Below, piece after piece: positions 1 through 64,000 of a DNA stretch of 64,000 nt. The position numbers and the translations under genes are program-made. Under the pieces are notes generated by a model. It was not told the origin of the DNA and ran no database searches. It worked only from the letters and a program-made list of their open reading frames with translations. The stretch covers positions 540,147-604,146 of the forward strand of contig NZ_JACHNU010000002.1 in NCBI RefSeq assembly GCF_014199525.1. Direction: 5' to 3'. Numbering within the stretch: position 1 is the stretch's first letter; every line of letters begins with the position of its first letter. This DNA is from Conexibacter arvalis (GTDB taxonomy: Bacteria; Actinomycetota; Thermoleophilia; Solirubrobacterales; Solirubrobacteraceae).

Positions 1-17
1 CCGCGTGACCGCCGGGC

Positions 18-206
18 TCACCGCCGGCGGCGGTCGCGCAGGCCGCTGGCGAGCAGCGCCGCGCCGATCAGCGCCAGCAGCGCCGGAGCGACGGCGCCGG
101 CCGACAGATCGACCTCGTCGAGCGCGTCGAGCAGCAGCGCGACCCCGAACAGGACCAGGCCGAGGCCGGTAACCAGCGACGGCAGATGCGGCTCGCGCCC
201 GCTCAT
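18..206 (-). CDS. small two-helix membrane protein, unknown function
   Basis: This encodes 62 residues with two hydrophobic stretches (about residues 10-28 and 36-53) separated by a short acidic loop, and an Arg-rich C-terminal tail that would sit in the cytoplasm. I chose the ATG at 206 because it overlaps the stop of the upstream PspC-type gene in an ATGA arrangement, so translation is probably coupled. An in-frame start further upstream lies inside that neighbour. I recognise no family. Co-transcription with a PspC-domain protein suggests an envelope-stress accessory role, which is inference only. Confidence 0.6.
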   Translation of the reverse strand: MSGREPHLPSLVTGLGLVLFGVALLLDALDEVDLSAGAVAPALLALIGAALLASGLRDRRRR

Positions 207-1405
207 CGCAGCACCCCCGCGAACGGGCCGGAGCCGGGCAGCGTCCGCTGCGACCACTCCCAGTCGTCGTCCTGGCCGGGCCGGTCGCCGACGGCGATGA
301 CGCCGACGCCGACGTGGGCGTCGATCTCCAGCCGGCGGTCGCCGTCGCCGACGACGATCGTGCGCTTCACGTCGACGCCGCCGGATGCCTGCCCGTCCCG
401 ACGCGTCCGCGTGCCGCCGGCGTCGAGGAAGCGGCCGTCGTCGGCGACGATCTCGATCATGCCGACGTCGAGGTCGGCCTCGACGCGGGTCGTCCCGCGC
501 GCCAGCTCGATGCCGCGCAGGTCGAGCTGCAGGTGGCCGACGCCAAGCTCGTAGCGGCCGCGCAGGTCGTCGCCGTGCAGCACGCGATGGTCGCGCTCGC
601 CGATGCCGCTGTTGAAGCTGACGCCGGCCGCGGCGGTGCCGCCGAGCAGCAGCGCCAGCACGATCCCGAGCGGGACCAGCGCCCGCGCGCCGCCGAAGAA
701 GGAGCTGACGACGAGCGCGACGCCGGTCGCGACGATCGCGAGCGCGGCGACGCCGCCCCAGCCAAGGTCGACCGCGCCGGTCGCGTCGAGCGCGCCGACG
801 ATGCCGACGACGACGCAGACCGCGCCCGCGGTGATCGCCGTCACCGCGAACGAGCCGCGCCGCCGCTCCGGCGCCGGCGTCGCGCCGTCGGCGAGGCCGC
901 CCGGGAGGTCGCCGGCGGCGCCCTCGCCTCCCGCGGCTGCCGCGGCGGCGCCCGTGCCGGCCGGCGCGCCGGCGTCGTCGCGGTCGCGCTCCATCACGAA
1001 CCAGACGACGGCCGCGCCGAACAGCACCAGCACGAGCGGCCAGCCGCCGAAGACGAGGCCGGCGTCGGCCCAGACCCCGAGCAGCCCGACCGCGGCGAGC
1101 GCGATGCCGATCACGATCGCGACCTGCGCGGTCTGTCTCGGCCGTGCACCGCCGAGCAGCGGCTTCTCGGCTCCCTCCTCAGGCACCATCAGCCACGCGG
1201 CGAGGTAGGCGACGACGCCGAAGCCGCCGAAGACGACGGTCGCCAGCACGACGATCCGCACCAGCACCGGGTCGACGCCGAGATGGCGCGCGAGGCCGCC
1301 GCAGACGCCGGCGATCACGCGGTCTCCCCTGCTGCGCTCGAGCCGCCGGCGGGGCAGCGGCTGCGACGCGCCCTGCGGCTGGCTCCCTGTCGTCTCGGTC
1401 GTCAC
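203..1405 (-). CDS. PspC-domain multi-pass membrane protein with LiaF-like C-terminal domain
   Basis: This is a membrane protein of about 400 residues. The N-terminal 70 residues carry a PspC domain, with the typical GVCGGLARHLGVDP segment followed by the domain's membrane helix. About five further hydrophobic helices follow (roughly residues 90-270), then a soluble C-terminal region with repeated V-x-V-G-V-G-type strands resembling the LiaF/DUF2154 envelope-stress domain. Proteins of this type are linked to sensing membrane or cell-wall stress. I prefer the GTG at 1405 because an AAGGGG ribosome-binding site lies 9 bases ahead; a TTG at 1414 is also in frame but sits against that site. The small membrane protein downstream overlaps its stop. 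Confidence 0.78.
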   Translation of the reverse strand: MTTETTGSQPQGASQPLPRRRLERSRGDRVIAGVCGGLARHLGVDPVLVRIVVLATVVFGGFGVVAYLAAWLMVPEEGAEKPLLGGARPRQTAQVAIVIGIALAAVGLLGVWADAGLVFGGWPLVLVLFGAAVVWFVMERDRDDAGAPAGTGAAAAAAGGEGAAGDLPGGLADGATPAPERRRGSFAVTAITAGAVCVVVGIVGALDATGAVDLGWGGVAALAIVATGVALVVSSFFGGARALVPLGIVLALLLGGTAAAGVSFNSGIGERDHRVLHGDDLRGRYELGVGHLQLDLRGIELARGTTRVEADLDVGMIEIVADDGRFLDAGGTRTRRDGQASGGVDVKRTIVVGDGDRRLEIDAHVGVGVIAVGDRPGQDDDWEWSQRTLPGSGPFAGVLR

Positions 1406-1515
1406 GTCGGTCAACCCCTTCGGCGTCGGTTCTGGACGCTCTCGATGCTGCCGCCCGCGACGCCCGCCGCCTATTGGGAATCGCCCCTAAGGGGCGACCC
1501 TCGGAGGCCCCGGGG

Positions 1516-1674
1516 CTACTCGCCGACGCGCAGCAGCGGCATCAGCACCGCGACGAGGAAGATGATCCCGATCCCCGTCGCGATCAGGGCGTTGGACTTG
1601 ATCAGATGCCCGAAGCCGCCGACGGCGAAGCCGACGACGATGCCGATCAGGTAGGGGGCGAACTCGGGGTCCAT
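1516..1674 (-). CDS. small hydrophobic membrane protein (52 aa)
   Basis: A short open frame reads from an ATG at 1674 to a TAG at 1516. The protein has two hydrophobic segments (about residues 7-22 and 28-48), starts MDPEFAPYLIGIVVG and ends LLRVGE. The clean two-helix pattern with a short polar turn (HLIKSN) argues for a real gene rather than chance in GC-rich DNA. It lies between the leftward PspC gene and the rightward MoxR gene, and its start is about 60 bases from the MoxR start. No family is recognised. Confidence 0.5.
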   Translation of the reverse strand: MDPEFAPYLIGIVVGFAVGGFGHLIKSNALIATGIGIIFLVAVLMPLLRVGE

Positions 1675-1720
1675 CGGCGGCGGATCATCCCATGCCGGAG
1701 GCGGCGCGGTCGCGGACGCC

Positions 1721-1726
1721 TATCAT
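1721..1726 (+). promoter_or_regulatory. -10 box TATCAT of the MoxR/VWA operon, leaderless
   Basis: TATCAT ends 10 bases before the ATG at 1737, and no ribosome-binding site is visible between them. This spacing places the transcription start at or next to the start codon. The same arrangement recurs at several other genes in the window. Confidence 0.45.
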
Positions 1727-1736
1727 TCGCCGTCGC

Positions 1737-2648
1737 ATGACGATCGAGCCCACATCCGTCGAGCAGGTCTCAGAGGGGCTTCGCTCGGTCGGCTATCTCC
1801 CCGGGGAGGCGACCGCGCTCGTCTCCTACCTCGCGACGAAGCTCGGCAAGCCGGTGCTCGTCGAGGGTCCCGCCGGCGTCGGCAAGACCGAGCTGGCGAA
1901 GGCGCTGTCGAAGTACCTCGACCGCGAGCTGATCCGCCTGCAGTGCTACGAGGGCCTCGACGAGGCGAAGGCGCTGTATGAGTGGAACTACCGCAAGCAG
2001 CTGCTGCGAATCCAGGCCGAGGCCTCCGGCACCGGCTGGGAGGCCGTGCAGGACGACATCTTCGGCGAGGAGTTCCTGCTGCGCCGTCCGCTGCTGACCG
2101 CGATCGCCTCCGAGAGACCGGTCGTCCTGCTGATCGACGAGATCGACAAGACCGACCAGGAGTTCGAGGCGATGCTGCTCGAGCTGCTGAGCGACTTCCA
2201 GATCTCGATCCCCGAGCTGGGCCGCTTCGACGCGCGCACGCAGCCGGTCGTGCTGCTGACCTCCAACAACTCGCGCGAGCTGACCGAGGCGCTCAAGCGC
2301 CGCTGCCTCTACCTGTGGGTCGACTACCCCGACGCCGGCCACGAGCTGGAGATCGTGCGGCTGCACACCCCCGAGCTGAGCGAGACCGTCGCGCGCAAGC
2401 TGGTCGAGATCGTCCACGAGGTGCGCGAGCTCGACCTCAAGAAGCCGCCGTCGATCGCCGAGTCGATCGACTGGGCGCGGGCGCTGCTGCTGCTCGGCGC
2501 CGACGACCTCGACGGCGAGATCTTCCGCCAGACGATGAGCGTGATCGTCAAGCACCGCACCGACCTCGAGCTGGTCGCCGCGCGCGTCGGCGTCAGGCTC
2601 GGCGGAGCTGCGCCCGATGGCGCCGCCGGAACGATCCCGACCCGCTGA
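1737..2648 (+). CDS. MoxR-family AAA+ ATPase
   Basis: This is a 303-residue cytosolic ATPase of the MoxR/CoxD type. The Walker A motif GPAGVGKT is at residues 44-51, Walker B with the DEID sequence lies near residue 135, and the sensor 1 region LLTSNNSRELTEALKRRC follows, with the conserved Arg-finger neighbourhood. MoxR proteins act as chaperones that assemble or activate partners together with VWA-domain proteins, and such a gene follows directly with a 32-base overlap. An in-frame ATG 45 bases upstream exists, but the -10-like TATCAT lies between it and the chosen start. The exact client complex cannot be told from the window. Confidence 0.88.
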   Translation: MTIEPTSVEQVSEGLRSVGYLPGEATALVSYLATKLGKPVLVEGPAGVGKTELAKALSKYLDRELIRLQCYEGLDEAKALYEWNYRKQLLRIQAEASGTGWEAVQDDIFGEEFLLRRPLLTAIASERPVVLLIDEIDKTDQEFEAMLLELLSDFQISIPELGRFDARTQPVVLLTSNNSRELTEALKRRCLYLWVDYPDAGHELEIVRLHTPELSETVARKLVEIVHEVRELDLKKPPSIAESIDWARALLLLGADDLDGEIFRQTMSVIVKHRTDLELVAARVGVRLGGAAPDGAAGTIPTR

Positions 2649-4020
2649 GCGGGGCCCGGGCGGCCTCGACGCGGAGCTGATCGGCTTCGCCGAGCAGCTG
2701 CGGGCCGAGCAGGTCTCGGTCGGCACCTCGGAGCTGCTCGACGCCTTCGCGGCGCTGAGAGAGGTCGCCTGGACCGACCGCGTCGACTTCCGCGAGGCGC
2801 TCGCGACGACGCTGGCGAAGTCGCCCGAGGACCGGCGCGTCTTCGACCTCGTCTTCGACCGCTTCTTCTTCCGCGCCGCCGAGGAGCAGGCGGCGCGGCG
2901 CGAGGTCGTCGAGGGCGCCGGCTTCGACGGCGCCGAGCAGCTCGACCTCGAGCAGCTGCGCCAGCAGATCGCGCAGGCGCTGCAGGAGGGCGGCGAGGGC
3001 GGCCTGCAGGACCTCGCGCGGCTGGCGATCGCCGCCTTCGGCGACCGCGGCGACGGCTCCGGCGTGATCGGCGTCGACGTGCAGCGGATCCGCCGCCAGC
3101 TGGGCTTGAGAGCCGAGCCGCAGCCGGAGCTGCCGGAGGGCGACCCGCGCCGCGACGGGATCCCGCGCGAGCAGCTGCGCCGCTTCGAGCAGCAGCTGCG
3201 GCGGGAGCTCGAGCGGGCGCTGGTCGAGCGGACGAGGAGACTGCCGCCGGCACGGCCGCTGAGCGACCTCGACCGCACGTTGCCGGGCGGGCCGATCCAA
3301 GACCTCGCCGCGGTCCACAAGGTCGTCGCGCAGCTGAAGCGCCGACTCGCGACGCAGGGCCACGAGAGAAAGGGCCGCAACCGCCACGCCCACGTCGACG
3401 TGCGCCGCACGATGCGCGCGTCGCTGGAGACCGGCGGCGTGCCGGTCGTGCTCAGATACCGGCCGAAGCGCCCGCGGCGGCCCGAGATCTTCGTGCTCTG
3501 CGACGTCTCGACCAGCGTCGCCTCCGCCAGCGTCTTCTTCCTCTCGGTGCTGCACGCGCTGCACGACTCCTTCCGCAAGCTGCGCTCGTTCGTCTTCATC
3601 GAGCGGATCTCGGAGGTGACCGAGGTGTTCGAGCGCGAGCGCGACTTCCACGCCGCCTCGGAGGCGATATCGCGCGACGCCGGCGTCGCCGACGTGTCGG
3701 GCTACACCGACTACGGCCGCGTCTGGAGCGAGTTCCTCGCCGAGGTCGAGGACCAGCTCCACCCGCGCGCGACGGTGATCGTGCTCGGCGACGCCCGCAC
3801 CAACGGCCGCCCGCCGCGCGACGACCTCTTCGCCGCGATCGCCGCGAAGGCCGGCCGCACCTTCTGGCTCAACCCCGAGCCGAAGCTCTACTGGAACTAC
3901 GGCGACTCCGTGATCGCCACCTACGAGCAGCACTGCACCGCCTTCGAGTGCTGGACGACCGCCCAGCTCGAGGAGTTCGTGAAGGCCCTCACGGGGCCTG
4001 CCGCCGACCTCGCGCGCTAA
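2617..4020 (+). CDS. VWA domain-containing CoxE-like protein
   Basis: This is a 467-residue protein. The N-terminal half is rich in Glu, Arg and Gln and largely helical. The C-terminal half is a von Willebrand A fold with a MIDAS metal site: DVSTSV matches DxSxS, and VIVLGDART supplies the later Asp. It resembles the CoxE/YehP group, which works with MoxR ATPases to mature or insert metals into enzymes such as molybdenum hydroxylases. It overlaps the MoxR gene by 32 bases, and a GGAG site lies 9 bases ahead of the ATG at 2617. No CO dehydrogenase genes are in the window, so the substrate is unknown. Confidence 0.85.
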   Translation: MAPPERSRPAERGPGGLDAELIGFAEQLRAEQVSVGTSELLDAFAALREVAWTDRVDFREALATTLAKSPEDRRVFDLVFDRFFFRAAEEQAARREVVEGAGFDGAEQLDLEQLRQQIAQALQEGGEGGLQDLARLAIAAFGDRGDGSGVIGVDVQRIRRQLGLRAEPQPELPEGDPRRDGIPREQLRRFEQQLRRELERALVERTRRLPPARPLSDLDRTLPGGPIQDLAAVHKVVAQLKRRLATQGHERKGRNRHAHVDVRRTMRASLETGGVPVVLRYRPKRPRRPEIFVLCDVSTSVASASVFFLSVLHALHDSFRKLRSFVFIERISEVTEVFERERDFHAASEAISRDAGVADVSGYTDYGRVWSEFLAEVEDQLHPRATVIVLGDARTNGRPPRDDLFAAIAAKAGRTFWLNPEPKLYWNYGDSVIATYEQHCTAFECWTTAQLEEFVKALTGPAADLAR

Positions 4021-4034
4021 GCTGCGCGCTGTCC

Positions 4035-4134
4035 ACATACAGGGGGGCTGGCGGGAAGGCCGGCTGAGATAGCGCCCAGAGCGAGCCCGGCGCTGACCCT
4101 TCGAACCTGTGGGGTAATGCCCGCGGAGGGAGCA
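4035..4134 (+). promoter_or_regulatory. TPP (THI-box) riboswitch
   Basis: The conserved THI elements occur in order: a G-rich 5' arm (4041-4047), GGCTGAGAT at 4062-4070, ACCCTTCGAACCTG at 4096-4109, TAATGCCCGCG at 4115-4125 and GGAGGGA at 4125-4131. This is the thiamine pyrophosphate aptamer. The ribosome-binding site GGAGGG of the downstream gene is the 3' strand of the aptamer, 4 bases before its ATG. Ligand binding should therefore hide the site and block translation. I see no separate terminator hairpin. The ends are approximate. Confidence 0.93.
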
Positions 4135-4908
4135 ATGCCAGAAGTCACCGAGGCTCCCGTTGAGGAGCCTCGACCTGTTTCAGCGCACATCGGCGTGCGT
4201 GTGGAGAACGTCAGCCGCTCGTTCGCCGGGCGGCGCGGCGCCGTCGAGGCGCTGCGCGGGATGAGCCTGCGGGCGCGGCCGGGCGAGGTCGTCGCGGTCG
4301 TCGGCGCCAGCGGCTGCGGGAAGTCGACGCTGCTGGAGCTGATCTGCGGCCTCCAGCAGCCCGACGCCGGCACCGTCGCGGCCGATCCGGCCGTGCTGAT
4401 GCCCCAGCGCGACCTGCTGCTCCCATGGGCGAGCGCGCTCGACAACGCCGCGCTCGCGCTGCGGGCGCGCGGCGTCGGCCGCGAGCGGGCCCGCGCCGCG
4501 GCGCGGCCGTGGTTCGAGCGCTTCGGCCTCGCCGGCTTCGAGTCGGCGCGGCCGGCGGCGCTGTCGGGCGGGATGCGCCAGCGGGTCGCGTTCGTGCGCA
4601 CGCTGCTGGCCGGCAAGCCGGTGCTCGCGCTCGACGAGCCGTTCGCCGCCCTCGACGCGCTGACGCGGCAGGAGGTGCAGGCGTGGCTGGCGCAGACGCT
4701 CGCGGCCGAGCCGCGCACCGTCGTGCTCGTCACCCACGACGTCGAGGAGGCGGTGCTGCTCGCCGACGAGGTCGTCGTGATGTCGCCCCGCCCGGGCCGC
4801 GCCGTCGCGACGCTGCCAGTCGGCCTGGCGCGGCCGCGACGCCGCACCGACGCGGCCGTCGTCGCGCTGCGCGAGCGGGCGCTGCAGGCGCTGGGGGCGG
4901 CGACGTGA
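4135..4908 (+). CDS. thiZ: ABC transporter ATP-binding protein, thiamine-precursor importer (ThiZ-like)
   Basis: This is a 257-residue ABC ATPase with Walker A GASGCGKST (near residue 60), signature LSGGMRQRV, Walker B VLALDEPFAALD and the H-loop VTHDVEEAV. That order and the NitT/TauT-type signature fit importers with NMT1-like binding proteins. It is the first gene after the TPP riboswitch, so it should be repressed when thiamine pyrophosphate is plentiful. The ATG at 4135 is chosen because the upstream in-frame ATG at 4117 lies inside the conserved aptamer core. All visible arginine codons are CGN, unlike the binding-protein gene of the same operon. The precise substrate (hydroxymethylpyrimidine or a formylated precursor) is inferred. 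Confidence 0.88.
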   Translation: MPEVTEAPVEEPRPVSAHIGVRVENVSRSFAGRRGAVEALRGMSLRARPGEVVAVVGASGCGKSTLLELICGLQQPDAGTVAADPAVLMPQRDLLLPWASALDNAALALRARGVGRERARAAARPWFERFGLAGFESARPAALSGGMRQRVAFVRTLLAGKPVLALDEPFAALDALTRQEVQAWLAQTLAAEPRTVVLVTHDVEEAVLLADEVVVMSPRPGRAVATLPVGLARPRRRTDAAVVALRERALQALGAAT

Positions 4909-4990
4909 GCGCGCGACCGCTCGGCCTGCGGCCTCGGGTCGCGTCGGAAGCGCTCGCCCAGGGGCTCGCGCTTCCAGGGGAGGTCGTCCT

Positions 4991-5773
4991 GTGAGCTCCG
5001 GACTGCGCCGGGTCGGCGGGGCGCTGCCCGCGCTGGCGATCGTGATCGTCCTGGTCGCCGCGTGGGAGCTGTACGCCGCCAGCGGCGAGGTCGACTCGCT
5101 GCTGCTGCCGGCGCCGCACGAGATCGCGCAGGCGCTGTGGGAGGACCGCGCGCTGCTGTGGGACAACTTCACCGTGACCGCGGGCGAGGTGCTGCTGGGG
5201 ATCGTCGTCGCGGCCGTCGCGGGGCTCGCCTGCGCGGTCGCGATCCACCTCTCCCCCACGCTGCGACGGGCCGTCTACCCGCTGCTGGTCGCCTCGCAGA
5301 CCGTCCCGATCCCGATCTTCGCCTCGCTGCTGGTCGTCTGGCTCGGCTTCGGGATCGCGCCGAAGCTCGTCATCATCGCGCTGATCGCCTTCTTCCCGAT
5401 CGCCGTCACGACGCTCGACGCGCTCGCCGCGGTCGACCCCGAGCAGCGCCGGCTGATGCGCACGCTCGACGCCTCACGGCTGCGGACCTTCCGCTTCGTC
5501 GAGGCGCCGGCAGCGCTGCCGGGGCTGTTCAGCGGCGCGAAGATCGCCGTCGCGGTCGCCGTCATCGGCGCCGTCTTCGCCGAGCAGTCGGGCTCCGACA
5601 AGGGGCTCGGCCACCTCGTGCAGCAGGCCGTTCCGCAAATGCTCACGGCGCGCGCCTACGCCGCCGTGCTGATCCTGTCCGCCTTCGCCATCGCGCTGTT
5701 CGGCCTGCTCTCGCTGGCCGAGCGGATCGCGCTGCCGTGGGCCTTCGAATCAAGAGGAGGACGTTCTCGATGA
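4991..5773 (+). CDS. thiX: ABC transporter permease, thiamine-precursor importer (ThiX-like)
   Basis: This is a 260-residue inner-membrane permease of the BPD/SsuC type with about six hydrophobic helices. The EAA loop region near residues 150-175 includes the sequence TFRFVEAPAALPGLFSG. The GTG at 4991 has AGGGGAGG 8 bases upstream. The gene follows the ATPase after an 82-base gap, and its stop overlaps the start of the binding-protein gene in an ATGA arrangement. It forms the membrane channel of the riboswitch-controlled importer. Assignment to thiamine-precursor import rests on the riboswitch and the NMT1-like binding protein, not on permease residues. Confidence 0.86.
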   Translation: MSSGLRRVGGALPALAIVIVLVAAWELYAASGEVDSLLLPAPHEIAQALWEDRALLWDNFTVTAGEVLLGIVVAAVAGLACAVAIHLSPTLRRAVYPLLVASQTVPIPIFASLLVVWLGFGIAPKLVIIALIAFFPIAVTTLDALAAVDPEQRRLMRTLDASRLRTFRFVEAPAALPGLFSGAKIAVAVAVIGAVFAEQSGSDKGLGHLVQQAVPQMLTARAYAAVLILSAFAIALFGLLSLAERIALPWAFESRGGRSR

Positions 5774-6780
5774 AACGCGCCCTTGCCCTCGCCGCCGCGG
5801 TCGCCGCGCTGGTCGGCCTGACCGCCTGCGGCGAGAAGGAGGAGACGACGACGGCCGGCGCCGCGACGCGCTCGATCACGCTGATGCTCGACTACCTCCC
5901 CAACCCCGACCACGTCGGGCTGTACGCGGCGCTCGAGAACGGCGACTTCGCCGAGGCGGGCATCGACGTGAGAGTCGTGACCCCCTCCGACCCCGCCGCG
6001 CCGCTGAAGCTGCTGCAGGCCGGCAAGGTCGACCTCGCGATCTCCTACGAGCCCGAGCTGCTGATCGCACGCGACAAGGGCGCCCCGCTCGTCTCCGTCG
6101 CGGCGATCGCGCAGCGCCCGCTGACCTCGCTCGTGTCGCTGAAGAGAGGGTTCAGAGGCCCGAGAGACCTCAGAGGCGGCCGCGTCGGCACCGCCGGGAT
6201 CCCGTACCAGAGCGCGTACCTGAGAACGATCGTCGATGCCGCCGGGCTGCCGGCCGACTCCGTCAAGGAGACCAGCGTCGGCTTCAACCTCGTGCCGGCG
6301 ATGCTGTCGAGAAGAGTCGACGCGACGCTCGGCGCCTTCTGGAACGTCGAGGGCGTCCAGCTCCAGCGCGAGAGAAGAAACCCGACGATCCTCAGAATGG
6401 ACGAGCTCGGCGTTCCCACCTACAACGAGCTGATCCTCGCCGGCGAGAAGGAGTTCGTCGGCGAGCAGGGCGACCTCGTGCGCGCCTTCGTGCAGGCGCT
6501 CGGCCGCGGCTACGCCGCCGCCAGAGCCGACCCGCAGGCGGCGACCGACGCGCTCGTGCAGGCCAACCCCGACCTCGACGCCGGCTTCGCGCTCGCGAGC
6601 GTGAGAGCGTCGCTGCCGGTCTTCTTCCCCAGCGACACGAGCAAGCCGTTCGGCTGGCAGGAGCCGCGCGACTGGGACAGATACGGCGCCTGGATGTATG
6701 AGCAGAGGCTCCTGTCGGAGAGACCGAACGCGGGCGCCGCGGCGATCACGAACGAGTTCCTCGCCGGACAGAGCGGCTGA
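5770..6780 (+). CDS. thiY: NMT1/THI5-like substrate-binding lipoprotein (ThiY-like)
   Basis: This is a 336-residue lipoprotein. A short signal peptide ends in the lipobox LTAC with lipidated Cys20. The mature part has the NMT1/THI5 fold signature near its start (LMLDYLPNPDHVGLYAA) and the typical YEPELLIAR segment. It should bind a pyrimidine thiamine precursor outside the cell and deliver it to the neighbouring permease. The start overlaps the permease stop, with AAGAGGAGG upstream. Codon use is odd: of 25 arginines I count 15 AGA, 1 AGG and 9 CGC, with no CGG, whereas the ATPase two genes upstream has no AGA at all. Confidence 0.88.
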   Translation: MKRALALAAAVAALVGLTACGEKEETTTAGAATRSITLMLDYLPNPDHVGLYAALENGDFAEAGIDVRVVTPSDPAAPLKLLQAGKVDLAISYEPELLIARDKGAPLVSVAAIAQRPLTSLVSLKRGFRGPRDLRGGRVGTAGIPYQSAYLRTIVDAAGLPADSVKETSVGFNLVPAMLSRRVDATLGAFWNVEGVQLQRERRNPTILRMDELGVPTYNELILAGEKEFVGEQGDLVRAFVQALGRGYAAARADPQAATDALVQANPDLDAGFALASVRASLPVFFPSDTSKPFGWQEPRDWDRYGAWMYEQRLLSERPNAGAAAITNEFLAGQSG

Positions 6781-6816
6781 CGGCCCCCACCGCCGCATCC
6801 GCACCGCGGCGCCCCA

Positions 6817-6843
6817 GCCGCCGCGAGCTCAGCTCGCGGCGGC
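6817..6843. terminator. possible bidirectional hairpin between thiY and the PII gene
   Basis: GCCGCCGCGAG and its exact complement CTCGCGGCGGC form an 11-bp stem with a 5-base loop. It lies just past the rightward binding-protein gene and overlaps the last codons of the leftward PII gene. There is no T-run on either side, so termination is plausible but not proven. Confidence 0.45.
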
Positions 6844-7200
6844 CGCCGCGTCCGGGTGGATCTGGAGGGTCTCCTCACCGGACTCGCCGGTGCGGATGCG
6901 GTACGCCTGCTCGACCGGGATGACGAAGACCTTCCCGTCGCCGATCGAGCCCGTCCGCGCGTGCTTCAGGATCGTGTCGACGATCGTCTGCGCGTCGCCG
7001 TCGGCGACCACGCACTCGAGCTTGACCTTCGGCCGCAGGTAGTTGGTGACCGACGATCCGCGGTAGTGCTCGGTGATCCCCTTCTGGCGGCCCGACCCCT
7101 TCACCTCGATGATCGTCAGCGACGGGAAGCCGAGCTCGAGCAGCTCCAGGCGGATCGGCTCGAACGCCTCGTGCCGGATGTAGGCGACGACGAGCTTCAT
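6829..7200 (-). CDS. glnB: nitrogen regulatory protein PII (GlnB/GlnK family), T-loop without Tyr51
   Basis: This 123-residue trimeric signal protein senses 2-oxoglutarate, ATP and ADP and controls partners such as Amt. The alignment to the family needs no gaps: EVKGSGRQKG at 32-41, YRGSS at 46-50, PKVKLE at 57-62, and TGSIGDGKVFV for the C-terminal signature. Position 51, normally the Tyr that is uridylylated or adenylylated, is Val; Ser occupies 49 and 50, and Tyr54 is present. It overlaps the amt stop by 4 bases (ATGA), the classic amtB-glnK coupling. Control by nucleotidylation at Tyr51 is therefore not possible, while metabolite sensing should remain. Confidence 0.93.
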   Translation of the reverse strand: MKLVVAYIRHEAFEPIRLELLELGFPSLTIIEVKGSGRQKGITEHYRGSSVTNYLRPKVKLECVVADGDAQTIVDTILKHARTGSIGDGKVFVIPVEQAYRIRTGESGEETLQIHPDAAAAAS

Positions 7201-8630
7201 GCGGGGACCTCCGAGGTGCTGCCGACCGGGGCGGCGGCGGTCGCGGCCTGCGGGCGCGACGAGCCGACGCCGATCAGCTCAGGGGCGGGGATGAACTGCT
7301 CCGGGTAGCCGTACATGCCGTGCTCGGTGATGTCGAGGCCGGCATCCTCCTCCTCCTCGCTGACGCGGAGGCCGATCGTCGCCTTGATGACCGCGAAGGT
7401 GATCGCGGAGAGGCCGAACACGACCGCGAAGGTGACGACGACCGCGACGGCCTGGACGCCGAGCTGCTCCAGCCCGCCGCCGTAGAAGAGGCCGGGCTCG
7501 CCGACGGCGGCGAGCCGCTCGGAGGTGAAGAGGCCGCAGGCGAGCGTGCCCCAGATCCCGGCGAGGCCGTGGGCGGAGAGCGCGCCGACCGGGTCGTCGA
7601 GCTTGCGCTCGATCGCCAGCACGCCCGCGACGACGATCAGGCCGCCGACGAAGCCGATGATCGGCGCCGCCCACAGCTCGACGAAGCCGGCCGGGGCGGT
7701 GATCGCGACGAGGCCGGCGATCGCGCCGTTGCCGATCATGCCGACGTCGAGCTTTCTCGACACCAGCCAGATCAGCAGCGTCGCACCGAGGACGCCGCCG
7801 ATCGCGCCCATGTTGGTGACCGCGATCACCTCGGCGAAGGCGTTGCCGCCGGTGCCGAGCGTCGAGCCGCCGTTGAAGCCGAACCAGCCGAGCCACAGGA
7901 TCAGGACGCCGAGCCCGAGCAGCGGCATGCTGTGGCCCGGGATCGGGCGCGGCTTGCCGTCGGGGCCGTACTTGCCCTTGCGCGGGCCGAGGAAGACGAC
8001 CGCCGCCAGCGCCGCCGTCGCGCCGGTGAGGTGGACGACCGACGAGCCGGCGAAGTCCTGGACGCCGGAGCCGACTCTCGAGAGGAGGCCGCCGCTCCAC
8101 GCCATGTGGGCGATCAGCGGGTAGATGACGGCCGAGAAGACGACGGCGAAGACGATGTACGCGCCGAACTTGATCCGCTCGAGCGTCGAGCCCCAGACGA
8201 TCGCGAGCGAGACGCCGAGGAACATCAGCTGGAAGGCGAAGTGGCCGAGCGTCGCCGAGTCGACTTCGCTGCCGGCCAGGTTCGTCCCGTGGCCGATGAA
8301 GAAGCCGGAGTCGCCGAAGAACGTCGCGGTGCCGCCGAAGGCGAGGCCATAACCGACAGCCCACCAGATCAGCGACGCGATCGAGAAGTTGACGAGGATC
8401 TTGGCGATGCCCATGCCGGCGTTCTTGCCGCGGGAGAGGCCGATCTCGAGGAAGGCGAAGCCAGCCTGCATGAAGAAGACCAGGCAAGCCGCGACCATGA
8501 TCCAAGTGGTGTTGAGCTCACCGGCGAGGCTCTCGACGGTCGGTCCCTCTTGTGCGAGCGCGGACGCTGGCAGGAGAAGCGACACGAGCACGCCGAGCGC
8601 CGCGGCACGCCCCAGACGGGATGTAGGCAC
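7197..8630 (-). CDS. amt: ammonium transporter (Amt family)
   Basis: This is a 477-residue channel with a cleavable-looking signal peptide (residues 1-26) and eleven membrane helices. Family landmarks include VVHLTGATAAL, carrying the first pore histidine, and SAHGLAGIWGT, carrying the second. The cytoplasmic tail includes the conserved GLDITEHGMYGYPE segment, which contacts PII. The start is GTG at 8630 with AGGAGGG upstream. The PII gene follows with a 4-base overlap, so the two are co-expressed and PII probably gates the channel when nitrogen is sufficient. A short palindrome upstream is a candidate operator. Confidence 0.95.
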   Translation of the reverse strand: MPTSRLGRAAALGVLVSLLLPASALAQEGPTVESLAGELNTTWIMVAACLVFFMQAGFAFLEIGLSRGKNAGMGIAKILVNFSIASLIWWAVGYGLAFGGTATFFGDSGFFIGHGTNLAGSEVDSATLGHFAFQLMFLGVSLAIVWGSTLERIKFGAYIVFAVVFSAVIYPLIAHMAWSGGLLSRVGSGVQDFAGSSVVHLTGATAALAAVVFLGPRKGKYGPDGKPRPIPGHSMPLLGLGVLILWLGWFGFNGGSTLGTGGNAFAEVIAVTNMGAIGGVLGATLLIWLVSRKLDVGMIGNGAIAGLVAITAPAGFVELWAAPIIGFVGGLIVVAGVLAIERKLDDPVGALSAHGLAGIWGTLACGLFTSERLAAVGEPGLFYGGGLEQLGVQAVAVVVTFAVVFGLSAITFAVIKATIGLRVSEEEEDAGLDITEHGMYGYPEQFIPAPELIGVGSSRPQAATAAAPVGSTSEVPA

Positions 8631-8650
8631 TGCAGACCCTCCTGAATTGA

Positions 8651-8665
8651 TTGCGAGCCTCGCAA
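8651..8665. promoter_or_regulatory. palindrome upstream of amt, candidate operator
   Basis: TTGCGAG, one central base, then CTCGCAA form a perfect 7+1+7 inverted repeat about 20 bases upstream of the amt start codon and next to its ribosome-binding site. The position suits an operator or a small mRNA hairpin. No binding protein can be named. Confidence 0.35.
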
Positions 8666-8759
8666 ATCCTGCGCTCGGGAGGGGGGCGAGACATTGGACC
8701 GGTGTCGAAGATTCGCCGCCGCGCCGTTGTCCACGCGGTAGAGGCGCGGGCCGCGCGGC

Positions 8760-9761
8760 CTACGCGGCGGCGGCGACGGCGCGCAGCTCCGGCGCCGCCG
8801 CGCGCAGCGCGTAGGCCCCGGCGAGCCCGCTCCATTCGCCGTACGGAGCGAAGAAGTCGCGCACGTCCTGCTCGTCGACCCGGGCGCGGGGGTCGCCGGT
8901 CAGCAGCCGGCCGACCAGCTTGCGATAGGCGAGGTCGCCGGCCGGGAGCTGGTCCATCCGCCCCTGCCCCAGCAGCGCCAGCACCTCGATCGTCCACGAC
9001 CCGATCTCGGGGATCGCCAGCAGCCGCCGCCAGCCGCGCTCGTGGTCGGGGTCGTGCAGGTCGACGCGGCCGGTCGCGACCTCGCGCGCGGCCCGCCGCA
9101 GCGCGATCGCGCGCTTGTCGGCGAGGTCGAAGGAGCACAGCAGCGCCGGCGCCTGCGCCGCCAGCGTCGCCGGCGTCGGCAGGTCGCGCAGCCCGCTGCG
9201 CGCGCAGCGACGGCCGAGCCGCGCGACGATCCGGCGCTGGATCGCCGCCGCCCGCACGTACTCGATCAGCTGCTCGGTGATCGCCCACGCGAGCGCCTCG
9301 AACGGCTCGGGCCGCCGCCGGATCCGCAGCGCCGGCTGCGCGCGCACGGCCGCGCCGATCAGCGGGTCGTCACGGAAGCGCTCGTGGAAGGCGCGCAGGT
9401 CGTCGTCGACGCCGAGCGCGAAGCGCATCCGCTCGATCGCCCACGCCGCCGCCGCCTCGCTGTCGGCCTGAGCGCCGAACAGCACGCGGCCGGGCGCCAG
9501 CTGCGCGACGCGCACGACGACCGGCTCCTCGCCGTGGTGGAGCAGCCGGTGGACGATCCCGTTGCGACAGCGCGTGACGCCGTCCATGCCGCTCGCGCGC
9601 GAGAGGCGGAACGGCCATGGCGGCTCGACCTCGACGCGCAGGTCGACGGTCGGTTCGCGCTCGCCGCCGCCGCTCCGCGGCAGCGCGCGAACGGCGCGCC
9701 CGCGCCCCGGCGCCGCGATCGTCCCACGCGGCGGGCGCCCCGCGCCGGCCGGTGCGCTCAC
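8760..9761 (-). CDS. DNA-3-methyladenine glycosylase (HhH-GPD, AlkA-like)
   Basis: This is a 333-residue base-excision repair enzyme that should remove alkylated purines from DNA. The C-terminal 200 residues contain the helix-hairpin-helix IPEIGSWTIEVLAL followed by the Gly-Pro-Asp loop LPAGDLAYRKLVG, whose Asp is the expected catalytic residue. The N-terminal part looks like the AlkA N domain. The length is somewhat above E. coli AlkA (282). The start is GTG at 9761, overlapping the stop of the upstream small gene; a later in-frame Met at MDGVTRC is possible. The gene ends about 130 bases before the amt start on the same strand. Confidence 0.85.
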   Translation of the reverse strand: MSAPAGAGRPPRGTIAAPGRGRAVRALPRSGGGEREPTVDLRVEVEPPWPFRLSRASGMDGVTRCRNGIVHRLLHHGEEPVVVRVAQLAPGRVLFGAQADSEAAAAWAIERMRFALGVDDDLRAFHERFRDDPLIGAAVRAQPALRIRRRPEPFEALAWAITEQLIEYVRAAAIQRRIVARLGRRCARSGLRDLPTPATLAAQAPALLCSFDLADKRAIALRRAAREVATGRVDLHDPDHERGWRRLLAIPEIGSWTIEVLALLGQGRMDQLPAGDLAYRKLVGRLLTGDPRARVDEQDVRDFFAPYGEWSGLAGAYALRAAAPELRAVAAAA

Positions 9762-10072
9762 TCGCGGCCGAGCAGGTGGATGTCGAGCAGGACCGAGCGC
9801 GTGCCGACGATCGAGAAGCTCTCGCCGTTCGACCCCTTGCGGCGGCGGGAGCCGACGCGCCCGCCCCTGCGCTTGGCCGCGCGATGCGAGATCGCCACGA
9901 CGGTCGCCGCCCCGGCGACGAAGCCGGTCGCCGCGACGGCCGCGGCCTTCACGGCCGGGAGCCGCGGCTGCGCCGGCTCGAGCGCCCGGACCTCGTCGAC
10001 GACGGGGACCGCGTCGACGGTCTCCTCGGGCTCGAGGGGCAGCGGGTGGTGGTCTGCGGTCGTGTCGCTCAT
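9758..10072 (-). CDS. small single-helix membrane protein, unknown function
   Basis: This is a 104-residue protein. The first 40 residues are acidic and Pro-rich. One hydrophobic helix follows (about residues 41-58, Ala/Val-rich), then a strongly basic segment (AKRRGGRVGSRRRKG) and a short hydrophobic tail. The ATG at 10072 is chosen over an upstream in-frame start because the extra region is Arg-rich and of low complexity. It overlaps the start of the glycosylase gene by 4 bases. No family is recognised. Confidence 0.55.
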   Translation of the reverse strand: MSDTTADHHPLPLEPEETVDAVPVVDEVRALEPAQPRLPAVKAAAVAATGFVAGAATVVAISHRAAKRRGGRVGSRRRKGSNGESFSIVGTRSVLLDIHLLGRE

Positions 10073-10148
10073 GTCGCGCCGGCGGATCGTGACAGCACCA
10101 CCGGTCGTAGCCGTCGGCGGCCTGTCTGATGCGCAGGCTAGCGCAGTC

Positions 10149-11381
10149 TTATGTCGCCTCGGAAGACCCCGGTCCGGAGGCCGGCGCGCCGGGCTCCTGC
10201 GGCGCCGGCTCCGACGCGCTCGCATCGGCGGCGCCCGGGTACGACGGTCTCGCGGCCGGGTCGAGCAGGCGCTCGTAGAGGCGGTAGCGGCGCACGACTC
10301 TGCCGCCCATCCCCTCCATCGCGCGGTTCATCGACTTGTTCGTCTCGAGGATCCAGCCCATCTCGCCGTATGTCTGCGGCGTGACCTCGGCCGAGTCGAA
10401 GTGGAGCTGGTAGAAGCGGGCGGCGACGCCGGTGTGCTGCCACTCGCGCTTGACGCCGAGCGCGAAGACGCGGACGCGGTCGATCTTCCCGCGGTTGCGC
10501 AGGAACTTCAGCCAGCCGAACGGCAGGATGCGCCCGTTCATCGTCTTGAAGACCTGGTTGTAGTCGGGGACGCTGAGCGCCGCGCCGACCGTCTCGCCGT
10601 CCTTCTCGGCGACGAACGCCCAGTGCTCGTCGAGGATCGGCTTGAGCGTCTGGGCGTAGTGGCGGACCTCGGTCTCGGTCAGCGGCGAGAAACCCCAGTT
10701 TCTCTCCCACGCCTCGTTGTAGACCTCGAGGAAGCGGTCGATCTCGGCGTTGATGTCCTTCTTGCGCATCGGCCGCACGGTGATCCCGTACTTGCTCTCG
10801 ACGCGCTCGGCGACTCTCCAGATCGACGGGTGGACCCTGTCGCGCCCCTGGATCTCCAGGTGCCACATCAGCGTGTCCATCGCTCTGATCATCCCCGCGC
10901 CCTCGAACAGCCCCGGGTAGTAGCGATGGGTCCAGTCGGTGAGGATGATCGGGGCCAGCTCGTGGCCCTCGACGAGCACGCCGTTCTCGTCGTTCATCGT
11001 GAAGCTCATCGGCCCGACCATGCGGTCGCGGCCGCGCTCGCGCAGCCACTGCTCCGCGGCGGCGAAGAGGGCGTCGGCGGCCTCCTGGTCGTCCTCGCAC
11101 TCGAAGAAGCCGAACAGGCCCCATCTGTTGTCCTGGAACTCGTTGAGGAGCCGGTCGATCTGCGCGGTGATGCGCCCGACGGCGCGCCCGTCGCGCCACG
11201 CGAGGAAGTACTCGGCCTCGCCGTGCTCGAACCACGGGTTCTTGTCGCGGTCGAGGAATCTGCGCCGGTCGGAGATGAGCGGCGGGACCCAGTTCGGCTC
11301 GTTACGATAGAGCCGCCACGGCAGCTTGATGAAGGTTGTGAGGTCGCGCCTGGAAGCGACCGGCCGGACTTCGAGACCCAT
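10149..11381 (-). CDS. GNAT-fold N-acyltransferase, YghO/bacterial ceramide-synthase-like
   Basis: This is a 410-residue cytosolic protein of the large GNAT-like group typified by E. coli YghO. Characteristic stretches are RLYRNEPNWVPPLISDRR near the start, NPWFEHGEAEYFLAWRDG, FGFFECEDDQEAADAL, and the NDENG segment near residue 140. Related proteins have been implicated in N-acylation of sphingoid bases (bacterial ceramide synthase); that link is from general knowledge and needs a search. The ATG at 11381 has AGGGTGG upstream. An alternative GTG at 11390 would leave only 5 bases to the divergent serine-palmitoyltransferase-like gene. Several Arg codons are AGA. Confidence 0.7.
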   Translation of the reverse strand: MGLEVRPVASRRDLTTFIKLPWRLYRNEPNWVPPLISDRRRFLDRDKNPWFEHGEAEYFLAWRDGRAVGRITAQIDRLLNEFQDNRWGLFGFFECEDDQEAADALFAAAEQWLRERGRDRMVGPMSFTMNDENGVLVEGHELAPIILTDWTHRYYPGLFEGAGMIRAMDTLMWHLEIQGRDRVHPSIWRVAERVESKYGITVRPMRKKDINAEIDRFLEVYNEAWERNWGFSPLTETEVRHYAQTLKPILDEHWAFVAEKDGETVGAALSVPDYNQVFKTMNGRILPFGWLKFLRNRGKIDRVRVFALGVKREWQHTGVAARFYQLHFDSAEVTPQTYGEMGWILETNKSMNRAMEGMGGRVVRRYRLYERLLDPAARPSYPGAADASASEPAPQEPGAPASGPGSSEAT

Positions 11382-11395
11382 GCCGGCCACCCTAT

Positions 11396-12664
11396 ATGCC
11401 GACCACCACAGACGTATTCGACAAGGCCCGCACGCATGAGCGCGTCCTGCAGCTGAGAGCGGCCCGCGAGATCGACGCGGTTCCGTATTTCCGCCGGCTC
11501 GAGTCGCCCGCCGCCCCCGTCGTCGAGATGGAGGGCGGGCGCCGCATCATGCTCGGCTCCAACAACTACCTCGGGCTGACCGGCGACCAGCGGGTGATCG
11601 ACGCCGCGCACGAGGCGATCGACCGCTACGGGACCGGCGTCACCGGCTCGCGGCTGCTGAACGGGACGCTCGACCTCCACCTCGAGCTGGAACGCGAGCT
11701 GGCCGAGTGGTTCGGGACCGAGGACGCGCTCGTCTACACGACCGGCCACCAGGCCAATCTCGGCGCGATCGGCACGATCCTTGGCCCCGGCGACACGGTC
11801 ATCGTCGACTCGGGCGACCACGCCTCGATCCTCGACGGCGTGCTGCTGTCGAGGGCGAAGATGCGGGCCTTCCGCCACAACCGGCTCGACCTGCTGGAGA
11901 AGCGCCTGCAGCAGGCCGAGCAGGACGGCGGCGGGATCCTCGTCGTCGTCGACGGCGTCTTCTCGATGGAGGGCGACGTCGCGCCGCTGCCGCAGATCGC
12001 CGACCTCGCCGAGCGCTACGGCGCACGGCTGATGGTCGACGAGGCGCACGGCCTCGGCGTGCTCGGCGCCCGCGGCGCCGGCGCCTCCGAGCTGCTCGAC
12101 GTCGAGGAGCGGGTCGACCTGCGGATGGCGACCTTCTCGAAGTCGCTCGCGTCGTGCGGCGGCGTGATCGCCGGCCCCGCCGACGTGATCGACTTCCTGC
12201 GGATCCAGTCGCGCCCGTTCCTCTTCACCGCCTCGGGCGTCCCGGCCGCGGTCGGCTCGGCGCTGGCGGCGGTGCGGATCTGCCGCTCGGAGGAGGGCAG
12301 AGCGCTGCTCGCGCGGATGCAGGAGAACGCCGCCTACCTCAACGCGGGCCTGCGCTCGCTCGGGCTGCACGTCGTCGATCCGGTCGCGCTGCCGGACGGG
12401 TCGAGAGTGGCGACGCCGATCGTCCCGGTGCTGGTCGCCGACGACTGGAAGGCGGCGCTGCTGTGGAAGGCGCTCTACGAGCACGGCGTCTACGTCAACG
12501 TCGCGCTCCATCCCGCGGTCCCGCCCGGCGGTGCGCTGCTGCGCACGAGCGTGATGGCGACGCACGACACGGCGACGCTCGACGAGGCGATCGCCGCCTT
12601 CGCCGCCGTCAAGCGCGACTTCGAAGCCGAGCACGGCCCGCTGCCGAGCCCGGTCGACGGCTGA
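11396..12664 (+). CDS. alpha-oxoamine synthase, serine palmitoyltransferase-like
   Basis: This is a 422-residue pyridoxal-phosphate enzyme that condenses an amino acid with an acyl-CoA. The PLP lysine is Lys249 in TFSKS, and DEAHGLGVLG supplies the cofactor Asp and His. The family includes KBL, BioF and serine palmitoyltransferase. Here GSRLLNGT, AFRHNRLDLLEKRL and PFLFTASG resemble the bacterial serine palmitoyltransferase sequence I remember more than KBL or BioF. A divergent GNAT acyltransferase supports a sphingolipid role. No BioF partner genes are nearby. The ATG at 11396 has no ribosome-binding site, so the start is uncertain. Confidence 0.75.
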   Translation: MPTTTDVFDKARTHERVLQLRAAREIDAVPYFRRLESPAAPVVEMEGGRRIMLGSNNYLGLTGDQRVIDAAHEAIDRYGTGVTGSRLLNGTLDLHLELERELAEWFGTEDALVYTTGHQANLGAIGTILGPGDTVIVDSGDHASILDGVLLSRAKMRAFRHNRLDLLEKRLQQAEQDGGGILVVVDGVFSMEGDVAPLPQIADLAERYGARLMVDEAHGLGVLGARGAGASELLDVEERVDLRMATFSKSLASCGGVIAGPADVIDFLRIQSRPFLFTASGVPAAVGSALAAVRICRSEEGRALLARMQENAAYLNAGLRSLGLHVVDPVALPDGSRVATPIVPVLVADDWKAALLWKALYEHGVYVNVALHPAVPPGGALLRTSVMATHDTATLDEAIAAFAAVKRDFEAEHGPLPSPVDG

Positions 12665-12665
12665 G

Positions 12666-12687
12666 CGGGCGGGCGGCCGCCCGCCCG
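12666..12687. terminator. GC-only palindrome after the oxoamine synthase gene
   Basis: CGGGCGGGCGG followed directly by its exact complement is a perfect 22-bp palindrome 2 bases past the stop codon. As RNA it would fold with a minimal loop. It has no T-run, so it is only a candidate terminator. Confidence 0.4.
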
Positions 12688-12865
12688 TCGCGACCGCCCG
12701 CTCTCCCCCGTTCGGCAGCGCGCCGACGCGCCGATGGTCTCGAATCGGGAGTGGATCGGCGCACGGCGCGACGACGCTCTGGTATGGGCTGGCACGCCCA
12801 CGGTTCCCGCTTTTCAGGTCGTTCACAAAAACCCCGCTCCTAGCGCACGTTGGGCCAGTTCTCCA

Positions 12866-12895
12866 TTGACCGGCCCGGGGCGAACCGCATACGGT
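12866..12895 (+). promoter_or_regulatory. sigma-70-type promoter for the mIHF-like gene
   Basis: TTGACC (12866-12871) and TACGGT (12890-12895) are separated by 18 bases, close to the housekeeping consensus and the best two-box promoter in the window. The nearest start codon of the mIHF-like gene is about 175 bases downstream, giving a long 5' leader. The rest of the 12688-13075 interval contains no gene I can support. Confidence 0.55.
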
Positions 12896-13075
12896 CTGAG
12901 GCGTCGTCCGGTGGGGTCCGCACAACGGCCGCCGCGCCCTTACGAGGGAGGGAGCGAGTGCCAAGGATCGTGCTCGAGCCCGCTCGGCCGACGGAGTCGA
13001 CAGCGGTCCGATCCCCTCAAGCTCGGACTGCCGTCGCGGGCCTACTCGTATCGGAGGCAGGGAGAAAGAGTGCAG

Positions 13076-13450
13076 ATGGACGGGTTGCCGACGATGACCC
13101 CTGGGCCGCAGCATCTGCGGGCCCTGGAGCGTGCCAACCGCGTGCGGCTTGCGCGCGCCGAGCTGAAGCGGCGCATCGCCGACGGAGAGGTATCCGCAGC
13201 GGAGGTCCTCCTCTCCGCCCCGTGGGAAGCCAGCAGCATGGCGATCGGGGACGTGCTGATGAGTCAGCGTCGCTGGGGCAGCACCCGCTGCCGGAAGTTC
13301 CTCGCGATGTTCCGAATCTCGGAGACCAAGAGCGTCGGCTCGCTCACCGAGCGTCAGCGCCTCGCGCTGGCCGCTCAGCTGGACGCGCACGCCAAGATCG
13401 AACGCGGCAGCGTTCGACTCGAGGCGACGCGCGAACTGGTCAGCGCCTGA
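13076..13450 (+). CDS. mihF: mIHF-like integration host factor
   Basis: This is a 124-residue DNA-binding protein matching the actinobacterial mIHF family. It has an N-terminal basic helix (ERANRVRLARAELKRRIADG), a middle segment corresponding to the helix-two-turn-helix (SMAIGDVLMSQRRWGSTRC), and the closing SVGSLTERQRLALAAQL. mIHF bends DNA and is a major nucleoid protein in mycobacteria and Streptomyces. The ATG at 13076 or a GTG at 13070 could start it; the purine-rich GGGAGAAAGAG just upstream fits either. Longer in-frame extensions upstream have no family similarity. It has its own promoter and a strong hairpin terminator, so it is monocistronic. Confidence 0.82.
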   Translation: MDGLPTMTPGPQHLRALERANRVRLARAELKRRIADGEVSAAEVLLSAPWEASSMAIGDVLMSQRRWGSTRCRKFLAMFRISETKSVGSLTERQRLALAAQLDAHAKIERGSVRLEATRELVSA

Positions 13451-13470
13451 GGCGCTGAGCCCCTCCGCGA

Positions 13471-13510
13471 CGCGCCTCGTGCCTGCTGGGGACGGCAGGC
13501 ACGAGGCGCG
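13471..13510 (+). terminator. strong hairpin terminator after the mIHF-like gene
   Basis: CGCGCCTCGTGCCTGC pairs perfectly with GCAGGCACGAGGCGCG, giving a 16-bp stem with an 8-base loop. It starts 20 bases after the stop codon. No T-run follows, as is common for terminators in GC-rich actinobacteria. It may also serve the convergent VOC gene. Confidence 0.75.
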
Positions 13511-13559
13511 CCGCCCGACCGCTCCTCCCCCACCGGCCCCGGGTCCGGCCGGCTGACCG

Positions 13560-14012
13560 TCAGCCGTCGGTCGAGAAGCCCGGTCCGCGCGTCGCGATCT
13601 CGACGATGTTGCCGTCGGGGTCGCGGACGTAGATCGAGCGGAAGGCGCCGCGGTCGAAGACGTCGGTGCACTCGACGCCCTGGTCGCGCAGGTAGTCGCG
13701 CCAGGCGAGCTGCTCGTCGGCGCTCTCCACCGCGAAGGCGACGTGGTGGACCGAGCCCGCGCCGATCACCCCGTCGGGCAGCTGCGGGTACTCCATGAAC
13801 GTGATCAGCGTTCCGGGCGCACCGTTCGCGTCGCCGAACCAGAAATGCCGCGTGCTGGGATCGTCGTCGTTGACGCCCTGCTCGACGAGCGCGAGCCCGA
13901 GCACGTCACGGTAGAACCCGGTCGTGCGGTCGAGGTCGCGGCAGATCGCGGTGACGTGATGGAGGCCGGTCAGCCTCATCCGCCGCGGCTCGTTCGGTGA
14001 TTCGACGGACAT
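13560..14012 (-). CDS. VOC (glyoxalase/dioxygenase-fold) protein
   Basis: This is a 150-residue vicinal-oxygen-chelate protein made of two beta-alpha-beta-beta-beta modules. Likely metal ligands are the His in LTGLHHVTA, the His in SVHHVAF and the Glu in GNIVEIA, the pattern of ring-cleaving dioxygenases and glyalases. FYRDVLGLALVE and DPDGNIVEI are typical family motifs. Substrate cannot be predicted. The ATG at 14012 is supported by a TATGCT box 8 bases upstream. Neighbouring genes do not form an obvious pathway. Confidence 0.85.
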   Translation of the reverse strand: MSVESPNEPRRMRLTGLHHVTAICRDLDRTTGFYRDVLGLALVEQGVNDDDPSTRHFWFGDANGAPGTLITFMEYPQLPDGVIGAGSVHHVAFAVESADEQLAWRDYLRDQGVECTDVFDRGAFRSIYVRDPDGNIVEIATRGPGFSTDG

Positions 14013-14020
14013 CGAGCCGG

Positions 14021-14026
14021 AGCATA
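14021..14026 (-). promoter_or_regulatory. -10 box TATGCT of the VOC gene, leaderless
   Basis: On the minus strand TATGCT ends 8 bases before the ATG of the VOC gene, with no ribosome-binding site between. It matches the leaderless arrangement seen elsewhere in this window. Confidence 0.4.
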
Positions 14027-14192
14027 TACGGGCGGGAGGCGGCGGCAGCGCGCCGCTGACGGCACCGGGCGCGTGGCGGCAGCCGGCCCTTGCCGATGCG
14101 GCCGCGCCGGCGGTAGCGCGCCCACCGATGCGGCTGGGCGGCGCGCACCCGCGCCTCTCGGCGACCGCGCTCGCCGCGCGGTCGCGCCCCGC

Positions 14193-14705
14193 TCAGCGCA
14201 CCTTCACGCCGAAGCCGCCCGAGCGCTTCTTGAACAGCGCGCGGAAGCCCATGAAGGCGAGCACGAAGACCGCGAGCGCTATCGGCACCATCGTCGATCT
14301 GCCGACTCTCGCGAAGAACATCACCGCCATCGTGGCGACCGCGAGCGTCGCCGACAGCACGAGCGTGTGCGAGCGGTAGCCGCCAAGGTGCTCGCGCAGC
14401 GCGACCTCCAGGCCGGCGACCGAGCCCATCAGCACCGCGCCGGTCAGCAGCACGTTGCCCGACCGCCCGCCGACGACGAAGCCCGCGATCCCGAGCGCGA
14501 TCGCCGACAGCACGCACAGCTCCACGAGCGGGAATCTCCCCCACGGCGCCTCCGGAGCCTGCTCGCGCCGGCTGGTCCGGCTGCGGGCCGCCCGCCGGGC
14601 CGCGTCGTCGCGCACGACCCCCGACGCCTCCCCCGCGCGCCCGGGACCGGAAGTCGCTCTCCCGGCCCCCGACGACGCCATCCGCTTGCGGCTGCGCTGG
14701 CCCAT
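14193..14705 (-). CDS. four-helix membrane protein, unknown function
   Basis: This is a 170-residue protein with a basic, Ser/Arg-rich cytoplasmic N-terminus (residues 1-55). Four hydrophobic helices follow in two pairs (about 62-80, 84-100, 114-130, 137-155), and the tail is basic (FKKRSGGFGVKVR). The ATG at 14705 is preferred because a TACTCT box lies 7 bases upstream; longer in-frame starts run into the next gene. I recognise no family. Small proteins with this layout often serve envelope functions, but nothing specific can be claimed. Confidence 0.6.
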   Translation of the reverse strand: MGQRSRKRMASSGAGRATSGPGRAGEASGVVRDDAARRAARSRTSRREQAPEAPWGRFPLVELCVLSAIALGIAGFVVGGRSGNVLLTGAVLMGSVAGLEVALREHLGGYRSHTLVLSATLAVATMAVMFFARVGRSTMVPIALAVFVLAFMGFRALFKKRSGGFGVKVR

Positions 14706-14712
14706 GGAGGCG

Positions 14713-14718
14713 AGAGTA
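14713..14718 (-). promoter_or_regulatory. -10 box TACTCT of the four-helix membrane protein gene
   Basis: On the minus strand TACTCT ends 7 bases before the ATG at 14705. No ribosome-binding site is visible, again suggesting a leaderless transcript. Confidence 0.35.
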
Positions 14719-14755
14719 GTGGTCGCGCGCTCGAAACGTGCCGCTCGACGGCCGC

Positions 14756-15391
14756 TCAGCTCCGTAGCGGGCAGCCGCTGGAGATCTTCACGTGCCACCA
14801 GCCGGCGAGCATGCCGATCAGGCCGAGGCGGGGGCGCGACTCCCACGCGCCGCAGCCGGGCTCGCCGACGTCGGCGCGGGTGATGCGCAGGAAGCGGTGC
14901 TCGGCGGGGTCGCGCAGCATCCGCTCCAGCAACGCACGGCGCTCGGCCTCGCGCGCGGCGCGGGCGGCGAGGATCTCGCGGATGTCGTGGAGCCGAGCGG
15001 CGAGGTCGTCGCGGAGGCGCTCCAGCTCGCCGAGGTCGAGCAGGCGCGGGCCGGAGGGCGGCAGGTCGGCGACGGTCCAGTCGATCGCGTCGCGCGCTCT
15101 CGCGCGCGCGGCGAGCGCGGCCAACTCGCGCTCCAGCTTCGCGACCTGGCTGCGGAGCGTGCGGCGGGCGGCGGCTTCGCGGTCCGCAGGCGCGAGCAGC
15201 GGCGCGCCGGCGGCATCCGGCGCATGCGGCGTGAGAGCGGGCGGTGCGTGAACGGCGGCACCAGGCGAATCGAGCGCGTGCCGCGAACCTGCGGCGCGTG
15301 CGTGCTCGGCGGCACCGGCACGCCGGTCGCAGGCGGGCTCGGGCGCGCTTGCGATGCTGCCCCGACTCGTGCTCGCGTCCGTCACCGACAT
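14756..15391 (-). CDS. coiled-coil protein with conserved-looking C-terminal tail, unknown function
   Basis: This is a 211-residue soluble protein. The first 75 residues are Ala/Pro-rich and probably disordered. A Leu/Glu/Arg-rich helical region (about 75-165) has coiled-coil character. The C-terminal 45 residues (FLRITRADVGEPGCG through the WWHVKIS segment) are compositionally ordinary, with Trp and Cys residues, and look like a small folded domain. The ATG at 15391 is chosen because GAGGAGGT lies 7 bases ahead of it; an earlier in-frame start lacks such a site. No family is recognised. Confidence 0.55.
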   Translation of the reverse strand: MSVTDASTSRGSIASAPEPACDRRAGAAEHARAAGSRHALDSPGAAVHAPPALTPHAPDAAGAPLLAPADREAAARRTLRSQVAKLERELAALAARARARDAIDWTVADLPPSGPRLLDLGELERLRDDLAARLHDIREILAARAAREAERRALLERMLRDPAEHRFLRITRADVGEPGCGAWESRPRLGLIGMLAGWWHVKISSGCPLRS

Positions 15392-15466
15392 CGCGTCCAC
15401 CTCCTCGCTTTCGACGAGTCTACCCACAGTGCGCCGGTTTCGAGTGTGGAACCGGCGTGAGCGGCA

Positions 15467-16117
15467 TCACGCCTCGAGCATCTCTTGACAGATCCACAGC
15501 GCCTCGTCGACGTGGACGGCCGGGACGCCGTCGACGTCGACCGCGTACAAGAGCAGCCGTCGCGACGCCTTCCTCACCGCCCGCTCCGGCGCCACGTCGC
15601 CGAACAGCAGCGCGACCGGTCCGCGCTCGTCGCCGACGACGATCCGACCGGGCGGCAGCGACGGCGCGCCGTCGTCGCTGCCCAGCCGCTCCGCCTCACC
15701 GCTCAGCCGCAGGCCGAGCGTCCCCACGACCGCGTCGGCGTCGACCGCCACGACCGGGACGCCGGTCTCCAGCACCGCGATCGTCAGCGCATCCTCCAGC
15801 TTGCCCCGCGACGGCAGGCCGCCGCGCAGCAGCCGCTCGACCGCGACCGCCTCGATCGGCGTCCGCGTCACGTCCGGGTCGAGGCCGATGTGGCGGAAGA
15901 AGACCCGGTACGCGTGCGGGATCGGCCACTGGCGCAGCACCAGCCCATCTCCGCCGCGGAAGCGGTCGGCCAGCAGCGCCAGCCGCTCTCTCGTCCCGCG
16001 CGGGCTGCGCGCCAGCGGCTTCTCGGCCGCGACCTCGAGCAGCGTCAGCCCCAGCTGCGGGAACTCCTCCCGCAGACGCTCGGAGACCCATCCGGGACGT
16101 GACGCCGGCTCGCTCAC
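15467..16117 (-). CDS. B3/B4 domain-containing protein (phenylalanyl-tRNA synthetase beta-like fold)
   Basis: This is a 216-residue protein that reads as a stand-alone B3/B4 domain: FRHIGLDPDVTRTPIEAVAVERLLRGG and the following SRGKLEDALTIAVLETGVPV are typical. Stand-alone B3/B4 proteins are thought to bind or edit mischarged aminoacyl-tRNA or similar ligands; the function is poorly known. The GTG at 16117 overlaps the upstream thioredoxin-fold gene stop in a GTGA arrangement, placing it at the far end of the Mce/MMPL operon. Nothing in the sequence explains that association. Confidence 0.75.
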   Translation of the reverse strand: MSEPASRPGWVSERLREEFPQLGLTLLEVAAEKPLARSPRGTRERLALLADRFRGGDGLVLRQWPIPHAYRVFFRHIGLDPDVTRTPIEAVAVERLLRGGLPSRGKLEDALTIAVLETGVPVVAVDADAVVGTLGLRLSGEAERLGSDDGAPSLPPGRIVVGDERGPVALLFGDVAPERAVRKASRRLLLYAVDVDGVPAVHVDEALWICQEMLEA

Positions 16118-16779
16118 GTCCGGCTTCTCACCAGCTCCCGGACCTTGGCCGCCAGCCTCGCCGGCGTCGCCACCTGGTCGCCGAGCGCTGTCTCCAACAC
16201 CTCTCCGCCTCTGTGGGCGAGCACGACCGTCGGGCAGATCGCGACCGCGTAGAGGTTGGCGACGGCGCCGTCGCGGTCCTGCGCCAGCGGGAAGCTCCAG
16301 CCATGCTCGCGCGCGAGCTTGCGGAACTCGTCGCGGTCGCCCTTGATCCCGACCGCGGCGAAGCCGACCTGCGGGAAGCGGGCGGCGACCTCCTCCATCG
16401 CGTCGAGCTCGCGGACGCACTTGCCGGCGCCGGCGGTCAGGAAGGCGAGCACGACCGGCCCTCGCTCCTGCAGCGTGCAGATGTTCAGCGCCCGCGGATC
16501 GGTCACCTCGCACGCCGGCGTGTTGCCGGCCTCGCCCTGGTTCGCTCTGCGGGCGACGTTGGCGTCGCCCTCGAGGTCGCTCGCGACCAGCGGCGCGGCG
16601 AACGGCAGCAGCTGCTCGCCGGCCTGCAGCCCGGTCGAGCCGGGTCCCTCCGTCCGCAGCGTGTTGAGCGAGATGTAGGCGACGACGATCAGCGCGACGA
16701 CGCCGACCATCCAGCCGTACCTGCCCGACGACGGCCGCGCGGACGGCGGCGGGCCCGGGCGCTGCTCGGCTCCCGTCAT
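16114..16779 (-). CDS. membrane-anchored thioredoxin-fold (TlpA/AhpC-like) protein lacking the first active-site Cys
   Basis: This is a 221-residue protein with a Pro-rich cytoplasmic start, one membrane helix (about residues 24-42) and an extracytoplasmic thioredoxin fold. The strand VVLAFLTAG is followed by AGKC where redox-active TlpA/ResA proteins have CxxC, so only the second Cys is present. The cis-Pro region (ICPTVVLAHRGG) is intact. Two further cysteines lie before the fold (TPACEV and NICTL). It overlaps the MMPL gene stop (ATGA), so it belongs to the lipid-transport operon. It may act through a non-standard Cys pair or as a non-redox binding domain. Confidence 0.75.
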   Translation of the reverse strand: MTGAEQRPGPPPSARPSSGRYGWMVGVVALIVVAYISLNTLRTEGPGSTGLQAGEQLLPFAAPLVASDLEGDANVARRANQGEAGNTPACEVTDPRALNICTLQERGPVVLAFLTAGAGKCVRELDAMEEVAARFPQVGFAAVGIKGDRDEFRKLAREHGWSFPLAQDRDGAVANLYAVAICPTVVLAHRGGEVLETALGDQVATPARLAAKVRELVRSRT

Positions 16780-19484
16780 GCGACCGGGGCGTCGGCCCCG
16801 TCCGGCGCCGCGCGACCGCCGCGGCCGCGCGGGCGCGGGAGCCGCGTGGCGAGGCGGGCGAAGACGCCCCGCTCGGCCAGCACGAGCACCGACGGCAGCA
16901 CGATCAGCACGCCGATCAGCGAGACGGCGAGGTCGACGACGGTGACGATCCCGAAGTCGCGCAGCATGCGGATGTCTGAGAGGGCGAGCACGCCGAAGCC
17001 GGCGATCGCGGTCACGCCCGAGGCGACGACGGCGCGGCCGGTCGAGCGGTAGGTGCGGGCGAGCGCCTCCGGCGTCGCGTGGCCGGCGGCGCGCTCCTGG
17101 CGGAAGCGCTCCGACAGCAGCACGCTGAACTCGGTCGAGATCGCGATCACGAGCGCGCCGAGCGTCGCCGACATCGGGTTGAGCGGCACGCCGGTCAGGA
17201 ACAGCACGAGCGCCGACCAGCCGGTCGCGAGCGCGATCGGCAGCAGCGGCACGAGCGCCCGCTCGGCGCGCCGGAAGACGGCCAGCAGCACCGCGGCGAC
17301 GGCGAGCAGGCCGAGCACGACGGTCAGCAGCCGGCGCTCCGGCGAGGAGAGCTCGGCGTTCGCCTGCGCGGTCACGACCGGCAGCCCGGCGAGCTGCGCC
17401 TCGACGCCCTTCGGCGGGTCGAGCTCCGCGCGCATCGCCTCGACGACGCGCTGCTGCTCGTCGAGCGGCATCAGTCTGATGCCGAAGGCGAGCGTCGCCG
17501 CCTCGCGGTCGGGCCGCAGGACGGCCGAGGCGAAATACGCGGGGACGGCGTCGAGCAGCGTGTCGATCTGCTCCTGCGTCCCGGTTCTGCCGCCGGCGAA
17601 CAGATCCGGCAGCGACAGCGCCGGGCAGATTCTCGCCTGCGCGCAGCCCTTGCGCTCGTCGTAGCCGAGCCGTCTCAGCACCCGCTGCTGGTAGTCGCCC
17701 ATCCACGCGACGACCTGCGGCGTCGCGACGTCGTCGCCGCGCACGACGACGTCGATCTCGCCCGAGGAGTTGGTCGCCTCCTGCAGCGCGGTCAGGTCGG
17801 CGAGCGCCGGCAGCTCGGCGGGCACGAGCTTCGTCAGGTCGGAGACGACCTCCTTCTGCGTCTCCGCCGCCCAGCCGAGCGCCGCCAGCGCGAGCGCCGC
17901 CGCCAGCACGCGGCCGGGCCGGCGCAGCGACGCGCCGAGGATCGCCCGCGGCGAGGCGATCCGGCCGACCGCCCGGCCGACCGCGCGCAGCGGGGGCACT
18001 GCGGCGAGCGCGCGTCCCGCGCCGGCGAGCAGCTCGCGCGCCCCGGCCGCGGAGGCGCGCAGCGCGCCGGCGAGGGCCGCGAGGGCGCGGAAGCTGCGAT
18101 GACCGCCTCGCCGCCCGGCGAGCGCGCGCGCAGCCGAGCCGGCGGTCAGCGTGACGGCGAAGGCGAGCGCGACGCCGATCACGAGCAGCAGTCCGAAGCC
18201 GCGCACCATCGGCACCGGCGACAGCAGCAGCACGAGGAAGCCGGTCGCGGTCGCGAGCGCAGCCGTCGCGATCGTCGGCGCGCCGACCCGCGCGGCGCGC
18301 ACGACCGCCTCAGCTCCGTCCGCGCCGGCGGCCGCCTCCTCCTCGATCCGCGACTGGAACTGGATCGCGTAGTCGACGGCGAGGCCGATCAGCACCGGCA
18401 GCACGGCGATCGACGCCATCGTCAGCTCGACGCCGGCGAGCCGCATCAGGCCGAAGGTCAGGCCGGCCGCCGCCAGCGCGATCGCGAGCGGCAGCAGCCG
18501 CAGGCGACCGCGGAAGACGAGCAGCAGCACGAGCGCCATCGCGACGACCGCGCCGCCGAGCAGCAGCGCGATCTCGCCGGTCAGCGTCCCGGCCAGCGCC
18601 TCGACGACGACCGGCACGCCGGAGACGGTGTAGGTGCCGCCGTGGCCGAGTCTGAACATCGGCATCGCGACGGCCTCGCGCACCAGCTCGATCGCGCGCC
18701 GCCGCTCGGAGGCCGAGAGGTCGGGGCGCAGTCTGACCTGGATCAGCGCGGCGTCGCGGCTCGGGAAGAGGAAGGCGAAGCGCGATTTCGGCACGTCGGC
18801 GCCGCGGGCGGCGTCGAAGACGATCTGCGAGACGAAGCCGGGGTCGTCGAGCTGCGGCGCGGCGCGCAGGCCGTTCATCGCCGCCAGTCTCTGGAGGTAG
18901 CTCCACGACTGGCTTTCGGAGGCTCTCGCCGCGCGCTCGCCGGCCGCGCGCTGCGCCGCTCGGTCGAGCCCCTGCCGCCGCGCCGCTCTCACCGCTTCGG
19001 CGCGTGCCTTCTCGGAGCGCGCGGCGGCCGCGTCGAGCTCGTCGAGGATCACCTGCTGGAGCGCGGTGGCCGCCTCGTTGAGGAAGGTTCCGGGGCCGTA
19101 GACGACCCGTACGGGCTTCAGCTCGGCCAGCTCGGCGCAGGGGCTGCTCGCGCCGCCGTACGGTCTTGCGCCCGAGGGCACGTTGCCGCCGAGGCAGCCC
19201 TCGAGCCGGATGACGGTGCGCAGGTCCTCGGTCAGCACGAGGTCAGCGACCCGCTCTCTGACGAGGACCATGATCGCGTCGTCGCCGAAGTCGCGGTGGA
19301 AGTCGGCGGTCGCGCGGCCGGCGTCGGAGGAGCGGCTGGCGAACGAGTCGGCGCTCGTGCTCGCCTGCAGTCCGAGCGCGAGCGCACCGCCGCCGAGCGC
19401 GAGTGCGACCACGGCGATCAGGGTGACGACGGGCCGGCCGGCGGCGGCCCGTGCGATGCGCTCGAAGCCTCCTCGCAACGGCAC
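16776..19484 (-). CDS. MMPL/RND-family lipid transporter
   Basis: This is a 902-residue inner-membrane transporter of the RND superfamily, MMPL branch (hopanoid transporter HpnN is a relative). It has a first membrane helix, a large extracytoplasmic loop (about residues 40-290), a block of five to six helices (about 300-460), a second large loop and a second helix block near the C-terminus. Helix segments such as AVLPVLIGLAVDYAIQFQSR and the repeat ALVIAISTEFSVLLSERFR carry the proton-relay Asp/Glu positions of the family. It sits 82 bases after the last Mce gene, so it probably moves a lipid in the same system. The start is GTG at 19484. Confidence 0.9.
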   Translation of the reverse strand: MPLRGGFERIARAAAGRPVVTLIAVVALALGGGALALGLQASTSADSFASRSSDAGRATADFHRDFGDDAIMVLVRERVADLVLTEDLRTVIRLEGCLGGNVPSGARPYGGASSPCAELAELKPVRVVYGPGTFLNEAATALQQVILDELDAAAARSEKARAEAVRAARRQGLDRAAQRAAGERAARASESQSWSYLQRLAAMNGLRAAPQLDDPGFVSQIVFDAARGADVPKSRFAFLFPSRDAALIQVRLRPDLSASERRRAIELVREAVAMPMFRLGHGGTYTVSGVPVVVEALAGTLTGEIALLLGGAVVAMALVLLLVFRGRLRLLPLAIALAAAGLTFGLMRLAGVELTMASIAVLPVLIGLAVDYAIQFQSRIEEEAAAGADGAEAVVRAARVGAPTIATAALATATGFLVLLLSPVPMVRGFGLLLVIGVALAFAVTLTAGSAARALAGRRGGHRSFRALAALAGALRASAAGARELLAGAGRALAAVPPLRAVGRAVGRIASPRAILGASLRRPGRVLAAALALAALGWAAETQKEVVSDLTKLVPAELPALADLTALQEATNSSGEIDVVVRGDDVATPQVVAWMGDYQQRVLRRLGYDERKGCAQARICPALSLPDLFAGGRTGTQEQIDTLLDAVPAYFASAVLRPDREAATLAFGIRLMPLDEQQRVVEAMRAELDPPKGVEAQLAGLPVVTAQANAELSSPERRLLTVVLGLLAVAAVLLAVFRRAERALVPLLPIALATGWSALVLFLTGVPLNPMSATLGALVIAISTEFSVLLSERFRQERAAGHATPEALARTYRSTGRAVVASGVTAIAGFGVLALSDIRMLRDFGIVTVVDLAVSLIGVLIVLPSVLVLAERGVFARLATRLPRPRGRGGRAAPDGADAPVA

Positions 19485-19566
19485 GATCAGGCGACGGTAG
19501 CGCGCGGACGGGCGGCGCGCGCCGCCGGGACGTGCGCCGCTTCCGGCCGGCAGGCCGCCCGCCGGC

Positions 19567-21120
19567 TCATCTGCCCGACGCGGGCGGCTCCGCGATCACG
19601 TGCGGGAAGTCGCCGCTTCTGAAGCCCGGGAAGCTGCCCTGCGCGCGGCAGGCGGTGGCCGGGACGTTTCGGTAGTCGCCGACGGTGAATCTGCCGCTCG
19701 CGTCTCTGTCGAAGCGGAACGCGATCATTCTGATGAACTCGATCGCGCTGGAGCTGATGCCGCCGATGATGTTCGGGAGGTCCTCGGGCAGGTTCGGGAT
19801 CGGCCGCAGCCCGGTTGCGCACTGGCGCTGCTCGAAGGTCGTCTGGCCCTGGCGGCGGGCCGTCGGGCCGCTCGTTCCCGGTGCGCGGTAGGCGTTCGGC
19901 CGGTTGTACGCGAGCCGGTTCGGATAGGTCGCCAGCGACTCCGGCGTCGCGCCCGCGAGGCCGCGCATCCAGCCGACCCCGCCGATTGGACCGCCGATGC
20001 CCGGCGCACCATTGGTCGCGGCGGCGAAGTTGCCGAAGAAGGCGTCGATCTCCGGCAGGTAGTCGCCGATGAACGCCAGCACCGGGTTGAAGGTGCGGGT
20101 GAACGGGCCGAGCTGGGCGAGCGCCGGCCGCAGGTCGTCGAGGAATCTCGAGAAGGCCGGCAGACCTCTGTAGGAGGCGGTGATCAGCGGACCGAGGTCG
20201 ACGAAGAAGTCGCGGAAGGGCGGGGCCAGCCGCGACAGCGACTGCAGCGTCGGGCTCAGCTCGCGCGCGACCGGCCGCATCTGCGTGACGAGCGGATCGG
20301 TGTCGCGGGCGAATCTGTCGAGCCGCTCGACCGTCGCCTTCGACTCCATCTCGAAGGTCGGCAGCACGCGGAAGATCTCCTGGAGCGACTCGTTGCGCTC
20401 CGCGAGCGTGCCGAAGACGGCGTTCGAGTTGCGGATCAGCCCGGTCAGCTGGTCCTGGCGCTCGCTCAGCGCGCCGAAGACGTCGCCGGTGTTTCTGAAC
20501 AGCGCCCGGACCGCCGGAGCCTGGCGGTTGGCGATCTCGACGAGGTCGTTCGTCTCGCTCGCGAACGGCGCGAGGTTGCCGAGCGCGTCGTTGAACGCCT
20601 GCCCCCGTCCTCTCAGGCCGGCCGCCTGCGCCTGCATCCAGACCTGGAAGGCGTGGCGGGTGGGCTCGTCGAGCGAGCGGAAGATCTCGTCGAGTTCGAC
20701 CGTTCTCTGCACCTGGCCGGTCGGCAGTTTCCCGCCCTCCGGCAGCAGCCCGCCGCGCTTGTCGCCGGGGGTCAGCTCGACGTAGGTCTCGCCGAGCAGC
20801 GTCTTCTGGCGCAGGATCGCGCGCGTGTCCTTCGGGATCGGCGCGTAGCGCTCGTTGAGCTCGATCGTCGCGTCGGTCGTCTCGCCGGGGCCGAGCTCGA
20901 GCTTGACGACCTTGCCGACCGGCACGCCGGAGATGCGCACGTCGGCCTGCTGCGCGAGCTGGGTCGCCTCGGGGAAGTACGCGTGGAACTGGTAGCCCTT
21001 CGGCTTCAGCGGCACCGCGCCGCCGAACGAGATCCACAGATAGAGAAGCAGCCCGAAGCACGACAGGGCGAAGCCCGCCATGACGAGGATGCGGCCGAGT
21101 GTCGGAGCTTGCTTCTGCAT
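19567..21120 (-). CDS. Mce-family lipid-transfer protein, sixth in operon
   Basis: This is a 517-residue protein with one N-terminal membrane helix (about residues 10-32) and an MlaD domain (about 40-115, containing VRISGVPVGKVVKLELG). A long helical region to about residue 340 would form the needle or barrel of a Mce hexamer. The C-terminal part is Pro/Asn-rich with two widely spaced Cys. It corresponds in position to MceF. It starts one base after the preceding mce stop, so translation is coupled. No lipobox is seen. Several arginines are AGA, for example in LDRF. Confidence 0.9.
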   Translation of the reverse strand: MQKQAPTLGRILVMAGFALSCFGLLLYLWISFGGAVPLKPKGYQFHAYFPEATQLAQQADVRISGVPVGKVVKLELGPGETTDATIELNERYAPIPKDTRAILRQKTLLGETYVELTPGDKRGGLLPEGGKLPTGQVQRTVELDEIFRSLDEPTRHAFQVWMQAQAAGLRGRGQAFNDALGNLAPFASETNDLVEIANRQAPAVRALFRNTGDVFGALSERQDQLTGLIRNSNAVFGTLAERNESLQEIFRVLPTFEMESKATVERLDRFARDTDPLVTQMRPVARELSPTLQSLSRLAPPFRDFFVDLGPLITASYRGLPAFSRFLDDLRPALAQLGPFTRTFNPVLAFIGDYLPEIDAFFGNFAAATNGAPGIGGPIGGVGWMRGLAGATPESLATYPNRLAYNRPNAYRAPGTSGPTARRQGQTTFEQRQCATGLRPIPNLPEDLPNIIGGISSSAIEFIRMIAFRFDRDASGRFTVGDYRNVPATACRAQGSFPGFRSGDFPHVIAEPPASGR

Positions 21121-21121
21121 C

Positions 21122-22471
21122 TCAGGGTATCTCCGGCGGCTTGGGGCACATCGTCGAGTTGTCCGGGAAGTTCGACAGCTGCGCGGCCAGCGTCAGCGCG
21201 GCGGCCTCGGGGATGTCGCCGCCCTTGACGCCCGCGACGGCGACGCCGGCGCTGCACGTGACGTAGAGGTTCGCGCGCAGCATCGCGCCCATCGCGTCCT
21301 GGGTCGAAGTCGCGGAGTTCGCGAGGTGGCCGAGCCACGTCAGGTAGAAGAGATAGCTCTCGGTCGTCCCGCTGTTCGGCCGGTAGGCGAGCGCGTTGAA
21401 GAATCTGTTGAAGATCGCGAAGCCGGTCGTCAGCTGCGGCGTCGCGGCCGCGAGCTGCCGCGCCGCCGGGCGGAGCGTCGTGATGACCGGCGTCGCCTCC
21501 CGCGTGAACGGGCGGATCTGGTCGCGGACGATCGGCGTCGTCTCCGTCAGGAACGGGCGGGTCGCTCTCAGCGCGGGGCCGAGGTTGCGGGCGAACGGCC
21601 GCAGCGCCTCGAGTGCCGGGCCCGCCTCGCCGGCGAACTCGCCGGCCGCCTCCAGCGCGCTCTTCGTCTGCTGGAGCGTGCCGGGCAGCGCGGCGAGCGT
21701 CTGCTCGATGTTCGCGCCCTGGTCGGCGAAGCGGCGCAGCGCCGCCTGCGATGCGTCGACGAACCGCGTCAGCTCGCGGTTGTTTCTGCCGAGCGCCTGC
21801 GTGAACTTGCCGAAGTTCGTGATCGCGCGTCTGATGTGTCTGCGGCGCTCGATCAGCAGCTCCGACGCCCGCTTCCCGTCTCGGGCGAGCGGGTCGAACA
21901 TGCGGAACGCCTGCGCCAGCTCCTCGCCGTTGCCCTCGAGGCCGATCGCGGCGCCGTTCAGCAGCAGCTGCAGGTAGGCGCGCGTGTCGCGGTCGAGGAC
22001 GGCGAGCAGCTCGTCGAGGTTGACGTCGGGCAGCGTCTGCGAGACCGGGATCGTGTAGCCCTCCTCGACCGGTCCGCGGCCGTCCTCCCTCGAGCCGGGG
22101 TCGAGCTCGACGACCATGTCCTTGAGGCCGGTCTTCGGCCGCAGGAGCATCGTCGCGTTCGGGTAGATCTCCTTGTATCTGTCGCTGATCCGCATCGTGA
22201 CGAGCGCGCGGCCGTTCGCCAGCTCGACGTTGGAGATCTCGCCGACCTGGACGCCGGCGATGTCGACGGTCTGCCCCTGGCCCGGCGTGATCGCCTGCGC
22301 GGTCTCGAACTCGCCCTTGATGACGAAGTCGTCTCTGCCGACGATCGGCACCCAGCCAGGGAAGTAGATCCGCTGGTGGGCGAGGATGTAGCCGCCGACT
22401 ATCGCCGCGACGACGACGAGCGCCAGGATCGCGATGAAGTCGCGCAGGTGCTTCCGGATCGCCAGCTTCAT
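21122..22471 (-). CDS. Mce-family lipid-transfer protein, fifth in operon
   Basis: This is a 449-residue protein: N-terminal membrane helix (about residues 12-32), MlaD domain (about 45-125, with VDIAGVQVGEISNVELANG), then helical segments to about residue 370 and a C-terminal piece with two Cys. In mycobacterial operons the fifth protein is often a lipoprotein; here the helix LALVVVAAIVGGYILAHQ has no lipobox, so it is a membrane-anchored type. The start overlaps the upstream stop (ATGA). It should form part of a hetero-oligomeric lipid tunnel outside the membrane. Confidence 0.9.
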   Translation of the reverse strand: MKLAIRKHLRDFIAILALVVVAAIVGGYILAHQRIYFPGWVPIVGRDDFVIKGEFETAQAITPGQGQTVDIAGVQVGEISNVELANGRALVTMRISDRYKEIYPNATMLLRPKTGLKDMVVELDPGSREDGRGPVEEGYTIPVSQTLPDVNLDELLAVLDRDTRAYLQLLLNGAAIGLEGNGEELAQAFRMFDPLARDGKRASELLIERRRHIRRAITNFGKFTQALGRNNRELTRFVDASQAALRRFADQGANIEQTLAALPGTLQQTKSALEAAGEFAGEAGPALEALRPFARNLGPALRATRPFLTETTPIVRDQIRPFTREATPVITTLRPAARQLAAATPQLTTGFAIFNRFFNALAYRPNSGTTESYLFYLTWLGHLANSATSTQDAMGAMLRANLYVTCSAGVAVAGVKGGDIPEAAALTLAAQLSNFPDNSTMCPKPPEIP

Positions 22472-24165
22472 CTGGTCTCACCCCCCGCGAGCGGGTTGAG
22501 CCGCGACAGCAGCCGCGCCCCGAGCGACGTGTTCGCGCCGGCGTTCTCGCCCGCGCCCGCGGCGGCCGGCACCGGCGCGGCCGGCGGTGTCGTCGCACCG
22601 GGCGGCAGCGGCCGTCTGTACGGCGGCGGCGTCGGAATCTGCATGTTCTGCGGCGGGGCGCCGGGGCCGGCCTGCGGGCCGTTGAGGTCGGGCTTGCGGC
22701 TCTGGTGGCAGGGCACGTCGGTCCGCACCGTCGGCGTCGTCGCCGGATAGAGCGGGCGGGTGCCGCGCGGCTGCTCGGTGTGGTTGCCGATCAGCGTGCG
22801 GACGTCGTCGGAGCCGCCGGCGGGTTTCAGGTATCTCGAGACGCCGCCGAGCACCTGCCACTCGCCGCCGCCGGCCGACGCGCGCAGGTAGGCGCCGTTG
22901 CCGTCGAAGCCCTGCCCCGCGCTCGTCATGCCGACGAGGCCGTACCAGAACTCCTTGTAGCTCTCGACGATGCTGCCGTCGGCGCGGCGGGTCGTCAGCG
23001 CGCCGTCCTGCAGGCCGACGTTGCCGGTCGGCAGGATCACCTTCGAGAAGCACTGCGAGAAGCGGTTGATCTCCGGCAGCAGTCTCAGCGACGCCGAGGT
23101 CAGTCTCGCGAGGTCGCTGGTCGTCGGCGTCAGCTCGCGCATCAGGCCCTGCAGCTCGTCGGGGCCGAGCAGCGCCCGCGTCTGCGCGATCCAGGGGAAG
23201 GAGGCGTCGACCGTCGCGGCCGTCTGCCGGACGCCCGGGAGGATCTCCTTCGCGAAGGCCCGCACCGTCGGCAGCGCGTCATCGATTCTGCGCAGCGACG
23301 CTCTCGCCGTCGACAGCGTCGCCGGCAGCAGCCGCAGCGTGTCGGAGAGCGCGCCGCTCTGGTTGGCGAATGCGGCGGCGGTGAGGTTGAGGTTGACGAT
23401 CAGGTCCTGGAGCTGGCGCTCGCTGCCCTCGAGCCCTCTCGACAACCTTCCGATCGCGGCGATCGTGCGCGCGATGTCGCGCGGGTCCTCGCCGAGCAGC
23501 GCGTCGCCGACGACGGCGGCGCCCTTCAGCGCCGGGCCCGCCGCATCGTAGGAGCGGTTTATCGCCTCCGCGCCGGTCAGCCCGCGGACCTCGGGCGGCA
23601 GCTGCTCGTCCTGCTCGGCCGTCGGCTTCGAGCTGAGCGCGGCGCCGTACTCCTTCAGCAGGATCTGCAGGTCCTCGCGCGAGTCGGACTGCAGCGCCGT
23701 CAGCAGCTCGTCGAGCTGGACCGGCGTCGAGGTCTGCGCGACGCCGATCGTCCCCCCGCTCTCGACCTCGCCGGAGCCGGGCGTGCCGGGCTTGACGTCG
23801 ACGAAGAAGTTGCCCTCGAGGAAGATGCGCGGCCGGATCTTCAGCGTCGCGTCCTCGTGGATCGGCAGTCCCTCGTCGTCGATCTCCATCTTGACGTAGG
23901 AGTAGTCGGTGTCCTTGTAGCGCCCGACCTCCTTGACCTCGCCGACGTTCACGCCGGCGATGCGGACCGGCGAGCCCGGGCGCAGGTTGTTGGCCGTCTC
24001 GAAGACCGCCGTCACCTGGTAGCCGTGCGTGAAGGGGATGTCCTTCGTGAAGGCGAGGTAGATCGGCACGATCAACGCGACGATCGCGACGAGGCCGAGC
24101 CGGAAGCGGCTCCACTGCTTGCGGCGCGTCGGCGGGACGGCGCGGCTGTCTCTTCTGCCGCTCAT
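22468..24165 (-). CDS. Mce-family lipid-transfer protein, fourth in operon, Pro-rich tail
   Basis: This is a 565-residue protein with a basic cytoplasmic start (SRAVPPTRRKQWSR), one membrane helix (about 22-40) and an MlaD domain with VRIAGVNVGEVKEVG. Long helices follow, and the last ~110 residues are Pro/Gly/Ala-rich and probably unstructured, a feature also seen in mycobacterial MceD or MceF tails. The ATG at 24165 overlaps the upstream stop (ATGA); a longer in-frame extension into the neighbour is not supported. It should be one subunit of the heterohexameric Mce complex. Confidence 0.9.
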   Translation of the reverse strand: MSGRRDSRAVPPTRRKQWSRFRLGLVAIVALIVPIYLAFTKDIPFTHGYQVTAVFETANNLRPGSPVRIAGVNVGEVKEVGRYKDTDYSYVKMEIDDEGLPIHEDATLKIRPRIFLEGNFFVDVKPGTPGSGEVESGGTIGVAQTSTPVQLDELLTALQSDSREDLQILLKEYGAALSSKPTAEQDEQLPPEVRGLTGAEAINRSYDAAGPALKGAAVVGDALLGEDPRDIARTIAAIGRLSRGLEGSERQLQDLIVNLNLTAAAFANQSGALSDTLRLLPATLSTARASLRRIDDALPTVRAFAKEILPGVRQTAATVDASFPWIAQTRALLGPDELQGLMRELTPTTSDLARLTSASLRLLPEINRFSQCFSKVILPTGNVGLQDGALTTRRADGSIVESYKEFWYGLVGMTSAGQGFDGNGAYLRASAGGGEWQVLGGVSRYLKPAGGSDDVRTLIGNHTEQPRGTRPLYPATTPTVRTDVPCHQSRKPDLNGPQAGPGAPPQNMQIPTPPPYRRPLPPGATTPPAAPVPAAAGAGENAGANTSLGARLLSRLNPLAGGETR

Positions 24166-25622
24166 CTTCTCGCCGCCGCCGGGAAGTCGAGGATGTTGCC
24201 GGGCACGTTGAAGCGGGTCGTCGGCGTCTGGCCGGGCGGGTTGCCGATCACCGTTCTGCCGATGTCGTAGCGCTCCGTGCCGGCCATGCAGATCCCGTTC
24301 TGGCCCGGCGCGCCGACGTATGGGTAGGGGTTCGCGTGGAGGTGGTTGGTCGGGTCCGTGCCGAAGGTCGGCGGTCCGTCGGCCGGCGCGCCGGCCGGCC
24401 CGCCCTCGCTGTTGGGCCCGATCGGGCCGCCGAACGGCTGGAGCGTGATCCACGAGCCCTGCGGTCTGCCGCCGGCGTCGCGATCGAGCAGCGCGCGGTT
24501 GGCGTTGTTGAGCAGCAGGCCGACGTAGTTGCAGGTCGTCTGGACCGACGAGAGGTTGGCGATCGTCGGCGAGAGGACGTTGACCGTTCTGTGCAGGCCG
24601 GCGATGCCGATCGGGACCTGCGGGTCCTCGGCGAACGCCTGCAGCGATCTCATCGAGCGGGCGAGCCGCTCGTTCAGCGCCGAGGCGCGCTTGATCGTTC
24701 TCGTGCCGACGGTGAACGCCTCCGCCAGCGCCGGCGCCGAGGCGCGCAGCGCTCTCGCGCCCGGCTGCAGCTCGCGGAAGAAGCCGGCCGAGTTGGCGAG
24801 GAAGGTCCGCTGGAACGGGAAGGCCTCGATCGCCGCCTCCATCGCCGGCGGGCCGCCGGTGATCGAATCCTGCATGTACGGTCGCGCGATCGCCGCGAAC
24901 GCCTCGAACGTCGTCGAGAGGTTGCGGAACAGCTGGCCCTGCTGCTCGGCGACCGGCGCGACCGCGCCGGCGGTGCGGCCGAGCGCCTGCCAGAACTCGG
25001 CGAAGCCGGTGCGCGGGTCGGTCAGGTTCTGGAGGACCGGGATCGCCCCTCTCGTGAGCGGATCGAGCTCGACGATCGCGGCGTTGAGGTCGAGACCGCG
25101 GCCGGCGAGCGCCTCGCTGAAGATCTTCAGGTTCTCTCTGTTCGCGATCCGCGTTCTCTCGTCGAACATGTTGAGGAACTGGTCGATCTCGACCGGCTCC
25201 GGCGTCGCCTGGCCGAGGTCGATCTCGGCGCCGTCGGGCAGCCCCTCGCTCGAGGCGCCGCGCGTGATCTCGAGGTACTTGAGGCCGACCGCGGAGCGCG
25301 GGCGGACGATCACGGTCGAGTCCTGCGGCAGCGGATCGACCTTGGTGTCGAGCTTCAGCGTCAGTCTCGCGGTCACCTTGCCGTCGTCGTGCGTGACCGG
25401 GTCGATCGACGAGATGATCCCGACGCGGTCGCCGCCGATCCGCACCTCGTTGCCGGTCACGAGGTTCGCGGCGTCGGGGACGTTCGCGTACAGCCGGTAG
25501 GTCGGCACGAACGGCAGGCCGTTGTTGGCGTTGTAGGCGAGGAAGACGGCGACGATCACGACCAGCACGGTCGCGGCGCCGATCAGGACCGGGTTGGCCG
25601 CCACGGAGGTGCTGCGCCTCAT
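24162..25622 (-). CDS. Mce-family lipid-transfer protein, third in operon
   Basis: This is a 486-residue protein: membrane helix at about residues 10-30, MlaD domain (about 38-120) with VRIGGDRVGIISSID, then helical segments to about residue 360. The C-terminal region has two Cys (TTCNYVG and GICMAG) that could pair outside the cell, and Pro/Asn-rich stretches. The start overlaps the preceding stop by 4 bases. It is equivalent in order to MceC. Arginine codons include many AGA, as in the other Mce genes. Confidence 0.9.
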   Translation of the reverse strand: MRRSTSVAANPVLIGAATVLVVIVAVFLAYNANNGLPFVPTYRLYANVPDAANLVTGNEVRIGGDRVGIISSIDPVTHDDGKVTARLTLKLDTKVDPLPQDSTVIVRPRSAVGLKYLEITRGASSEGLPDGAEIDLGQATPEPVEIDQFLNMFDERTRIANRENLKIFSEALAGRGLDLNAAIVELDPLTRGAIPVLQNLTDPRTGFAEFWQALGRTAGAVAPVAEQQGQLFRNLSTTFEAFAAIARPYMQDSITGGPPAMEAAIEAFPFQRTFLANSAGFFRELQPGARALRASAPALAEAFTVGTRTIKRASALNERLARSMRSLQAFAEDPQVPIGIAGLHRTVNVLSPTIANLSSVQTTCNYVGLLLNNANRALLDRDAGGRPQGSWITLQPFGGPIGPNSEGGPAGAPADGPPTFGTDPTNHLHANPYPYVGAPGQNGICMAGTERYDIGRTVIGNPPGQTPTTRFNVPGNILDFPAAARR

Positions 25623-27112
25623 CGCGTCGCCTCGCTTCCGAGCAGGTAGCCGAGCACGCCGGCGCGCGGGTCCTCCGTCGCGTCGCCCGCGCCGTCGTCG
25701 GCAGCGGCGGTGTCGCTCCCCGCGGCCGCGTCGTGCTGGTCCGCTTCGGGCTCGGACGGACCGGCGAGGCCGATCGACGGGATCGTCAGCGCGCGCTTCC
25801 CGTTCGCATCGTCGGCGGCCGAGGGCGAGTCGTCGGACGCGGCGCTCGCCGTCGCCGCGGAGGTGAGCCCCAATCTCTCGAGGCGGTTGAGGCTGATGTC
25901 GCACCCGGTCGTTCTGACTCTGTACGCCATGCAGGTGCCGTCGATCGCCAGGAACGTCCGCAGGTAGTGGCTGACGTCGTCGTAGCCGTTCATCGCGCCG
26001 GCGAAGCCGAGCACCGTGCCCATGAACCGGTCGATGCCTCTCTGCTGCTCGAGGTCGGCGAGGCCGACGGCGAGGTTTCTCGCCAGCGGGCCGGTCGAGC
26101 GTGCGAGGCCGCGGATGTCCTGGATCACCGGTCTCGCCGCGATCAGCGCTCTGCGCGTGATCTCGGAGGCGTCGCCGAGCGTGCGGAAGGTCGGCAGCGC
26201 CGCCTCGGAGAACGGGCCGAGCTGCTCGAAGATCTGGTTGACCGACGGCGCAGCGACTCTCAGGTCGGCGAAGACCGGCGTCGCCGCTCTGGAGAACTCC
26301 TCGAATCTCGCCATCGTCGGCTGCAGCTCGCGCAGCAGTCGTGGGAACAGCTCGAAGTTGCGCTCGAGCGCGTCGCCCTCCTCCGCGGTCGCCTCGGCCG
26401 TGATGCCGGCCTTGTCGATGAAGTTCGAGATCCGGTCGGCCTCGCGCGCCACCGGCTGCAGCGCCGCGTCGGAGTCCTCGGCCAGCTTCGCGAGCACTCT
26501 GTTCTGGTCGGCGAGGATCTTGATCAGCTCGTCGAGCTCGTCGAGCGCCGGGAAGGCGCGGCGGACGACCGCTCTCAGCTCCTCGCCGTTGCCCGCGAGG
26601 CCGGTGCCGAACTCGTTGAGGATCAACGCGAACCGCTGCTGCTCGGGCAGGCGCATGATGTTGCCGACCGTGTCGAGGTCGACCGCCGAGTGGGTGTTGG
26701 TGACCGGCAGCAGCAGCTGTCCCTCGCCCGGGCCGTCCTCGATCTCTCTCAACGGCGGCGCCTGCGGCGCACCGTCGGGCTTCGGCTGCGTCGGCTCGCA
26801 GGCGACGTACTTCTCGCCGAGCAGCGACTGCAGCCGGACGGAGCATCTCGCGTCGCGCTTGAAGTTTCTGAAGGCGGGATCGGTGATCTCGAGCACGACG
26901 ACGGCCTTCTTGTCGGGCGTGACGTCGAGCGAGTCGATCGTGCCGACGACGACGCCCGAGACCTTCACGTCCTCTCCCGGGACGAGGAAGCCGGCGTTGT
27001 CGAAGACCGCGCGGATCTTGTAGCTGTCGTCGTCGCTGACGGCGCCGGTGCCGATCACGAGCGCGACCAGCACGACGAGCACGAGCGCTCCGATGGCGAG
27101 CAGGCGTCTCAT
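25619..27112 (-). CDS. Mce-family lipid-transfer protein, second in operon
   Basis: This is a 497-residue protein with a very short cytoplasmic start (MRRLL), one membrane helix (about 5-23), an MlaD domain with VKVSGVVVGTIDSLDV, and a helical region. Two Cys lie in the GTCMAYRVRTTGCD segment near residue 415. The last 70 residues are acidic and Ala/Asp-rich, unlike the other five Mce proteins. The ATG at 27112 overlaps the upstream stop; an in-frame extension upstream has no Mce similarity. It is equivalent in order to MceB. Confidence 0.9.
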   Translation of the reverse strand: MRRLLAIGALVLVVLVALVIGTGAVSDDDSYKIRAVFDNAGFLVPGEDVKVSGVVVGTIDSLDVTPDKKAVVVLEITDPAFRNFKRDARCSVRLQSLLGEKYVACEPTQPKPDGAPQAPPLREIEDGPGEGQLLLPVTNTHSAVDLDTVGNIMRLPEQQRFALILNEFGTGLAGNGEELRAVVRRAFPALDELDELIKILADQNRVLAKLAEDSDAALQPVAREADRISNFIDKAGITAEATAEEGDALERNFELFPRLLRELQPTMARFEEFSRAATPVFADLRVAAPSVNQIFEQLGPFSEAALPTFRTLGDASEITRRALIAARPVIQDIRGLARSTGPLARNLAVGLADLEQQRGIDRFMGTVLGFAGAMNGYDDVSHYLRTFLAIDGTCMAYRVRTTGCDISLNRLERLGLTSAATASAASDDSPSAADDANGKRALTIPSIGLAGPSEPEADQHDAAAGSDTAAADDGAGDATEDPRAGVLGYLLGSEATR

Positions 27113-28449
27113 GGGCCGGGCGGGAGGTCGGAGGGATCGCAGTCGCCGCCGGGTGCGTCCCACGGGTTGGAGCCGTCGGGGCGGGCCTGGCTGCCGGAGC
27201 CGGGGCAGCGCCGCAGCGCGTCGCCTCTCTGGCCGGCGAAGCGCTGGTCGGGCGAGACGGGCTGCAGCGTCTGGCTGCCGTCGGCGCCCTGCACGTATCT
27301 GAAGGCGCCGAAGATCGGCAGCGCGCGGACGTAGTGCCCGTTGGCGTCGTAGTTGGCCGCCGCCTGGCCGGTCGACTGCAGCCAGCCGACGAGCTCGGGC
27401 GTGTACGGGCGCAGGAAGTCGACGACCGGCTGGCCCATTCTCATCGCACGGACCGAATTCCTGAACGAGGGCGAGCCGACCTGCTGCAGCCGCGGCTGCA
27501 TGCGGACGAGGTCGGTCGCGTCGTTGCCCGGTCCGGGCGTGTTGACGAAGGCGCTGAGATCCTCGAAGGTCGGCACCGCGGCGTCGACCAGCGGGCGGAA
27601 CTCGCGGAAGAATCTGTCGAGGTCGACCGTCGCCGGCTTGGAGGCTGCGACGAGCGGATCGAGGTCGTCGAGCGCGGCGCGCACGTCGCGGAAGGTCGTG
27701 TTGGCCTCCTTCAGCGTCCCCGGCGCCTCGGCGAGCGCCTGCGAGAAGTTCTCGTTCTGGTCGGCGATCGCGCCGAACATCGCGTTGAGGCTGCCGACCA
27801 TCTGCGTCAGCTCGGTGCGCCGCTCGGAGACCGACGCGAGCACGCGCGCGGTGCTGACGATCGCGTCCTCGAGGATTCTGTCGTCGCGCGACATCTCGCG
27901 CACGAGCCGGGTCGTCGCCGACAGCGCCGGGCTGAAGTACTTCGCCGCCTCGGAGACCTCTCTCTCCTTGCCGGCGTACTGCGTGGCGCCGCCCTTGAAG
28001 ACCTCCTGGAGCCCTCTGCGCGTTCTCTCGTCGAGCGTGTTGAAGAGCTGGTCGAGGTCGACGACCGTCGTCGTGTCCTCGACGCCGAGCGTCGCGCCGT
28101 CGGACAGCTCGGGCGCGTTGTTGGGGCCCGGCGACAGCGAGATGTAGCGGTTTGCGACGCTGGAGAGCGACGCGAGCCGGATCTCCGCCGTCGTGCCCTC
28201 GTGCAGCGGCGCGTACGGCTCATCGACGGTGATCGTGACCGCGGCGAGGTTGTCGTCGGTGAGCTCGATCTCGTCGACGTTGCCGATGCGGCGGCCGCCG
28301 ATCTGGACGTCGTTGCCTCTCACGAGCTGGCCGGCTGTCTGGAAGATCAGTCTGTACTGCTGGCCCCCGCCGCCGCCGAGCAGCACGATCGCCACGACGG
28401 CGACGACGAGCAGCAGGGCGCCGAGCGCGGCAGCGCGCGCGACGGTCAT
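27109..28449 (-). CDS. Mce-family lipid-transfer protein, first in operon
   Basis: This is a 446-residue protein with a hydrophobic N-terminus (ALLLVVAVVAIVLLGGGGG), an MlaD domain (about 32-110, with VQIGGRRIGNVDEIEL), helical segments with repeated heptad-like Leu/Phe, and a Pro/Asp-rich end. It is the first of six consecutive mce genes joined by 4-base overlaps or, at the last junction, a 1-base gap, so all six are probably made in equal amounts. A gap of 118 bases separates it from the ATPase gene. The family transfers lipids (fatty acids, sterols or phospholipids) across the envelope; the substrate here is unknown. Confidence 0.9.
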   Translation of the reverse strand: MTVARAAALGALLLVVAVVAIVLLGGGGGQQYRLIFQTAGQLVRGNDVQIGGRRIGNVDEIELTDDNLAAVTITVDEPYAPLHEGTTAEIRLASLSSVANRYISLSPGPNNAPELSDGATLGVEDTTTVVDLDQLFNTLDERTRRGLQEVFKGGATQYAGKEREVSEAAKYFSPALSATTRLVREMSRDDRILEDAIVSTARVLASVSERRTELTQMVGSLNAMFGAIADQNENFSQALAEAPGTLKEANTTFRDVRAALDDLDPLVAASKPATVDLDRFFREFRPLVDAAVPTFEDLSAFVNTPGPGNDATDLVRMQPRLQQVGSPSFRNSVRAMRMGQPVVDFLRPYTPELVGWLQSTGQAAANYDANGHYVRALPIFGAFRYVQGADGSQTLQPVSPDQRFAGQRGDALRRCPGSGSQARPDGSNPWDAPGGDCDPSDLPPGP

Positions 28450-28567
28450 GCGGCCACCGTCCGCGGGTCGCGGCCGGCACGGCTCAGGCGCGGCGTTTGA
28501 CGGGTCAGGTCAGACAAGTCTCGAGCTCTGATAGAGAGTCAGGGTCGGGGGTTGCGGGCGCTCAGCC

Positions 28568-29590
28568 CTACTCCATGCCAAGGGGGCCCTGGGACTCCCC
28601 GCTGAGGAACTGGCGGACGAACGGGTTCTCGGACTCGAACAGGTCTCTCGCGGGCCCGGACTCGACGATCCGGCCGCGCCACAGGACCGCGATGAACTCC
28701 GCGACGCGGCGGGCGCTGGCGATGTCGTGCGTGATCACCACGTAGGCGCCGCCGTTCTCCGCGTGGACCTCCTTGATCAGCTCGCACAGCAGCGCGGTGC
28801 GGACCGGATCGAGGCCGGAGTCCGGCTCGTCGAAGAGGACGATCTCGGGATCGAGCACGAGCGCCCGGGCGAACCCGGCGCGCTTGCGCATCCCGCCCGA
28901 GAGCTCGTTCGGCATCTTGTCGTGGGAGCCTGCCAGGCCGACTTCCTTCAGGCGCCGGTTGACGATCTCGTAGATCTCGTCCTCGCCCTTGTCGGTGTGC
29001 TGGCGCAGCGGGAAGGCGACGTTGTCGTAGAGGTTCATCGACCCGAACAGCGCGCCGTCCTGGAAGAGGACGCCGAACTTCTTGCGCATCTCGAAGAGGT
29101 CGTCGTCGACCATATTCGGGACCGACTCGCCGTGGACGAGGATGTCGCCCTGGTCGGGGTAGAGGAGCCCGACCATGTGCTTGATGCAGACCGACTTGCC
29201 GGTGCCCGAGGGCCCAAGGATCATCGAGATTCTGCCCTCGGGGATGCCGAGGTTGAGGCCGCGCAGCACTCTGTTGCGGCCGAACGCCTTGTGCACGTCG
29301 ACGAACTCGACGGCGTCCTCGACGCCCTCGACCGCATGGCGGGCCTCGGTGTGCCAGCGGAACTCGTCCTCGTCGTCGGCGGCGGGCGCCGGAGCGCCCT
29401 CCGAGACGACGGAGACGCGCGGCTCCGCGCGCTCCTCGCGCTCGTAGAGCTCGAGCTCCCCCGGCTGGTCGTCGAACTCGTCGAGCACGTCGGGCTCGTC
29501 GTGGTCGAGGATCTCACCGCCGAGGGGATCGCGCTCGTCCGCGAGCCGCTCCTCGTCGAGCCGGTCCTTGTCGGAGTCCGAGCGGCTCAC
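28568..29590 (-). CDS. Mce-associated ABC ATPase (MlaF/Mkl-like) with acidic N-terminal extension
   Basis: This is a 340-residue ATPase that energises Mce-linked lipid transport. The ABC core starts near residue 93: Walker A GPSGTGKSV, Q-loop VLFQDGALFG (typical of MlaF), signature LSGGMRKRAG, Walker B IVLFDEPDSGLDP and H-loop VITHDIASA. The first ~90 residues are strongly acidic (runs such as DHDEPDVLDEFDDQPGELE) and predicted disordered; family members are normally about 260-280 residues, so this is an added segment. It lies 31 bases after the MlaE gene. The acidic tail may contact the membrane complex or regulate it. Confidence 0.92.
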   Translation of the reverse strand: MSRSDSDKDRLDEERLADERDPLGGEILDHDEPDVLDEFDDQPGELELYEREERAEPRVSVVSEGAPAPAADDEDEFRWHTEARHAVEGVEDAVEFVDVHKAFGRNRVLRGLNLGIPEGRISMILGPSGTGKSVCIKHMVGLLYPDQGDILVHGESVPNMVDDDLFEMRKKFGVLFQDGALFGSMNLYDNVAFPLRQHTDKGEDEIYEIVNRRLKEVGLAGSHDKMPNELSGGMRKRAGFARALVLDPEIVLFDEPDSGLDPVRTALLCELIKEVHAENGGAYVVITHDIASARRVAEFIAVLWRGRIVESGPARDLFESENPFVRQFLSGESQGPLGME

Positions 29591-29621
29591 GTCATCCCTC
29601 CAATGTCGAGACAGGGCGTCA

Positions 29622-30428
29622 TCAGCGGATCAGGTTGATCTCCGGGTGGGTCGCGAGCAGCGTCTGGGTGAAGACGTAGTTGAACGCGAAGATGCCCATG
29701 AACGCTATGACGACCGCCTGGTTGACGGCGCGGCCCACTCCCTCCGCCCCGCCGGACGCGGTCATCCCCTTGTAACAGCAGACGATCGCGATGATCGCCC
29801 CGAACAAGGTCGTCTTCAGCAACGAGCCCCACAGGTCGGTCGTCGAGGCGTTGGTCAGGAAGGTCGCGAAGAACGGTCCGAGCGGCGCGCCGTTGACGAG
29901 CGTCGCGATGACGCCGCCGAAGATGCCGAACAGGAGCGCGTAGATGTCGAACAGCCCGGTCACGAGCATCAGCGCGAGGAAGCGCGGCACGACCAGGTTC
30001 TTGACCGGGTCGACGCCGAGCACCTGCAGCGCGTCGAGCTCCTCGCGGATCTTGCGCGCGCCGAGGTCGGCGGTGATCGCGGTCCCGGCGACGCCGGCGA
30101 GCACGATCGCGCTCACGAACGGCGCGAACTCGCGGATCGACGCGAGCACGAAGAAGCCGCCGAGGCGGTCGAGCGCTCCGAACAGGACGAGGAAGTTCGC
30201 CGCCTGCAGGCCCGGCGCGCCGTAGCCGAACGCCACCGTCGAGACGAGCAGCGGGAACCAGCAGAGCTTCAGCGCGAAGAGGAACTGCGAGACGAACTCA
30301 CCGCCGTACGGGTACGGCGGACGGACCGTGGAGACGATCGTCTTGCCCGTCAAGATCATCATGTCACCGACTTCCTCGAGGGCGTTCCTCGTGGGAAGCA
30401 GCGCTCGGTCGGCGACCGTTCGGACCAT
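29622..30428 (-). CDS. Mce-associated permease (MlaE/YrbE family)
   Basis: This is a 268-residue membrane protein of the MlaE/YrbE family. The hallmark coupling segment REELDALQVLGVDPVKNLVV is near residue 140, and five to six hydrophobic helices surround it. The ATG at 30428 is supported by GGGAGG and GGAGAG upstream; longer in-frame extensions run into the intergenic region. It is the first gene of the operon and the only YrbE present, whereas actinobacterial mce operons usually encode two (YrbEA and YrbEB). The permease should therefore be a homodimer, or a second copy lies elsewhere. Confidence 0.93.
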   Translation of the reverse strand: MVRTVADRALLPTRNALEEVGDMMILTGKTIVSTVRPPYPYGGEFVSQFLFALKLCWFPLLVSTVAFGYGAPGLQAANFLVLFGALDRLGGFFVLASIREFAPFVSAIVLAGVAGTAITADLGARKIREELDALQVLGVDPVKNLVVPRFLALMLVTGLFDIYALLFGIFGGVIATLVNGAPLGPFFATFLTNASTTDLWGSLLKTTLFGAIIAIVCCYKGMTASGGAEGVGRAVNQAVVIAFMGIFAFNYVFTQTLLATHPEINLIR

Positions 30429-30626
30429 CTCTCTCCGTCCTCCCTGGAAAAGCGACAGAAGTTGCCCTAGCTGGCAGCTTCTGGGCACAGCGTATGACAC
30501 GGCCGGGACGCATGCCAAACGGGAACCGTCGCGTCCCTCCGGCCAAGAGACACGCCGATCTATATACATCTGGCATCGGCGTTTGCGCCGCTTCGGCAAC
30601 CAGCGAACGGCGACCTGCGGCCGTGC

Positions 30627-30632
30627 TATGTT
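30627..30632 (+). promoter_or_regulatory. -10 box TATGTT of the lipoprotein gene, leaderless
   Basis: TATGTT ends 9 bases before the GTG start at 30642 with no ribosome-binding site between. The 213-base divergent region (30429-30641) also contains an AT-rich TATATA stretch near 30560 that could serve the leftward lipid-transport operon. Confidence 0.4.
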
Positions 30633-30641
30633 CGCGCCGCT

Positions 30642-31274
30642 GTGAACGGGAGAGGAGCGATCCTGCGAGGAGGGACGGCGGCCGCCGCGGCTGTCGCGTT
30701 GGCGTTCGCCGCGGGCTGCGGCGGCGGCGAGCGACAGGACGCGGGCGTGACCGCCGCGACCTACACGGTCGCCGAGCCGGTCGTGACCTTCCCGGCGAAG
30801 CAGGAGCTCGCCGAGGAGTCGGAGCTGCGCATCGCCGTCAGAAACGTCGGCAGAGACGAGATCCCCAACCTGGCGGTCACGATCGAGGCCGACAGAGAGG
30901 GCACGCGCGCGGCGGCCTTCGGCGCGCTCAGCGAGCAGCCCGGGATCAAGTCGCGCTCGCGCCCGGTCTGGATCCTCGAGGACACGACGGGCATGACCGC
31001 GTTCGCCAACACCTGGGCGCTCGGCCCCGTCGCGCCCGGCGCGACGCAGACCTTCAGCTGGCGCCTGTCGGCGATCAGAGCCGGCAGATGGAGCGTCGAC
31101 TGGCGGCTCGCCGGCGCGCTCGGCAACAAGGCCAGAGTCGTGCAGGCGGACGGCCGCGCGGCGAGCGGCTCGCTCACCGTCGACATCTCGCGCAAGCCCG
31201 GCCAGGCGCGGGTCGACGAGAACGGGGACGTCGTGCGCGTCTCCGGCCGCGACTTCGACGAGTCGTCGCGCTGA
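30642..31274 (+). CDS. secreted lipoprotein with CARDB-like beta domain
   Basis: This is a 210-residue protein with an Ala-rich signal peptide ending in the lipobox AAGC (Cys26). The mature part looks all-beta: ELRIAVRNVGRDEIPNLAVTIE and the later LGPVAPGATQTFSWRLSAIRAG resemble CARDB/DUF11-type repeats, which often act in adhesion or as spacers. It is divergent from the Mce operon and could share its control. AGA is the main codon in the NVGRDE and IRAGRW segments. The start is GTG at 30642. Function unknown. Confidence 0.72.
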   Translation: MNGRGAILRGGTAAAAAVALAFAAGCGGGERQDAGVTAATYTVAEPVVTFPAKQELAEESELRIAVRNVGRDEIPNLAVTIEADREGTRAAAFGALSEQPGIKSRSRPVWILEDTTGMTAFANTWALGPVAPGATQTFSWRLSAIRAGRWSVDWRLAGALGNKARVVQADGRAASGSLTVDISRKPGQARVDENGDVVRVSGRDFDESSR

Positions 31275-31312
31275 TCACGCCGGCGGCCGGCCGCCCCCTC
31301 CGTCGACGCAAA

Positions 31313-31340
31313 GGCCCGCGACGTTCCCACGCCGCGGGCC
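31313..31340 (+). terminator. candidate hairpin after the lipoprotein gene
   Basis: GGCCCGCG at 31313-31320 pairs with CGCGGGCC at 31333-31340 across a 12-base loop, about 40 bases after the stop codon. The stem is only 8 bp and no T-run follows. Confidence 0.35.
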
Positions 31341-31838
31341 CCTGCTGCACGGACCGGCACCGCCCGTCATTACGATGCCGGAGCCGAGATCGGACACCTC
31401 CGGAGCGATCGCCTGACGCGTGGCCGGCGGCTCGGCTCCGCTCTCTCTCGTGAGGTCCTTGGACCCCTCCCGGACCGGGTCCTGAGCGACCCGGACGGCT
31501 CATGCGTTGACGGTGACGAGCAGTCTGCGCCAGCCGGCACGCCCCTTCTTTGGCCATCTGGCGAAAGATCGGGGCGCCAGCTTCGCCACCGCTCGCGGCC
31601 CGCGCGCGCGTGTTACTGAAGCGCGACGCCGATGCGCCCGCACGACGTCGAATGAGCGCATGTCAGCGGGGCGAACCGGGCGCGCGTTCCTTTGGACATG
31701 CGGATAGTGTCGTCTCTGCAGAACCTTCGTAGGCTCGCTGCGCACGGAAATCACGAGCCACCGTCCCACCGCCGCAAGACAGCCGCGGCGCCGCTCCGGA
31801 AGCCCGGCTGCGGGACGATGGAAAGGAACAACCCGTCT
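31341..31838. other. non-coding interval upstream of the type III glutamine synthetase gene
   Basis: About 500 bases without a supportable gene. Short open frames exist on both strands, but their composition (Arg/Ser-rich, low complexity) is that of shadows. The stretch 31540-31720 is less GC-rich than its surroundings, as expected for a control region. I see no clean -35/-10 pair and no riboswitch. It probably holds the glnN promoter and nitrogen-response sites. Confidence 0.5.
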
Positions 31839-33992
<2,154 letters not shown>

Positions 33993-34024
33993 GACCCCGC
34001 GACACGCGATCCCCGCGGCGCGCC

Positions 34025-35257
34025 TCAGGCGCCGACGCCGCGGCGGATCGCCTGGTCGATCGCCTGCGGCGAGAGGACGTGCTCGATCACCATGATCGCC
34101 GCACCGACGACGCCGGCGCGGTCGCCGAGGCCGCTCGGGACGACCCGCAGCTCCTCGGTCGCGAGCGGCAGCGAGCGCTGGAAGATCACCTCGCGCACGC
34201 CCGCGAGCAGCTGCTGGGAGGACTGGCCGACGTCGCCCCCGATCACGATCACCTCGGGGTTGAAGAAGTTGACGCAGCCGGCCAGCACCTCGCCGAGGTT
34301 GCGGCCGGCCTCGCGCACCAGCCGCGTCGCCGGCGCGCTCCCCTCCTTCACCAGCCGCACGACGTCGCGGCTCGTGCGCGCCTCGACGCCCTGCTCGGCG
34401 AGCCTGCGCGCGAGCGCCGCGCCGCCTGAGACGGCCTCGAGGCAGCCGACGTTGCCGCAGCGGCAGGTCGCCTCCTCGCCGGCGAGCCGGATGTGGCCGA
34501 TGTCGCCGGCGGCGCCCTTCGCGCCGTGGTGGATCCTGCCCCTCGCGACGATCCCGCAGCCGATCCCCGTCCCGACCTTGATGAACAGCAGGTGGTCGCG
34601 GCCGCGCCAGTTGGCCCAGTGCTCGCCGAGCGCCATGATGTTGACGTCGTTGTCGACCAGCACCGGCGCGTCGTGGCGGGCGGCGAACCAGCCGGGGATG
34701 GAGAAGCCGTCCCAGCCCGGCATGATCGGCGGGTTGGCCGGCTCGCCGCGGTCGAAGGCGACCGGGCCGGGGACGCCGAGCCCGATGCCGCGGACGTGCG
34801 AGCTGGCCCGTCCGGCCTGCTCGAGCAGCGCGCCGAAGCGCTCGTCGACGATCGCGAGCACCGTCTCGGGGCCAGCGGCGATGTCCAGCTCCTCTATCTC
34901 CTCGGCGAGCGAGGCGCCGCCGAGGTCGCAGACGGCGAGGCGGCCGTGCGTGACGCCGAGGTCGCCGCAGAGCACGACGCCCGAGCCGTCGTTGAAGACG
35001 AGCGACGTCGGCGGCCGCCCGCCGGTCGAGTCGGCGCCGGCGGCCTCGTAGACCAGCTCGTGCCTGAGCAGCGTGTCGACGCGCTGGGCGACCGTCGAGC
35101 GCGCGAGGCCGGTTCGCCGCGCCAGCTCGGCTCGCGTGAGCGTGCCCGCGTCGCGGATCACCCGCAGGACGGTGCCGGCGCTTATCGCCTCTCCGGCGAG
35201 GGGTCGCGACGGGCCTTCCTGATCCTCGCGGGCTGCCACGACCCGGAAGTAAAGCAC
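34025..35257 (-). CDS. ROK-family transcriptional regulator
   Basis: This is a 410-residue repressor. The N-terminal winged helix-turn-helix is RAELARRTGLARSTVAQRV (about residues 41-60). The ROK sugar-kinase-like domain carries VDNDVNIMALGE and the zinc motif CRCGNVGCLE with the preceding GHIRL segment. NagC/XylR-type members release DNA on binding a sugar or sugar phosphate. It is divergent from a sugar oxidoreductase and ABC-import operon, which it most likely represses. The start is GTG at 35257; a second in-frame GTG 18 bases inside is possible. It converges on glnN with a 32-base gap. Confidence 0.9.
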   Translation of the reverse strand: MLYFRVVAAREDQEGPSRPLAGEAISAGTVLRVIRDAGTLTRAELARRTGLARSTVAQRVDTLLRHELVYEAAGADSTGGRPPTSLVFNDGSGVVLCGDLGVTHGRLAVCDLGGASLAEEIEELDIAAGPETVLAIVDERFGALLEQAGRASSHVRGIGLGVPGPVAFDRGEPANPPIMPGWDGFSIPGWFAARHDAPVLVDNDVNIMALGEHWANWRGRDHLLFIKVGTGIGCGIVARGRIHHGAKGAAGDIGHIRLAGEEATCRCGNVGCLEAVSGGAALARRLAEQGVEARTSRDVVRLVKEGSAPATRLVREAGRNLGEVLAGCVNFFNPEVIVIGGDVGQSSQQLLAGVREVIFQRSLPLATEELRVVPSGLGDRAGVVGAAIMVIEHVLSPQAIDQAIRRGVGA

Positions 35258-35323
35258 GGCAGACCGCCGACTTCAGCCGAGATCAATGCAAGAGTTCGGA
35301 TAGATAGTTCGCTAACCGACAGA

Positions 35324-35347
35324 CTTTTGCTTGACATACGGTAAAAG
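35324..35347. promoter_or_regulatory. divergent promoter/operator region of the sugar operon
   Basis: In the gap between the ROK gene and the oxidoreductase gene, TTGACA (35331-35336) and TACGGT (35337-35342) lie within an imperfect inverted repeat CTTTT (35324-35328) ... AAAAG (35343-35347). The A/T-rich arms resemble ROK operators in general layout. The exact promoter boxes are ambiguous. Confidence 0.35.
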
Positions 35348-35367
35348 CCTGTGGGAAGGTCGGCAGC

Positions 35368-36531
35368 GTGAGTGGAGGAGCTCGGCTGCGAGCCGGCGTC
35401 GTCGGCGCCGGCTTCATCGGCGCGGTTCACGCGCGCTCTGCGCGGCTCGCCGGCGCCCGGCTGGTCGCCGTCGCGGCGTCGACGCCGGAGTCCTCGCGCG
35501 CAGCGGCGGGACGGCTCGGCGCCGAGCGGGCGTGCAAGTCGGGCGAGGAGCTGGTCGCCGCGGACGACGTCGATGTCGTCCACGTCTGCGCCCCCAACCA
35601 CCTCCACCTGCCGCTCGCGCGCGCCGCGCTGGAGGCCGGCAAGCACGTGATCTGCGAGAAGCCGCTGGCGCTCGACGACGACGGCGCGGCCGAGCTGGTC
35701 GCCGCCGCCTCCGCCGGCGGGCTGCAGGCGGCGGTTCCCTTCGTCTACCGCTACTACCCGATGGTGCGCGAGGCGCGCGAGCGGCTGCGCGGCGGGCGCA
35801 GCGGCCCGCTGCGCCTGCTGCACGGGACCTACCTGCAGGACTGGCTGTCGCTGCCGGCCGACGCCAACTGGCGCGTCGAGCGGCGGCTCGGCGGCGCCTC
35901 GCGCGCCTTCGCCGACATCGGCTCGCACTGGTGCGACCTGGCCGAGTTCGCCTCCGGCCACCGCATCGTCCGCCTCAGCGCGCGCACGGCGACCGTCGTG
36001 CCGGAGCGCAGCGCGAGCGGGACGGCCGCGTTCGCGCGCCGCGACGACGACGGGCCGCGGCAGCCGGTCGACACCGAGGACGTCGCGCTGGTGCAGTTCG
36101 AGACCGACGGCGGCGCGCTCGGCTCCGTCGTCGTCAGCCAGGTCTCCCCCGGCCGCAAGAACCGCCTCTGGATCGAGTGGGACGCGGCCGACGCGGCGCT
36201 CGCCTTCGACCAGGAGCAGCCCGAGCTGCTGTGGTGCGGCCGGCGCGACGGCGTCGCGCTCGCGCTCCGCGACGATGCCGCCCTGAGCGCCCCGGCCGCC
36301 CGCTTCGCGACGCTGCCCGCCGGCCACCCGCAGGGCTACGGCGACTGCTTCGACGCCTTCGTCGCCGACGTCTACGCGGCGATCGCCGACGGCGAGGCGG
36401 CCGACGGTCTGCCGCGCTTCGCCGACGGGCGCCGCGCCGTCCAGATCACCGAGGCGGTGCTCGGCTCGGCCGCCGCCGACGGGGCGTGGACGGCGGTCCC
36501 GGCGCCGGCGCTTGCGGAGGCGCGGCCGTGA
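35368..36531 (+). CDS. Gfo/Idh/MocA-family oxidoreductase
   Basis: This 387-residue NAD(P)-dependent sugar dehydrogenase has a Rossmann N-terminus [16 protein letters not shown], the family signature [12 protein letters not shown], where the Lys of EKP is catalytic, and a C-terminal alpha/beta substrate domain containing [12 protein letters not shown] with the conserved Asp and His. The GTG at 35368 has GGGAAGG 8 bases ahead. It overlaps the isomerase gene by 4 bases. With the isomerase and ABC importer it suggests oxidation of an imported sugar or cyclitol; the substrate is not identifiable. Confidence 0.9.
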
Positions 36532-37450
36532 AGCTCGGCCTGCTGACCGCCTGCATGCCGGAGCGGCCGCTGGAGGAGGTCGCACGCTGGGCCGGCGCGA
36601 ACGGCTACGAGGCGCTCGAGCTGGCGGCATGGCCGACGATCGGCGACCGGCCGTTCACCGCCTCCCATCTCGCCGCCGACGCCTTCGACGGCCGCGAGCG
36701 CGAGCGGGTCGCCGAGGCGCTGGAGGGGAACGGGCTGACGCTCTCGGCGCTCGCCTACTACGACAACAACCTCCACCCCGACCCCGTCGAGCGGGCGGCG
36801 ATCCACGCGCACGTGCGCGCGTGCGTCGATGCGGCCGCCGCGCTCGGCGGCGTGCCGGTCGGCACCTTCGTCGGCCGCGACCCAGGCCGCAGCGTCGCCG
36901 ACAACCTGCGCGAGGCCGAGCGCGTGCTGCCGCCGCTGGTCGACTACGCCGGCGAGCGCGGCGTGCGGCTGATGATCGAGAACTGCGTGATGGAGGGCTG
37001 GCACCCGGACGGCTATCCCGGCAACCTCGCCTACTCGCCGGAGCTGTGGGAGTGGATGTTCGACCTGGGGCTCTACCTCAACTTCGACCCCTCCCACCTG
37101 CTGTGGCTGGGCATCGACCCCGTCGAGGCGCTGGAGCCGTACGTCGACCGGGTCGCCCACGCGCACGCCAAGGACGCCGAGACCTTCGCCGCCAGACGCA
37201 ACCGCTACGGCTTCTTCGGCCGTCTCTCGACGCGCGCGACCGACCCGTGGGAGATGGGCTGGTGGCGCTACCGCATCCCCGGGCTCGGCGAGGTCGACTT
37301 CCGCCGCTACGTCGACACGCTCTACGCCGGCGGCTTCGACGGCGTGCTGTCGGTCGAGCACGAGGATCCCGTCTGGGGCGGCACGCCCGGGAAGGTCGAG
37401 CAGGGCCTCGTGCTCGCCCACCGCAACCTGCGACCGCTGCTGGTGGCGTG

Positions 37451-37451
<1 letters not shown>
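36528..37451 (+). CDS. sugar phosphate isomerase/epimerase (AP endonuclease 2-like TIM barrel)
   Basis: This is a 307-residue TIM-barrel protein of the IolE/xylose-isomerase-like group. Metal and substrate ligands are visible in [13 protein letters not shown] (Glu), [10 protein letters not shown] (Asp and His), [10 protein letters not shown] (His) and [10 protein letters not shown] (Glu and His). The GTG at 36528 overlaps the oxidoreductase stop (GTGA). This pair (Gfo/Idh/MocA plus AP2-like isomerase) is common in catabolism of inositol-like or uncommon sugars. The ABC ATPase gene begins at its stop codon. Confidence 0.88.
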
Positions 37452-38961
<1,510 letters not shown>

Positions 38962-38965
<4 letters not shown>

Positions 38966-39996
38966 CGACGTCGCCCGCAAGCGGTCCGGGCACGGCGGCC
39001 GCGCCGCCGTCCGGGGGCGGCAGGGCGCGGCGCCTGTCCGGCGTCCGGCTGCAGGAGTACGCGCTCGTGCTCGTCGTGATCGCGCTGTTCGTCGCCGGCT
39101 CGATCCTCAAGCCCGACAGCTTCCCGACCTGGGACAACGTCCGCAACATGCTCACGCAGGCGAGCGTCGTCGGCGTGCTCGCGATCGGGATGACGTTCGT
39201 GATCGCGACCGCCGGCATCGACCTGTCGGTCGGCTCGATGGTCGCCGCGGCCGGGATGTTCGGCGGGGTGCTCGTCGATCCGGAGGGGTCGACGCTGCTG
39301 TTCGTCTTCGGCGCGCTCGCGTTCGCGACGGCGCTCGGGTCGATCAACGCGATCGCGGTCGCCTACGGGCGCGTCGTCCCGTTCATCGCGACGCTGGCGA
39401 TGTTCTCGATCGCGCGCGGGATCGCGCTGCTGCTCAACGACAAGCTGCCGGTCGGGCTGCTGGAGCTCAACGGCGGCTCGTTCGGCGACCCCGCGCCGTT
39501 CTCGCTGATGTGGTTCGGGACGGGGCGGATCCTTGGGATCCCCGTCTCGGTCTACGTCTTCCTCGGCGTCGTGGTCGCCGGGTGGCTGGTCCTCAACCGC
39601 ACCCGCTACGGCCGCTACGTCGTCGCCGTCGGCGGCAACCGCGAGGCGGCGCGGATCGCCGGCGTCCCGGTCCGGCGGACGATCCTCAGCGTCTACGTCC
39701 TGTCCGGCCTGCTCGCAGGCGTCGCGGCGGTGCTGCTGTGCGCACGCCTCGGCAGCGCCTCGCCGGTCAGCGGCAACCTCTACGAGCTCGACGCGATCGG
39801 CGCCGTCGTGATCGGCGGCACCAGCCTCGCCGGCGGCCGCGCGACGATCGTCGGCACGTTCCTCGGCGTGCTGACCTTCGCGTTGATCTTCAGCTTGATG
39901 ACGCAGCTCGACCTGTCGACCGAGGTCCAGCAGGTCGTCAAGGGGGCGATCGTCCTCGGGGCGGTCCTCATCCAGCGGCCGGAGGCGCGGCTGTGA
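38962..39996 (+). CDS. sugar ABC transporter permease (RbsC-like)
   Basis: This is a 344-residue membrane protein of the BPD_transp_2 family. A cytoplasmic N-terminus of ~30 residues precedes eight to ten helices. The family signature segment TFVIATAGIDLSVGSMVA occurs near residue 75, and ARIAGVPVRRTILSVYVLSG is the coupling region. The start overlaps the ATPase stop (ATGA), with GAGGAGG upstream. It forms the homodimeric channel of the CUT2 importer. Substrate is unknown. Confidence 0.93.
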
Positions 39997-40026
39997 AACG
40001 TCCACACCGAAGGAGGAGGGGTCCAG

Positions 40027-41073
40027 ATGTCAATGATGCGACTGCCGGCGGCGCTGGCCGTCGCGGCGCTGCTGGCGGTCGGCGCCGCGGCCTGCGGCGG
40101 TGACAGCGACGACGACGGCGCGACCGCGACGCAGGCGGCCGCCGGCGCGACGACGGGCGGCGAGGGCGGCGGCGCCGGCGGCCCGGTCAGCATCGTCGCC
40201 AGCGTGCCGCCGACCGACCACGGCTGGCTCGGCGCGATCTCGAAGAACGCGCAGGCCGCCGCGGACGAGTTCGACGACGTCGACTTCCGCCTGCTGGAGG
40301 CCGCCGACGCCGACTCGCAGGCACAGCAGATCGAGCAGGTGATCTCCGACAGACCGGACGCGCTCGTCGTGTTGCCGCAGGACGGCGCGGCGCTGACGCC
40401 GGTCGCGCAGAGAGCCGAGGCGGCCGGGATCCCGGTCGTCAACGTCGACCGGCTGTTCACGGCGCCCGACGCGGCGACCGCGACGATCCTCGGCGACAAC
40501 TACCAGATCGGCGTGCTCGCGGCCGACTACATCGCCAGAAGACTCGACTGCAGAGGCAACGTCGTGGAGATCCAGGGCCTGGCGGGGATCTCGGTCACGG
40601 AGGAGCGCACGAGAGGGTTCGTCGACGAGCTGAGAAAGGCCTGCCCGGACGGCGGGATCGACATCGTCGCCAGACAGCCGGGCGACTTCAACCCCGACAC
40701 AGGGCTGAGAGTGATGGAGACGATCCTCCAGGCGCAGGACAGAATCGACGCCGTCTACACGCACGACGACGACATGGCCCAGGGCGTCGTGCAGGCGATC
40801 CGCAACGCCGGCCGCGACGACGAGATGTTCCTGACCGGCGTCGGCGGCTCCCAGGACGCGATGGAGCAGATCAAGGAGGGCGGCCTCTACGAGGCGACCT
40901 TCCTCTACAACCCCAACATGGCCGCGTCGGCCGTCAACATGGCGCGCCTGATCGCGCTCGGCGAGGGCTTCCCGGAGCTGGTCCCGCCGGAGGTCCCGCG
41001 CCAGATCATCGTCCCGGCTGCGACGGTGACGAGCGAGAACGTCGAGCAGTACGAGCAGTACGCGTTCAACTGA
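40027..41073 (+). CDS. sugar-binding lipoprotein of CUT2 ABC transporter
   Basis: This is a 348-residue binding protein. The signal peptide ends in AAAC with lipidated Cys23, and a low-complexity Gly/Asp/Ala linker (about 25-50) follows. The type I periplasmic-binding fold starts with VSIVASVPPTDHGWLGAI and includes DALVVLPQDG and the closing FLYNPNMAA. AAGGAGGAGGGG precedes the ATG at 40027. It captures the sugar for the preceding ATPase and permease. Arginine is mostly AGA (about ten codons), whereas the adjacent ATPase and permease use CGC and CGG. Confidence 0.92.
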   Translation: MSMMRLPAALAVAALLAVGAAACGGDSDDDGATATQAAAGATTGGEGGGAGGPVSIVASVPPTDHGWLGAISKNAQAAADEFDDVDFRLLEAADADSQAQQIEQVISDRPDALVVLPQDGAALTPVAQRAEAAGIPVVNVDRLFTAPDAATATILGDNYQIGVLAADYIARRLDCRGNVVEIQGLAGISVTEERTRGFVDELRKACPDGGIDIVARQPGDFNPDTGLRVMETILQAQDRIDAVYTHDDDMAQGVVQAIRNAGRDDEMFLTGVGGSQDAMEQIKEGGLYEATFLYNPNMAASAVNMARLIALGEGFPELVPPEVPRQIIVPAATVTSENVEQYEQYAFN

Positions 41074-41098
41074 CGCGCGTCCCGGTCGCGCCGGCGGC

Positions 41099-41134
41099 CG
41101 CCCAACCTTGGCACGCCTGTGTCAAGGTTGGGCG
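41099..41134 (+). terminator. 16-bp hairpin ending the sugar operon, adjacent to the metH promoter
   Basis: CGCCCAACCTTGGCAC pairs with GTGTCAAGGTTGGGCG (one G-T wobble) around a 4-base loop, 25 bases after the binding-protein stop. It is the natural terminator of the sugar operon. Its right arm ends 10 bases before the metH -10 box, so it also overlaps the expected -35 region and could act as an operator there. Confidence 0.7.
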
Positions 41135-41143
41135 CGTCGCTGG

Positions 41144-41149
41144 TACGAT
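41144..41149 (+). promoter_or_regulatory. -10 box TACGAT of metH, leaderless
   Basis: TACGAT ends 6 bases before the metH ATG at 41156. With so little room the transcript should begin at or next to the start codon. No cobalamin or SAM riboswitch fits in the gap. Confidence 0.5.
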
Positions 41150-41155
41150 CGGACG

Positions 41156-44100
41156 ATGCGCGACTACCTCGATGCCATCCGCTCCCGCGTCGTCGTCTTC
41201 GATGGGGGCATGGGCGCCACGCTCGAGCAGTTCGAGCTGACCGAGCAGGACTACGGCGGACTGAAGGGCAAGTGCCACGAGGCGCTGATCCTCCACCGCC
41301 CCGACGTCATCGAGGGCGTCCACGCGACGATGCTCGACGCCGGCGCGGAGGTCGTCGAGACCGACACCTTCCAGGCATCCCGCCTCAAGCTCGACGAGTG
41401 GGGCCTCGCCGACCACACGCTGGAGATCAACCGCAGAGGCGCCGAGATCGCGCGCAAGGCGGCCGGCGAGCACCGCTACGTCGCCGGCTCGATCGGCCCG
41501 ACCGGCTTCCTCCCCGCCTCCGACGACCCGACGCTCGGGAACATCTCCTTCCGCAGACTGGTCGAGGTCTTCGCCGAGCAGTCGCAGGGCCTGGTCGAGG
41601 GCGGCGCCGATCTGCTGATGATCGAGACCGCGCAGGACATCCTCGAGGTCAAGGCGGCGATCTTCGGCGCGCGCGAGGCGTTCAAGACGACGGGGAAGCA
41701 GATCCCGATCCAGGTCTCGGTCTCGCTGCTGCCCAACGGCGGCAAGATGCTGCTCGGCACCGACATCTCCTCGGTGCTGGCGACGCTGACCGCGCTGCGC
41801 GTCGACGCGCTCGGCCTCAACTGCTCGACCGGCCCCGAGGACATGCGCGACGCGATCCGCTTCCTCGGCGAGTTCTCGCCCGTGCCGGTCCACTGCATCC
41901 CGAACGCCGGCCTGCCGCTCCAGGGTCCCGACGGGGAGACGATCTTCCCCGAGAAGCCGGAGCCGCTCGCCGCGACGCTGACCGACTTCGTCGAGCGCTA
42001 CGGCATCTCGATCGTCGGCGGCTGCTGCGGCACGACCGCCGCCCACATCAGAGCGATCGCCGACGCGGTCAAGGGCCGCCCCGTCGAGCCCCGTCCGGCG
42101 CCGCGCCCGCAGCATGTCTCCTCGATGATCGCCGCCACGCCGCTGGCGCAGGAGCCGCGCCCGACGATCGTCGGCGAGCGCGTCAACTCGCAGGGCTCGC
42201 GCCGCGCCAAGGAGATGCTGCTCGCCGACGACTACGACGGCCTGCTGCAGATCGCCGAGAACCAGGTCGAGCTCGGCGCCCACGTGCTCGACCTCTGCGT
42301 CGCGCTGACCGAGCGCCAGGACGAGGCCGAGCAGATGCGGATCCTCGCGAAGAAGGTCTCGCTGTCGCTGCCGGCGCCGATCCAGGTCGACTCGACCGAG
42401 CCCGAGGTGATGCAGGCGGCGCTGGAGCAGATCCCCGGCCGCGCGATCGTCAACTCCGTCAACCTCGAGGCCGGCCGCGACAAGCTCGACCTCGTCACGC
42501 CGCTCTGCATCGAGCACGGCGCCGCGCTGATCGCGCTGACGATCGACGAGGAGTCGATGGGCAAGACGGCCGAGCGCAAGCTCGAGATCGCCAAGCGGAT
42601 CCACGGCTACGTCGTCGAGGAGCACGGCCTCCCCGCCGACCTGCTGATCTTCGACGCGCTGACCTTCACGCTCGCGACCGGCGCCGACGAGTTCAAGACC
42701 TCTGCGATCGAGACGATCGAGGGCATCCGCGCGATCAAGCGCGAGCTGCCCGGCGTGCTGACCTCGCTCGGCGTCTCCAACGTCTCCTTCGGCTTCGGCA
42801 GAGCGGCCCGCGAGGTGCTGAACTCCGTCTTCCTCCACCACTGCGTGGAGGCCGGGCTCGACCTCGCGATGGTCCACCCGAAGGACGTCACGCCGTATGC
42901 CGAGATCCCGGAGAACGAGCGCGAGCTGGCCGACGACCTCGTCTTCAACCGCCGCGACGACGCGACCCAGCGCTTCATCGAGCACTTCGAGGAGAAGGGC
43001 GAGTCGGGCGACGACGAGGCGGCCGACCCGACCTCCGGGATGGAGCCCGAGGAGGCGCTGCACTTCCACATCCTGCGCCGCAAGAAGGAGGGCGTCGAGG
43101 AGTGGATCGACAAGTCGGTCGAGAAGATCGGCGCCGTCCCGACGCTCAACGACGTGCTGCTGCCGGCGATGAAGGAGGTCGGCGACAAGTTCGGCGCCGG
43201 CGAGCTGATCCTCCCCTTCGTGCTGCAGAGCGCCGAGGTGATGAAGAAGGCCGTCGCGCAGCTGGAGAGATACCTCGACCGGATCGAGGGCTACACCAAG
43301 GGCACGGTCGTCGTCGCGACCGTCTTCGGCGACGTCCACGACATCGGCAAGTCGCTCGTCAACACGATCCTCACGAACAACGGCTACACGGTCGTCGACC
43401 TCGGCAAGCAGGTCCCGGTCTCGACGATCCTGGAGGCGGCCCAGGAGCACAGAGCGACCGCGATCGGCCTCTCGGCGCTGCTCGTCTCGACCTCCAAGCA
43501 GATGCCGCTCGCCGTCCAGGAGCTGCACGAGAAGAGACTCGACTTCCCGGTGCTGATCGGCGGCGCGGCGATCAACCGCGACTTCGGCCTGCGGATCCTC
43601 TACCCGCACGGCAGAGAGTCCGACGACGTCTACGAGCCCGGCGTCTTCTACTGCAAGGACGCCTTCGAGGGCCTCGCGAAGATGGACCAGATCATCGACG
43701 ACGAGGCCCGCGCCGCGCTGATCGAGAAGACGCGCGCCTCGGCGAAGAGACTGCGCGAGAAGGTCGTCGTCCCCGACGACGCGCCGCCGGTCACCGACGA
43801 CTCGGTCCGCTCGGCCGCCCGCACCGACAATCCGGTCCCGACCCCGCCGTGGTGGGGCGTGCGCGAGATCGAGGTGCCGCTCGACGAGGTCTGGCACCAC
43901 CTCGACACCCACGTCCTCTTCAAGCTCCACTGGGGCGGCCGCGGCGTCAAGGGCGAGGCGTGGCAGAAGCTGCTGCGCGACGACTTCGTGCCCCGGCTGG
44001 AGCGGATGTGGCGCGAGCAGACCTACCTGCACCCGCGCGCCAAGCTCGGCTACTTCCCCTGCAACAGCGAGGGCAACGAGCTGATCGTCTTCGACCCCAA

Positions 44101-44725
44101 GGACCACGACAGAGAGCTGCACCGGCTCGTCTTCCCGCGCCAGCCCAAGCACGACCGCATCTGCCTCGCCGACCTGTACCGGCCGCTCTCCTCGGGCGAA
44201 CGCGACGTCTGCGCGCTGCAGGTCGTCACCGCCGGCGACGAGGTCACCGAGCTGATGGCGAGACTGGAGGCCGACGGCGAGTTCGCCGAGCAGCTGTTCG
44301 TCCACGGCCTCGGCGTCCAGACCGCCGAGGGCATGGCCGAGTGGGTCCACGCGAGAGCGCGCAGCGACCTCGGGCTGGAGCCGACCGACGGCCGCCGCTA
44401 CTCGTGGGGCTACCCGGCCTGCCCGGACCAGTCCGAGCACGAGAAGGTCTTCGACCTGCTCGACGCGCCGTCGATCGGCATGCGTCTCTCCGGCGGCTAC
44501 GCCGTCGAGCCGGAGCAGTCGACCGTCGCGATCGTCGCCCACCATCCGCAGGCGGTCTACTTCGGCATGAGAAGCGGCTTCCTGCCGAAGGAGAAGGCCC
44601 CCGACGAGATCATCATCGGCACCGACAAGGACCCGTCGATGATCGACCTCGGCGCGCTCGACGACGACCCGCGCGAGGGCGCGGTCGAGGCCGAGGTCGC
44701 GCCGGACGCGGCCGGCGTCGAGTAG
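41156..44725 (+). CDS. metH: cobalamin-dependent methionine synthase
   Basis: This 1189-residue enzyme transfers a methyl group from methyltetrahydrofolate to homocysteine through cobalamin. All four modules are present in order. The homocysteine domain has zinc ligands Cys223 and Cys290/Cys291 in GGCCGTT. The pterin domain starts near VGERVNSQGS. The cobalamin domain has GDVHDIGKS (Asp726, His728, the lower axial ligand). The reactivation domain carries GYPACPDQSEHEKV near the end. The length is that of full MetH (about 1230). The ATG at 41156 follows a -10 box directly; a longer in-frame start at 41108 lies in the preceding hairpin. Several Arg codons are AGA. Confidence 0.97.
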   Translation: MRDYLDAIRSRVVVFDGGMGATLEQFELTEQDYGGLKGKCHEALILHRPDVIEGVHATMLDAGAEVVETDTFQASRLKLDEWGLADHTLEINRRGAEIARKAAGEHRYVAGSIGPTGFLPASDDPTLGNISFRRLVEVFAEQSQGLVEGGADLLMIETAQDILEVKAAIFGAREAFKTTGKQIPIQVSVSLLPNGGKMLLGTDISSVLATLTALRVDALGLNCSTGPEDMRDAIRFLGEFSPVPVHCIPNAGLPLQGPDGETIFPEKPEPLAATLTDFVERYGISIVGGCCGTTAAHIRAIADAVKGRPVEPRPAPRPQHVSSMIAATPLAQEPRPTIVGERVNSQGSRRAKEMLLADDYDGLLQIAENQVELGAHVLDLCVALTERQDEAEQMRILAKKVSLSLPAPIQVDSTEPEVMQAALEQIPGRAIVNSVNLEAGRDKLDLVTPLCIEHGAALIALTIDEESMGKTAERKLEIAKRIHGYVVEEHGLPADLLIFDALTFTLATGADEFKTSAIETIEGIRAIKRELPGVLTSLGVSNVSFGFGRAAREVLNSVFLHHCVEAGLDLAMVHPKDVTPYAEIPENERELADDLVFNRRDDATQRFIEHFEEKGESGDDEAADPTSGMEPEEALHFHILRRKKEGVEEWIDKSVEKIGAVPTLNDVLLPAMKEVGDKFGAGELILPFVLQSAEVMKKAVAQLERYLDRIEGYTKGTVVVATVFGDVHDIGKSLVNTILTNNGYTVVDLGKQVPVSTILEAAQEHRATAIGLSALLVSTSKQMPLAVQELHEKRLDFPVLIGGAAINRDFGLRILYPHGRESDDVYEPGVFYCKDAFEGLAKMDQIIDDEARAALIEKTRASAKRLREKVVVPDDAPPVTDDSVRSAARTDNPVPTPPWWGVREIEVPLDEVWHHLDTHVLFKLHWGGRGVKGEAWQKLLRDDFVPRLERMWREQTYLHPRAKLGYFPCNSEGNELIVFDPKDHDRELHRLVFPRQPKHDRICLADLYRPLSSGERDVCALQVVTAGDEVTELMARLEADGEFAEQLFVHGLGVQTAEGMAEWVHARARSDLGLEPTDGRRYSWGYPACPDQSEHEKVFDLLDAPSIGMRLSGGYAVEPEQSTVAIVAHHPQAVYFGMRSGFLPKEKAPDEIIIGTDKDPSMIDLGALDDDPREGAVEAEVAPDAAGVE

Positions 44726-44740
44726 GCGGCGCTTTCGGGC

Positions 44741-47134
44741 CTACGCCTCGGCGGCGCTGCGCTGGCCAGCGCCGCCGCGGCGCTCGCGCGGATGGGCGCG
44801 GAGCGTGACCGGCGAGGTCTGCATCGTGCGCAGGCGGACGTCCTTCCACGACAGCCCCTCCTTCAGCAGCGCGGGCATGCCCATCAGCACGGCGGTCGCG
44901 ACCTCGACCGCCTGCAGGACGATGCCGTAGCCGAGCGCGTCGGCGTGCGAGACGCCGTAGCCGCTGCTGAGCACGACGACGCAGGCGGCCTGGAAGATGC
45001 CGAGGTTCGACGGCGTCGCCGGCAGCACCGCCGTCACGTTGACGGCGAACAGGACTGCCGCGGCGGCGCCGATCCCGGCCTGGTCGTCGAGCCCGAAGGC
45101 GACGAGGAGCACGTAGCAGGAGATCCACTGGAGCACCCACGCGCCGAGCTGCGCGACCAGCGCGACCGCGCCGAGGCGCGGCTGGCGGAAGACGGCGAGG
45201 CCGTCGCGGACGCGGCCGAGCGCTCGACGGGCCTGGCCGGTCAGCTCGCGCAGCCTCGCGAAGCGCGAATGCTTGCCGGCGCTCAGCAGCGGCGGCGCGA
45301 TCAGCACGACGGCGAGCAGCACGAGCGGCGCGATCGTCGCGACCAGCAGCGCGTCCTGGTGCCCCCTGAAGATCCGCACCGACGACAGCGTCACGATCCC
45401 GAGCAGCACGAGCGCGAGGATGTTGAGCAGCGTCTGGGAGACGATCGTGCCGAGCACGATCGGGAAATGCTCGCGCGGGCGGCCGGTGCGGCGGGCGACG
45501 ATCAGCGCGCGCGACGGCTCGCCGAGGCGGGCCGGCAGCGTCGCCGACATCAGCACGCCGATGAAGGTGCCCTGCATCGAGTCGCGCAGGCGCACGCGGC
45601 TGTCGGGCAGCGCCGCGGTCAGGATCGATCTCCACGCGACGGCGCGGGCCGCCATCGACGTGCACATGATCCCGAGGCCGACCAGCACCCAGGCGGGACT
45701 GGAGTCGACCAGCGCGGTGATCACCCGGTCGACGCCGATTCTCCTGATCGCGAGCACCGAGCCGGCGACGATCGCCAGCACGAGCAGCGCCATCACGGCC
45801 CGCCGCAGCAGCGCGACCGCCGGCCGGCGCGTGCCGGCCGGTGGCGGCGGCTCGAGGCTCGGCAGCCGCTGCGCGGGGACCTTCGGCTGCATGTCGGCGG
45901 GCAGGAGGCCGACGCGGACGCCGATCCGCTCCGTCACCGTGCGCGGAGCGGGCGTGGCGATCGCGTCCTCGTAGGCGCCGATCACCTCGGAGGCGACGCG
46001 CGGCCAGGCGTAGCGCTGCGCGTGGGCGGCGGCGGCGACGCCCATCGCGGCCAGCCGCTGCGGCTCGTGCCAGAGGTCGCGCAGCGTCTCGGCCAGCGCG
46101 GTCGCGTCGCCGCGCGGCACGAGCACGCCGTCGACGCCGTCGCGCACGACGTCGCCGTAGCCGGCGATGTCGGAGGCGACGACCGGCGTGCCGGCGGCGA
46201 ACGCCTCCGTCAGCACCATCCCGAAGCTCTCGCCGCCGAGCGACGGCGCGCACAGCACGTCGGCGCGCTCGAGCACGCGCCGCTTCTCGTCGTCGTCGAC
46301 GCGGCCGAGGACGGTGATCCCGCGGTCGTCGAGCAGCAGCGGCGCGACCTCCTCGCGGTTGGCGCCGACGATCGTCAGCTCGACCGGGATGTGCTCGCGC
46401 AGCGCCTCGAAGGCGCGCAGCAGCACCGGCAGCCCCTTGCGCTCGACCGCCTGGCCGACGAAGGCGATCCGCAGGCTGCCGCCGGTCCCCTTCGGCGCGC
46501 CGAGGTCAGGGACGCCGAGCGCCGCGGCGGCCTGCAGCGCCGGTTCGCCGGGCAGCGCGGCGGACTCCGGGATCGCCACGCCGTTGGGGATGATCCGGTA
46601 GCGGCCGCCGAAGAAGCGCCGCGCCGTCCACGCGGCCGCCTCCGAGACGGCGATGCGGACGTGGAGGTGGTTGAGCATCCGCCGCGCGCCGAGCGCGTTG
46701 GCGACGTTGTTGGAGAAGCGGTTGGTCGAGTAGGCGTGGAAGGTGCCGACCAGCGGCGCGTTCGTGCTGACGCAGGCGTCCCAGCACAGTCTCGGCGCGA
46801 CCGGCTCGTGCAGGTGGACGACGTCGAAGTCGCCGGCGCGCAGCTCCTGGCGCATCTTCAGCAGCCCGCCCGGCGTCGCCATCAGGTTGGAGACCGCGCC
46901 GTTGGCGTTGAAGCCGATCGTGCCGCCGAGCGGGATCAGGTACTCGGGGACCTGGCGCTGCTGGGGGGCAGCGCCTCTGTGGAGGATCCGGGCACGACGG
47001 TCGTCCGGGTCGAAGGGGGCCAGGACGCGCACGTCGTGGCCCTCGGAGAGGAAGGTCTCGGCGAGGGCCTCGATGTGCCGAGTGACGCCGCCCGGATAGG
47101 TCCACGAATACGGTGAGACCAGGGCTACGCGCAT
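44741..47134 (-). CDS. GT4 glycosyltransferase (PimA-like) fused to an LPG-synthase-type flippase domain
   Basis: This is a 797-residue two-part membrane protein. Residues 1 to about 400 form a GT-B glycosyltransferase close to mycobacterial PimA in its key segments: VSPYSWTYPGGVTRHIEALA at the start, VVHLHEPVAPRLC, ISEAA-type acceptor region, VERKGLPVLL and GGESFGMVLTEAFAAG with the catalytic Glu pair. Residues about 440-770 hold seven or more hydrophobic helices of the LPG_synthase_TM (UPF0104, AglD-like) family, with the LPARLGEPSRAL segment. It probably mannosylates a lipid and holds or flips it. Fusion of these two families is unusual. It converges on metH. Confidence 0.85.
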   Translation of the reverse strand: MRVALVSPYSWTYPGGVTRHIEALAETFLSEGHDVRVLAPFDPDDRRARILHRGAAPQQRQVPEYLIPLGGTIGFNANGAVSNLMATPGGLLKMRQELRAGDFDVVHLHEPVAPRLCWDACVSTNAPLVGTFHAYSTNRFSNNVANALGARRMLNHLHVRIAVSEAAAWTARRFFGGRYRIIPNGVAIPESAALPGEPALQAAAALGVPDLGAPKGTGGSLRIAFVGQAVERKGLPVLLRAFEALREHIPVELTIVGANREEVAPLLLDDRGITVLGRVDDDEKRRVLERADVLCAPSLGGESFGMVLTEAFAAGTPVVASDIAGYGDVVRDGVDGVLVPRGDATALAETLRDLWHEPQRLAAMGVAAAAHAQRYAWPRVASEVIGAYEDAIATPAPRTVTERIGVRVGLLPADMQPKVPAQRLPSLEPPPPAGTRRPAVALLRRAVMALLVLAIVAGSVLAIRRIGVDRVITALVDSSPAWVLVGLGIMCTSMAARAVAWRSILTAALPDSRVRLRDSMQGTFIGVLMSATLPARLGEPSRALIVARRTGRPREHFPIVLGTIVSQTLLNILALVLLGIVTLSSVRIFRGHQDALLVATIAPLVLLAVVLIAPPLLSAGKHSRFARLRELTGQARRALGRVRDGLAVFRQPRLGAVALVAQLGAWVLQWISCYVLLVAFGLDDQAGIGAAAAVLFAVNVTAVLPATPSNLGIFQAACVVVLSSGYGVSHADALGYGIVLQAVEVATAVLMGMPALLKEGLSWKDVRLRTMQTSPVTLRAHPRERRGGAGQRSAAEA

Positions 47135-47143
47135 CGGGCCCGG

Positions 47144-47149
47144 ATGCTA
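47144..47149 (-). promoter_or_regulatory. -10 box TAGCAT of the glycosyltransferase fusion gene, leaderless
   Basis: On the minus strand TAGCAT ends 9 bases before the ATG at 47134, with no ribosome-binding site between. Confidence 0.4.
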
Positions 47150-47299
47150 TCGCGCCCGCAGGCGCCACACGCTGGGGTTGCCCCCACTTTCATGTGGCTC
47201 TCATCTGGAGGGCACGCGTTCGGGTCTTCCCCCGTTCGCGCGCGCGAAACGACCGCGTCCGCCCGGCGCGCCGCGCGAGGCGGCGCCCGGAGCGCCGTC

Positions 47300-47653
47300 T
47301 CAGACGGCGGAGACCTCTTCCTCCTCCGCGACGCGGAAGGAGGAGCCGCAGCCGCAGGCCGCGACGACGTTGGGGTTGTCGACCTTGAAGCCGGCTCCCT
47401 GCATCTCGTCGACGTAGTCGATCACGGAGCCCTGCACGTACGGCAGGCTCGGCTTGTCGACGAGCAGGCGGATGCCCCTGTCCTCGAAGACGACGTCGCC
47501 GTCGCGCTCCTGGTCGAACGCGAGCGCGTACTGGAAGCCCGAGCAGCCGCCGCCGCGGACGCCGACGCGCAGTCCGGCGGTCTCGACGGCCGTGCCCTGC
47601 GAGGCGAGGAACTCGTGGACCTTCTCGGCGCCCTTGTCGGTGAGCGTGATCAT
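47300..47653 (-). CDS. erpA: iron-sulfur cluster carrier, ErpA/HesB family
   Basis: This is a 117-residue A-type carrier that passes Fe-S clusters to target enzymes. The three conserved cysteines are present: Cys37 in GGGCSGFQY, and Cys100 and Cys102 in ACGCGSSF near the C-terminus. The ATG at 47653 is preferred, with GGAG 7 bases ahead; an in-frame GTG 57 bases upstream would add a tail with no similarity. It is divergent from bolA and a monothiol glutaredoxin, so the three genes make an Fe-S delivery unit. Confidence 0.92.
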   Translation of the reverse strand: MITLTDKGAEKVHEFLASQGTAVETAGLRVGVRGGGCSGFQYALAFDQERDGDVVFEDRGIRLLVDKPSLPYVQGSVIDYVDEMQGAGFKVDNPNVVAACGCGSSFRVAEEEEVSAV

Positions 47654-47754
47654 GTGCTTCTCCGTGCCGTTCCCGAAAGCTCTGGCCCGCAGGGGCGGGA
47701 TCGCCCCCACGCTTCATTCAGTGTAGCGACCCCCGGACGGGCCGCGAGCGGCGC

Positions 47755-47760
47755 TACCCT
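47755..47760 (+). promoter_or_regulatory. -10 box TACCCT of the bolA-grx operon, leaderless
   Basis: TACCCT ends 6 bases before the bolA ATG at 47767. No ribosome-binding site is present, so the transcript is likely leaderless. Confidence 0.4.
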
Positions 47761-47766
47761 TGAGCG

Positions 47767-48003
47767 ATGGCGACGAGCGAAGAACTGAAGCAACGTATCG
47801 AGACGGCCATCCCCGGCTCCTCCGCGCAGGTCACGGGCGACGACGGGCACCACTTCGAGGCCGTCGTCGTCGCCCCTCAGTTCGAGGGCATGAGCCGGAT
47901 CGCGCAGCACCGGCTCGTCTACGACGTGTTCGAGGGCGAGCTCGGCGGCCGCATCCACGCGCTCTCCCTGCAGACCAAGGCTCCAGCGAGGACTTCATCG
48001 TGA
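47767..48003 (+). CDS. bolA: BolA-family protein
   Basis: This is a 78-residue BolA/IbaG-like protein. The invariant cluster-ligand His48 is in SRIAQHRLVYD, and HHFEAVVVAPQFEG is the typical second strand. BolA proteins pair with monothiol glutaredoxins to hold a bridging [2Fe-2S] cluster, and exactly such a gene follows with a 4-base GTGA overlap. The tight coupling supports a 1:1 complex. Confidence 0.93.
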   Translation: MATSEELKQRIETAIPGSSAQVTGDDGHHFEAVVVAPQFEGMSRIAQHRLVYDVFEGELGGRIHALSLQTKAPARTSS

Positions 48004-48398
48004 GTGACGAAACCAACCCCCTCCGGGACGCGATCAGAGAGGCGATCGACGAGAACCCGGTGATCCTGTTCATGAAGGGCACGCCGGACCAGCCGATGTG
48101 CGGCTACTCGGCGCGCACCGCCGCCGCGCTGCAGACGCTGGGCGCGCCGTTCGCCGCGGTCGACATCCTCCCCGACCCGCGCATCCGCCAGGAGCTGTCG
48201 GCGCTGTCGAACTGGCCGACGATCCCGCAGCTGTTCGTCAGAGGCGAGCTGATCGGCGGCGCCGACATCGTCGCCGAGATGTACGAGACCGGCGAGCTGG
48301 CCCAGGTGCTCGGCGTCGAGCAGCCGTCGGCGCCCGAGCCGCCGGCCGCCGAGGGCGGCCAGGCGCCGCCGCTCTCGATCGAGAACCGGCTCGGCTAG
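48000..48398 (+). CDS. monothiol glutaredoxin (Grx4-like), CGYS active site
   Basis: This is a 132-residue protein of the Grx4/Grx5 family. The sequence ILFMKGTPDQPMCGYSARTA places the single active Cys at 34. The usual motif is CGFS; here Phe is Tyr, a mild change. The glutathione-binding features are kept (MKGTPD lysine, WPTIPQLFVRG, GGADIV). The last 25 residues are a Pro/Ala-rich tail not needed for the fold. The GTG at 48000 overlaps the bolA stop. It should form a cluster-bridged heterodimer with BolA and trade clusters with the divergent ErpA-like carrier. Confidence 0.93.
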   Translation: MSDETNPLRDAIREAIDENPVILFMKGTPDQPMCGYSARTAAALQTLGAPFAAVDILPDPRIRQELSALSNWPTIPQLFVRGELIGGADIVAEMYETGELAQVLGVEQPSAPEPPAAEGGQAPPLSIENRLG

Positions 48399-48407
48399 CG
48401 GCCGGCG

Positions 48408-50147
48408 CTAGCGCGTCACCCGCACCGGCAGCGCGCCGCGGCCGTCGATCCGCAGCTCGGCGACGGCCCCGGCGCGCCAGCGCGCCTTCCCGATCCGCGC
48501 CCGCAGCCCGTCGTAGCGGGCCGTCGCGAGGAAGCGGGCGCGCACCTCCCTCAGCGACTGCGCGCCGCCGCTGGAGGCGGTGTCGTCCTCGCCGCCGATC
48601 ATGATCGTGATCGTCTCGCCGCCGTCGACCGCGTCGAGCGTGCGGCCGGCGAGGTTGAGCGTCTGGCGCCCAAGCGGCGCGTCGCGCGGGATCCGCACCG
48701 TCAGCCGGACGGTCCGCAGCGGGCCGCGGACCTCGCGCACGCGCAGCGTGAGCCGCGCCTTCCCGCCGCGGCGGACCGTGCGCGGGCCCTTCACCGAGCG
48801 GATCGTCGCCAGCCGCAGCCCGCGCGCGATCCGCACGTCGGCCTGCACGCCCGTGACGTGGAGGGCCTTGAAGTCGGTCGCGTCGACCGCGGCGAGCGCG
48901 CTCGTCACGTCGTTCGCCATCGCCAGCGCCAGGCCGGGGACGCCCTCGGTGTCGGAGGCGTTGACCACGTAGCGGTTGCAGAAGCGCAGCGGCGCTCTGC
49001 TCTCGCGCAGCGTCACGCGCAGGCAGAGCCGGCCGCTCTCGCGCGCCGGCGCGCCCTCGAAGGCGGTCGTGACCGCCTGGGCGACGGCGATCGGCGCGAT
49101 CGCCGGCAGCAGCCCGTGGCCGAGCGGGTCGCCGACGTCGACCTCGTCGGCGACCTCGGTCCGCTGCCGCACCGTTCTGCCGCGGTCCTCGTCGCGCACG
49201 TTCACGACGACCGGGATCGTCGGCGCCCTCTCCCCCACCGCGCCGACGACCGCCGCGGCGGCGTCGTTGGTGACGGTGCCGAGCGCGTGGCCGGGCGCCG
49301 CCAGCTTGTACGACGTCATCGACGGGAGGTCGAAGGGATGGCCGACGACGGTGAAGACGTAGGCGTCCTGCAGCACGAGCGAGCGCCGGCCGGCCGCGTC
49401 GAACTGGTGGCCGAAGCCGTAGACGACGTTCCCGTCGCGGTAGGTGACGGTGCCGATCGCGCTCGCCGCGACGGCGCCGGTCGAGTACGCGGCGCCCATC
49501 GCGGCGCCCGGCACCAGCTCCTGCGGCGCGAAGCTGCCGAGCGGCCCGACCGGCGCGGCGACGAGCGCCCGCCCGCGCGCACGGCCCGAGCGCTCCAGCA
49601 GCCGCCCGAGCGCTGGCGACAGCCCGGCGACCGTCAGCGGCGCGGTGAGCGGGCGCACGCTCGCGCGCACGGCCCGCGGGGCCCGCTTGGCGCCCGACGG
49701 CGGCTTGGCCGGCAGTCCGAGCATCTGCTCGATCGGCGTCACCAGCCCGACGTCGTTGCCGTACTGGCCGATCGTCGCCGACACGGCACCGGCGTTGCCG
49801 ACCGCACCGTCGGCGCCGGCGCAATAGACCGGCGAGCCGGAGAAGCCCGACGCGATCCCGCTGCCGGCGACCGCGTCGCCGGAGACGCGCACGAGGATCC
49901 GCGGCCCGGAGCCGTTGACGTCGTCGAGGACGTCGATCACCTCGACGCCGAAGGTCGTGATCTCCGTCCCCTGCACGACCGTGCGCGCGGTGCACTCCAT
50001 GCCGCGATGGATCTGCGCGAGCGGCACGATCGGGTCAGCGGCGACGGCGGCCGGCGCGGTGACGGCGGCCGCCGTCACCGTCAGGCCAAGGATGCGAGCG
50101 AACACGCGCGGGACTGTACTGCCTGGCGCGCGCCCGCTTTCCATCAT
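48408..50147 (-). CDS. S55-family (SpoIVB-type) serine peptidase, secreted
   Basis: This is a 579-residue exported protein with a signal peptide (about residues 12-36, ending AVAADP). The SpoIVB S55 domain follows: MECTARTVVQGTEITTFGVE near its start, and the catalytic serine region SGFSGSPVY near residue 100. A large beta-rich C-terminal region contains Arg-rich strands such as LTVRIPRDAPLGRQTLNLAG. S55 peptidases include the sporulation signalling protease SpoIVB, but no sporulation genes are here, so it may be a general envelope protease. Start ATG 50147 overlaps the upstream stop (ATGA). Confidence 0.8.
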   Translation of the reverse strand: MMESGRAPGSTVPRVFARILGLTVTAAAVTAPAAVAADPIVPLAQIHRGMECTARTVVQGTEITTFGVEVIDVLDDVNGSGPRILVRVSGDAVAGSGIASGFSGSPVYCAGADGAVGNAGAVSATIGQYGNDVGLVTPIEQMLGLPAKPPSGAKRAPRAVRASVRPLTAPLTVAGLSPALGRLLERSGRARGRALVAAPVGPLGSFAPQELVPGAAMGAAYSTGAVAASAIGTVTYRDGNVVYGFGHQFDAAGRRSLVLQDAYVFTVVGHPFDLPSMTSYKLAAPGHALGTVTNDAAAAVVGAVGERAPTIPVVVNVRDEDRGRTVRQRTEVADEVDVGDPLGHGLLPAIAPIAVAQAVTTAFEGAPARESGRLCLRVTLRESRAPLRFCNRYVVNASDTEGVPGLALAMANDVTSALAAVDATDFKALHVTGVQADVRIARGLRLATIRSVKGPRTVRRGGKARLTLRVREVRGPLRTVRLTVRIPRDAPLGRQTLNLAGRTLDAVDGGETITIMIGGEDDTASSGGAQSLREVRARFLATARYDGLRARIGKARWRAGAVAELRIDGRGALPVRVTR

Positions 50148-50434
50148 CCGGTGGGCCGCGCGACGTCCGCGCCGCCGGCGTCGATCAGCTCGACGATCCG
50201 GCGCGAGTCGCAGACCGCCTCGCCGCCGTCGAGCGCGAGCACGGGGACGCGGCGCTGGCCGGTCAGCTGCTCGATCATCTCGCGGTTCGCCCGGCGGTAC
50301 GGCACGCGCACCTCCTCGTAGGCGACGCCGGCGCGGCGCAGCGCCCGCGCGACGCGGCCGCATGGGCAGAGCAGGTCGGTCGGCGTGGGACAGCGATACA
50401 GGGTGTGCCCCGCTCGAAGTGTGACGAATTGCAC
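50144..50434 (-). CDS. glutaredoxin/GST-N-terminal-like thioredoxin-fold protein
   Basis: This is a 96-residue thioredoxin-fold protein. CPCG at residues 23-26 takes the place of the redox CxxC, giving two Cys spaced by one residue. VAYEEVRVPYRR and the cis-Pro region RRVPVLAL match glutaredoxin and GST N-terminal domains, as does AVCDSRRIVELID. I chose the GTG at 50434, preceded by GAGAAG, because longer frames overlap the divergent DegV gene start. It overlaps the S55 peptidase gene by 4 bases. Whether it acts on that protease is unknown. Confidence 0.7.
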   Translation of the reverse strand: MQFVTLRAGHTLYRCPTPTDLLCPCGRVARALRRAGVAYEEVRVPYRRANREMIEQLTGQRRVPVLALDGGEAVCDSRRIVELIDAGGADVARPTG

Positions 50435-50454
50435 GCTTCTCGGGGTGAATCGAC

Positions 50455-50460
50455 TAGGGT
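50455..50460 (+). promoter_or_regulatory. -10 box TAGGGT of the degV gene, leaderless
   Basis: TAGGGT ends 8 bases before the ATG at 50469 with no ribosome-binding site between. It lies in the 34-base gap shared with the divergent glutaredoxin-like gene. Confidence 0.4.
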
Positions 50461-50468
50461 GCCGCGCC

Positions 50469-51326
50469 ATGGCACCGGTCGCAATCGTCACCGACACCTG
50501 CCACTACCTGCCGCGGCAGCTGGTCGCCGCCCGCGGGATCCACGAAGTCAGCCTCTACGTCCACTGGGATGGGCGGGAGGACCGGGAGGCAGACCTGCCC
50601 GACTTCGACGCCTACTACGAGCACCTCGGCAGGGCATCGGTCCTGCCGACGACCTCGCAGCCGTCGATCGGGGACTTCATGGCCGTCTACGAGCCGCTGC
50701 TGGACAGCGGGCGCGACGTCGTCTCGATCCATCTCTCCGGCGGGATGTCGGGGACGGTCGCGGCGGCGCAGCAGGCGCGCGAGCAGCTCGGCGAGCGCAA
50801 GGAGCGCGTGCACGTGCTCGACTCGGGCAGCGCCTGCGGCGGCGAGGGCCTGATGGTGCTCGCCGCGCACGCGGCCGCGGCGCGCGGCACCGGCGCCAAG
50901 GAGGTCGTCGCGCACGCCCGCGAGGCGCGCGCGGCGCTGAAGATGTGGTTCGCGATCGACACGCTCGAGTACCTCCGCCGCGGCGGCCGGATCGCGGCCG
51001 CGCAGGCGTGGCTCGGCTCGGCGCTGCGGATCAAGCCGATCCTGACGGTCGAGTCGGAGATCACGCCGGTCGAGCGCGTGCGCACGTCGGGGCGGGCCTT
51101 CGAGCGGATGGTCGACTACCTGCGCAGCCGCCGCGACGACGGCGCCGACGGCTGGGTGATCCAGCACATCCAGGCGCCCGACGAGTGCGCGAGGCTGGTC
51201 GAGCGGGGGCGCGAGATATTCGGGACCGACCCGGTCTTCGTCTCCGAGGTCGGACCGGTGATCGGCACGCACGTCGGCCCGGGCCTGCTCGGCGTCGGAG
51301 CGATTCCGCTGCGCCATCTCGGGTGA
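50469..51326 (+). CDS. DegV-family fatty-acid-binding protein
   Basis: This is a 285-residue DegV (FakB-like) protein that binds a single fatty acid in its core. Family motifs: VAIVTDTCHYLPRQL at the N-terminus, PTTSQPS near residue 65, the HLSGGMSGT loop near residue 95, LRRGGRI, and VGPVIGTHVGPGLLGVG at the end. In Firmicutes such proteins hand fatty acids to a kinase, FakA; no kinase gene is visible here. ATG 50469 follows a -10 box closely. Confidence 0.9.
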   Translation: MAPVAIVTDTCHYLPRQLVAARGIHEVSLYVHWDGREDREADLPDFDAYYEHLGRASVLPTTSQPSIGDFMAVYEPLLDSGRDVVSIHLSGGMSGTVAAAQQAREQLGERKERVHVLDSGSACGGEGLMVLAAHAAAARGTGAKEVVAHAREARAALKMWFAIDTLEYLRRGGRIAAAQAWLGSALRIKPILTVESEITPVERVRTSGRAFERMVDYLRSRRDDGADGWVIQHIQAPDECARLVERGREIFGTDPVFVSEVGPVIGTHVGPGLLGVGAIPLRHLG

Positions 51327-51493
51327 GGCGGCGCGTTGCCGCGCAGGTCCGCCGCCGCCCGCACCGAACCGGTCTGGAAGGTTCACGTTTCCGGGCTGTC
51401 GGTCACGGGCAGCGATCGTGCACGAAGCAGTCCGGTCCGCAGCGGGGGCGCAGCGGCCGTGTCGGGGAACGGGAGACGGAGGGAGAACGGGGT

Positions 51494-51697
51494 ATGGAGC
51501 TGATCGCCATCGCCATCGGGCTGACCGTGTGGCTCGCCATTGCGACCTTCGCGGTCGCGATCGCCGCGGCCGCCGGCCGCTCCGATCGCGCCGAGCACCG
51601 ACGCCGGGCCCGCGCTCCGCTGGGGTCCCCGAAACGCGAAACGGCGCCCACCCGGGGCGCCGCTCCGAAGCGGTTCGCGGCGACCTTGCCGCGTTAG
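51494..51697 (+). CDS. small single-pass membrane protein (67 aa)
   Basis: This is a 67-residue protein with one hydrophobic helix at the N-terminus (residues 3-27, Ile/Ala-rich) and a basic, Pro-rich cytoplasmic tail. GGAGAACGGGGT precedes the ATG at 51494, which sets the start. A 167-base gap separates it from degV. No family is recognised. It converges on the Holin-X/DUF3618 cluster. Confidence 0.5.
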   Translation: MELIAIAIGLTVWLAIATFAVAIAAAAGRSDRAEHRRRARAPLGSPKRETAPTRGAAPKRFAATLPR

Positions 51698-51713
51698 CGC
51701 CGGCGCTGCCGCG

Positions 51714-51959
51714 TCAGCGGCGGCGCTTCTTCTTGCGGCGGCCGCCGAAGACGATCCCGCCGACGGCCGCGATCCCGCCGCCGAGCACGAAGCCGGCGAC
51801 CGCGGCGGCGATGATCGCCTCTCTCTGCCTCGCCGCCAGCTGTCTGCGCCAGTCGGTCAGCTCCTCGACGTGGTCTCGCAGGACCTCCAGCGAGGCGCCG
51901 AGCTCCTTGCGGTTCTGCTCGATCGAGGCGCGGATCTGCTCGGGCGTGCGAGTCGACAT
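51714..51959 (-). CDS. DUF3618-domain membrane protein
   Basis: This is an 81-residue protein. The DUF3618 domain is at the N-terminus: RTPEQIRASIEQNRKELGAS followed by the VLRDHVEELTDWR helix. A glycine-rich membrane helix (about 51-72) precedes a strongly basic tail (GGRRKKKRRR). It is the last gene of a four-gene leftward set and begins at the stop of the Holin-X gene. The family is common in actinobacteria and has no assigned role. Confidence 0.85.
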   Translation of the reverse strand: MSTRTPEQIRASIEQNRKELGASLEVLRDHVEELTDWRRQLAARQREAIIAAAVAGFVLGGGIAAVGGIVFGGRRKKKRRR

Positions 51960-52420
51960 CAGGAGACCCCTCTGACGGCCTGGGCGACGGACGGGCCGGC
52001 GGGCGACGGAGCGCCGTCGGGGCCGGAGACCGTCTCGCGGATCTTCTTCGCCTCGTCGATCGCCATCTCCGGCATCGGCGGCGAGCCGGCCTTCATCGCC
52101 TTGTAGGCGAGCGCGCCGGCGAGCGCGCCGAGCAGGAAGAGGATCACGGCGACGATCAGGAAGCCGAGCCAGTACGAGGTCTTCGTGTCGGTCAGCTGCC
52201 AGGCGAACCAGGCTGCGCCGTGGAGCAGGAACAGCAGGCCGACGACGACGAAGATGCCGGCGGCGATGCCGACGACCGCGCCGCGGATGAGCTTCGTGAC
52301 TCTGGCGCTGATCTCCGCCTTCGCCAGCTCGATCTCCTCGCGCACGAGGAGGGAGGCCTTCTCGGAGACCTCGGTGATCGCCTGGGCGATGTTCTTGGGT
52401 GTCTGATCGTCAGCGGGCAA
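51959..52420 (-). CDS. phage_holin_3_6 (Holin-X) family membrane protein
   Basis: This is a 153-residue protein with an amphipathic N-terminal region (IAQAITEVSEKASLLVREEI, ELAKAEISARVTKL) and two long hydrophobic helices (about 47-72 and 85-108). The tail is acidic and Pro-rich. The layout is that of the actinobacterial putative holin family, which is chromosomal and co-occurs with DUF3618 and DUF4235-like genes, as here. No phage genes are nearby, so it is not evidence for a prophage. The start lies within the end of the previous gene. Confidence 0.85.
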   Translation of the reverse strand: MPADDQTPKNIAQAITEVSEKASLLVREEIELAKAEISARVTKLIRGAVVGIAAGIFVVVGLLFLLHGAAWFAWQLTDTKTSYWLGFLIVAVILFLLGALAGALAYKAMKAGSPPMPEMAIDEAKKIRETVSGPDGAPSPAGPSVAQAVRGVS

Positions 52421-52676
52421 AACGCTTGAGGACCTGAGCCAGCACCACGCCGCCGAGGAAGGCGGCGCCGACGTGCAGCTCCGGTCTGTCGAGGGGCAGT
52501 CCGGGGATCGCCAGCGGCGGGGCCGCGGCGGAGGCCGGCGGCGCCGGCGGGGCGATCGGCGGCGGGGCCGCCTCGCCTGCCGGCGGCGCCGGCGGCGGGG
52601 TCACGGTCGTCGGCTCGGCGTCGGCGGCCCCCTCCTCGGGGCCGGAGCCGAGCGGAACGCCGGGATCCCGGCTCAC
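52410..52676 (-). CDS. Pro/Ala-rich small membrane-associated protein
   Basis: This is an 88-residue protein of low complexity: residues 1-60 are mainly Pro, Ala and Gly, followed by a short hydrophobic segment (HVGAAFLGGVVLAQVL) and a basic end. The start is a GTG at 52676 that overlaps the preceding DUF4235-like gene stop, and its end overlaps the Holin-X start by 11 bases. Coupling on both sides supports a real gene. The Pro-rich part may cross the cell-wall layer or act as a spacer. Confidence 0.6.
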   Translation of the reverse strand: MSRDPGVPLGSGPEEGAADAEPTTVTPPPAPPAGEAAPPPIAPPAPPASAAAPPLAIPGLPLDRPELHVGAAFLGGVVLAQVLKRFAR

Positions 52677-52822
52677 TCGGGCGGCTCCTCACCGAAGGCG
52701 CGCACCCACACGAACGTCGCCAGGCGCTGCGTGGCGATGCTGGCGAGCGCGCCGATGCCGGCGAGCAGGCCGGACCAGATCAGCCGCTTGACGAGTTCGC
52801 TTTCTCTCATGATCTCGGGCAT
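52673..52822 (-). CDS. DUF4235-like small membrane protein (49 aa)
   Basis: This short gene encodes 49 residues. One hydrophobic helix (LIWSGLLAGIGALASIATQR) is followed by FVWVRAFGEEPPE, which resembles the W-x-x-x-G-E/K-E-P-P ending of DUF4235 proteins. The ATG at 52822 has GGGAG 9 bases upstream; a second in-frame ATG at 52810 is possible. The stop overlaps the start of the Pro-rich gene (GTGA). DUF4235, Holin-X and DUF3618 genes commonly cluster, which supports this call. Confidence 0.6.
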   Translation of the reverse strand: MPEIMRESELVKRLIWSGLLAGIGALASIATQRLATFVWVRAFGEEPPE

Positions 52823-52849
52823 TCAATCAGAGCTCCCGGCGGCTTCGCG

Positions 52850-53458
52850 CTAACCCTCGACGCGCTCCAAGCCACCGCAGATCGTCTCGACGATGAGGGT
52901 CTTGGCATCCTCGTATTCCCGATCGCCGACCGGGAGCAACGAGAAGATCCAGCCTGTCAGAACCTGCTCGACGGCGCCATAGAAGGCCAACGCGGCGAAG
53001 TCCGGCGTGACGTCGTCGCGGAAGGTCCCGGCCCGCTGCGCCCTCTCCACGATCGCGCCGATCTGGACGTACGCCTGGCGGATCTGCGGCAGGTGCGTGC
53101 GGCCGAAGGTGTTGGCCGCGCGCGTCACCTCGACGATGATCACCTTCATCAGGTCGGGGTCGTGGCGGTAGGAGTCGACGATGAACGACGCGATCGCGTG
53201 CAGCTTCTCCCTCGGCGGCAGCTCCTGCGCGTCGACCTCGGCGATCGCGCGCAGGAGGATGTCCCAGCGCTCGAGGAAGAGCGTGTCGAGGATCTCGTCC
53301 TTGCTCTTGAAGTAGTGGTAGACGAGGCCGTAGGCGACTCTCGCCTCGTCGGCGATGTCGGAGACGCGGCAGGTGTGGAAGCCCTGGCGGGCGAAGACGC
53401 GGACGGCCGCGTCGAGGATCAGGCGCCGCTTGTCGACGGCCGGCTGCGTGCGCGCCAT
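52850..53458 (-). CDS. TetR-family transcriptional regulator
   Basis: This is a 202-residue repressor. The helix-turn-helix is RVFARQGFHTCRVSDIADEA followed by RVAYGLVYHYFKSKDEIL (about residues 15-60). The C-terminal helical domain (TetR_C type) should bind a hydrophobic ligand. The ATG shares one base with the nitrilase stop upstream, so the two are co-transcribed. A perfect palindrome ahead of the nitrilase gene is its likely operator, giving autoregulation and control of the divergent gene. Confidence 0.92.
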   Translation of the reverse strand: MARTQPAVDKRRLILDAAVRVFARQGFHTCRVSDIADEARVAYGLVYHYFKSKDEILDTLFLERWDILLRAIAEVDAQELPPREKLHAIASFIVDSYRHDPDLMKVIIVEVTRAANTFGRTHLPQIRQAYVQIGAIVERAQRAGTFRDDVTPDFAALAFYGAVEQVLTGWIFSLLPVGDREYEDAKTLIVETICGGLERVEG

Positions 53459-54294
53459 CAGAGAGCCGCCTTCGGCCACGCGTACGCCCCCGGCCGGCGG
53501 TTCGCGAGCGACGGCAGTCTCGCGCGGATCTCGGCCAGCCGCGCGAGGTCGAGCTCGGCGGCGACGTGCGTCTCGGCGTCGGGCGCCGTCGCGAGCACGA
53601 GGCCCCACGGGTCGACGATCAGCGAGCGGCCGCCGGAGCGGTTGCCGGGCGGCGAGACGCCGATCTGGTTGGGCGCGACCATGAAGCACTGGTTCTCGAT
53701 CGCGCGCGCCCGCAGCAGCACCTCCCAGTGGTCGCGGGTCGTCGCGAGCGTGAAGGCCGACGGCAGCGTGACGACCTGCGCGCCGCGCAGCGCGAGGATC
53801 CGGAACAGCTCCGGGAAGCGCAGGTCGTAGCAGATGCCCATCCCAAGGCTCACGGGCTCGCCGCCGGCGGTCAGCTCGCTGCAGACGAGCTGCTCCCCCG
53901 GCTCCTCGCCGTCGGACTCGCGGTAGACCCGCCCGCCGACCTCGACGTCGAACAGGTGGACCTTGCGGTAGGTCGCGCGGATCTCGCCGTCGGGGCCGAC
54001 GTGGACGCTCGTGTTCGAGCGCTTCTCGCGACCTTCGACCCGCTCGACGATCGAGCCGGCGACGAGGTCGATCCCCAGCTCGCGGGCGGTCGCGCACGCC
54101 CACGAGATCGCGGGGCCGTCGAGCGGCTCGGCCCCGTCGGCGAGCTGCTCGGGCGTGCCGAGCACGCTCCACTTCTCGGGCAGGACGACCAGCGCGGCGC
54201 CGTCGGCCGCGGCGGCGCGGACGAGGCGGTCGGCGACTGCGAGGTTTCGGTCGCGGTCGTCAGTAGAGTTCATCTGGATCGCCGCGACGCGCAC
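53458..54294 (-). CDS. carbon-nitrogen hydrolase (Nit/omega-amidase-like)
   Basis: This is a 278-residue nitrilase-superfamily amidase. The catalytic triad is visible: Glu40 in VLPEKW, Lys near 112 in TYRKVHLFD, and Cys near 152 in GICYDLRFPEL. The YRKVHLFD and DLRFPEL motifs fit the Nit1/Nit2 branch (omega-amidase or deaminated glutathione amidase). Start GTG 54294, with GGAGG upstream. It forms an operon with a TetR gene under a palindromic operator. Regulation by TetR suggests a specific substrate rather than a housekeeping repair role; this is inference. Confidence 0.88.
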   Translation of the reverse strand: MRVAAIQMNSTDDRDRNLAVADRLVRAAAADGAALVVLPEKWSVLGTPEQLADGAEPLDGPAISWACATARELGIDLVAGSIVERVEGREKRSNTSVHVGPDGEIRATYRKVHLFDVEVGGRVYRESDGEEPGEQLVCSELTAGGEPVSLGMGICYDLRFPELFRILALRGAQVVTLPSAFTLATTRDHWEVLLRARAIENQCFMVAPNQIGVSPPGNRSGGRSLIVDPWGLVLATAPDAETHVAAELDLARLAEIRARLPSLANRRPGAYAWPKAAL

Positions 54295-54320
54295 GGGTGG
54301 TGATCCTCCAAGGCAGTACA

Positions 54321-54340
54321 GATTGACTGGTCAGTCAATC
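54321..54340. promoter_or_regulatory. TetR-type palindromic operator
   Basis: GATTGACTG and CAGTCAATC flank a 2-base centre, a perfect 9+2+9 inverted repeat. The sequence TTGACT(N2)AGTCAA is typical of TetR operators, and TTGACT doubles as a possible -35 box in either direction. It lies between the divergent nit-tetR operon and the DUF2804-like gene, so one regulator can control both. Confidence 0.75.
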
Positions 54341-54367
54341 CCGGAAGCCGAAGGATACCGCAGCGAG

Positions 54368-55303
54368 ATGGCGTCTTCGACCGACGAACGAGCAGCATCC
54401 GCGCCCGCTTCGGCCGGTCCCGGCGCCGCTCCCGTCGGCCCCTACCGCGGCCGCTTCGGCGCCGCGCGCCCCGCCGCGCTCGCCGCCCTCCCGCTGCCGC
54501 CGGCGCGGATGCCGCTGCGGCGTGGCGCACGGCCGCTCAAGCGCTGGCGCTACGTCGGCGTCTACGGGCCCGAGCTGATGCTGTGCGTCGGGCTCGCGCG
54601 CGTCGGCGTCGCGCACCAGGCGTTCTGGGCCGTGTGGGAGCGCGAGGCGCGGCGGCTGCACGAGCGCACGCGCCTGTCGCGCGGCGGCGTCGAGCTGAGC
54701 ATGGAGCGGCCGGGCCGCGTCCGCGTCTCCGACCGCGCCGGCCGGCTGGAGATCGAGATCGACCTCCTGGTCGAGGAGGTCGACGGCGTGGAGACGATCT
54801 CGCCGCACGGCCGCTCGCTGATCTGGACGCGCAAGCAGGGCGGCGTCCCGGCGCACGGGACGGTGCGGATCGGCGACGCCGTCCACGCGCTCGACGCGCT
54901 CGCGGTCGTCGACGACAGCGCCGGCTGGCACGCCCGCCGCACCGACTGGCGCTGGAGCGCGGGCGTCGGCCGCACCGCCGACGGCCGCACCGCCGCATGG
55001 AACCTCGTCGACGGCGTCCACGACGCCGCCGCCGGCGGCAGCGAGCGGACCGTCTGGCTCGACGGCGCGCCGGTCGAGGCGGCCCCGGCCGTCTTCGCCG
55101 CCGACCTCTCGGCCGTCTCGACGCCGGCCGACGGCGGCGACCTGCGCTTCGCCACCGAGGCGGTGCGCGAGCGGCGCGAGAACATGCTGCTCGTGCGCAG
55201 CTCCTATCGCCAGCCGTTCGGCACCTTCGGCGGCGCGCTCCCCGGCGGCATCCAGCTCGCCGAGGGCTTCGGCGTGATGGAGCAGCACAGCGCTGTGTGG
55301 TGA
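54368..55303 (+). CDS. DUF2804-like protein
   Basis: This 311-residue soluble protein appears all-beta. Segments RPLKRWRYVGVYGPELMLCVG near residue 60, WERPG-type strands, IWTRKQGG and QPFGTFGGALPGG near the C-terminus resemble the DUF2804 family. The first 40 residues are Ala/Pro-rich. The start is ATG 54368. It is divergent from the nit-tetR pair across the palindromic operator, so TetR probably controls it. The family is uncharacterised; a role in lipid or hydrophobic compound handling is only a guess. Confidence 0.65.
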   Translation: MASSTDERAASAPASAGPGAAPVGPYRGRFGAARPAALAALPLPPARMPLRRGARPLKRWRYVGVYGPELMLCVGLARVGVAHQAFWAVWEREARRLHERTRLSRGGVELSMERPGRVRVSDRAGRLEIEIDLLVEEVDGVETISPHGRSLIWTRKQGGVPAHGTVRIGDAVHALDALAVVDDSAGWHARRTDWRWSAGVGRTADGRTAAWNLVDGVHDAAAGGSERTVWLDGAPVEAAPAVFAADLSAVSTPADGGDLRFATEAVRERRENMLLVRSSYRQPFGTFGGALPGGIQLAEGFGVMEQHSAVW

Positions 55304-55326
55304 GCGCACGTGAAGAGCGCAGGTTT

Positions 55327-55353
55327 GCAGGTCCCTGAGACCCACAGACCTGC
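55327..55353. terminator. candidate hairpin between DUF2804-like and merR genes
   Basis: GCAGGTC (55327-55333) pairs with GACCTGC (55347-55353) across a 13-base loop in the gap between two convergent genes. The stem is short and there is no T-run, so confidence is low. Confidence 0.3.
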
Positions 55354-55386
55354 CCTCATACGAGTGGTGGCAGCAGGGGTGTGGGA

Positions 55387-56151
55387 TCAGCGCTGCTCGC
55401 GGCGCTCGTCGCGCTGGCGGCGGAGCTCGGCGAGCAGGAGCTTGGAGTGGAGGGCGCCGATCAGCTCGCGCAGCGGCTCGGCGCCGGAGGCGACGATCTC
55501 GACGGCGCGATCGGGGTCGACGCGGTTGGCGAGGCGGTGGAGCAGGACGCCGACCTCCTCCTCGACCAGCGGCTGGAGCGCCTCGCGGTAGCGGATCGTG
55601 TCGTAGACGGTGAAGCCGATCGCCTCCTCGAAGCCGCCGGCGCGGAAGCGCGAGATCGCCTCGACGATCGCGACGTCGTCGGCGTCGTAGCCGCGTGCGG
55701 TCGGCGTCAGCACGCCGATCTCCTCCATCCGCTCGAGCACGTTGGCGGGGACGCCGTAGCGCTCGTCGACCTCCGCGCGCGAGGTGCGCGTCTGCTCGCC
55801 CTGGGCGGTCGCGCGCTCGATGATGCGGTCCTCCAGCTCGATCAGCGCCTCGAGCCGCTCGGGATCGTCGCGGAGCGCGTCGCGAATCACCCGCAGCGGC
55901 ATGAAGCGCTCCTCCTGCAGCCGCTTGATCAGCCTGATCCGGTCGACGAAGTCGGGCGGGTAGTAGGCCATGTTGCGACTGGTGCGCACGACGTCGGCCT
56001 GGTCGCCGAGCAGCCCCTCGCGCAGGTAGTGCTTGATCGTGCCGGCAGAGACGCCGGAGCGTTCGGCCAGCTGGCTCATCTTCAGCATGCCGCTCGCGCG
56101 CGGCGTCGGGCCCGCGGCGGCGCGATCGGGTGCGGGCGCGGCGTCAGCCAA
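55387..56151 (-). CDS. MerR-family transcriptional regulator
   Basis: This is a 254-residue regulator. The winged helix-turn-helix is LKMSQLAERSGVSAGTIKHY followed by LREGLL and the wing region (about residues 23-60). A helical dimerisation segment (RLIKRLQEERFMPLRVIRDA) and a long C-terminal effector domain with a second helix-turn-helix-like repeat (EIGVLTPTARGYDADDV) follow. It overlaps the CaiB gene by 8 bases and is the last gene of the acyl-CoA catabolic operon, which it probably senses and regulates. No Cys metal site is present, so it is not a metal sensor. Confidence 0.9.
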   Translation of the reverse strand: MADAAPAPDRAAAGPTPRASGMLKMSQLAERSGVSAGTIKHYLREGLLGDQADVVRTSRNMAYYPPDFVDRIRLIKRLQEERFMPLRVIRDALRDDPERLEALIELEDRIIERATAQGEQTRTSRAEVDERYGVPANVLERMEEIGVLTPTARGYDADDVAIVEAISRFRAGGFEEAIGFTVYDTIRYREALQPLVEEEVGVLLHRLANRVDPDRAVEIVASGAEPLRELIGALHSKLLLAELRRQRDERREQR

Positions 56152-57397
56152 GGAACGACCCCTGACGGCCGGCGGCCGGTCCGGCGACCGCGCCCGACTC
56201 CTTCAGCGCCGCGATCTCGGACTCCGAGTAGCCGGCCGTGGCGAGCACCGCGTCGGTGTCGCCGCCGAGCGCCGGGCCGGGCGCCCGCGCCGGGTCGCCC
56301 GGGGTGCGGCTGAGCTTGATCGGCAGGCCGAGCAGGCGGACCGGCTCGGCGGCCCCCGGCTGGTCGAGCGCGACGACCATCTCGCGCGCGCGCACCAGCT
56401 CGGAGTCGAGCGCCTCCTCCAGCTCCAGCAGCGGCTCCAGGCAGCAGTCGTGCGCGGCCGCGAACGCCTCCCACTCGGCGCGCGTGCGGGCGGCGAAGAT
56501 CCGCTCGACCTCCGCATGGGCGTCGGAGCCCGGCCCCTCGAACTGCCGCTCGATCAGGTCCTCGCGCCCGACGCCGCGGCACCACGCCTGCCAGAACTTC
56601 GGTTCCAGCGCGCCGAGCGTCACCCAGCCGTCGGCGCAGGCGTACGGGCGGTAGCAGAGCAGCCCGCCCGACAGCGGCAGCCGGCCGCGCCGCAGCGGCG
56701 CGCCGGCCGGGTCGTTGAGCTGCTGGGCGGCGACCATCGCCAGCCACGACAGCGCCCCGTCGGTCATCGAGATGTCGACCGCCTGCCCCTCCCCCGAGCG
56801 CTCGCGCTCGCGCAGCGCGGCGAGGATGCCGACCGCCGCCATCAGCGCCCCGCCGCCGACGTCGGCGATCTGCGCCGAGGCCTGCACCGGCGGGCCGCCG
56901 GCCTCGCCGGTCAGCGCGAGCAGGCCGTTCAGGCCGAGGTAGTTCATGTCGTGGCCGGCACGGTCCCGATACGGGCCGTCCTGCCCATATCCGCTGATCG
57001 CGCAGTACACGAGTGCGGGATTCTCCTGCCTGAGCCGGTCGTATCCGACCCCGAGCCGGTCGAGCACGCCGGGGCGGAACGACTCCAGCAGCACGTCGCT
57101 GTCGCGCACCAGCCGCAGCAGCACCTCGCGCCCCGCCTCCGACTTGAGATCGACGCGGATCGAGCGCTTGTTGCGGTTGAGCGCGAGGAAGAGCGCCGAT
57201 CTCGCGCTCTCCTCCACCCCCTCGACGTACGGCGGCGACCAGCGCACGTAGTCGCCCATGCCGGTGTCCTCGACCTTCAGCACCTCGGCGCCGAGGTCGG
57301 CGAGCAGCAGCGAGCAGAACGGGCCGGGGAGCAGACGCGACAGGTCGAGGACCCTGAGGCCGGCGAGCGGCCCGGCGCCCTGCGCAGCCCCGGTCAT
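56144..57397 (-). CDS. CaiB/BaiF (class III) CoA transferase
   Basis: This is a 417-residue family III CoA transferase or alpha-methylacyl-CoA racemase-type enzyme. The N-terminus (LAGLRVLDLSRLLPGPFCSL) and LGAEVLKVED match the family. The catalytic Asp is in GHDMNYLGLNG. It overlaps the BKACE gene (ATGA) and the merR gene. In this operon it probably activates the carboxylic acid substrate as a CoA thioester, or racemises the product; which one cannot be decided. Confidence 0.9.
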   Translation of the reverse strand: MTGAAQGAGPLAGLRVLDLSRLLPGPFCSLLLADLGAEVLKVEDTGMGDYVRWSPPYVEGVEESARSALFLALNRNKRSIRVDLKSEAGREVLLRLVRDSDVLLESFRPGVLDRLGVGYDRLRQENPALVYCAISGYGQDGPYRDRAGHDMNYLGLNGLLALTGEAGGPPVQASAQIADVGGGALMAAVGILAALRERERSGEGQAVDISMTDGALSWLAMVAAQQLNDPAGAPLRRGRLPLSGGLLCYRPYACADGWVTLGALEPKFWQAWCRGVGREDLIERQFEGPGSDAHAEVERIFAARTRAEWEAFAAAHDCCLEPLLELEEALDSELVRAREMVVALDQPGAAEPVRLLGLPIKLSRTPGDPARAPGPALGGDTDAVLATAGYSESEIAALKESGAVAGPAAGRQGSFLG

Positions 57398-58332
57398 CGA
57401 GCGGCCTCCGCGGAAGAGCGAGCCCCCTGGGCGAGCTCTTCCGGCGCATCCCGAGCCTCTCGGCGAGGAATCCGCAGCATCTCCCGCGCCTCCGCGACGG
57501 TCGCGACGCGGCGGCCGACGTCCCGTGCCATCCGCGCCGCCTGCGCGATCAGGTCGCCGTTGGAGCGGGCCATCGTGCCGTCGGGCAGGTAGAAGTTGTC
57601 CTCCAGCCCGGCGCGCACGTTGCCGCCGAGCGTCAGCGCCGTGGCGATCAGCGTCCACTGGTCGCGCGAGATCCCGATCACGCCCCACTCGTTCGGCCCG
57701 TCGGGGCCGCCGGGCACGTTCTCGGCCATGTGGGCGAGGTTGCGCGCCGTCGGGCGGATGCCGCCGGTCACGCCCATCACGCACGAGATCTGCAGTGGCT
57801 CTTCGAGGATCCCCATGTCGAGCAGCGGGTCGAGGTTGGCGATGTGGCCGGTGTCGAAGCACTCGTGCTCGGGCTTGATCCCCTCCTCGTTCATCGCCTT
57901 CAGCAGGGTGATGATCGTCTCGAAGCTGTTCTCGAAGACGGTGTGGAAGACGAAGTCCCTGCGTCTTCTCGAGTACTTCGCGTAGTTCATCGAGCCCATG
58001 TTGAGCGCGGCGACGTCGGGCTTGAGCGCGCGCAGGTAGGCGATCCGCTTCTCGAGCGGGACGCCGACGGCGCCGGTCGAGAAGTTGACGACGACGTCGC
58101 CGACCTCGGCGAGGATCGCCTCGGTGATCGCGCGGAAGTCCTCGACCTCGTAGGAGGGGACGCCGTCGGGCGTGCGCGCGTGGATGTGGATCATCGACGC
58201 GCCCTCGTCGACGGCGCGGCGCGCCTCCGCCGCGTACTCCTCGGGCGTGTACGGGATCGCCGGGCACTGGTCCCGGTTGGCGATCGCGCCCGAGATCGAG
58301 CAGGTGACGATGACGGGATCTTCGAGGCTCAT
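57394..58332 (-). CDS. beta-keto acid cleavage enzyme (BKACE, DUF849 family)
   Basis: This is a 312-residue TIM-barrel enzyme of the BKACE family (prototype Kce, 3-keto-5-aminohexanoate cleavage). Zinc ligands His-x-His are in SMIHIHAR near residue 48, and the substrate loops VNFSTGAVG and LNMGSMNYA are visible. BKACEs condense a beta-keto acid with acetyl-CoA to give acetoacetate and a new CoA ester. The start shares one base with the carboxyltransferase stop. This family includes many members of unknown specificity, so the operon context is valuable. Confidence 0.9.
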   Translation of the reverse strand: MSLEDPVIVTCSISGAIANRDQCPAIPYTPEEYAAEARRAVDEGASMIHIHARTPDGVPSYEVEDFRAITEAILAEVGDVVVNFSTGAVGVPLEKRIAYLRALKPDVAALNMGSMNYAKYSRRRRDFVFHTVFENSFETIITLLKAMNEEGIKPEHECFDTGHIANLDPLLDMGILEEPLQISCVMGVTGGIRPTARNLAHMAENVPGGPDGPNEWGVIGISRDQWTLIATALTLGGNVRAGLEDNFYLPDGTMARSNGDLIAQAARMARDVGRRVATVAEAREMLRIPRREARDAPEELAQGARSSAEAAR

Positions 58333-59897
58333 CAGACAGGCACCACCCCATGTCGCTTCCACGGACGTTCGACCTTCTTGCCCTCCGCCATCTCCAGCGC
58401 TCTGACGATCACCGGGCGGGTCTCGCGCGGGTCGATCACGTCGTCGATCATGCCGTTCTTGGCGGCGATGTAGACGTCGATGATTCTGCGGTAGGCCTCG
58501 ACCAGCTCGGCTCTCTTGGCGGCCGGGTCCTCGGCCGCCTCGACCGCTCTGCGCATCACGATCTCGACTGCGCCCTCGGCGCCCATCACGCTGATCTCGG
58601 CGCTCGGCCAGGCGACGATCAGGTCGGGCTCGTACGCCTTGCCGTTCATCACGTAGTAGCCGGCGCCGTAGGCCTTGCGCACGATCACGGTGATCTTCGG
58701 CACGGTCGCGTTGGCGACCGCGTAGAGCATCTTCGCGCCGTGGCGGATGATGCCGGCCGCCTCGACTCTCGTGCCGACCATGAAGCCCGGCACGTCCTGC
58801 AGGAAGACGAGCGGGATCCCGTAGGCGTTGCAGAGGTTGACGAACCGCGCCGCCTTGTCGGCCGAGTCGTTGTCGAGGATGCCGCCGAGCTGCTTGGGCT
58901 GGTTGGCGACGATCCCGACCGGCCGCCCGCCGAAGCGCGCGAAGCAGGTGATGATCGTCTTCGCCCACTGCGGCTTCATGTCGAACCACTCGCCGTGGTC
59001 GACGATCCGCCGGATCACCTCGTACATGTCGTACGGCTTGCGGTTGGAGTCCGGCAGCACGTCGAGCAGCTCGTCGTCCATCCGGTCGACCGGGTCGTCG
59101 GTCGCCGTGCGCGGCAGCGGCGCCTCGCAGTGCTGCGGCATGTAGGAGAGGTACTGCTTGATGCGCGCGATGCACTCCTCGTCGTCCTTGACCTCGAGGT
59201 CGCCGACGCCCGACTTGCGGCAGTGGACGCGCGAGCCGCCCAGCTCCTCCTGCGTCACCTCCTCGCCGACCGCCGCGCGCACGAGGTGCGGGCCGGCGAG
59301 CGCCATCGAGCCGCGCCCCTTCACCATCGGGACGAAGTCGGCGAGGCCGGGGATGTAGGCGGTCCCGGCGGCGCAGGGGCCCATCAGCGCGGCGATCTGC
59401 GGGATCACGCCGCTCATCACGACCTCCTCGCGGAAGAGGTAGCCCGAGCCGGCGAACAGCGAGCCGACCGCCTCCTGGATCCGCGCGCCGGCCGAGTCGA
59501 GCAGCCAGATGAACGGGATCCGCTTGGAGAGCGCCAGCTCGCGCAGGCGCGTCACCTTGATCTCGCCGGTCATCCCCATCGAGCCGGCCATCACGGTGAA
59601 GTCGTAGGCGCAGACGGCGACCATGCGGCCGTCGACCTTGCCGTAGCCGGTGATGACGCCGTCGGCCGGCGCCTCCTTGCCCTCCAGCCCGCGGACCGAG
59701 AAGTGGATGCCGGCGTGGATCCCCAGCTCGGTGAAGGTCCCCTCGTCGATCAGCAGCTCCAGCCGCTCGCGCGCGGTCAGCTTGCCCTGCTCGTGCTGCT
59801 TGGCGATCTTCGCCTCGCCGCCGCCGAGCGCCGCCCTCGCGCGGCGCGCGTGCAGCTCCTCGACCAGCGGGCGGAGGATGCTCGGCGGGTTGGTCAC
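58332..59897 (-). CDS. acyl-CoA carboxylase carboxyltransferase (beta) subunit
   Basis: This is a 521-residue carboxyltransferase of the propionyl/methylcrotonyl-CoA carboxylase type. It contains GSMGMTGEIKVTRL and the crotonase-like oxyanion segments (LLDSAGARIQE and the later QDVPGFMVG). MCC/GCD-type C-terminal motifs KAYGAGYYVMNG and PSAEISVMGAEGA are complete. The start is GTG 59897, overlapping the enoyl-CoA hydratase stop. No biotin carboxylase (alpha) gene lies in the window, so it must use one from elsewhere, or act as a decarboxylase partner. It sits between the hydratase and BKACE genes in one operon. Confidence 0.93.
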   Translation of the reverse strand: MTNPPSILRPLVEELHARRARAALGGGEAKIAKQHEQGKLTARERLELLIDEGTFTELGIHAGIHFSVRGLEGKEAPADGVITGYGKVDGRMVAVCAYDFTVMAGSMGMTGEIKVTRLRELALSKRIPFIWLLDSAGARIQEAVGSLFAGSGYLFREEVVMSGVIPQIAALMGPCAAGTAYIPGLADFVPMVKGRGSMALAGPHLVRAAVGEEVTQEELGGSRVHCRKSGVGDLEVKDDEECIARIKQYLSYMPQHCEAPLPRTATDDPVDRMDDELLDVLPDSNRKPYDMYEVIRRIVDHGEWFDMKPQWAKTIITCFARFGGRPVGIVANQPKQLGGILDNDSADKAARFVNLCNAYGIPLVFLQDVPGFMVGTRVEAAGIIRHGAKMLYAVANATVPKITVIVRKAYGAGYYVMNGKAYEPDLIVAWPSAEISVMGAEGAVEIVMRRAVEAAEDPAAKRAELVEAYRRIIDVYIAAKNGMIDDVIDPRETRPVIVRALEMAEGKKVERPWKRHGVVPV

Positions 59898-60676
59898 CGA
59901 CCGGTCCACTGCGGCTCCCGTCTCTCGAAGAAGGCCCTGACGCCCTCCTGGATGTCGTCGGTCGCGAAGGCGAGCGCCAGCTGCGCGCGCAGGAAGTCGA
60001 GCGCCTCCTCGAAGGCCATGTCCTGCTGGCGGTACATCGCGTCCTTGCCCATCCGCATCAGCACCGGCGTCTTCTTCGCCAGCTTCGCGGCCCAGTCGGC
60101 GACGAAGCCGTCGAACTCGCCGGCCGGCACGACGCGGTTGACGATCCCGATCCGCTCGGCCTCGCGGGCGTCGATCTGCTCGCCCAGCAGCAGCAGCTCG
60201 TTGGTCTTCTTGCGGCCGACGTTGCGGTAGATCAGCGCCATGATCATGAAGGGGAAGACGCCGACGTTGATCTCGGGCGTGCCGAAGCGGACCCCCTCCC
60301 TGGCGACGATCAGGTCGCACGCCAGCGCGAGTCCCAGCGCGCCGGCCAGCACGTGCCCGTTGGCGGCGCAGAGCGTCGGCTTGCCGAGCTGGCCGATCAG
60401 CTGAAACAGCCGCGGGAAGCGGTCGATCGCGGCATGCTTGTGGACGAGCGGGAGGTCCGCGGCGAAGCCGCCGAGGTTGCCGCCGGCCGAGAACACTCTC
60501 TCGTGCGTCGAGGTCAGCACGACGACGCGCACGGCGTCGTCGTCGCGCGCGGCGGCGAAGGCCGCGAGCAGGTCGTCGAGCAGCTCGTCGGAGAGCGCGT
60601 TGCGGGTGTCGGGCTGGTCGAGCGCGATCGTCGCCACGCCGTCGGCGACGTCGTAGCGGAGAGTGGCGTAGGGCAC
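59894..60676 (-). CDS. enoyl-CoA hydratase/isomerase (crotonase) family
   Basis: This is a 260-residue crotonase-fold protein. The first oxyanion-hole residue is in VFSAGGNLGGF, the second in AGALGLALACDLIVA. At the usual catalytic Glu positions there is VRFGTPEINVGVFPF, so one Glu is present in PEIN, and MIMALIYRNVG follows. The GTG at 60676 is chosen because AGGAAGG lies just upstream; longer frames run into the operator. It is the first gene of the catabolic operon and should hydrate an enoyl-CoA. Confidence 0.88.
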   Translation of the reverse strand: MPYATLRYDVADGVATIALDQPDTRNALSDELLDDLLAAFAAARDDDAVRVVVLTSTHERVFSAGGNLGGFAADLPLVHKHAAIDRFPRLFQLIGQLGKPTLCAANGHVLAGALGLALACDLIVAREGVRFGTPEINVGVFPFMIMALIYRNVGRKKTNELLLLGEQIDAREAERIGIVNRVVPAGEFDGFVADWAAKLAKKTPVLMRMGKDAMYRQQDMAFEEALDFLRAQLALAFATDDIQEGVRAFFERREPQWTGR

Positions 60677-60691
60677 GCGGCCTTCCTGTGA

Positions 60692-60711
60692 GAAGTAGGA
60701 CGTTTCACTTC
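60692..60711. promoter_or_regulatory. operator-like sequence ahead of the hydratase operon
   Basis: GAAGTAGGAC joined to GTTTCACTTC makes a 20-base imperfect palindrome 16 bases upstream of the hydratase start. The elements GAAGTAGGA and TTCACTT both recur upstream of the divergent acyl-CoA dehydrogenase gene. The MerR protein encoded at the operon end is the best candidate binder. Confidence 0.45.
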
Positions 60712-60948
60712 CAACTCTGCCGGTCGGCGCGCGAGCGGTCAAGCCGCAAGCCGGCAGGGCCCGCGGCGGCCGTCACGCCAGAGCCGGGCTGGCGCGATCG
60801 CGCTTGTTCGGACCTGGGAGGTTTGAAGAGGTATGGCGCGCGGGCATGGCAGGGCGTGGTCGTCCTCCCCTGCCAGGGGGCTACGCGCCGGTCGCGGCGC
60901 GGCACCGTCGCGGTGTGGGGCGGCCGTCGTTCGTCCCAACAAAATCCC

Positions 60949-60962
60949 AGGAGGTACCTCCT
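60949..60962 (+). promoter_or_regulatory. palindromic ribosome-binding site of the secreted protein gene
   Basis: AGGAGGTACCTCCT is a perfect 14-base palindrome whose left half is a consensus ribosome-binding site and which ends directly before the TTG start at 60963. In RNA the site could pair with its own right half, reducing translation. The remaining 60712-60948 interval contains no gene I can support. Confidence 0.45.
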
Positions 60963-61421
60963 TTGGAGGCAGGAATCAGCACGCGCGGCCGCGCGATCGT
61001 CCTCGCGCTGCTCGCCGCCGTGCTCACGAGCAGCGCGCTGCTCGCCGGCGCCCAGGCCGCCGACGCCGCGCGTCCCAAGCTGCTCGCTCCCGGCAACGGA
61101 AAGGTCCTCGCCAGAGGCTCCCAGCCGGTCTTCAAGGCCCGCGACACCGACCCGAACTCGCGCAAGTACAGCGTCTACATCACGATCTCGAGATCGAAGA
61201 AGCGCGACAAGCGCGGCGATCTCAAGCGCACGAGAGTGGGCACCTTCGCGAGCATGAGACGGAAGGGCAAGTTCGGCTTCGTCTACAAGCCCGAGGCGTA
61301 CAGCTTCCCGACCTGGTTCATGCAGGCGCCGGGCAAGTACTACTGGCAGGTCTTCCACATCGACTGCCGTGTGAAGGGCTGCCACGTCCAGAGCCCGATT
61401 CGCTCCTTCACCGTGCGCTGA
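60963..61421 (+). CDS. secreted basic protein, unknown function
   Basis: This is a 152-residue exported protein. From a TTG start the first 30 residues form a clean signal peptide (TRGRAIVLALLAAVLTSSAL, cleaved near AQAADA). The mature protein is basic, with PKLLAPGNGKV at the start, ISRSKKRDKRGDLKRTRVG in the middle and PGKYYWQVFHIDCRVKGC at the end, a two-Cys segment. The C-terminal half looks like a fibronectin/Ig-like beta domain. An alternative GTG at 60912 lacks a ribosome-binding site, whereas AGGAGG precedes the TTG by 8 bases. It is followed by a strong terminator. Confidence 0.65.
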   Translation: MEAGISTRGRAIVLALLAAVLTSSALLAGAQAADAARPKLLAPGNGKVLARGSQPVFKARDTDPNSRKYSVYITISRSKKRDKRGDLKRTRVGTFASMRRKGKFGFVYKPEAYSFPTWFMQAPGKYYWQVFHIDCRVKGCHVQSPIRSFTVR

Positions 61422-61450
61422 GACCCCCAGCTCGGTCGCACTGAAGGCTC

Positions 61451-61487
61451 GCGGCCCGGTCGCGCCATGCTGGCGCGACCGGGCCGC
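61451..61487 (+). terminator. 16-bp hairpin terminator with T-rich tail
   Basis: GCGGCCCGGTCGCGCC pairs perfectly with GGCGCGACCGGGCCGC around a 5-base loop, 29 bases after the secreted-protein stop, and is followed by TTGCGTTT. This is the most canonical intrinsic terminator in the window and insulates the acyl-CoA dehydrogenase promoter. Confidence 0.8.
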
Positions 61488-61526
61488 TTGCGTTTCGGGG
61501 CCCGGTCGGCGAGGATCGGCGCAGTC

Positions 61527-61556
61527 GGAAGTAGGAAGTCCTACTGTTCACTTTCC
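61527..61556. promoter_or_regulatory. operator-like sequence ahead of the acyl-CoA dehydrogenase gene
   Basis: It contains the perfect palindrome AGTAGGAAGTCCTACT (61530-61545) followed by TTCACTT (61547-61553). GAAGTAGGA and TTCACTT also occur in the site at 60692-60711, with 10 rather than 3 bases between them. It lies 30-60 bases ahead of the start at 61587. Confidence 0.5.
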
Positions 61557-61586
61557 CTGCCGAGCTAGCTGAGGAGAGACGCCCGC

Positions 61587-62777
61587 ATGGCCACCGCCGC
61601 CGACGTGCTGAAGCCGGACTTCGGCGCCCAGCGCAAGCACTTCATCTTCACGGAGGAGCACGAGCGCCTCCGCGAGTCGATCCGCCGCTTCGTCGCCAAG
61701 GAGCTCGCGCCCCATGCCGAGGAGTGGGAGGAGACGACCTTCCCCGACTCGGTCATCCGGCGGATGGGCGAGCTCGGCTTCCTCGGCCTCTCGGTGCCGG
61801 AGCAGTACGGCGGCCAGGGCGGCGACTACTACGCCAACCTCGTGCTCGCCGAGGAGATGGCGGGCGCGCAGAGCGGCGGCCTCGCGATGGGCGTCGCCGT
61901 CCACACCGACATGGCGACCCCGCCGATCCTCGCGTTCGGCACCGAGGAGCAGAAGCAGCGGTACCTCACGCCCGCGATGAGAGGCGAGAAGATCGCCTGC
62001 ATCGGCATAACCGAGCCCGACGCCGGCTCCGACGTCGCCGGCATCAAGACGCGCGCCGTCAAGGACGGCGACGAGTGGGTCATCAACGGCTCCAAGACCT
62101 ACATCACCAACGGGCACCGCGCCGACTACATCGTGCTGCTGACGAAGACCGGCGATGCCGACGCGGGCTACGACGGCTACACGGTCTTCATCGTCGACAT
62201 GGACCTCGCGGGCGTGATCCGCGAGAAGAAGCTCGAGAAGCTCGGCATGCACGCCTCCGACACCGCGCTGCTCGCCTTCCAGGACGTGCGCGTGCCCGAC
62301 AGCGCCGTCCTCGGCGAGGTCGGCAAGGGCTTCTACCACATCATGTGGGAGCTGCAGGGCGAGCGGCTGATCGGCGCCGCCGGCTGCGTCGCGGGTGCCC
62401 AGTTCGCCTTCGACCGCACGCTCCAGTACGCGAAGGAGCGGACCGCCTTCGGCCGCCAGATCGGCAAGTTCCAGGTGACGCGCCACAAGTTCGCCGAGAT
62501 GGCGACGAAGATCGAGTCGGCGCGGCAGATGGTCTACACGACCGCCTGGCGGTTCCAGAACGGCGAGTACCCGGTGCGCGAGATCTCGATGGCGAAGCTT
62601 CACGCAGCGCGGATCGCGGTCGAGGTCGCCGACGAGTGCATCCAGATCCACGGCGGCGCCGGCTACATGAAGGAGTACGGGATCGAGCGCGTCTGGCGCG
62701 ACATGCGGCTCAACCGCATCGGCGCCGGCACCGACGAGATCATGCTCGACGTCATCGGCCGCTCCTACGGACTGTGA
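61587..62777 (+). CDS. acyl-CoA dehydrogenase
   Basis: This is a 396-residue FAD enzyme that makes an enoyl-CoA. FAD and substrate-binding segments are CIGITEPDAGSDVAGI and WVINGSKTYITNG. The C-terminal segment is IQIHGGAGYMKEYGIERVWRD. At the classic MCAD base position (the x-EGT motif) it has GAGTDEI, so the base is likely Glu259 in LQGERLIGAAG, as in isovaleryl-CoA dehydrogenase and long-chain types. That placement suggests branched or bulky acyl-CoA. An operator-like palindrome precedes it, and a cupin gene follows 10 bases later. Confidence 0.94.
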   Translation: MATAADVLKPDFGAQRKHFIFTEEHERLRESIRRFVAKELAPHAEEWEETTFPDSVIRRMGELGFLGLSVPEQYGGQGGDYYANLVLAEEMAGAQSGGLAMGVAVHTDMATPPILAFGTEEQKQRYLTPAMRGEKIACIGITEPDAGSDVAGIKTRAVKDGDEWVINGSKTYITNGHRADYIVLLTKTGDADAGYDGYTVFIVDMDLAGVIREKKLEKLGMHASDTALLAFQDVRVPDSAVLGEVGKGFYHIMWELQGERLIGAAGCVAGAQFAFDRTLQYAKERTAFGRQIGKFQVTRHKFAEMATKIESARQMVYTTAWRFQNGEYPVREISMAKLHAARIAVEVADECIQIHGGAGYMKEYGIERVWRDMRLNRIGAGTDEIMLDVIGRSYGL

Positions 62778-62787
62778 GGAGCGCGCG

Positions 62788-63186
62788 ATGAGCGACCAGA
62801 TCGTCTCCACCGAGGGCTACTCCGTCGCCAGCCTCGACGCGCTGGGCGAGGGCTGGGGCTTCCGCAAGATCCGCAAGCCGCTCGGCGTCACCGCCTTCGG
62901 CATCAACGCGATCGTGCTGCCGCCCGGCTACGACACGAACAACCACTACCACGAGCACCAGGAGGAGACGTACTTCGTCCACCAGGGGCGGATCGCGATC
63001 ACCTTCGGCGACGGCACGACCCACGAGCTCGGCCCCGGCGGCCTCGCGCGGGTCGCGCCGTCGACGGTGCGGCGGCTGCGCAACGTCGGCGACGGCGACG
63101 CGATCTACGTCTGCGTCGGCGGCAAGGACGGCTACGTCGAGCGCGACGGCGTGAAGGTCGCGGACGACGGCAGCGAGACGCGGTGA
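62788..63186 (+). CDS. cupin-domain protein
   Basis: This is a 132-residue single-cupin protein. Motif 1 is HYHEHQEETYFVHQGR, giving the His-x-His-x(4)-Glu-type metal ligands, and motif 2 lies near LARVAPSTVRRLRNVG, where the usual His is replaced. Thus the metal site would have fewer ligands than standard. It sits between two acyl-CoA dehydrogenase genes and overlaps the second by 4 bases, so a role in the same pathway is likely. Possible functions include binding a CoA ester or an isomerase step; not determined. Confidence 0.85.
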   Translation: MSDQIVSTEGYSVASLDALGEGWGFRKIRKPLGVTAFGINAIVLPPGYDTNNHYHEHQEETYFVHQGRIAITFGDGTTHELGPGGLARVAPSTVRRLRNVGDGDAIYVCVGGKDGYVERDGVKVADDGSETR

Positions 63187-64000
63187 GCGGGGACCTGCTG
63201 GAGCGCGCCGGCGCCGGCACCGCCGCCGGCCCGCGCCCGCTGCCGCCGCTGACGCCCGCGCACGAGGCGCTGCGGGCGGAGATCCGCGCCTGGGTCGCGT
63301 CCGAGCTGGCGCCGCACGCCGCCGCGTGGGAGGAGGCCCGCTCCTTCCCCGACGCGGCGCTGCGCGACTGCGCGGCACGCGGCTACGTCGGGTTGAAGTT
63401 CCCGGTCGAGCACGGCGGCGCCGGCGACGCGGTCGGCGCCGCCGTCTTCGCCGAGGAGCTGGCGCGCAGCGGCTCCGGCGGCCTCGGCGCCGGCATCGGC
63501 GCCCATGCCGGGATCGCGCTGCCGCCGGTGTGGAAGTTCGGCACGCCCGACCAGCACGAGCGCTACCTGCGCCCCGGGATCCGTGGCGAGCGGATCGCGG
63601 CGCTGGGCATCACCGAGCCCGACACCGGCTCCGACGTCGCGGCGATCCGCACCCGCGCCGAGCGCGTCGAGGGCGGCTTCGTCGTCAACGGCGCGAAGAT
63701 GTTCATCACCAACGGGGTCCGGGCGGACTTCGTCGTGACGGCCGTCAAGACGACCGCGGAGGGCGGCCACCGCGGCATCTCGTTCCTGCTCGTCGACACG
63801 CGCGGGCCCGACGGCGAGCGCGCCGCCGGCGTCGAGGCGCGGCCGATCGAGAAGCTCGGCTGGCATGCCTCCGACACCGCGTTGATCTCCTTCGACGACC
63901 TGTTCGTGCCCGAGGAGAACCTGCTCGGCGAGCTGCACGGCGGCTTCAAGCTGATCATGGTCAACTTCGCCTGGGAGCGGCTGATGATGTCGCTCGGCGC
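63183..64000 (+). CDS. acyl-CoA dehydrogenase, cut by the window edge
   Basis: The first 272 residues of a second acyl-CoA dehydrogenase are present; the frame is open to the last base. GITEPDTGSDVAAI, VVNGAKMFITNG and IEKLGWHASDTALISFDDL match the family, and the NFAWERL segment puts the catalytic Glu at the isovaleryl-type position, as in the first copy. The start is GTG 63183, overlapping the cupin stop (GTGA). The Pro/Ala-rich first 20 residues replace the usual short N-terminus. The two dehydrogenases may form a heteromer or act on different chain types. Confidence 0.9.
   Translation, partial: MSGDLLERAGAGTAAGPRPLPPLTPAHEALRAEIRAWVASELAPHAAAWEEARSFPDAALRDCAARGYVGLKFPVEHGGAGDAVGAAVFAEELARSGSGGLGAGIGAHAGIALPPVWKFGTPDQHERYLRPGIRGERIAALGITEPDTGSDVAAIRTRAERVEGGFVVNGAKMFITNGVRADFVVTAVKTTAEGGHRGISFLLVDTRGPDGERAAGVEARPIEKLGWHASDTALISFDDLFVPEENLLGELHGGFKLIMVNFAWERLMMSLG

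What the first reader, a model, noticed from the sequence alone, without database searches (positions are those of the whole stretch)
10149..12664. Divergent serine-palmitoyltransferase-like and GNAT acyltransferase genes: possible actinobacterial sphingolipid synthesis
The oxoamine synthase resembles bacterial serine palmitoyltransferase more than KBL or BioF (GSRLLNGT, AFRHNRLD, PFLFTASG), and the divergent gene belongs to the YghO-like GNAT group that I recall being linked to ceramide formation. Together they could make a sphingoid base and acylate it. Sphingolipid synthesis is rarely described in actinobacteria.
Basis: partly seen in the sequence, partly recalled or inferred. Interest (0 to 1): 0.65.

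Follow-up and report, generated by a model that had tools for sequence, protein, structure and literature searches.

The report
Order-wide actinobacterial sphingolipid gene pair
Nearly all sampled actinobacteria of the order Solirubrobacterales carry two genes, usually back to back, that look like the first two enzymes for making ceramide-type sphingolipids, while the usual third enzyme could not be identified with confidence and no lipid has been measured.

Summary
Window 11396-12664 (+) encodes an alpha-oxoamine synthase (AOS); window 10149-11381/11390 (-) encodes a YghO-like tandem-GNAT protein, divergent from it. In maximum-likelihood trees the AOS groups with serine palmitoyltransferases (SPT; support 100/99.9). 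Grouping it with KBL, TIGR01825 or the genome's own BioF is rejected (p-AU 7e-5, 3e-7, 4e-9). The own BioF lies between bioB and bioD. One congener has a further AOS beside tdh that groups with KBL. The GNAT is 33% identical to E. coli YghO, listed in print with Caulobacter's ceramide N-acyltransferase. Both genes occur in 59 of 61 sampled genomes of the order, adjacent and divergent in 55 of those 59. In a 197-genome phylum sample all 12 genomes with an SPT-like AOS also have the GNAT. Rubrobacter, one Streptomyces and one Nonomuraea have the pair plus a CerR-like gene. The third step is open here: no CerR-like gene beside the pair, and the genome's best candidate lacks the cluster CerRs' Trp and is only weakly separable from CerR (p-AU 0.03 to 0.37). 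Best reading: SPT plus bacterial ceramide synthase. No lipid data tested this.

The parts
11396..12664 (+). alpha-oxoamine synthase of the serine palmitoyltransferase clade (422 aa), with PLP-lysine motif ATFSKS and GSRLLNGT
10149..11390 (-). YghO/bCerS-family tandem-GNAT protein, probable N-acyltransferase (413 aa from GTG 11390; 410 aa if it starts at ATG 11381)
   Evidence: start codon
11389..11394 (-). TAGGGT, -10-like element 7 nt upstream of the probable GNAT start (leaderless-type promoter, inferred)
16779..19484 (-). MMPL-family transporter, with a relative in 39 of 80 related loci; possible lipid exporter (inferred, not shown to belong to the system)
19570..22471 (-). two Mce/MlaD-domain proteins in the same neighbourhood; association with the pair only by position in the window

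Best explanation
The two genes are the first two enzymes of a bacterial-type ceramide pathway. The AOS, a PLP enzyme of the SPT clade, condenses L-serine with a fatty acyl thioester to give 3-ketosphinganine. The tandem-GNAT protein, of the bacterial ceramide synthase (bCerS/YghO) family, N-acylates the sphingoid base. A reductase encoded elsewhere in the genome (a divergent CerR-like extended SDR, or another SDR) makes the dihydro form, or the ketone is kept. Shown here: family placement of both proteins, their linkage across sampled Solirubrobacterales, and their association with CerR-like genes in other actinobacteria. Inferred: substrates, reaction order, product, reductase and lipid export.
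For: AOS: best PDB matches are SPTs (317 bits, against 247 for the best KBL). The best NCBIfam scores are two SPT models (403 and 389 bits, against 357 for the best glycine C-acetyltransferase model and 334 for bioF). The set of 10 Solirubrobacterales, 3 f20 (Rubrobacter family), 2 f48, one Streptomyces and 8 SPT rows is one side of a branch at 100/99.9 in trees of 34 and 42 rows. In the 34-row tree, holding the Solirubrobacterales rows with KBL, TIGR01825 or own BioF+G085 is rejected: p-AU 7.4e-5, 3.5e-7, 4.0e-9. Residues named in the S. multivorum SPT structure paper (Asn52, Tyr54, Gly80-Ser81, Asn85, His138, Ser185, Thr241, Ser243, Lys244; passages of PMC10196870) are kept (numbers run one below the paper's); KBL rows differ at Gly80-Ser81, Asn85 and Ser243. 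GNAT: 33% identity over 374 residues to E. coli YghO, aligned end to end with homologues within about 10 kb of AOS/SPT genes in eight other records. A passage of PMC9386255 lists yghO with CC_1154. Linkage: both genes in 59 of 61 sampled genomes, adjacent and divergent in 55 of 59, median gap between hits 24 bp. Phylum sample: 12 of 12 genomes with an SPT-like AOS have the GNAT, which 16 of 197 have at 300 bits or more. AOS-GNAT-CerR-like triads: Rubrobacter radiotolerans and two more f20 genomes, Streptomyces NBC_01001, Nonomuraea.
Against: The AOS passes no curated NCBIfam SPT cut-off (403 of 640; 389 of 500). Some paper-named residues are not kept: Met271 is Leu, Phe83 is Leu, Ala79 is Thr. 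No CerR-like gene is beside the pair: among 80 loci with up to 8 kb on each side (41 of them over 12 kb long) only one weak SDR was seen. The genome's best CerR-profile hit (156 bits) lacks the Trp of 7 of 7 cluster CerRs. The GNAT family also occurs without a detected SPT-like AOS: 4 of 16 genomes at 300 bits or more, 15 of 27 at E<=1e-30. The phylum association rests on about three lineages, so its Fisher p (3.6e-16) is overstated; the AOS profile contains those lineages, and at most 9 candidates a genome were scored. The trees hold no HemA, CqsA, SulA or eukaryotic SPT rows. Passages on polar lipids of Solirubrobacter and Conexibacter woesei name no sphingolipid.
Confidence: 0.6

Rival explanations
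1. SPT-like in fold but not in substrate: the AOS condenses another amino acid (alanine, glycine or other) with an acyl thioester and the GNAT N-acylates the aminoketone, giving a 1-deoxy or otherwise non-sphingoid N-acyl aminoketone lipid.
For: No clear CerR in the locus or genome; SPT is reported to use Ala and Gly at much lower efficiency (abstract start of PMC10196870); other amino acids are suggested for Spt-like enzymes (passage of PMC11334938).
Against: Most serine-contact positions are the SPT ones; the AOS groups with SPTs at 100/99.9; homologues in Rubrobacter keep a CerR-like gene; a CerR-like role for the own-genome SDR is not excluded.
Confidence: 0.2
2. The AOS is a glycine C-acetyltransferase (KBL) or BioF paralogue of primary metabolism and the GNAT is an unrelated neighbour.
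For: Glycine C-acetyltransferase and bioF models also score highly (357 and 334 bits), as expected within the superfamily.
Against: Trees and AU tests. A separate BioF lies between genes that pass the bioB and bioD cut-offs. tdh passes its cut-off in 1 of 21 relatives, and there an extra AOS beside it groups with KBL. The GNAT is adjacent in 55 of 59 genomes.
Confidence: 0.04
3. The pair makes a small-molecule N-acyl amide (signal or secondary metabolite) rather than a membrane lipid.
For: A Streptomyces plasmid triad is followed by a condensation-domain gene; some AOS enzymes make signals (CqsA matches at 100 bits).
Against: Presence in 59 of 61 sampled genomes with conserved surroundings that include an MMPL gene suits a core lipid better than a strain-specific metabolite (inference).
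Confidence: 0.1

Closest known systems
Caulobacter/rhodobacterial ceramide pathway (Spt, bCerS = CC_1154/YghO, CerR = CC_1164, AcpR, AasR)
   Same: SPT-clade synthase plus YghO-family N-acyltransferase in one locus
   Different: Two of the five genes at the locus; divergent with a gap of a few bases; no gene beside the pair matched the CerR profile in the search; no acyl carrier protein or acyl-AMP ligase gene noticed beside it (not searched for)
Rubrobacter radiotolerans plasmid triad (L042: AOS, GNAT, NAD(P)-dependent oxidoreductase)
   Same: Same phylum; homologous AOS (about 42%) and GNAT (40%)
   Different: Co-directional, with a CerR-like third gene that has the Trp
Bacteroides-type pathway (SPT, classical-SDR ketosphinganine reductase BT_0972)
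   Same: A precedent for SPT with an unclustered reductase of another SDR type (passages of PMC9278070)
   Different: Whether the window genome has a BT_0972-type reductase was not tested

Membership tests
Bacterial serine palmitoyltransferase | Phylogenetic placement with characterised SPTs, outside KBL and BioF | tested here: met
   Branch support 100/99.9 in two trees, with PDB 3a2b and 2x8u as characterised rows; AU tests
Bacterial serine palmitoyltransferase | SPT-characteristic PLP motif GTFSKS and serine-contact residues | tested here: met
   ATFSKS in the window and two of nine relatives, GTFSKS in the other seven; GSRxxNGT in 10 of 10 rows (motif named in a passage of PMC10196870). 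Met271, Phe83 and Ala79 are not kept
Bacterial serine palmitoyltransferase | Curated NCBIfam SPT model over cut-off | tested here: not met
   402.8 of 640, 388.8 of 500 and 307.6 of 670 bits; by their names the models are for Bacteroidota and Proteobacteria
Bacterial serine palmitoyltransferase | Condensation of L-serine with palmitoyl thioester | not testable with these tools
   needs enzyme assay
Bacterial ceramide synthase (bCerS/YghO) | Full-length homology to YghO/CC_1154-type proteins from spt clusters | tested here: met
   33% to E. coli YghO; 16-row alignment with 21 invariant columns. CC_1154 itself was not fetched
Bacterial ceramide synthase (bCerS/YghO) | GNAT-type fold | tested here: met
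   Model with mean pLDDT 68.8; best PDB matches are tandem GNATs (2wpw, 7q3a; E 4e-13 to 3e-12, TM by query length 0.44-0.48)
Bacterial ceramide synthase (bCerS/YghO) | N-acylation of a sphingoid base | not testable with these tools
   needs enzyme assay
Caulobacter-type ceramide pathway | CerR reductase encoded in the genome | tested here: inconclusive
   Best candidate (156 bits, next 87) lacks the Trp; its 12-row clade held with CerR gives p-AU 0.028, the wider 18-row clade 0.37
Caulobacter-type ceramide pathway | Dedicated AcpR and AasR genes | not tested
   No dedicated search was made in the genome
KBL (glycine C-acetyltransferase) | Falls in the KBL clade; over the TIGR01822 cut-off; tdh partner | tested here: not met
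   299.8 of 493 bits; p-AU 7.4e-5; tdh over cut-off in 1 of 21 genomes, not this one
BioF | Falls with BioF; over the TIGR00858 cut-off; bio-cluster context | tested here: not met
   334 of 426 bits; p-AU 4.0e-9 with own BioF+G085; own BioF is another gene between bioB and bioD

The most novel reading that the evidence does not exclude
Ceramide-type lipids are a core, order-wide membrane component of Solirubrobacterales, made by a two-gene SPT-bCerS unit without a canonical CerR, so that the lipid is either reduced by an unrecognised reductase or kept as an N-acyl-3-keto-sphingoid, a membrane lipid class not known to accumulate in wild-type bacteria (the last clause is recalled, not searched).
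Probability: 0.25. Interest if true: 0.72.

Novelty: new member of a known kind. Interest (0 to 1): 0.5.

Why it matters
Sphingolipids have been described mainly in Gram-negative bacteria with an outer membrane (recalled; PMC11087976 passage). An order-wide SPT-bCerS pair in actinobacteria would extend the pathway to a Gram-positive soil group, raise the question of what ceramides do there without an outer membrane, and point to an unidentified reductase or a keto-ceramide end product. Cultured strains listed with the GNAT (Conexibacter, Patulibacter) make it directly testable.

Tried and rejected
Rejected: KBL and BioF (see rivals). Left open: the own-genome extended SDR at G000:C4:255420-256403 as reductase. 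It is the best CerR-profile hit (156 bits, next 87), lacks the Trp, lies beside MATE-like and RNase BN-like ORFs (by eye), and groups at 83% identity with SDRs of other Solirubrobacterales. Of 22 best SDR ORFs from 19 relatives 21 lack the Trp; the exception (L156, G029) has it but scores 289 bits to HpnA, so the Trp is not unique to CerR.

Two of my own tests were unfair and are not used. The one search test (p-AU 5e-47) held the own SDR with CerR while its 83%-identical relatives were counted among the others. The KBL test (p-AU 3.5e-37) counted two KBL-clade rows among the others. replace them. I lowered the novel-case odds (0.30 to 0.25) and the other-substrate rival (0.22 to 0.20) because absence of CerR is now inconclusive.

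Dropped rows: L049:22308-23213 from the CerR alignment, as it did not align as an SDR of this kind; Nonomuraea's AOS from the tree, as its frame is broken into two overlapping pieces; L142 and L145 from the SDR tree.

Not resolved: eukaryotic or Bacteroides-type classical KDSR was not searched (no reference sequence at hand). Stankeviciute et al. 2022 is not in the library, so which Gram-positive groups it lists was not seen. Paper searches joining Thermoleophilia, Actinobacteria/Actinomycetes/Actinobacteriota, Conexibacter/Solirubrobacter/Patulibacter or Rubrobacter with sphingolipid terms (listings of 1, 7, 8, 15, 15 of 135, 3, and 10 of 662) showed no title or abstract start on sphingolipid synthesis in Solirubrobacterales; absence from print is not claimed beyond these listings.

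Full report
Observation. The window lies in a 5.2-Mb, 18-contig genome (G000:C2:540147-604146). By this gene pair its named relatives are Conexibacter, Patulibacter and other Solirubrobacterales (records very near the window may be left out there). The closest listed GNAT, 88% identical, is from Conexibacter sp. CPCC 205762; that the unnamed 'same order' genomes are Solirubrobacterales is inferred from this. Window 11396-12664 (+) encodes a 422-aa PLP enzyme of the alpha-oxoamine synthase family, and 10149-11390 (-) a GNAT-like protein. The GNAT probably starts at ATG 11381. A TANNNT element 6-8 nt before an in-frame start occurs in 50 of 86 distinct upstream regions, against 78 of 4300 shuffles, which suggests a leaderless transcript.

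AOS identity. PDB sequence search ranks SPTs first (Sphingobacterium 317 bits, Sphingomonas 269-275), KBL next (247 and below), and BioF lower. NCBIfam ranks two SPT models first (403 and 389 bits), then glycine C-acetyltransferase (357 by NF005394, 300 by TIGR01822) and BioF (334); no curated SPT cut-off is passed. In a 34-row tree, and again with 8 further actinobacterial AOS (42 rows), the 10 Solirubrobacterales rows, 3 f20 rows, 2 f48 rows, Streptomyces NBC_01001 and 8 SPT rows (two of them solved structures) are one side of a branch at 100/99.9. Holding the Solirubrobacterales rows with KBL (4 rows), TIGR01825 (3) or own BioF+G085 (2) is rejected in the 34-row tree at p-AU 7.4e-5, 3.5e-7 and 4.0e-9. 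Order inside the SPT set is poorly resolved. The PLP motif is ATFSKS in the window and two of nine relatives, GTFSKS in the other seven. Most active-site letters agree with SPT; Met271, Phe83 and Ala79 of the paper are not kept.

Primary-metabolism alternatives. The genome's only other AOS at E<=0.001 (39% identity) lies between genes that pass the bioB (342 of 225) and bioD (142 of 83) cut-offs. tdh passes its curated cut-off in 1 of 21 genomes (G003). There a further AOS ends about 50 bp from tdh and groups with E. coli KBL, while G003 also has the window-type AOS at 90% identity.

GNAT identity. It has no PDB sequence match up to E 10 and no NCBIfam match up to 0.1; Pfam gives weak GNAT hits. 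It is 33% identical over 374 residues to E. coli K-12 YghO and aligns throughout with homologues lying within about 10 kb of AOS/SPT genes in Sphingomonas, Roseomonas, Klebsiella, Diaphorobacter, Aureispira, Rubrobacter, Streptomyces and Nonomuraea. Passages of PMC9386255 and PMC11324152 name yghO ECD_02850 and CC_1154 as the proposed N-acyltransferase of ceramide synthesis. E. coli BL21 carries spt, an acyl carrier protein gene, an epimerase/dehydratase gene, a fatty acyl-AMP ligase gene and yghO together. The predicted model (mean pLDDT 68.8, 7 sequences) matches tandem GNATs.

Linkage. GNAT: 59 of 61 genomes, own included. AOS orthologue (63% identity or more): 59 of 61; the tool's tally of 60 counts G028, whose only match is 41% and BioF-like. 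The two genomes lacking both, G021 and G028, are 64% and 75% complete. The pair is adjacent and divergent in 55 of 59 (gap between hits 0-282 bp, median 24); exceptions are G025, G030, G041 and G047. Among 80 named loci, parts of the surroundings recur: a CoxE-like VWA protein (31 loci), an AlkA-like protein (46), a small protein at 12734-13447 (58), a glyoxalase-family protein (26), MMPL (39); flank lengths differ, so these are lower bounds. In a phylum sample of 197 genomes the GNAT family occurs in 27 at E<=1e-30, and in 0 of the 13 same-class genomes of other orders. SPT-like AOS (567 bits or more; next value 444) occurs in 12, all with the GNAT, while 4 of the 16 genomes with GNAT at 300 bits or more lack it. 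These 12 represent about three lineages (6 of the own order, 3 f20, 3 f48).

Third step. A profile from five cluster CerR-like proteins (A2) finds, in 80 loci with up to 8 kb on each side (41 over 12 kb long), only one weak SDR (L098, 44 bits). In this genome one extended SDR stands out (156 bits, next 87; all 119 candidates scored). It lacks the Trp present in 7 of 7 cluster CerRs. Its curated-model scores are generic (HpnA 103 of 368), but so are those of the three cluster CerRs scanned (95-114). Nine cluster CerRs form one side of a branch (74/97). Holding the own SDR's 12-row clade with them gives p-AU 0.028; holding the wider 18-row clade gives 0.37. A CerR-like role is therefore neither shown nor excluded. 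In f20, inferred to be the Rubrobacter family because G111 gives the same scores as R. radiotolerans L042, three genomes have the CerR-like gene directly after the GNAT, while two f20 genomes of the sample (G071, G249) had no GNAT match. Streptomyces NBC_01001 and Nonomuraea also have it there. Bacteroides shows that an unclustered classical SDR can do the reduction (passages of PMC9278070); this type was not searched here.

Lipid evidence. Solirubrobacter deserti is reported with iso-C16:0 2-OH above 10% of fatty acids and an unidentified aminophospholipid (passages of PMC10722151). Two-hydroxy acids are often amide-linked in bacterial sphingolipids, but they also occur in ordinary actinobacterial lipids (both recalled), so this is only a hint. 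Conexibacter woesei is reported with phosphatidylinositol as main polar lipid (passage of PMC3035278).

Verdict. The pair is very probably SPT-type plus bCerS-type. That it makes sphingolipids is likely but unproven; the reductase is unidentified. [quoted passage not shown] What this analysis adds is the near-universal, mostly divergent pair in sampled Solirubrobacterales and the lack of a clear CerR beside it.

Noticed in passing
L042:10716-14083 and L042:14239-16308: Rubrobacter radiotolerans plasmid 1 carries AOS-GNAT-CerR-like followed by an LTA-synthase-family gene, a possible head-group enzyme for a ceramide (inferred).
   Followed up: partly
L047:8340-15211: Nonomuraea gerenzanensis: AOS (reading frame broken into two overlapping pieces), GNAT divergent from it, CerR-like gene, a membrane protein that looks PAP2-like and an MMPL-like transporter (both by eye), echoing MMPL near the window pair.
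   Followed up: partly
window 11340-11430 and L013-L041: Conserved TANNNT element 6-8 nt upstream of the GNAT start (50 of 86 upstream regions), suggesting leaderless transcription; the AOS promoter must overlap it or lie inside the GNAT gene (inferred).
   Followed up: partly
L074, L082, L088: Three public MAG records titled Bifidobacterium breve carry the Solirubrobacterales-type GNAT at 60-64% identity; the titles look wrong.
   Followed up: no
window 12734-13447: Small protein with a relative in 58 of 80 loci, no Pfam match; resembles actinobacterial integration host factor by eye (recalled).
   Followed up: no
L210, L211, L212, L214: YghO-family GNATs at 300 bits or more in actinobacterial genomes without a detected SPT-like AOS (G116, G094, G085, G207): the family may have other roles.
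   Followed up: partly
L146-L151: A clade of high-scoring extended SDRs (176-191 bits to the CerR profile) in six relatives that lacks the CerR Trp; grouping it with CerR is not rejected (p-AU 0.13). Could be tested as an alternative reductase.
   Followed up: partly
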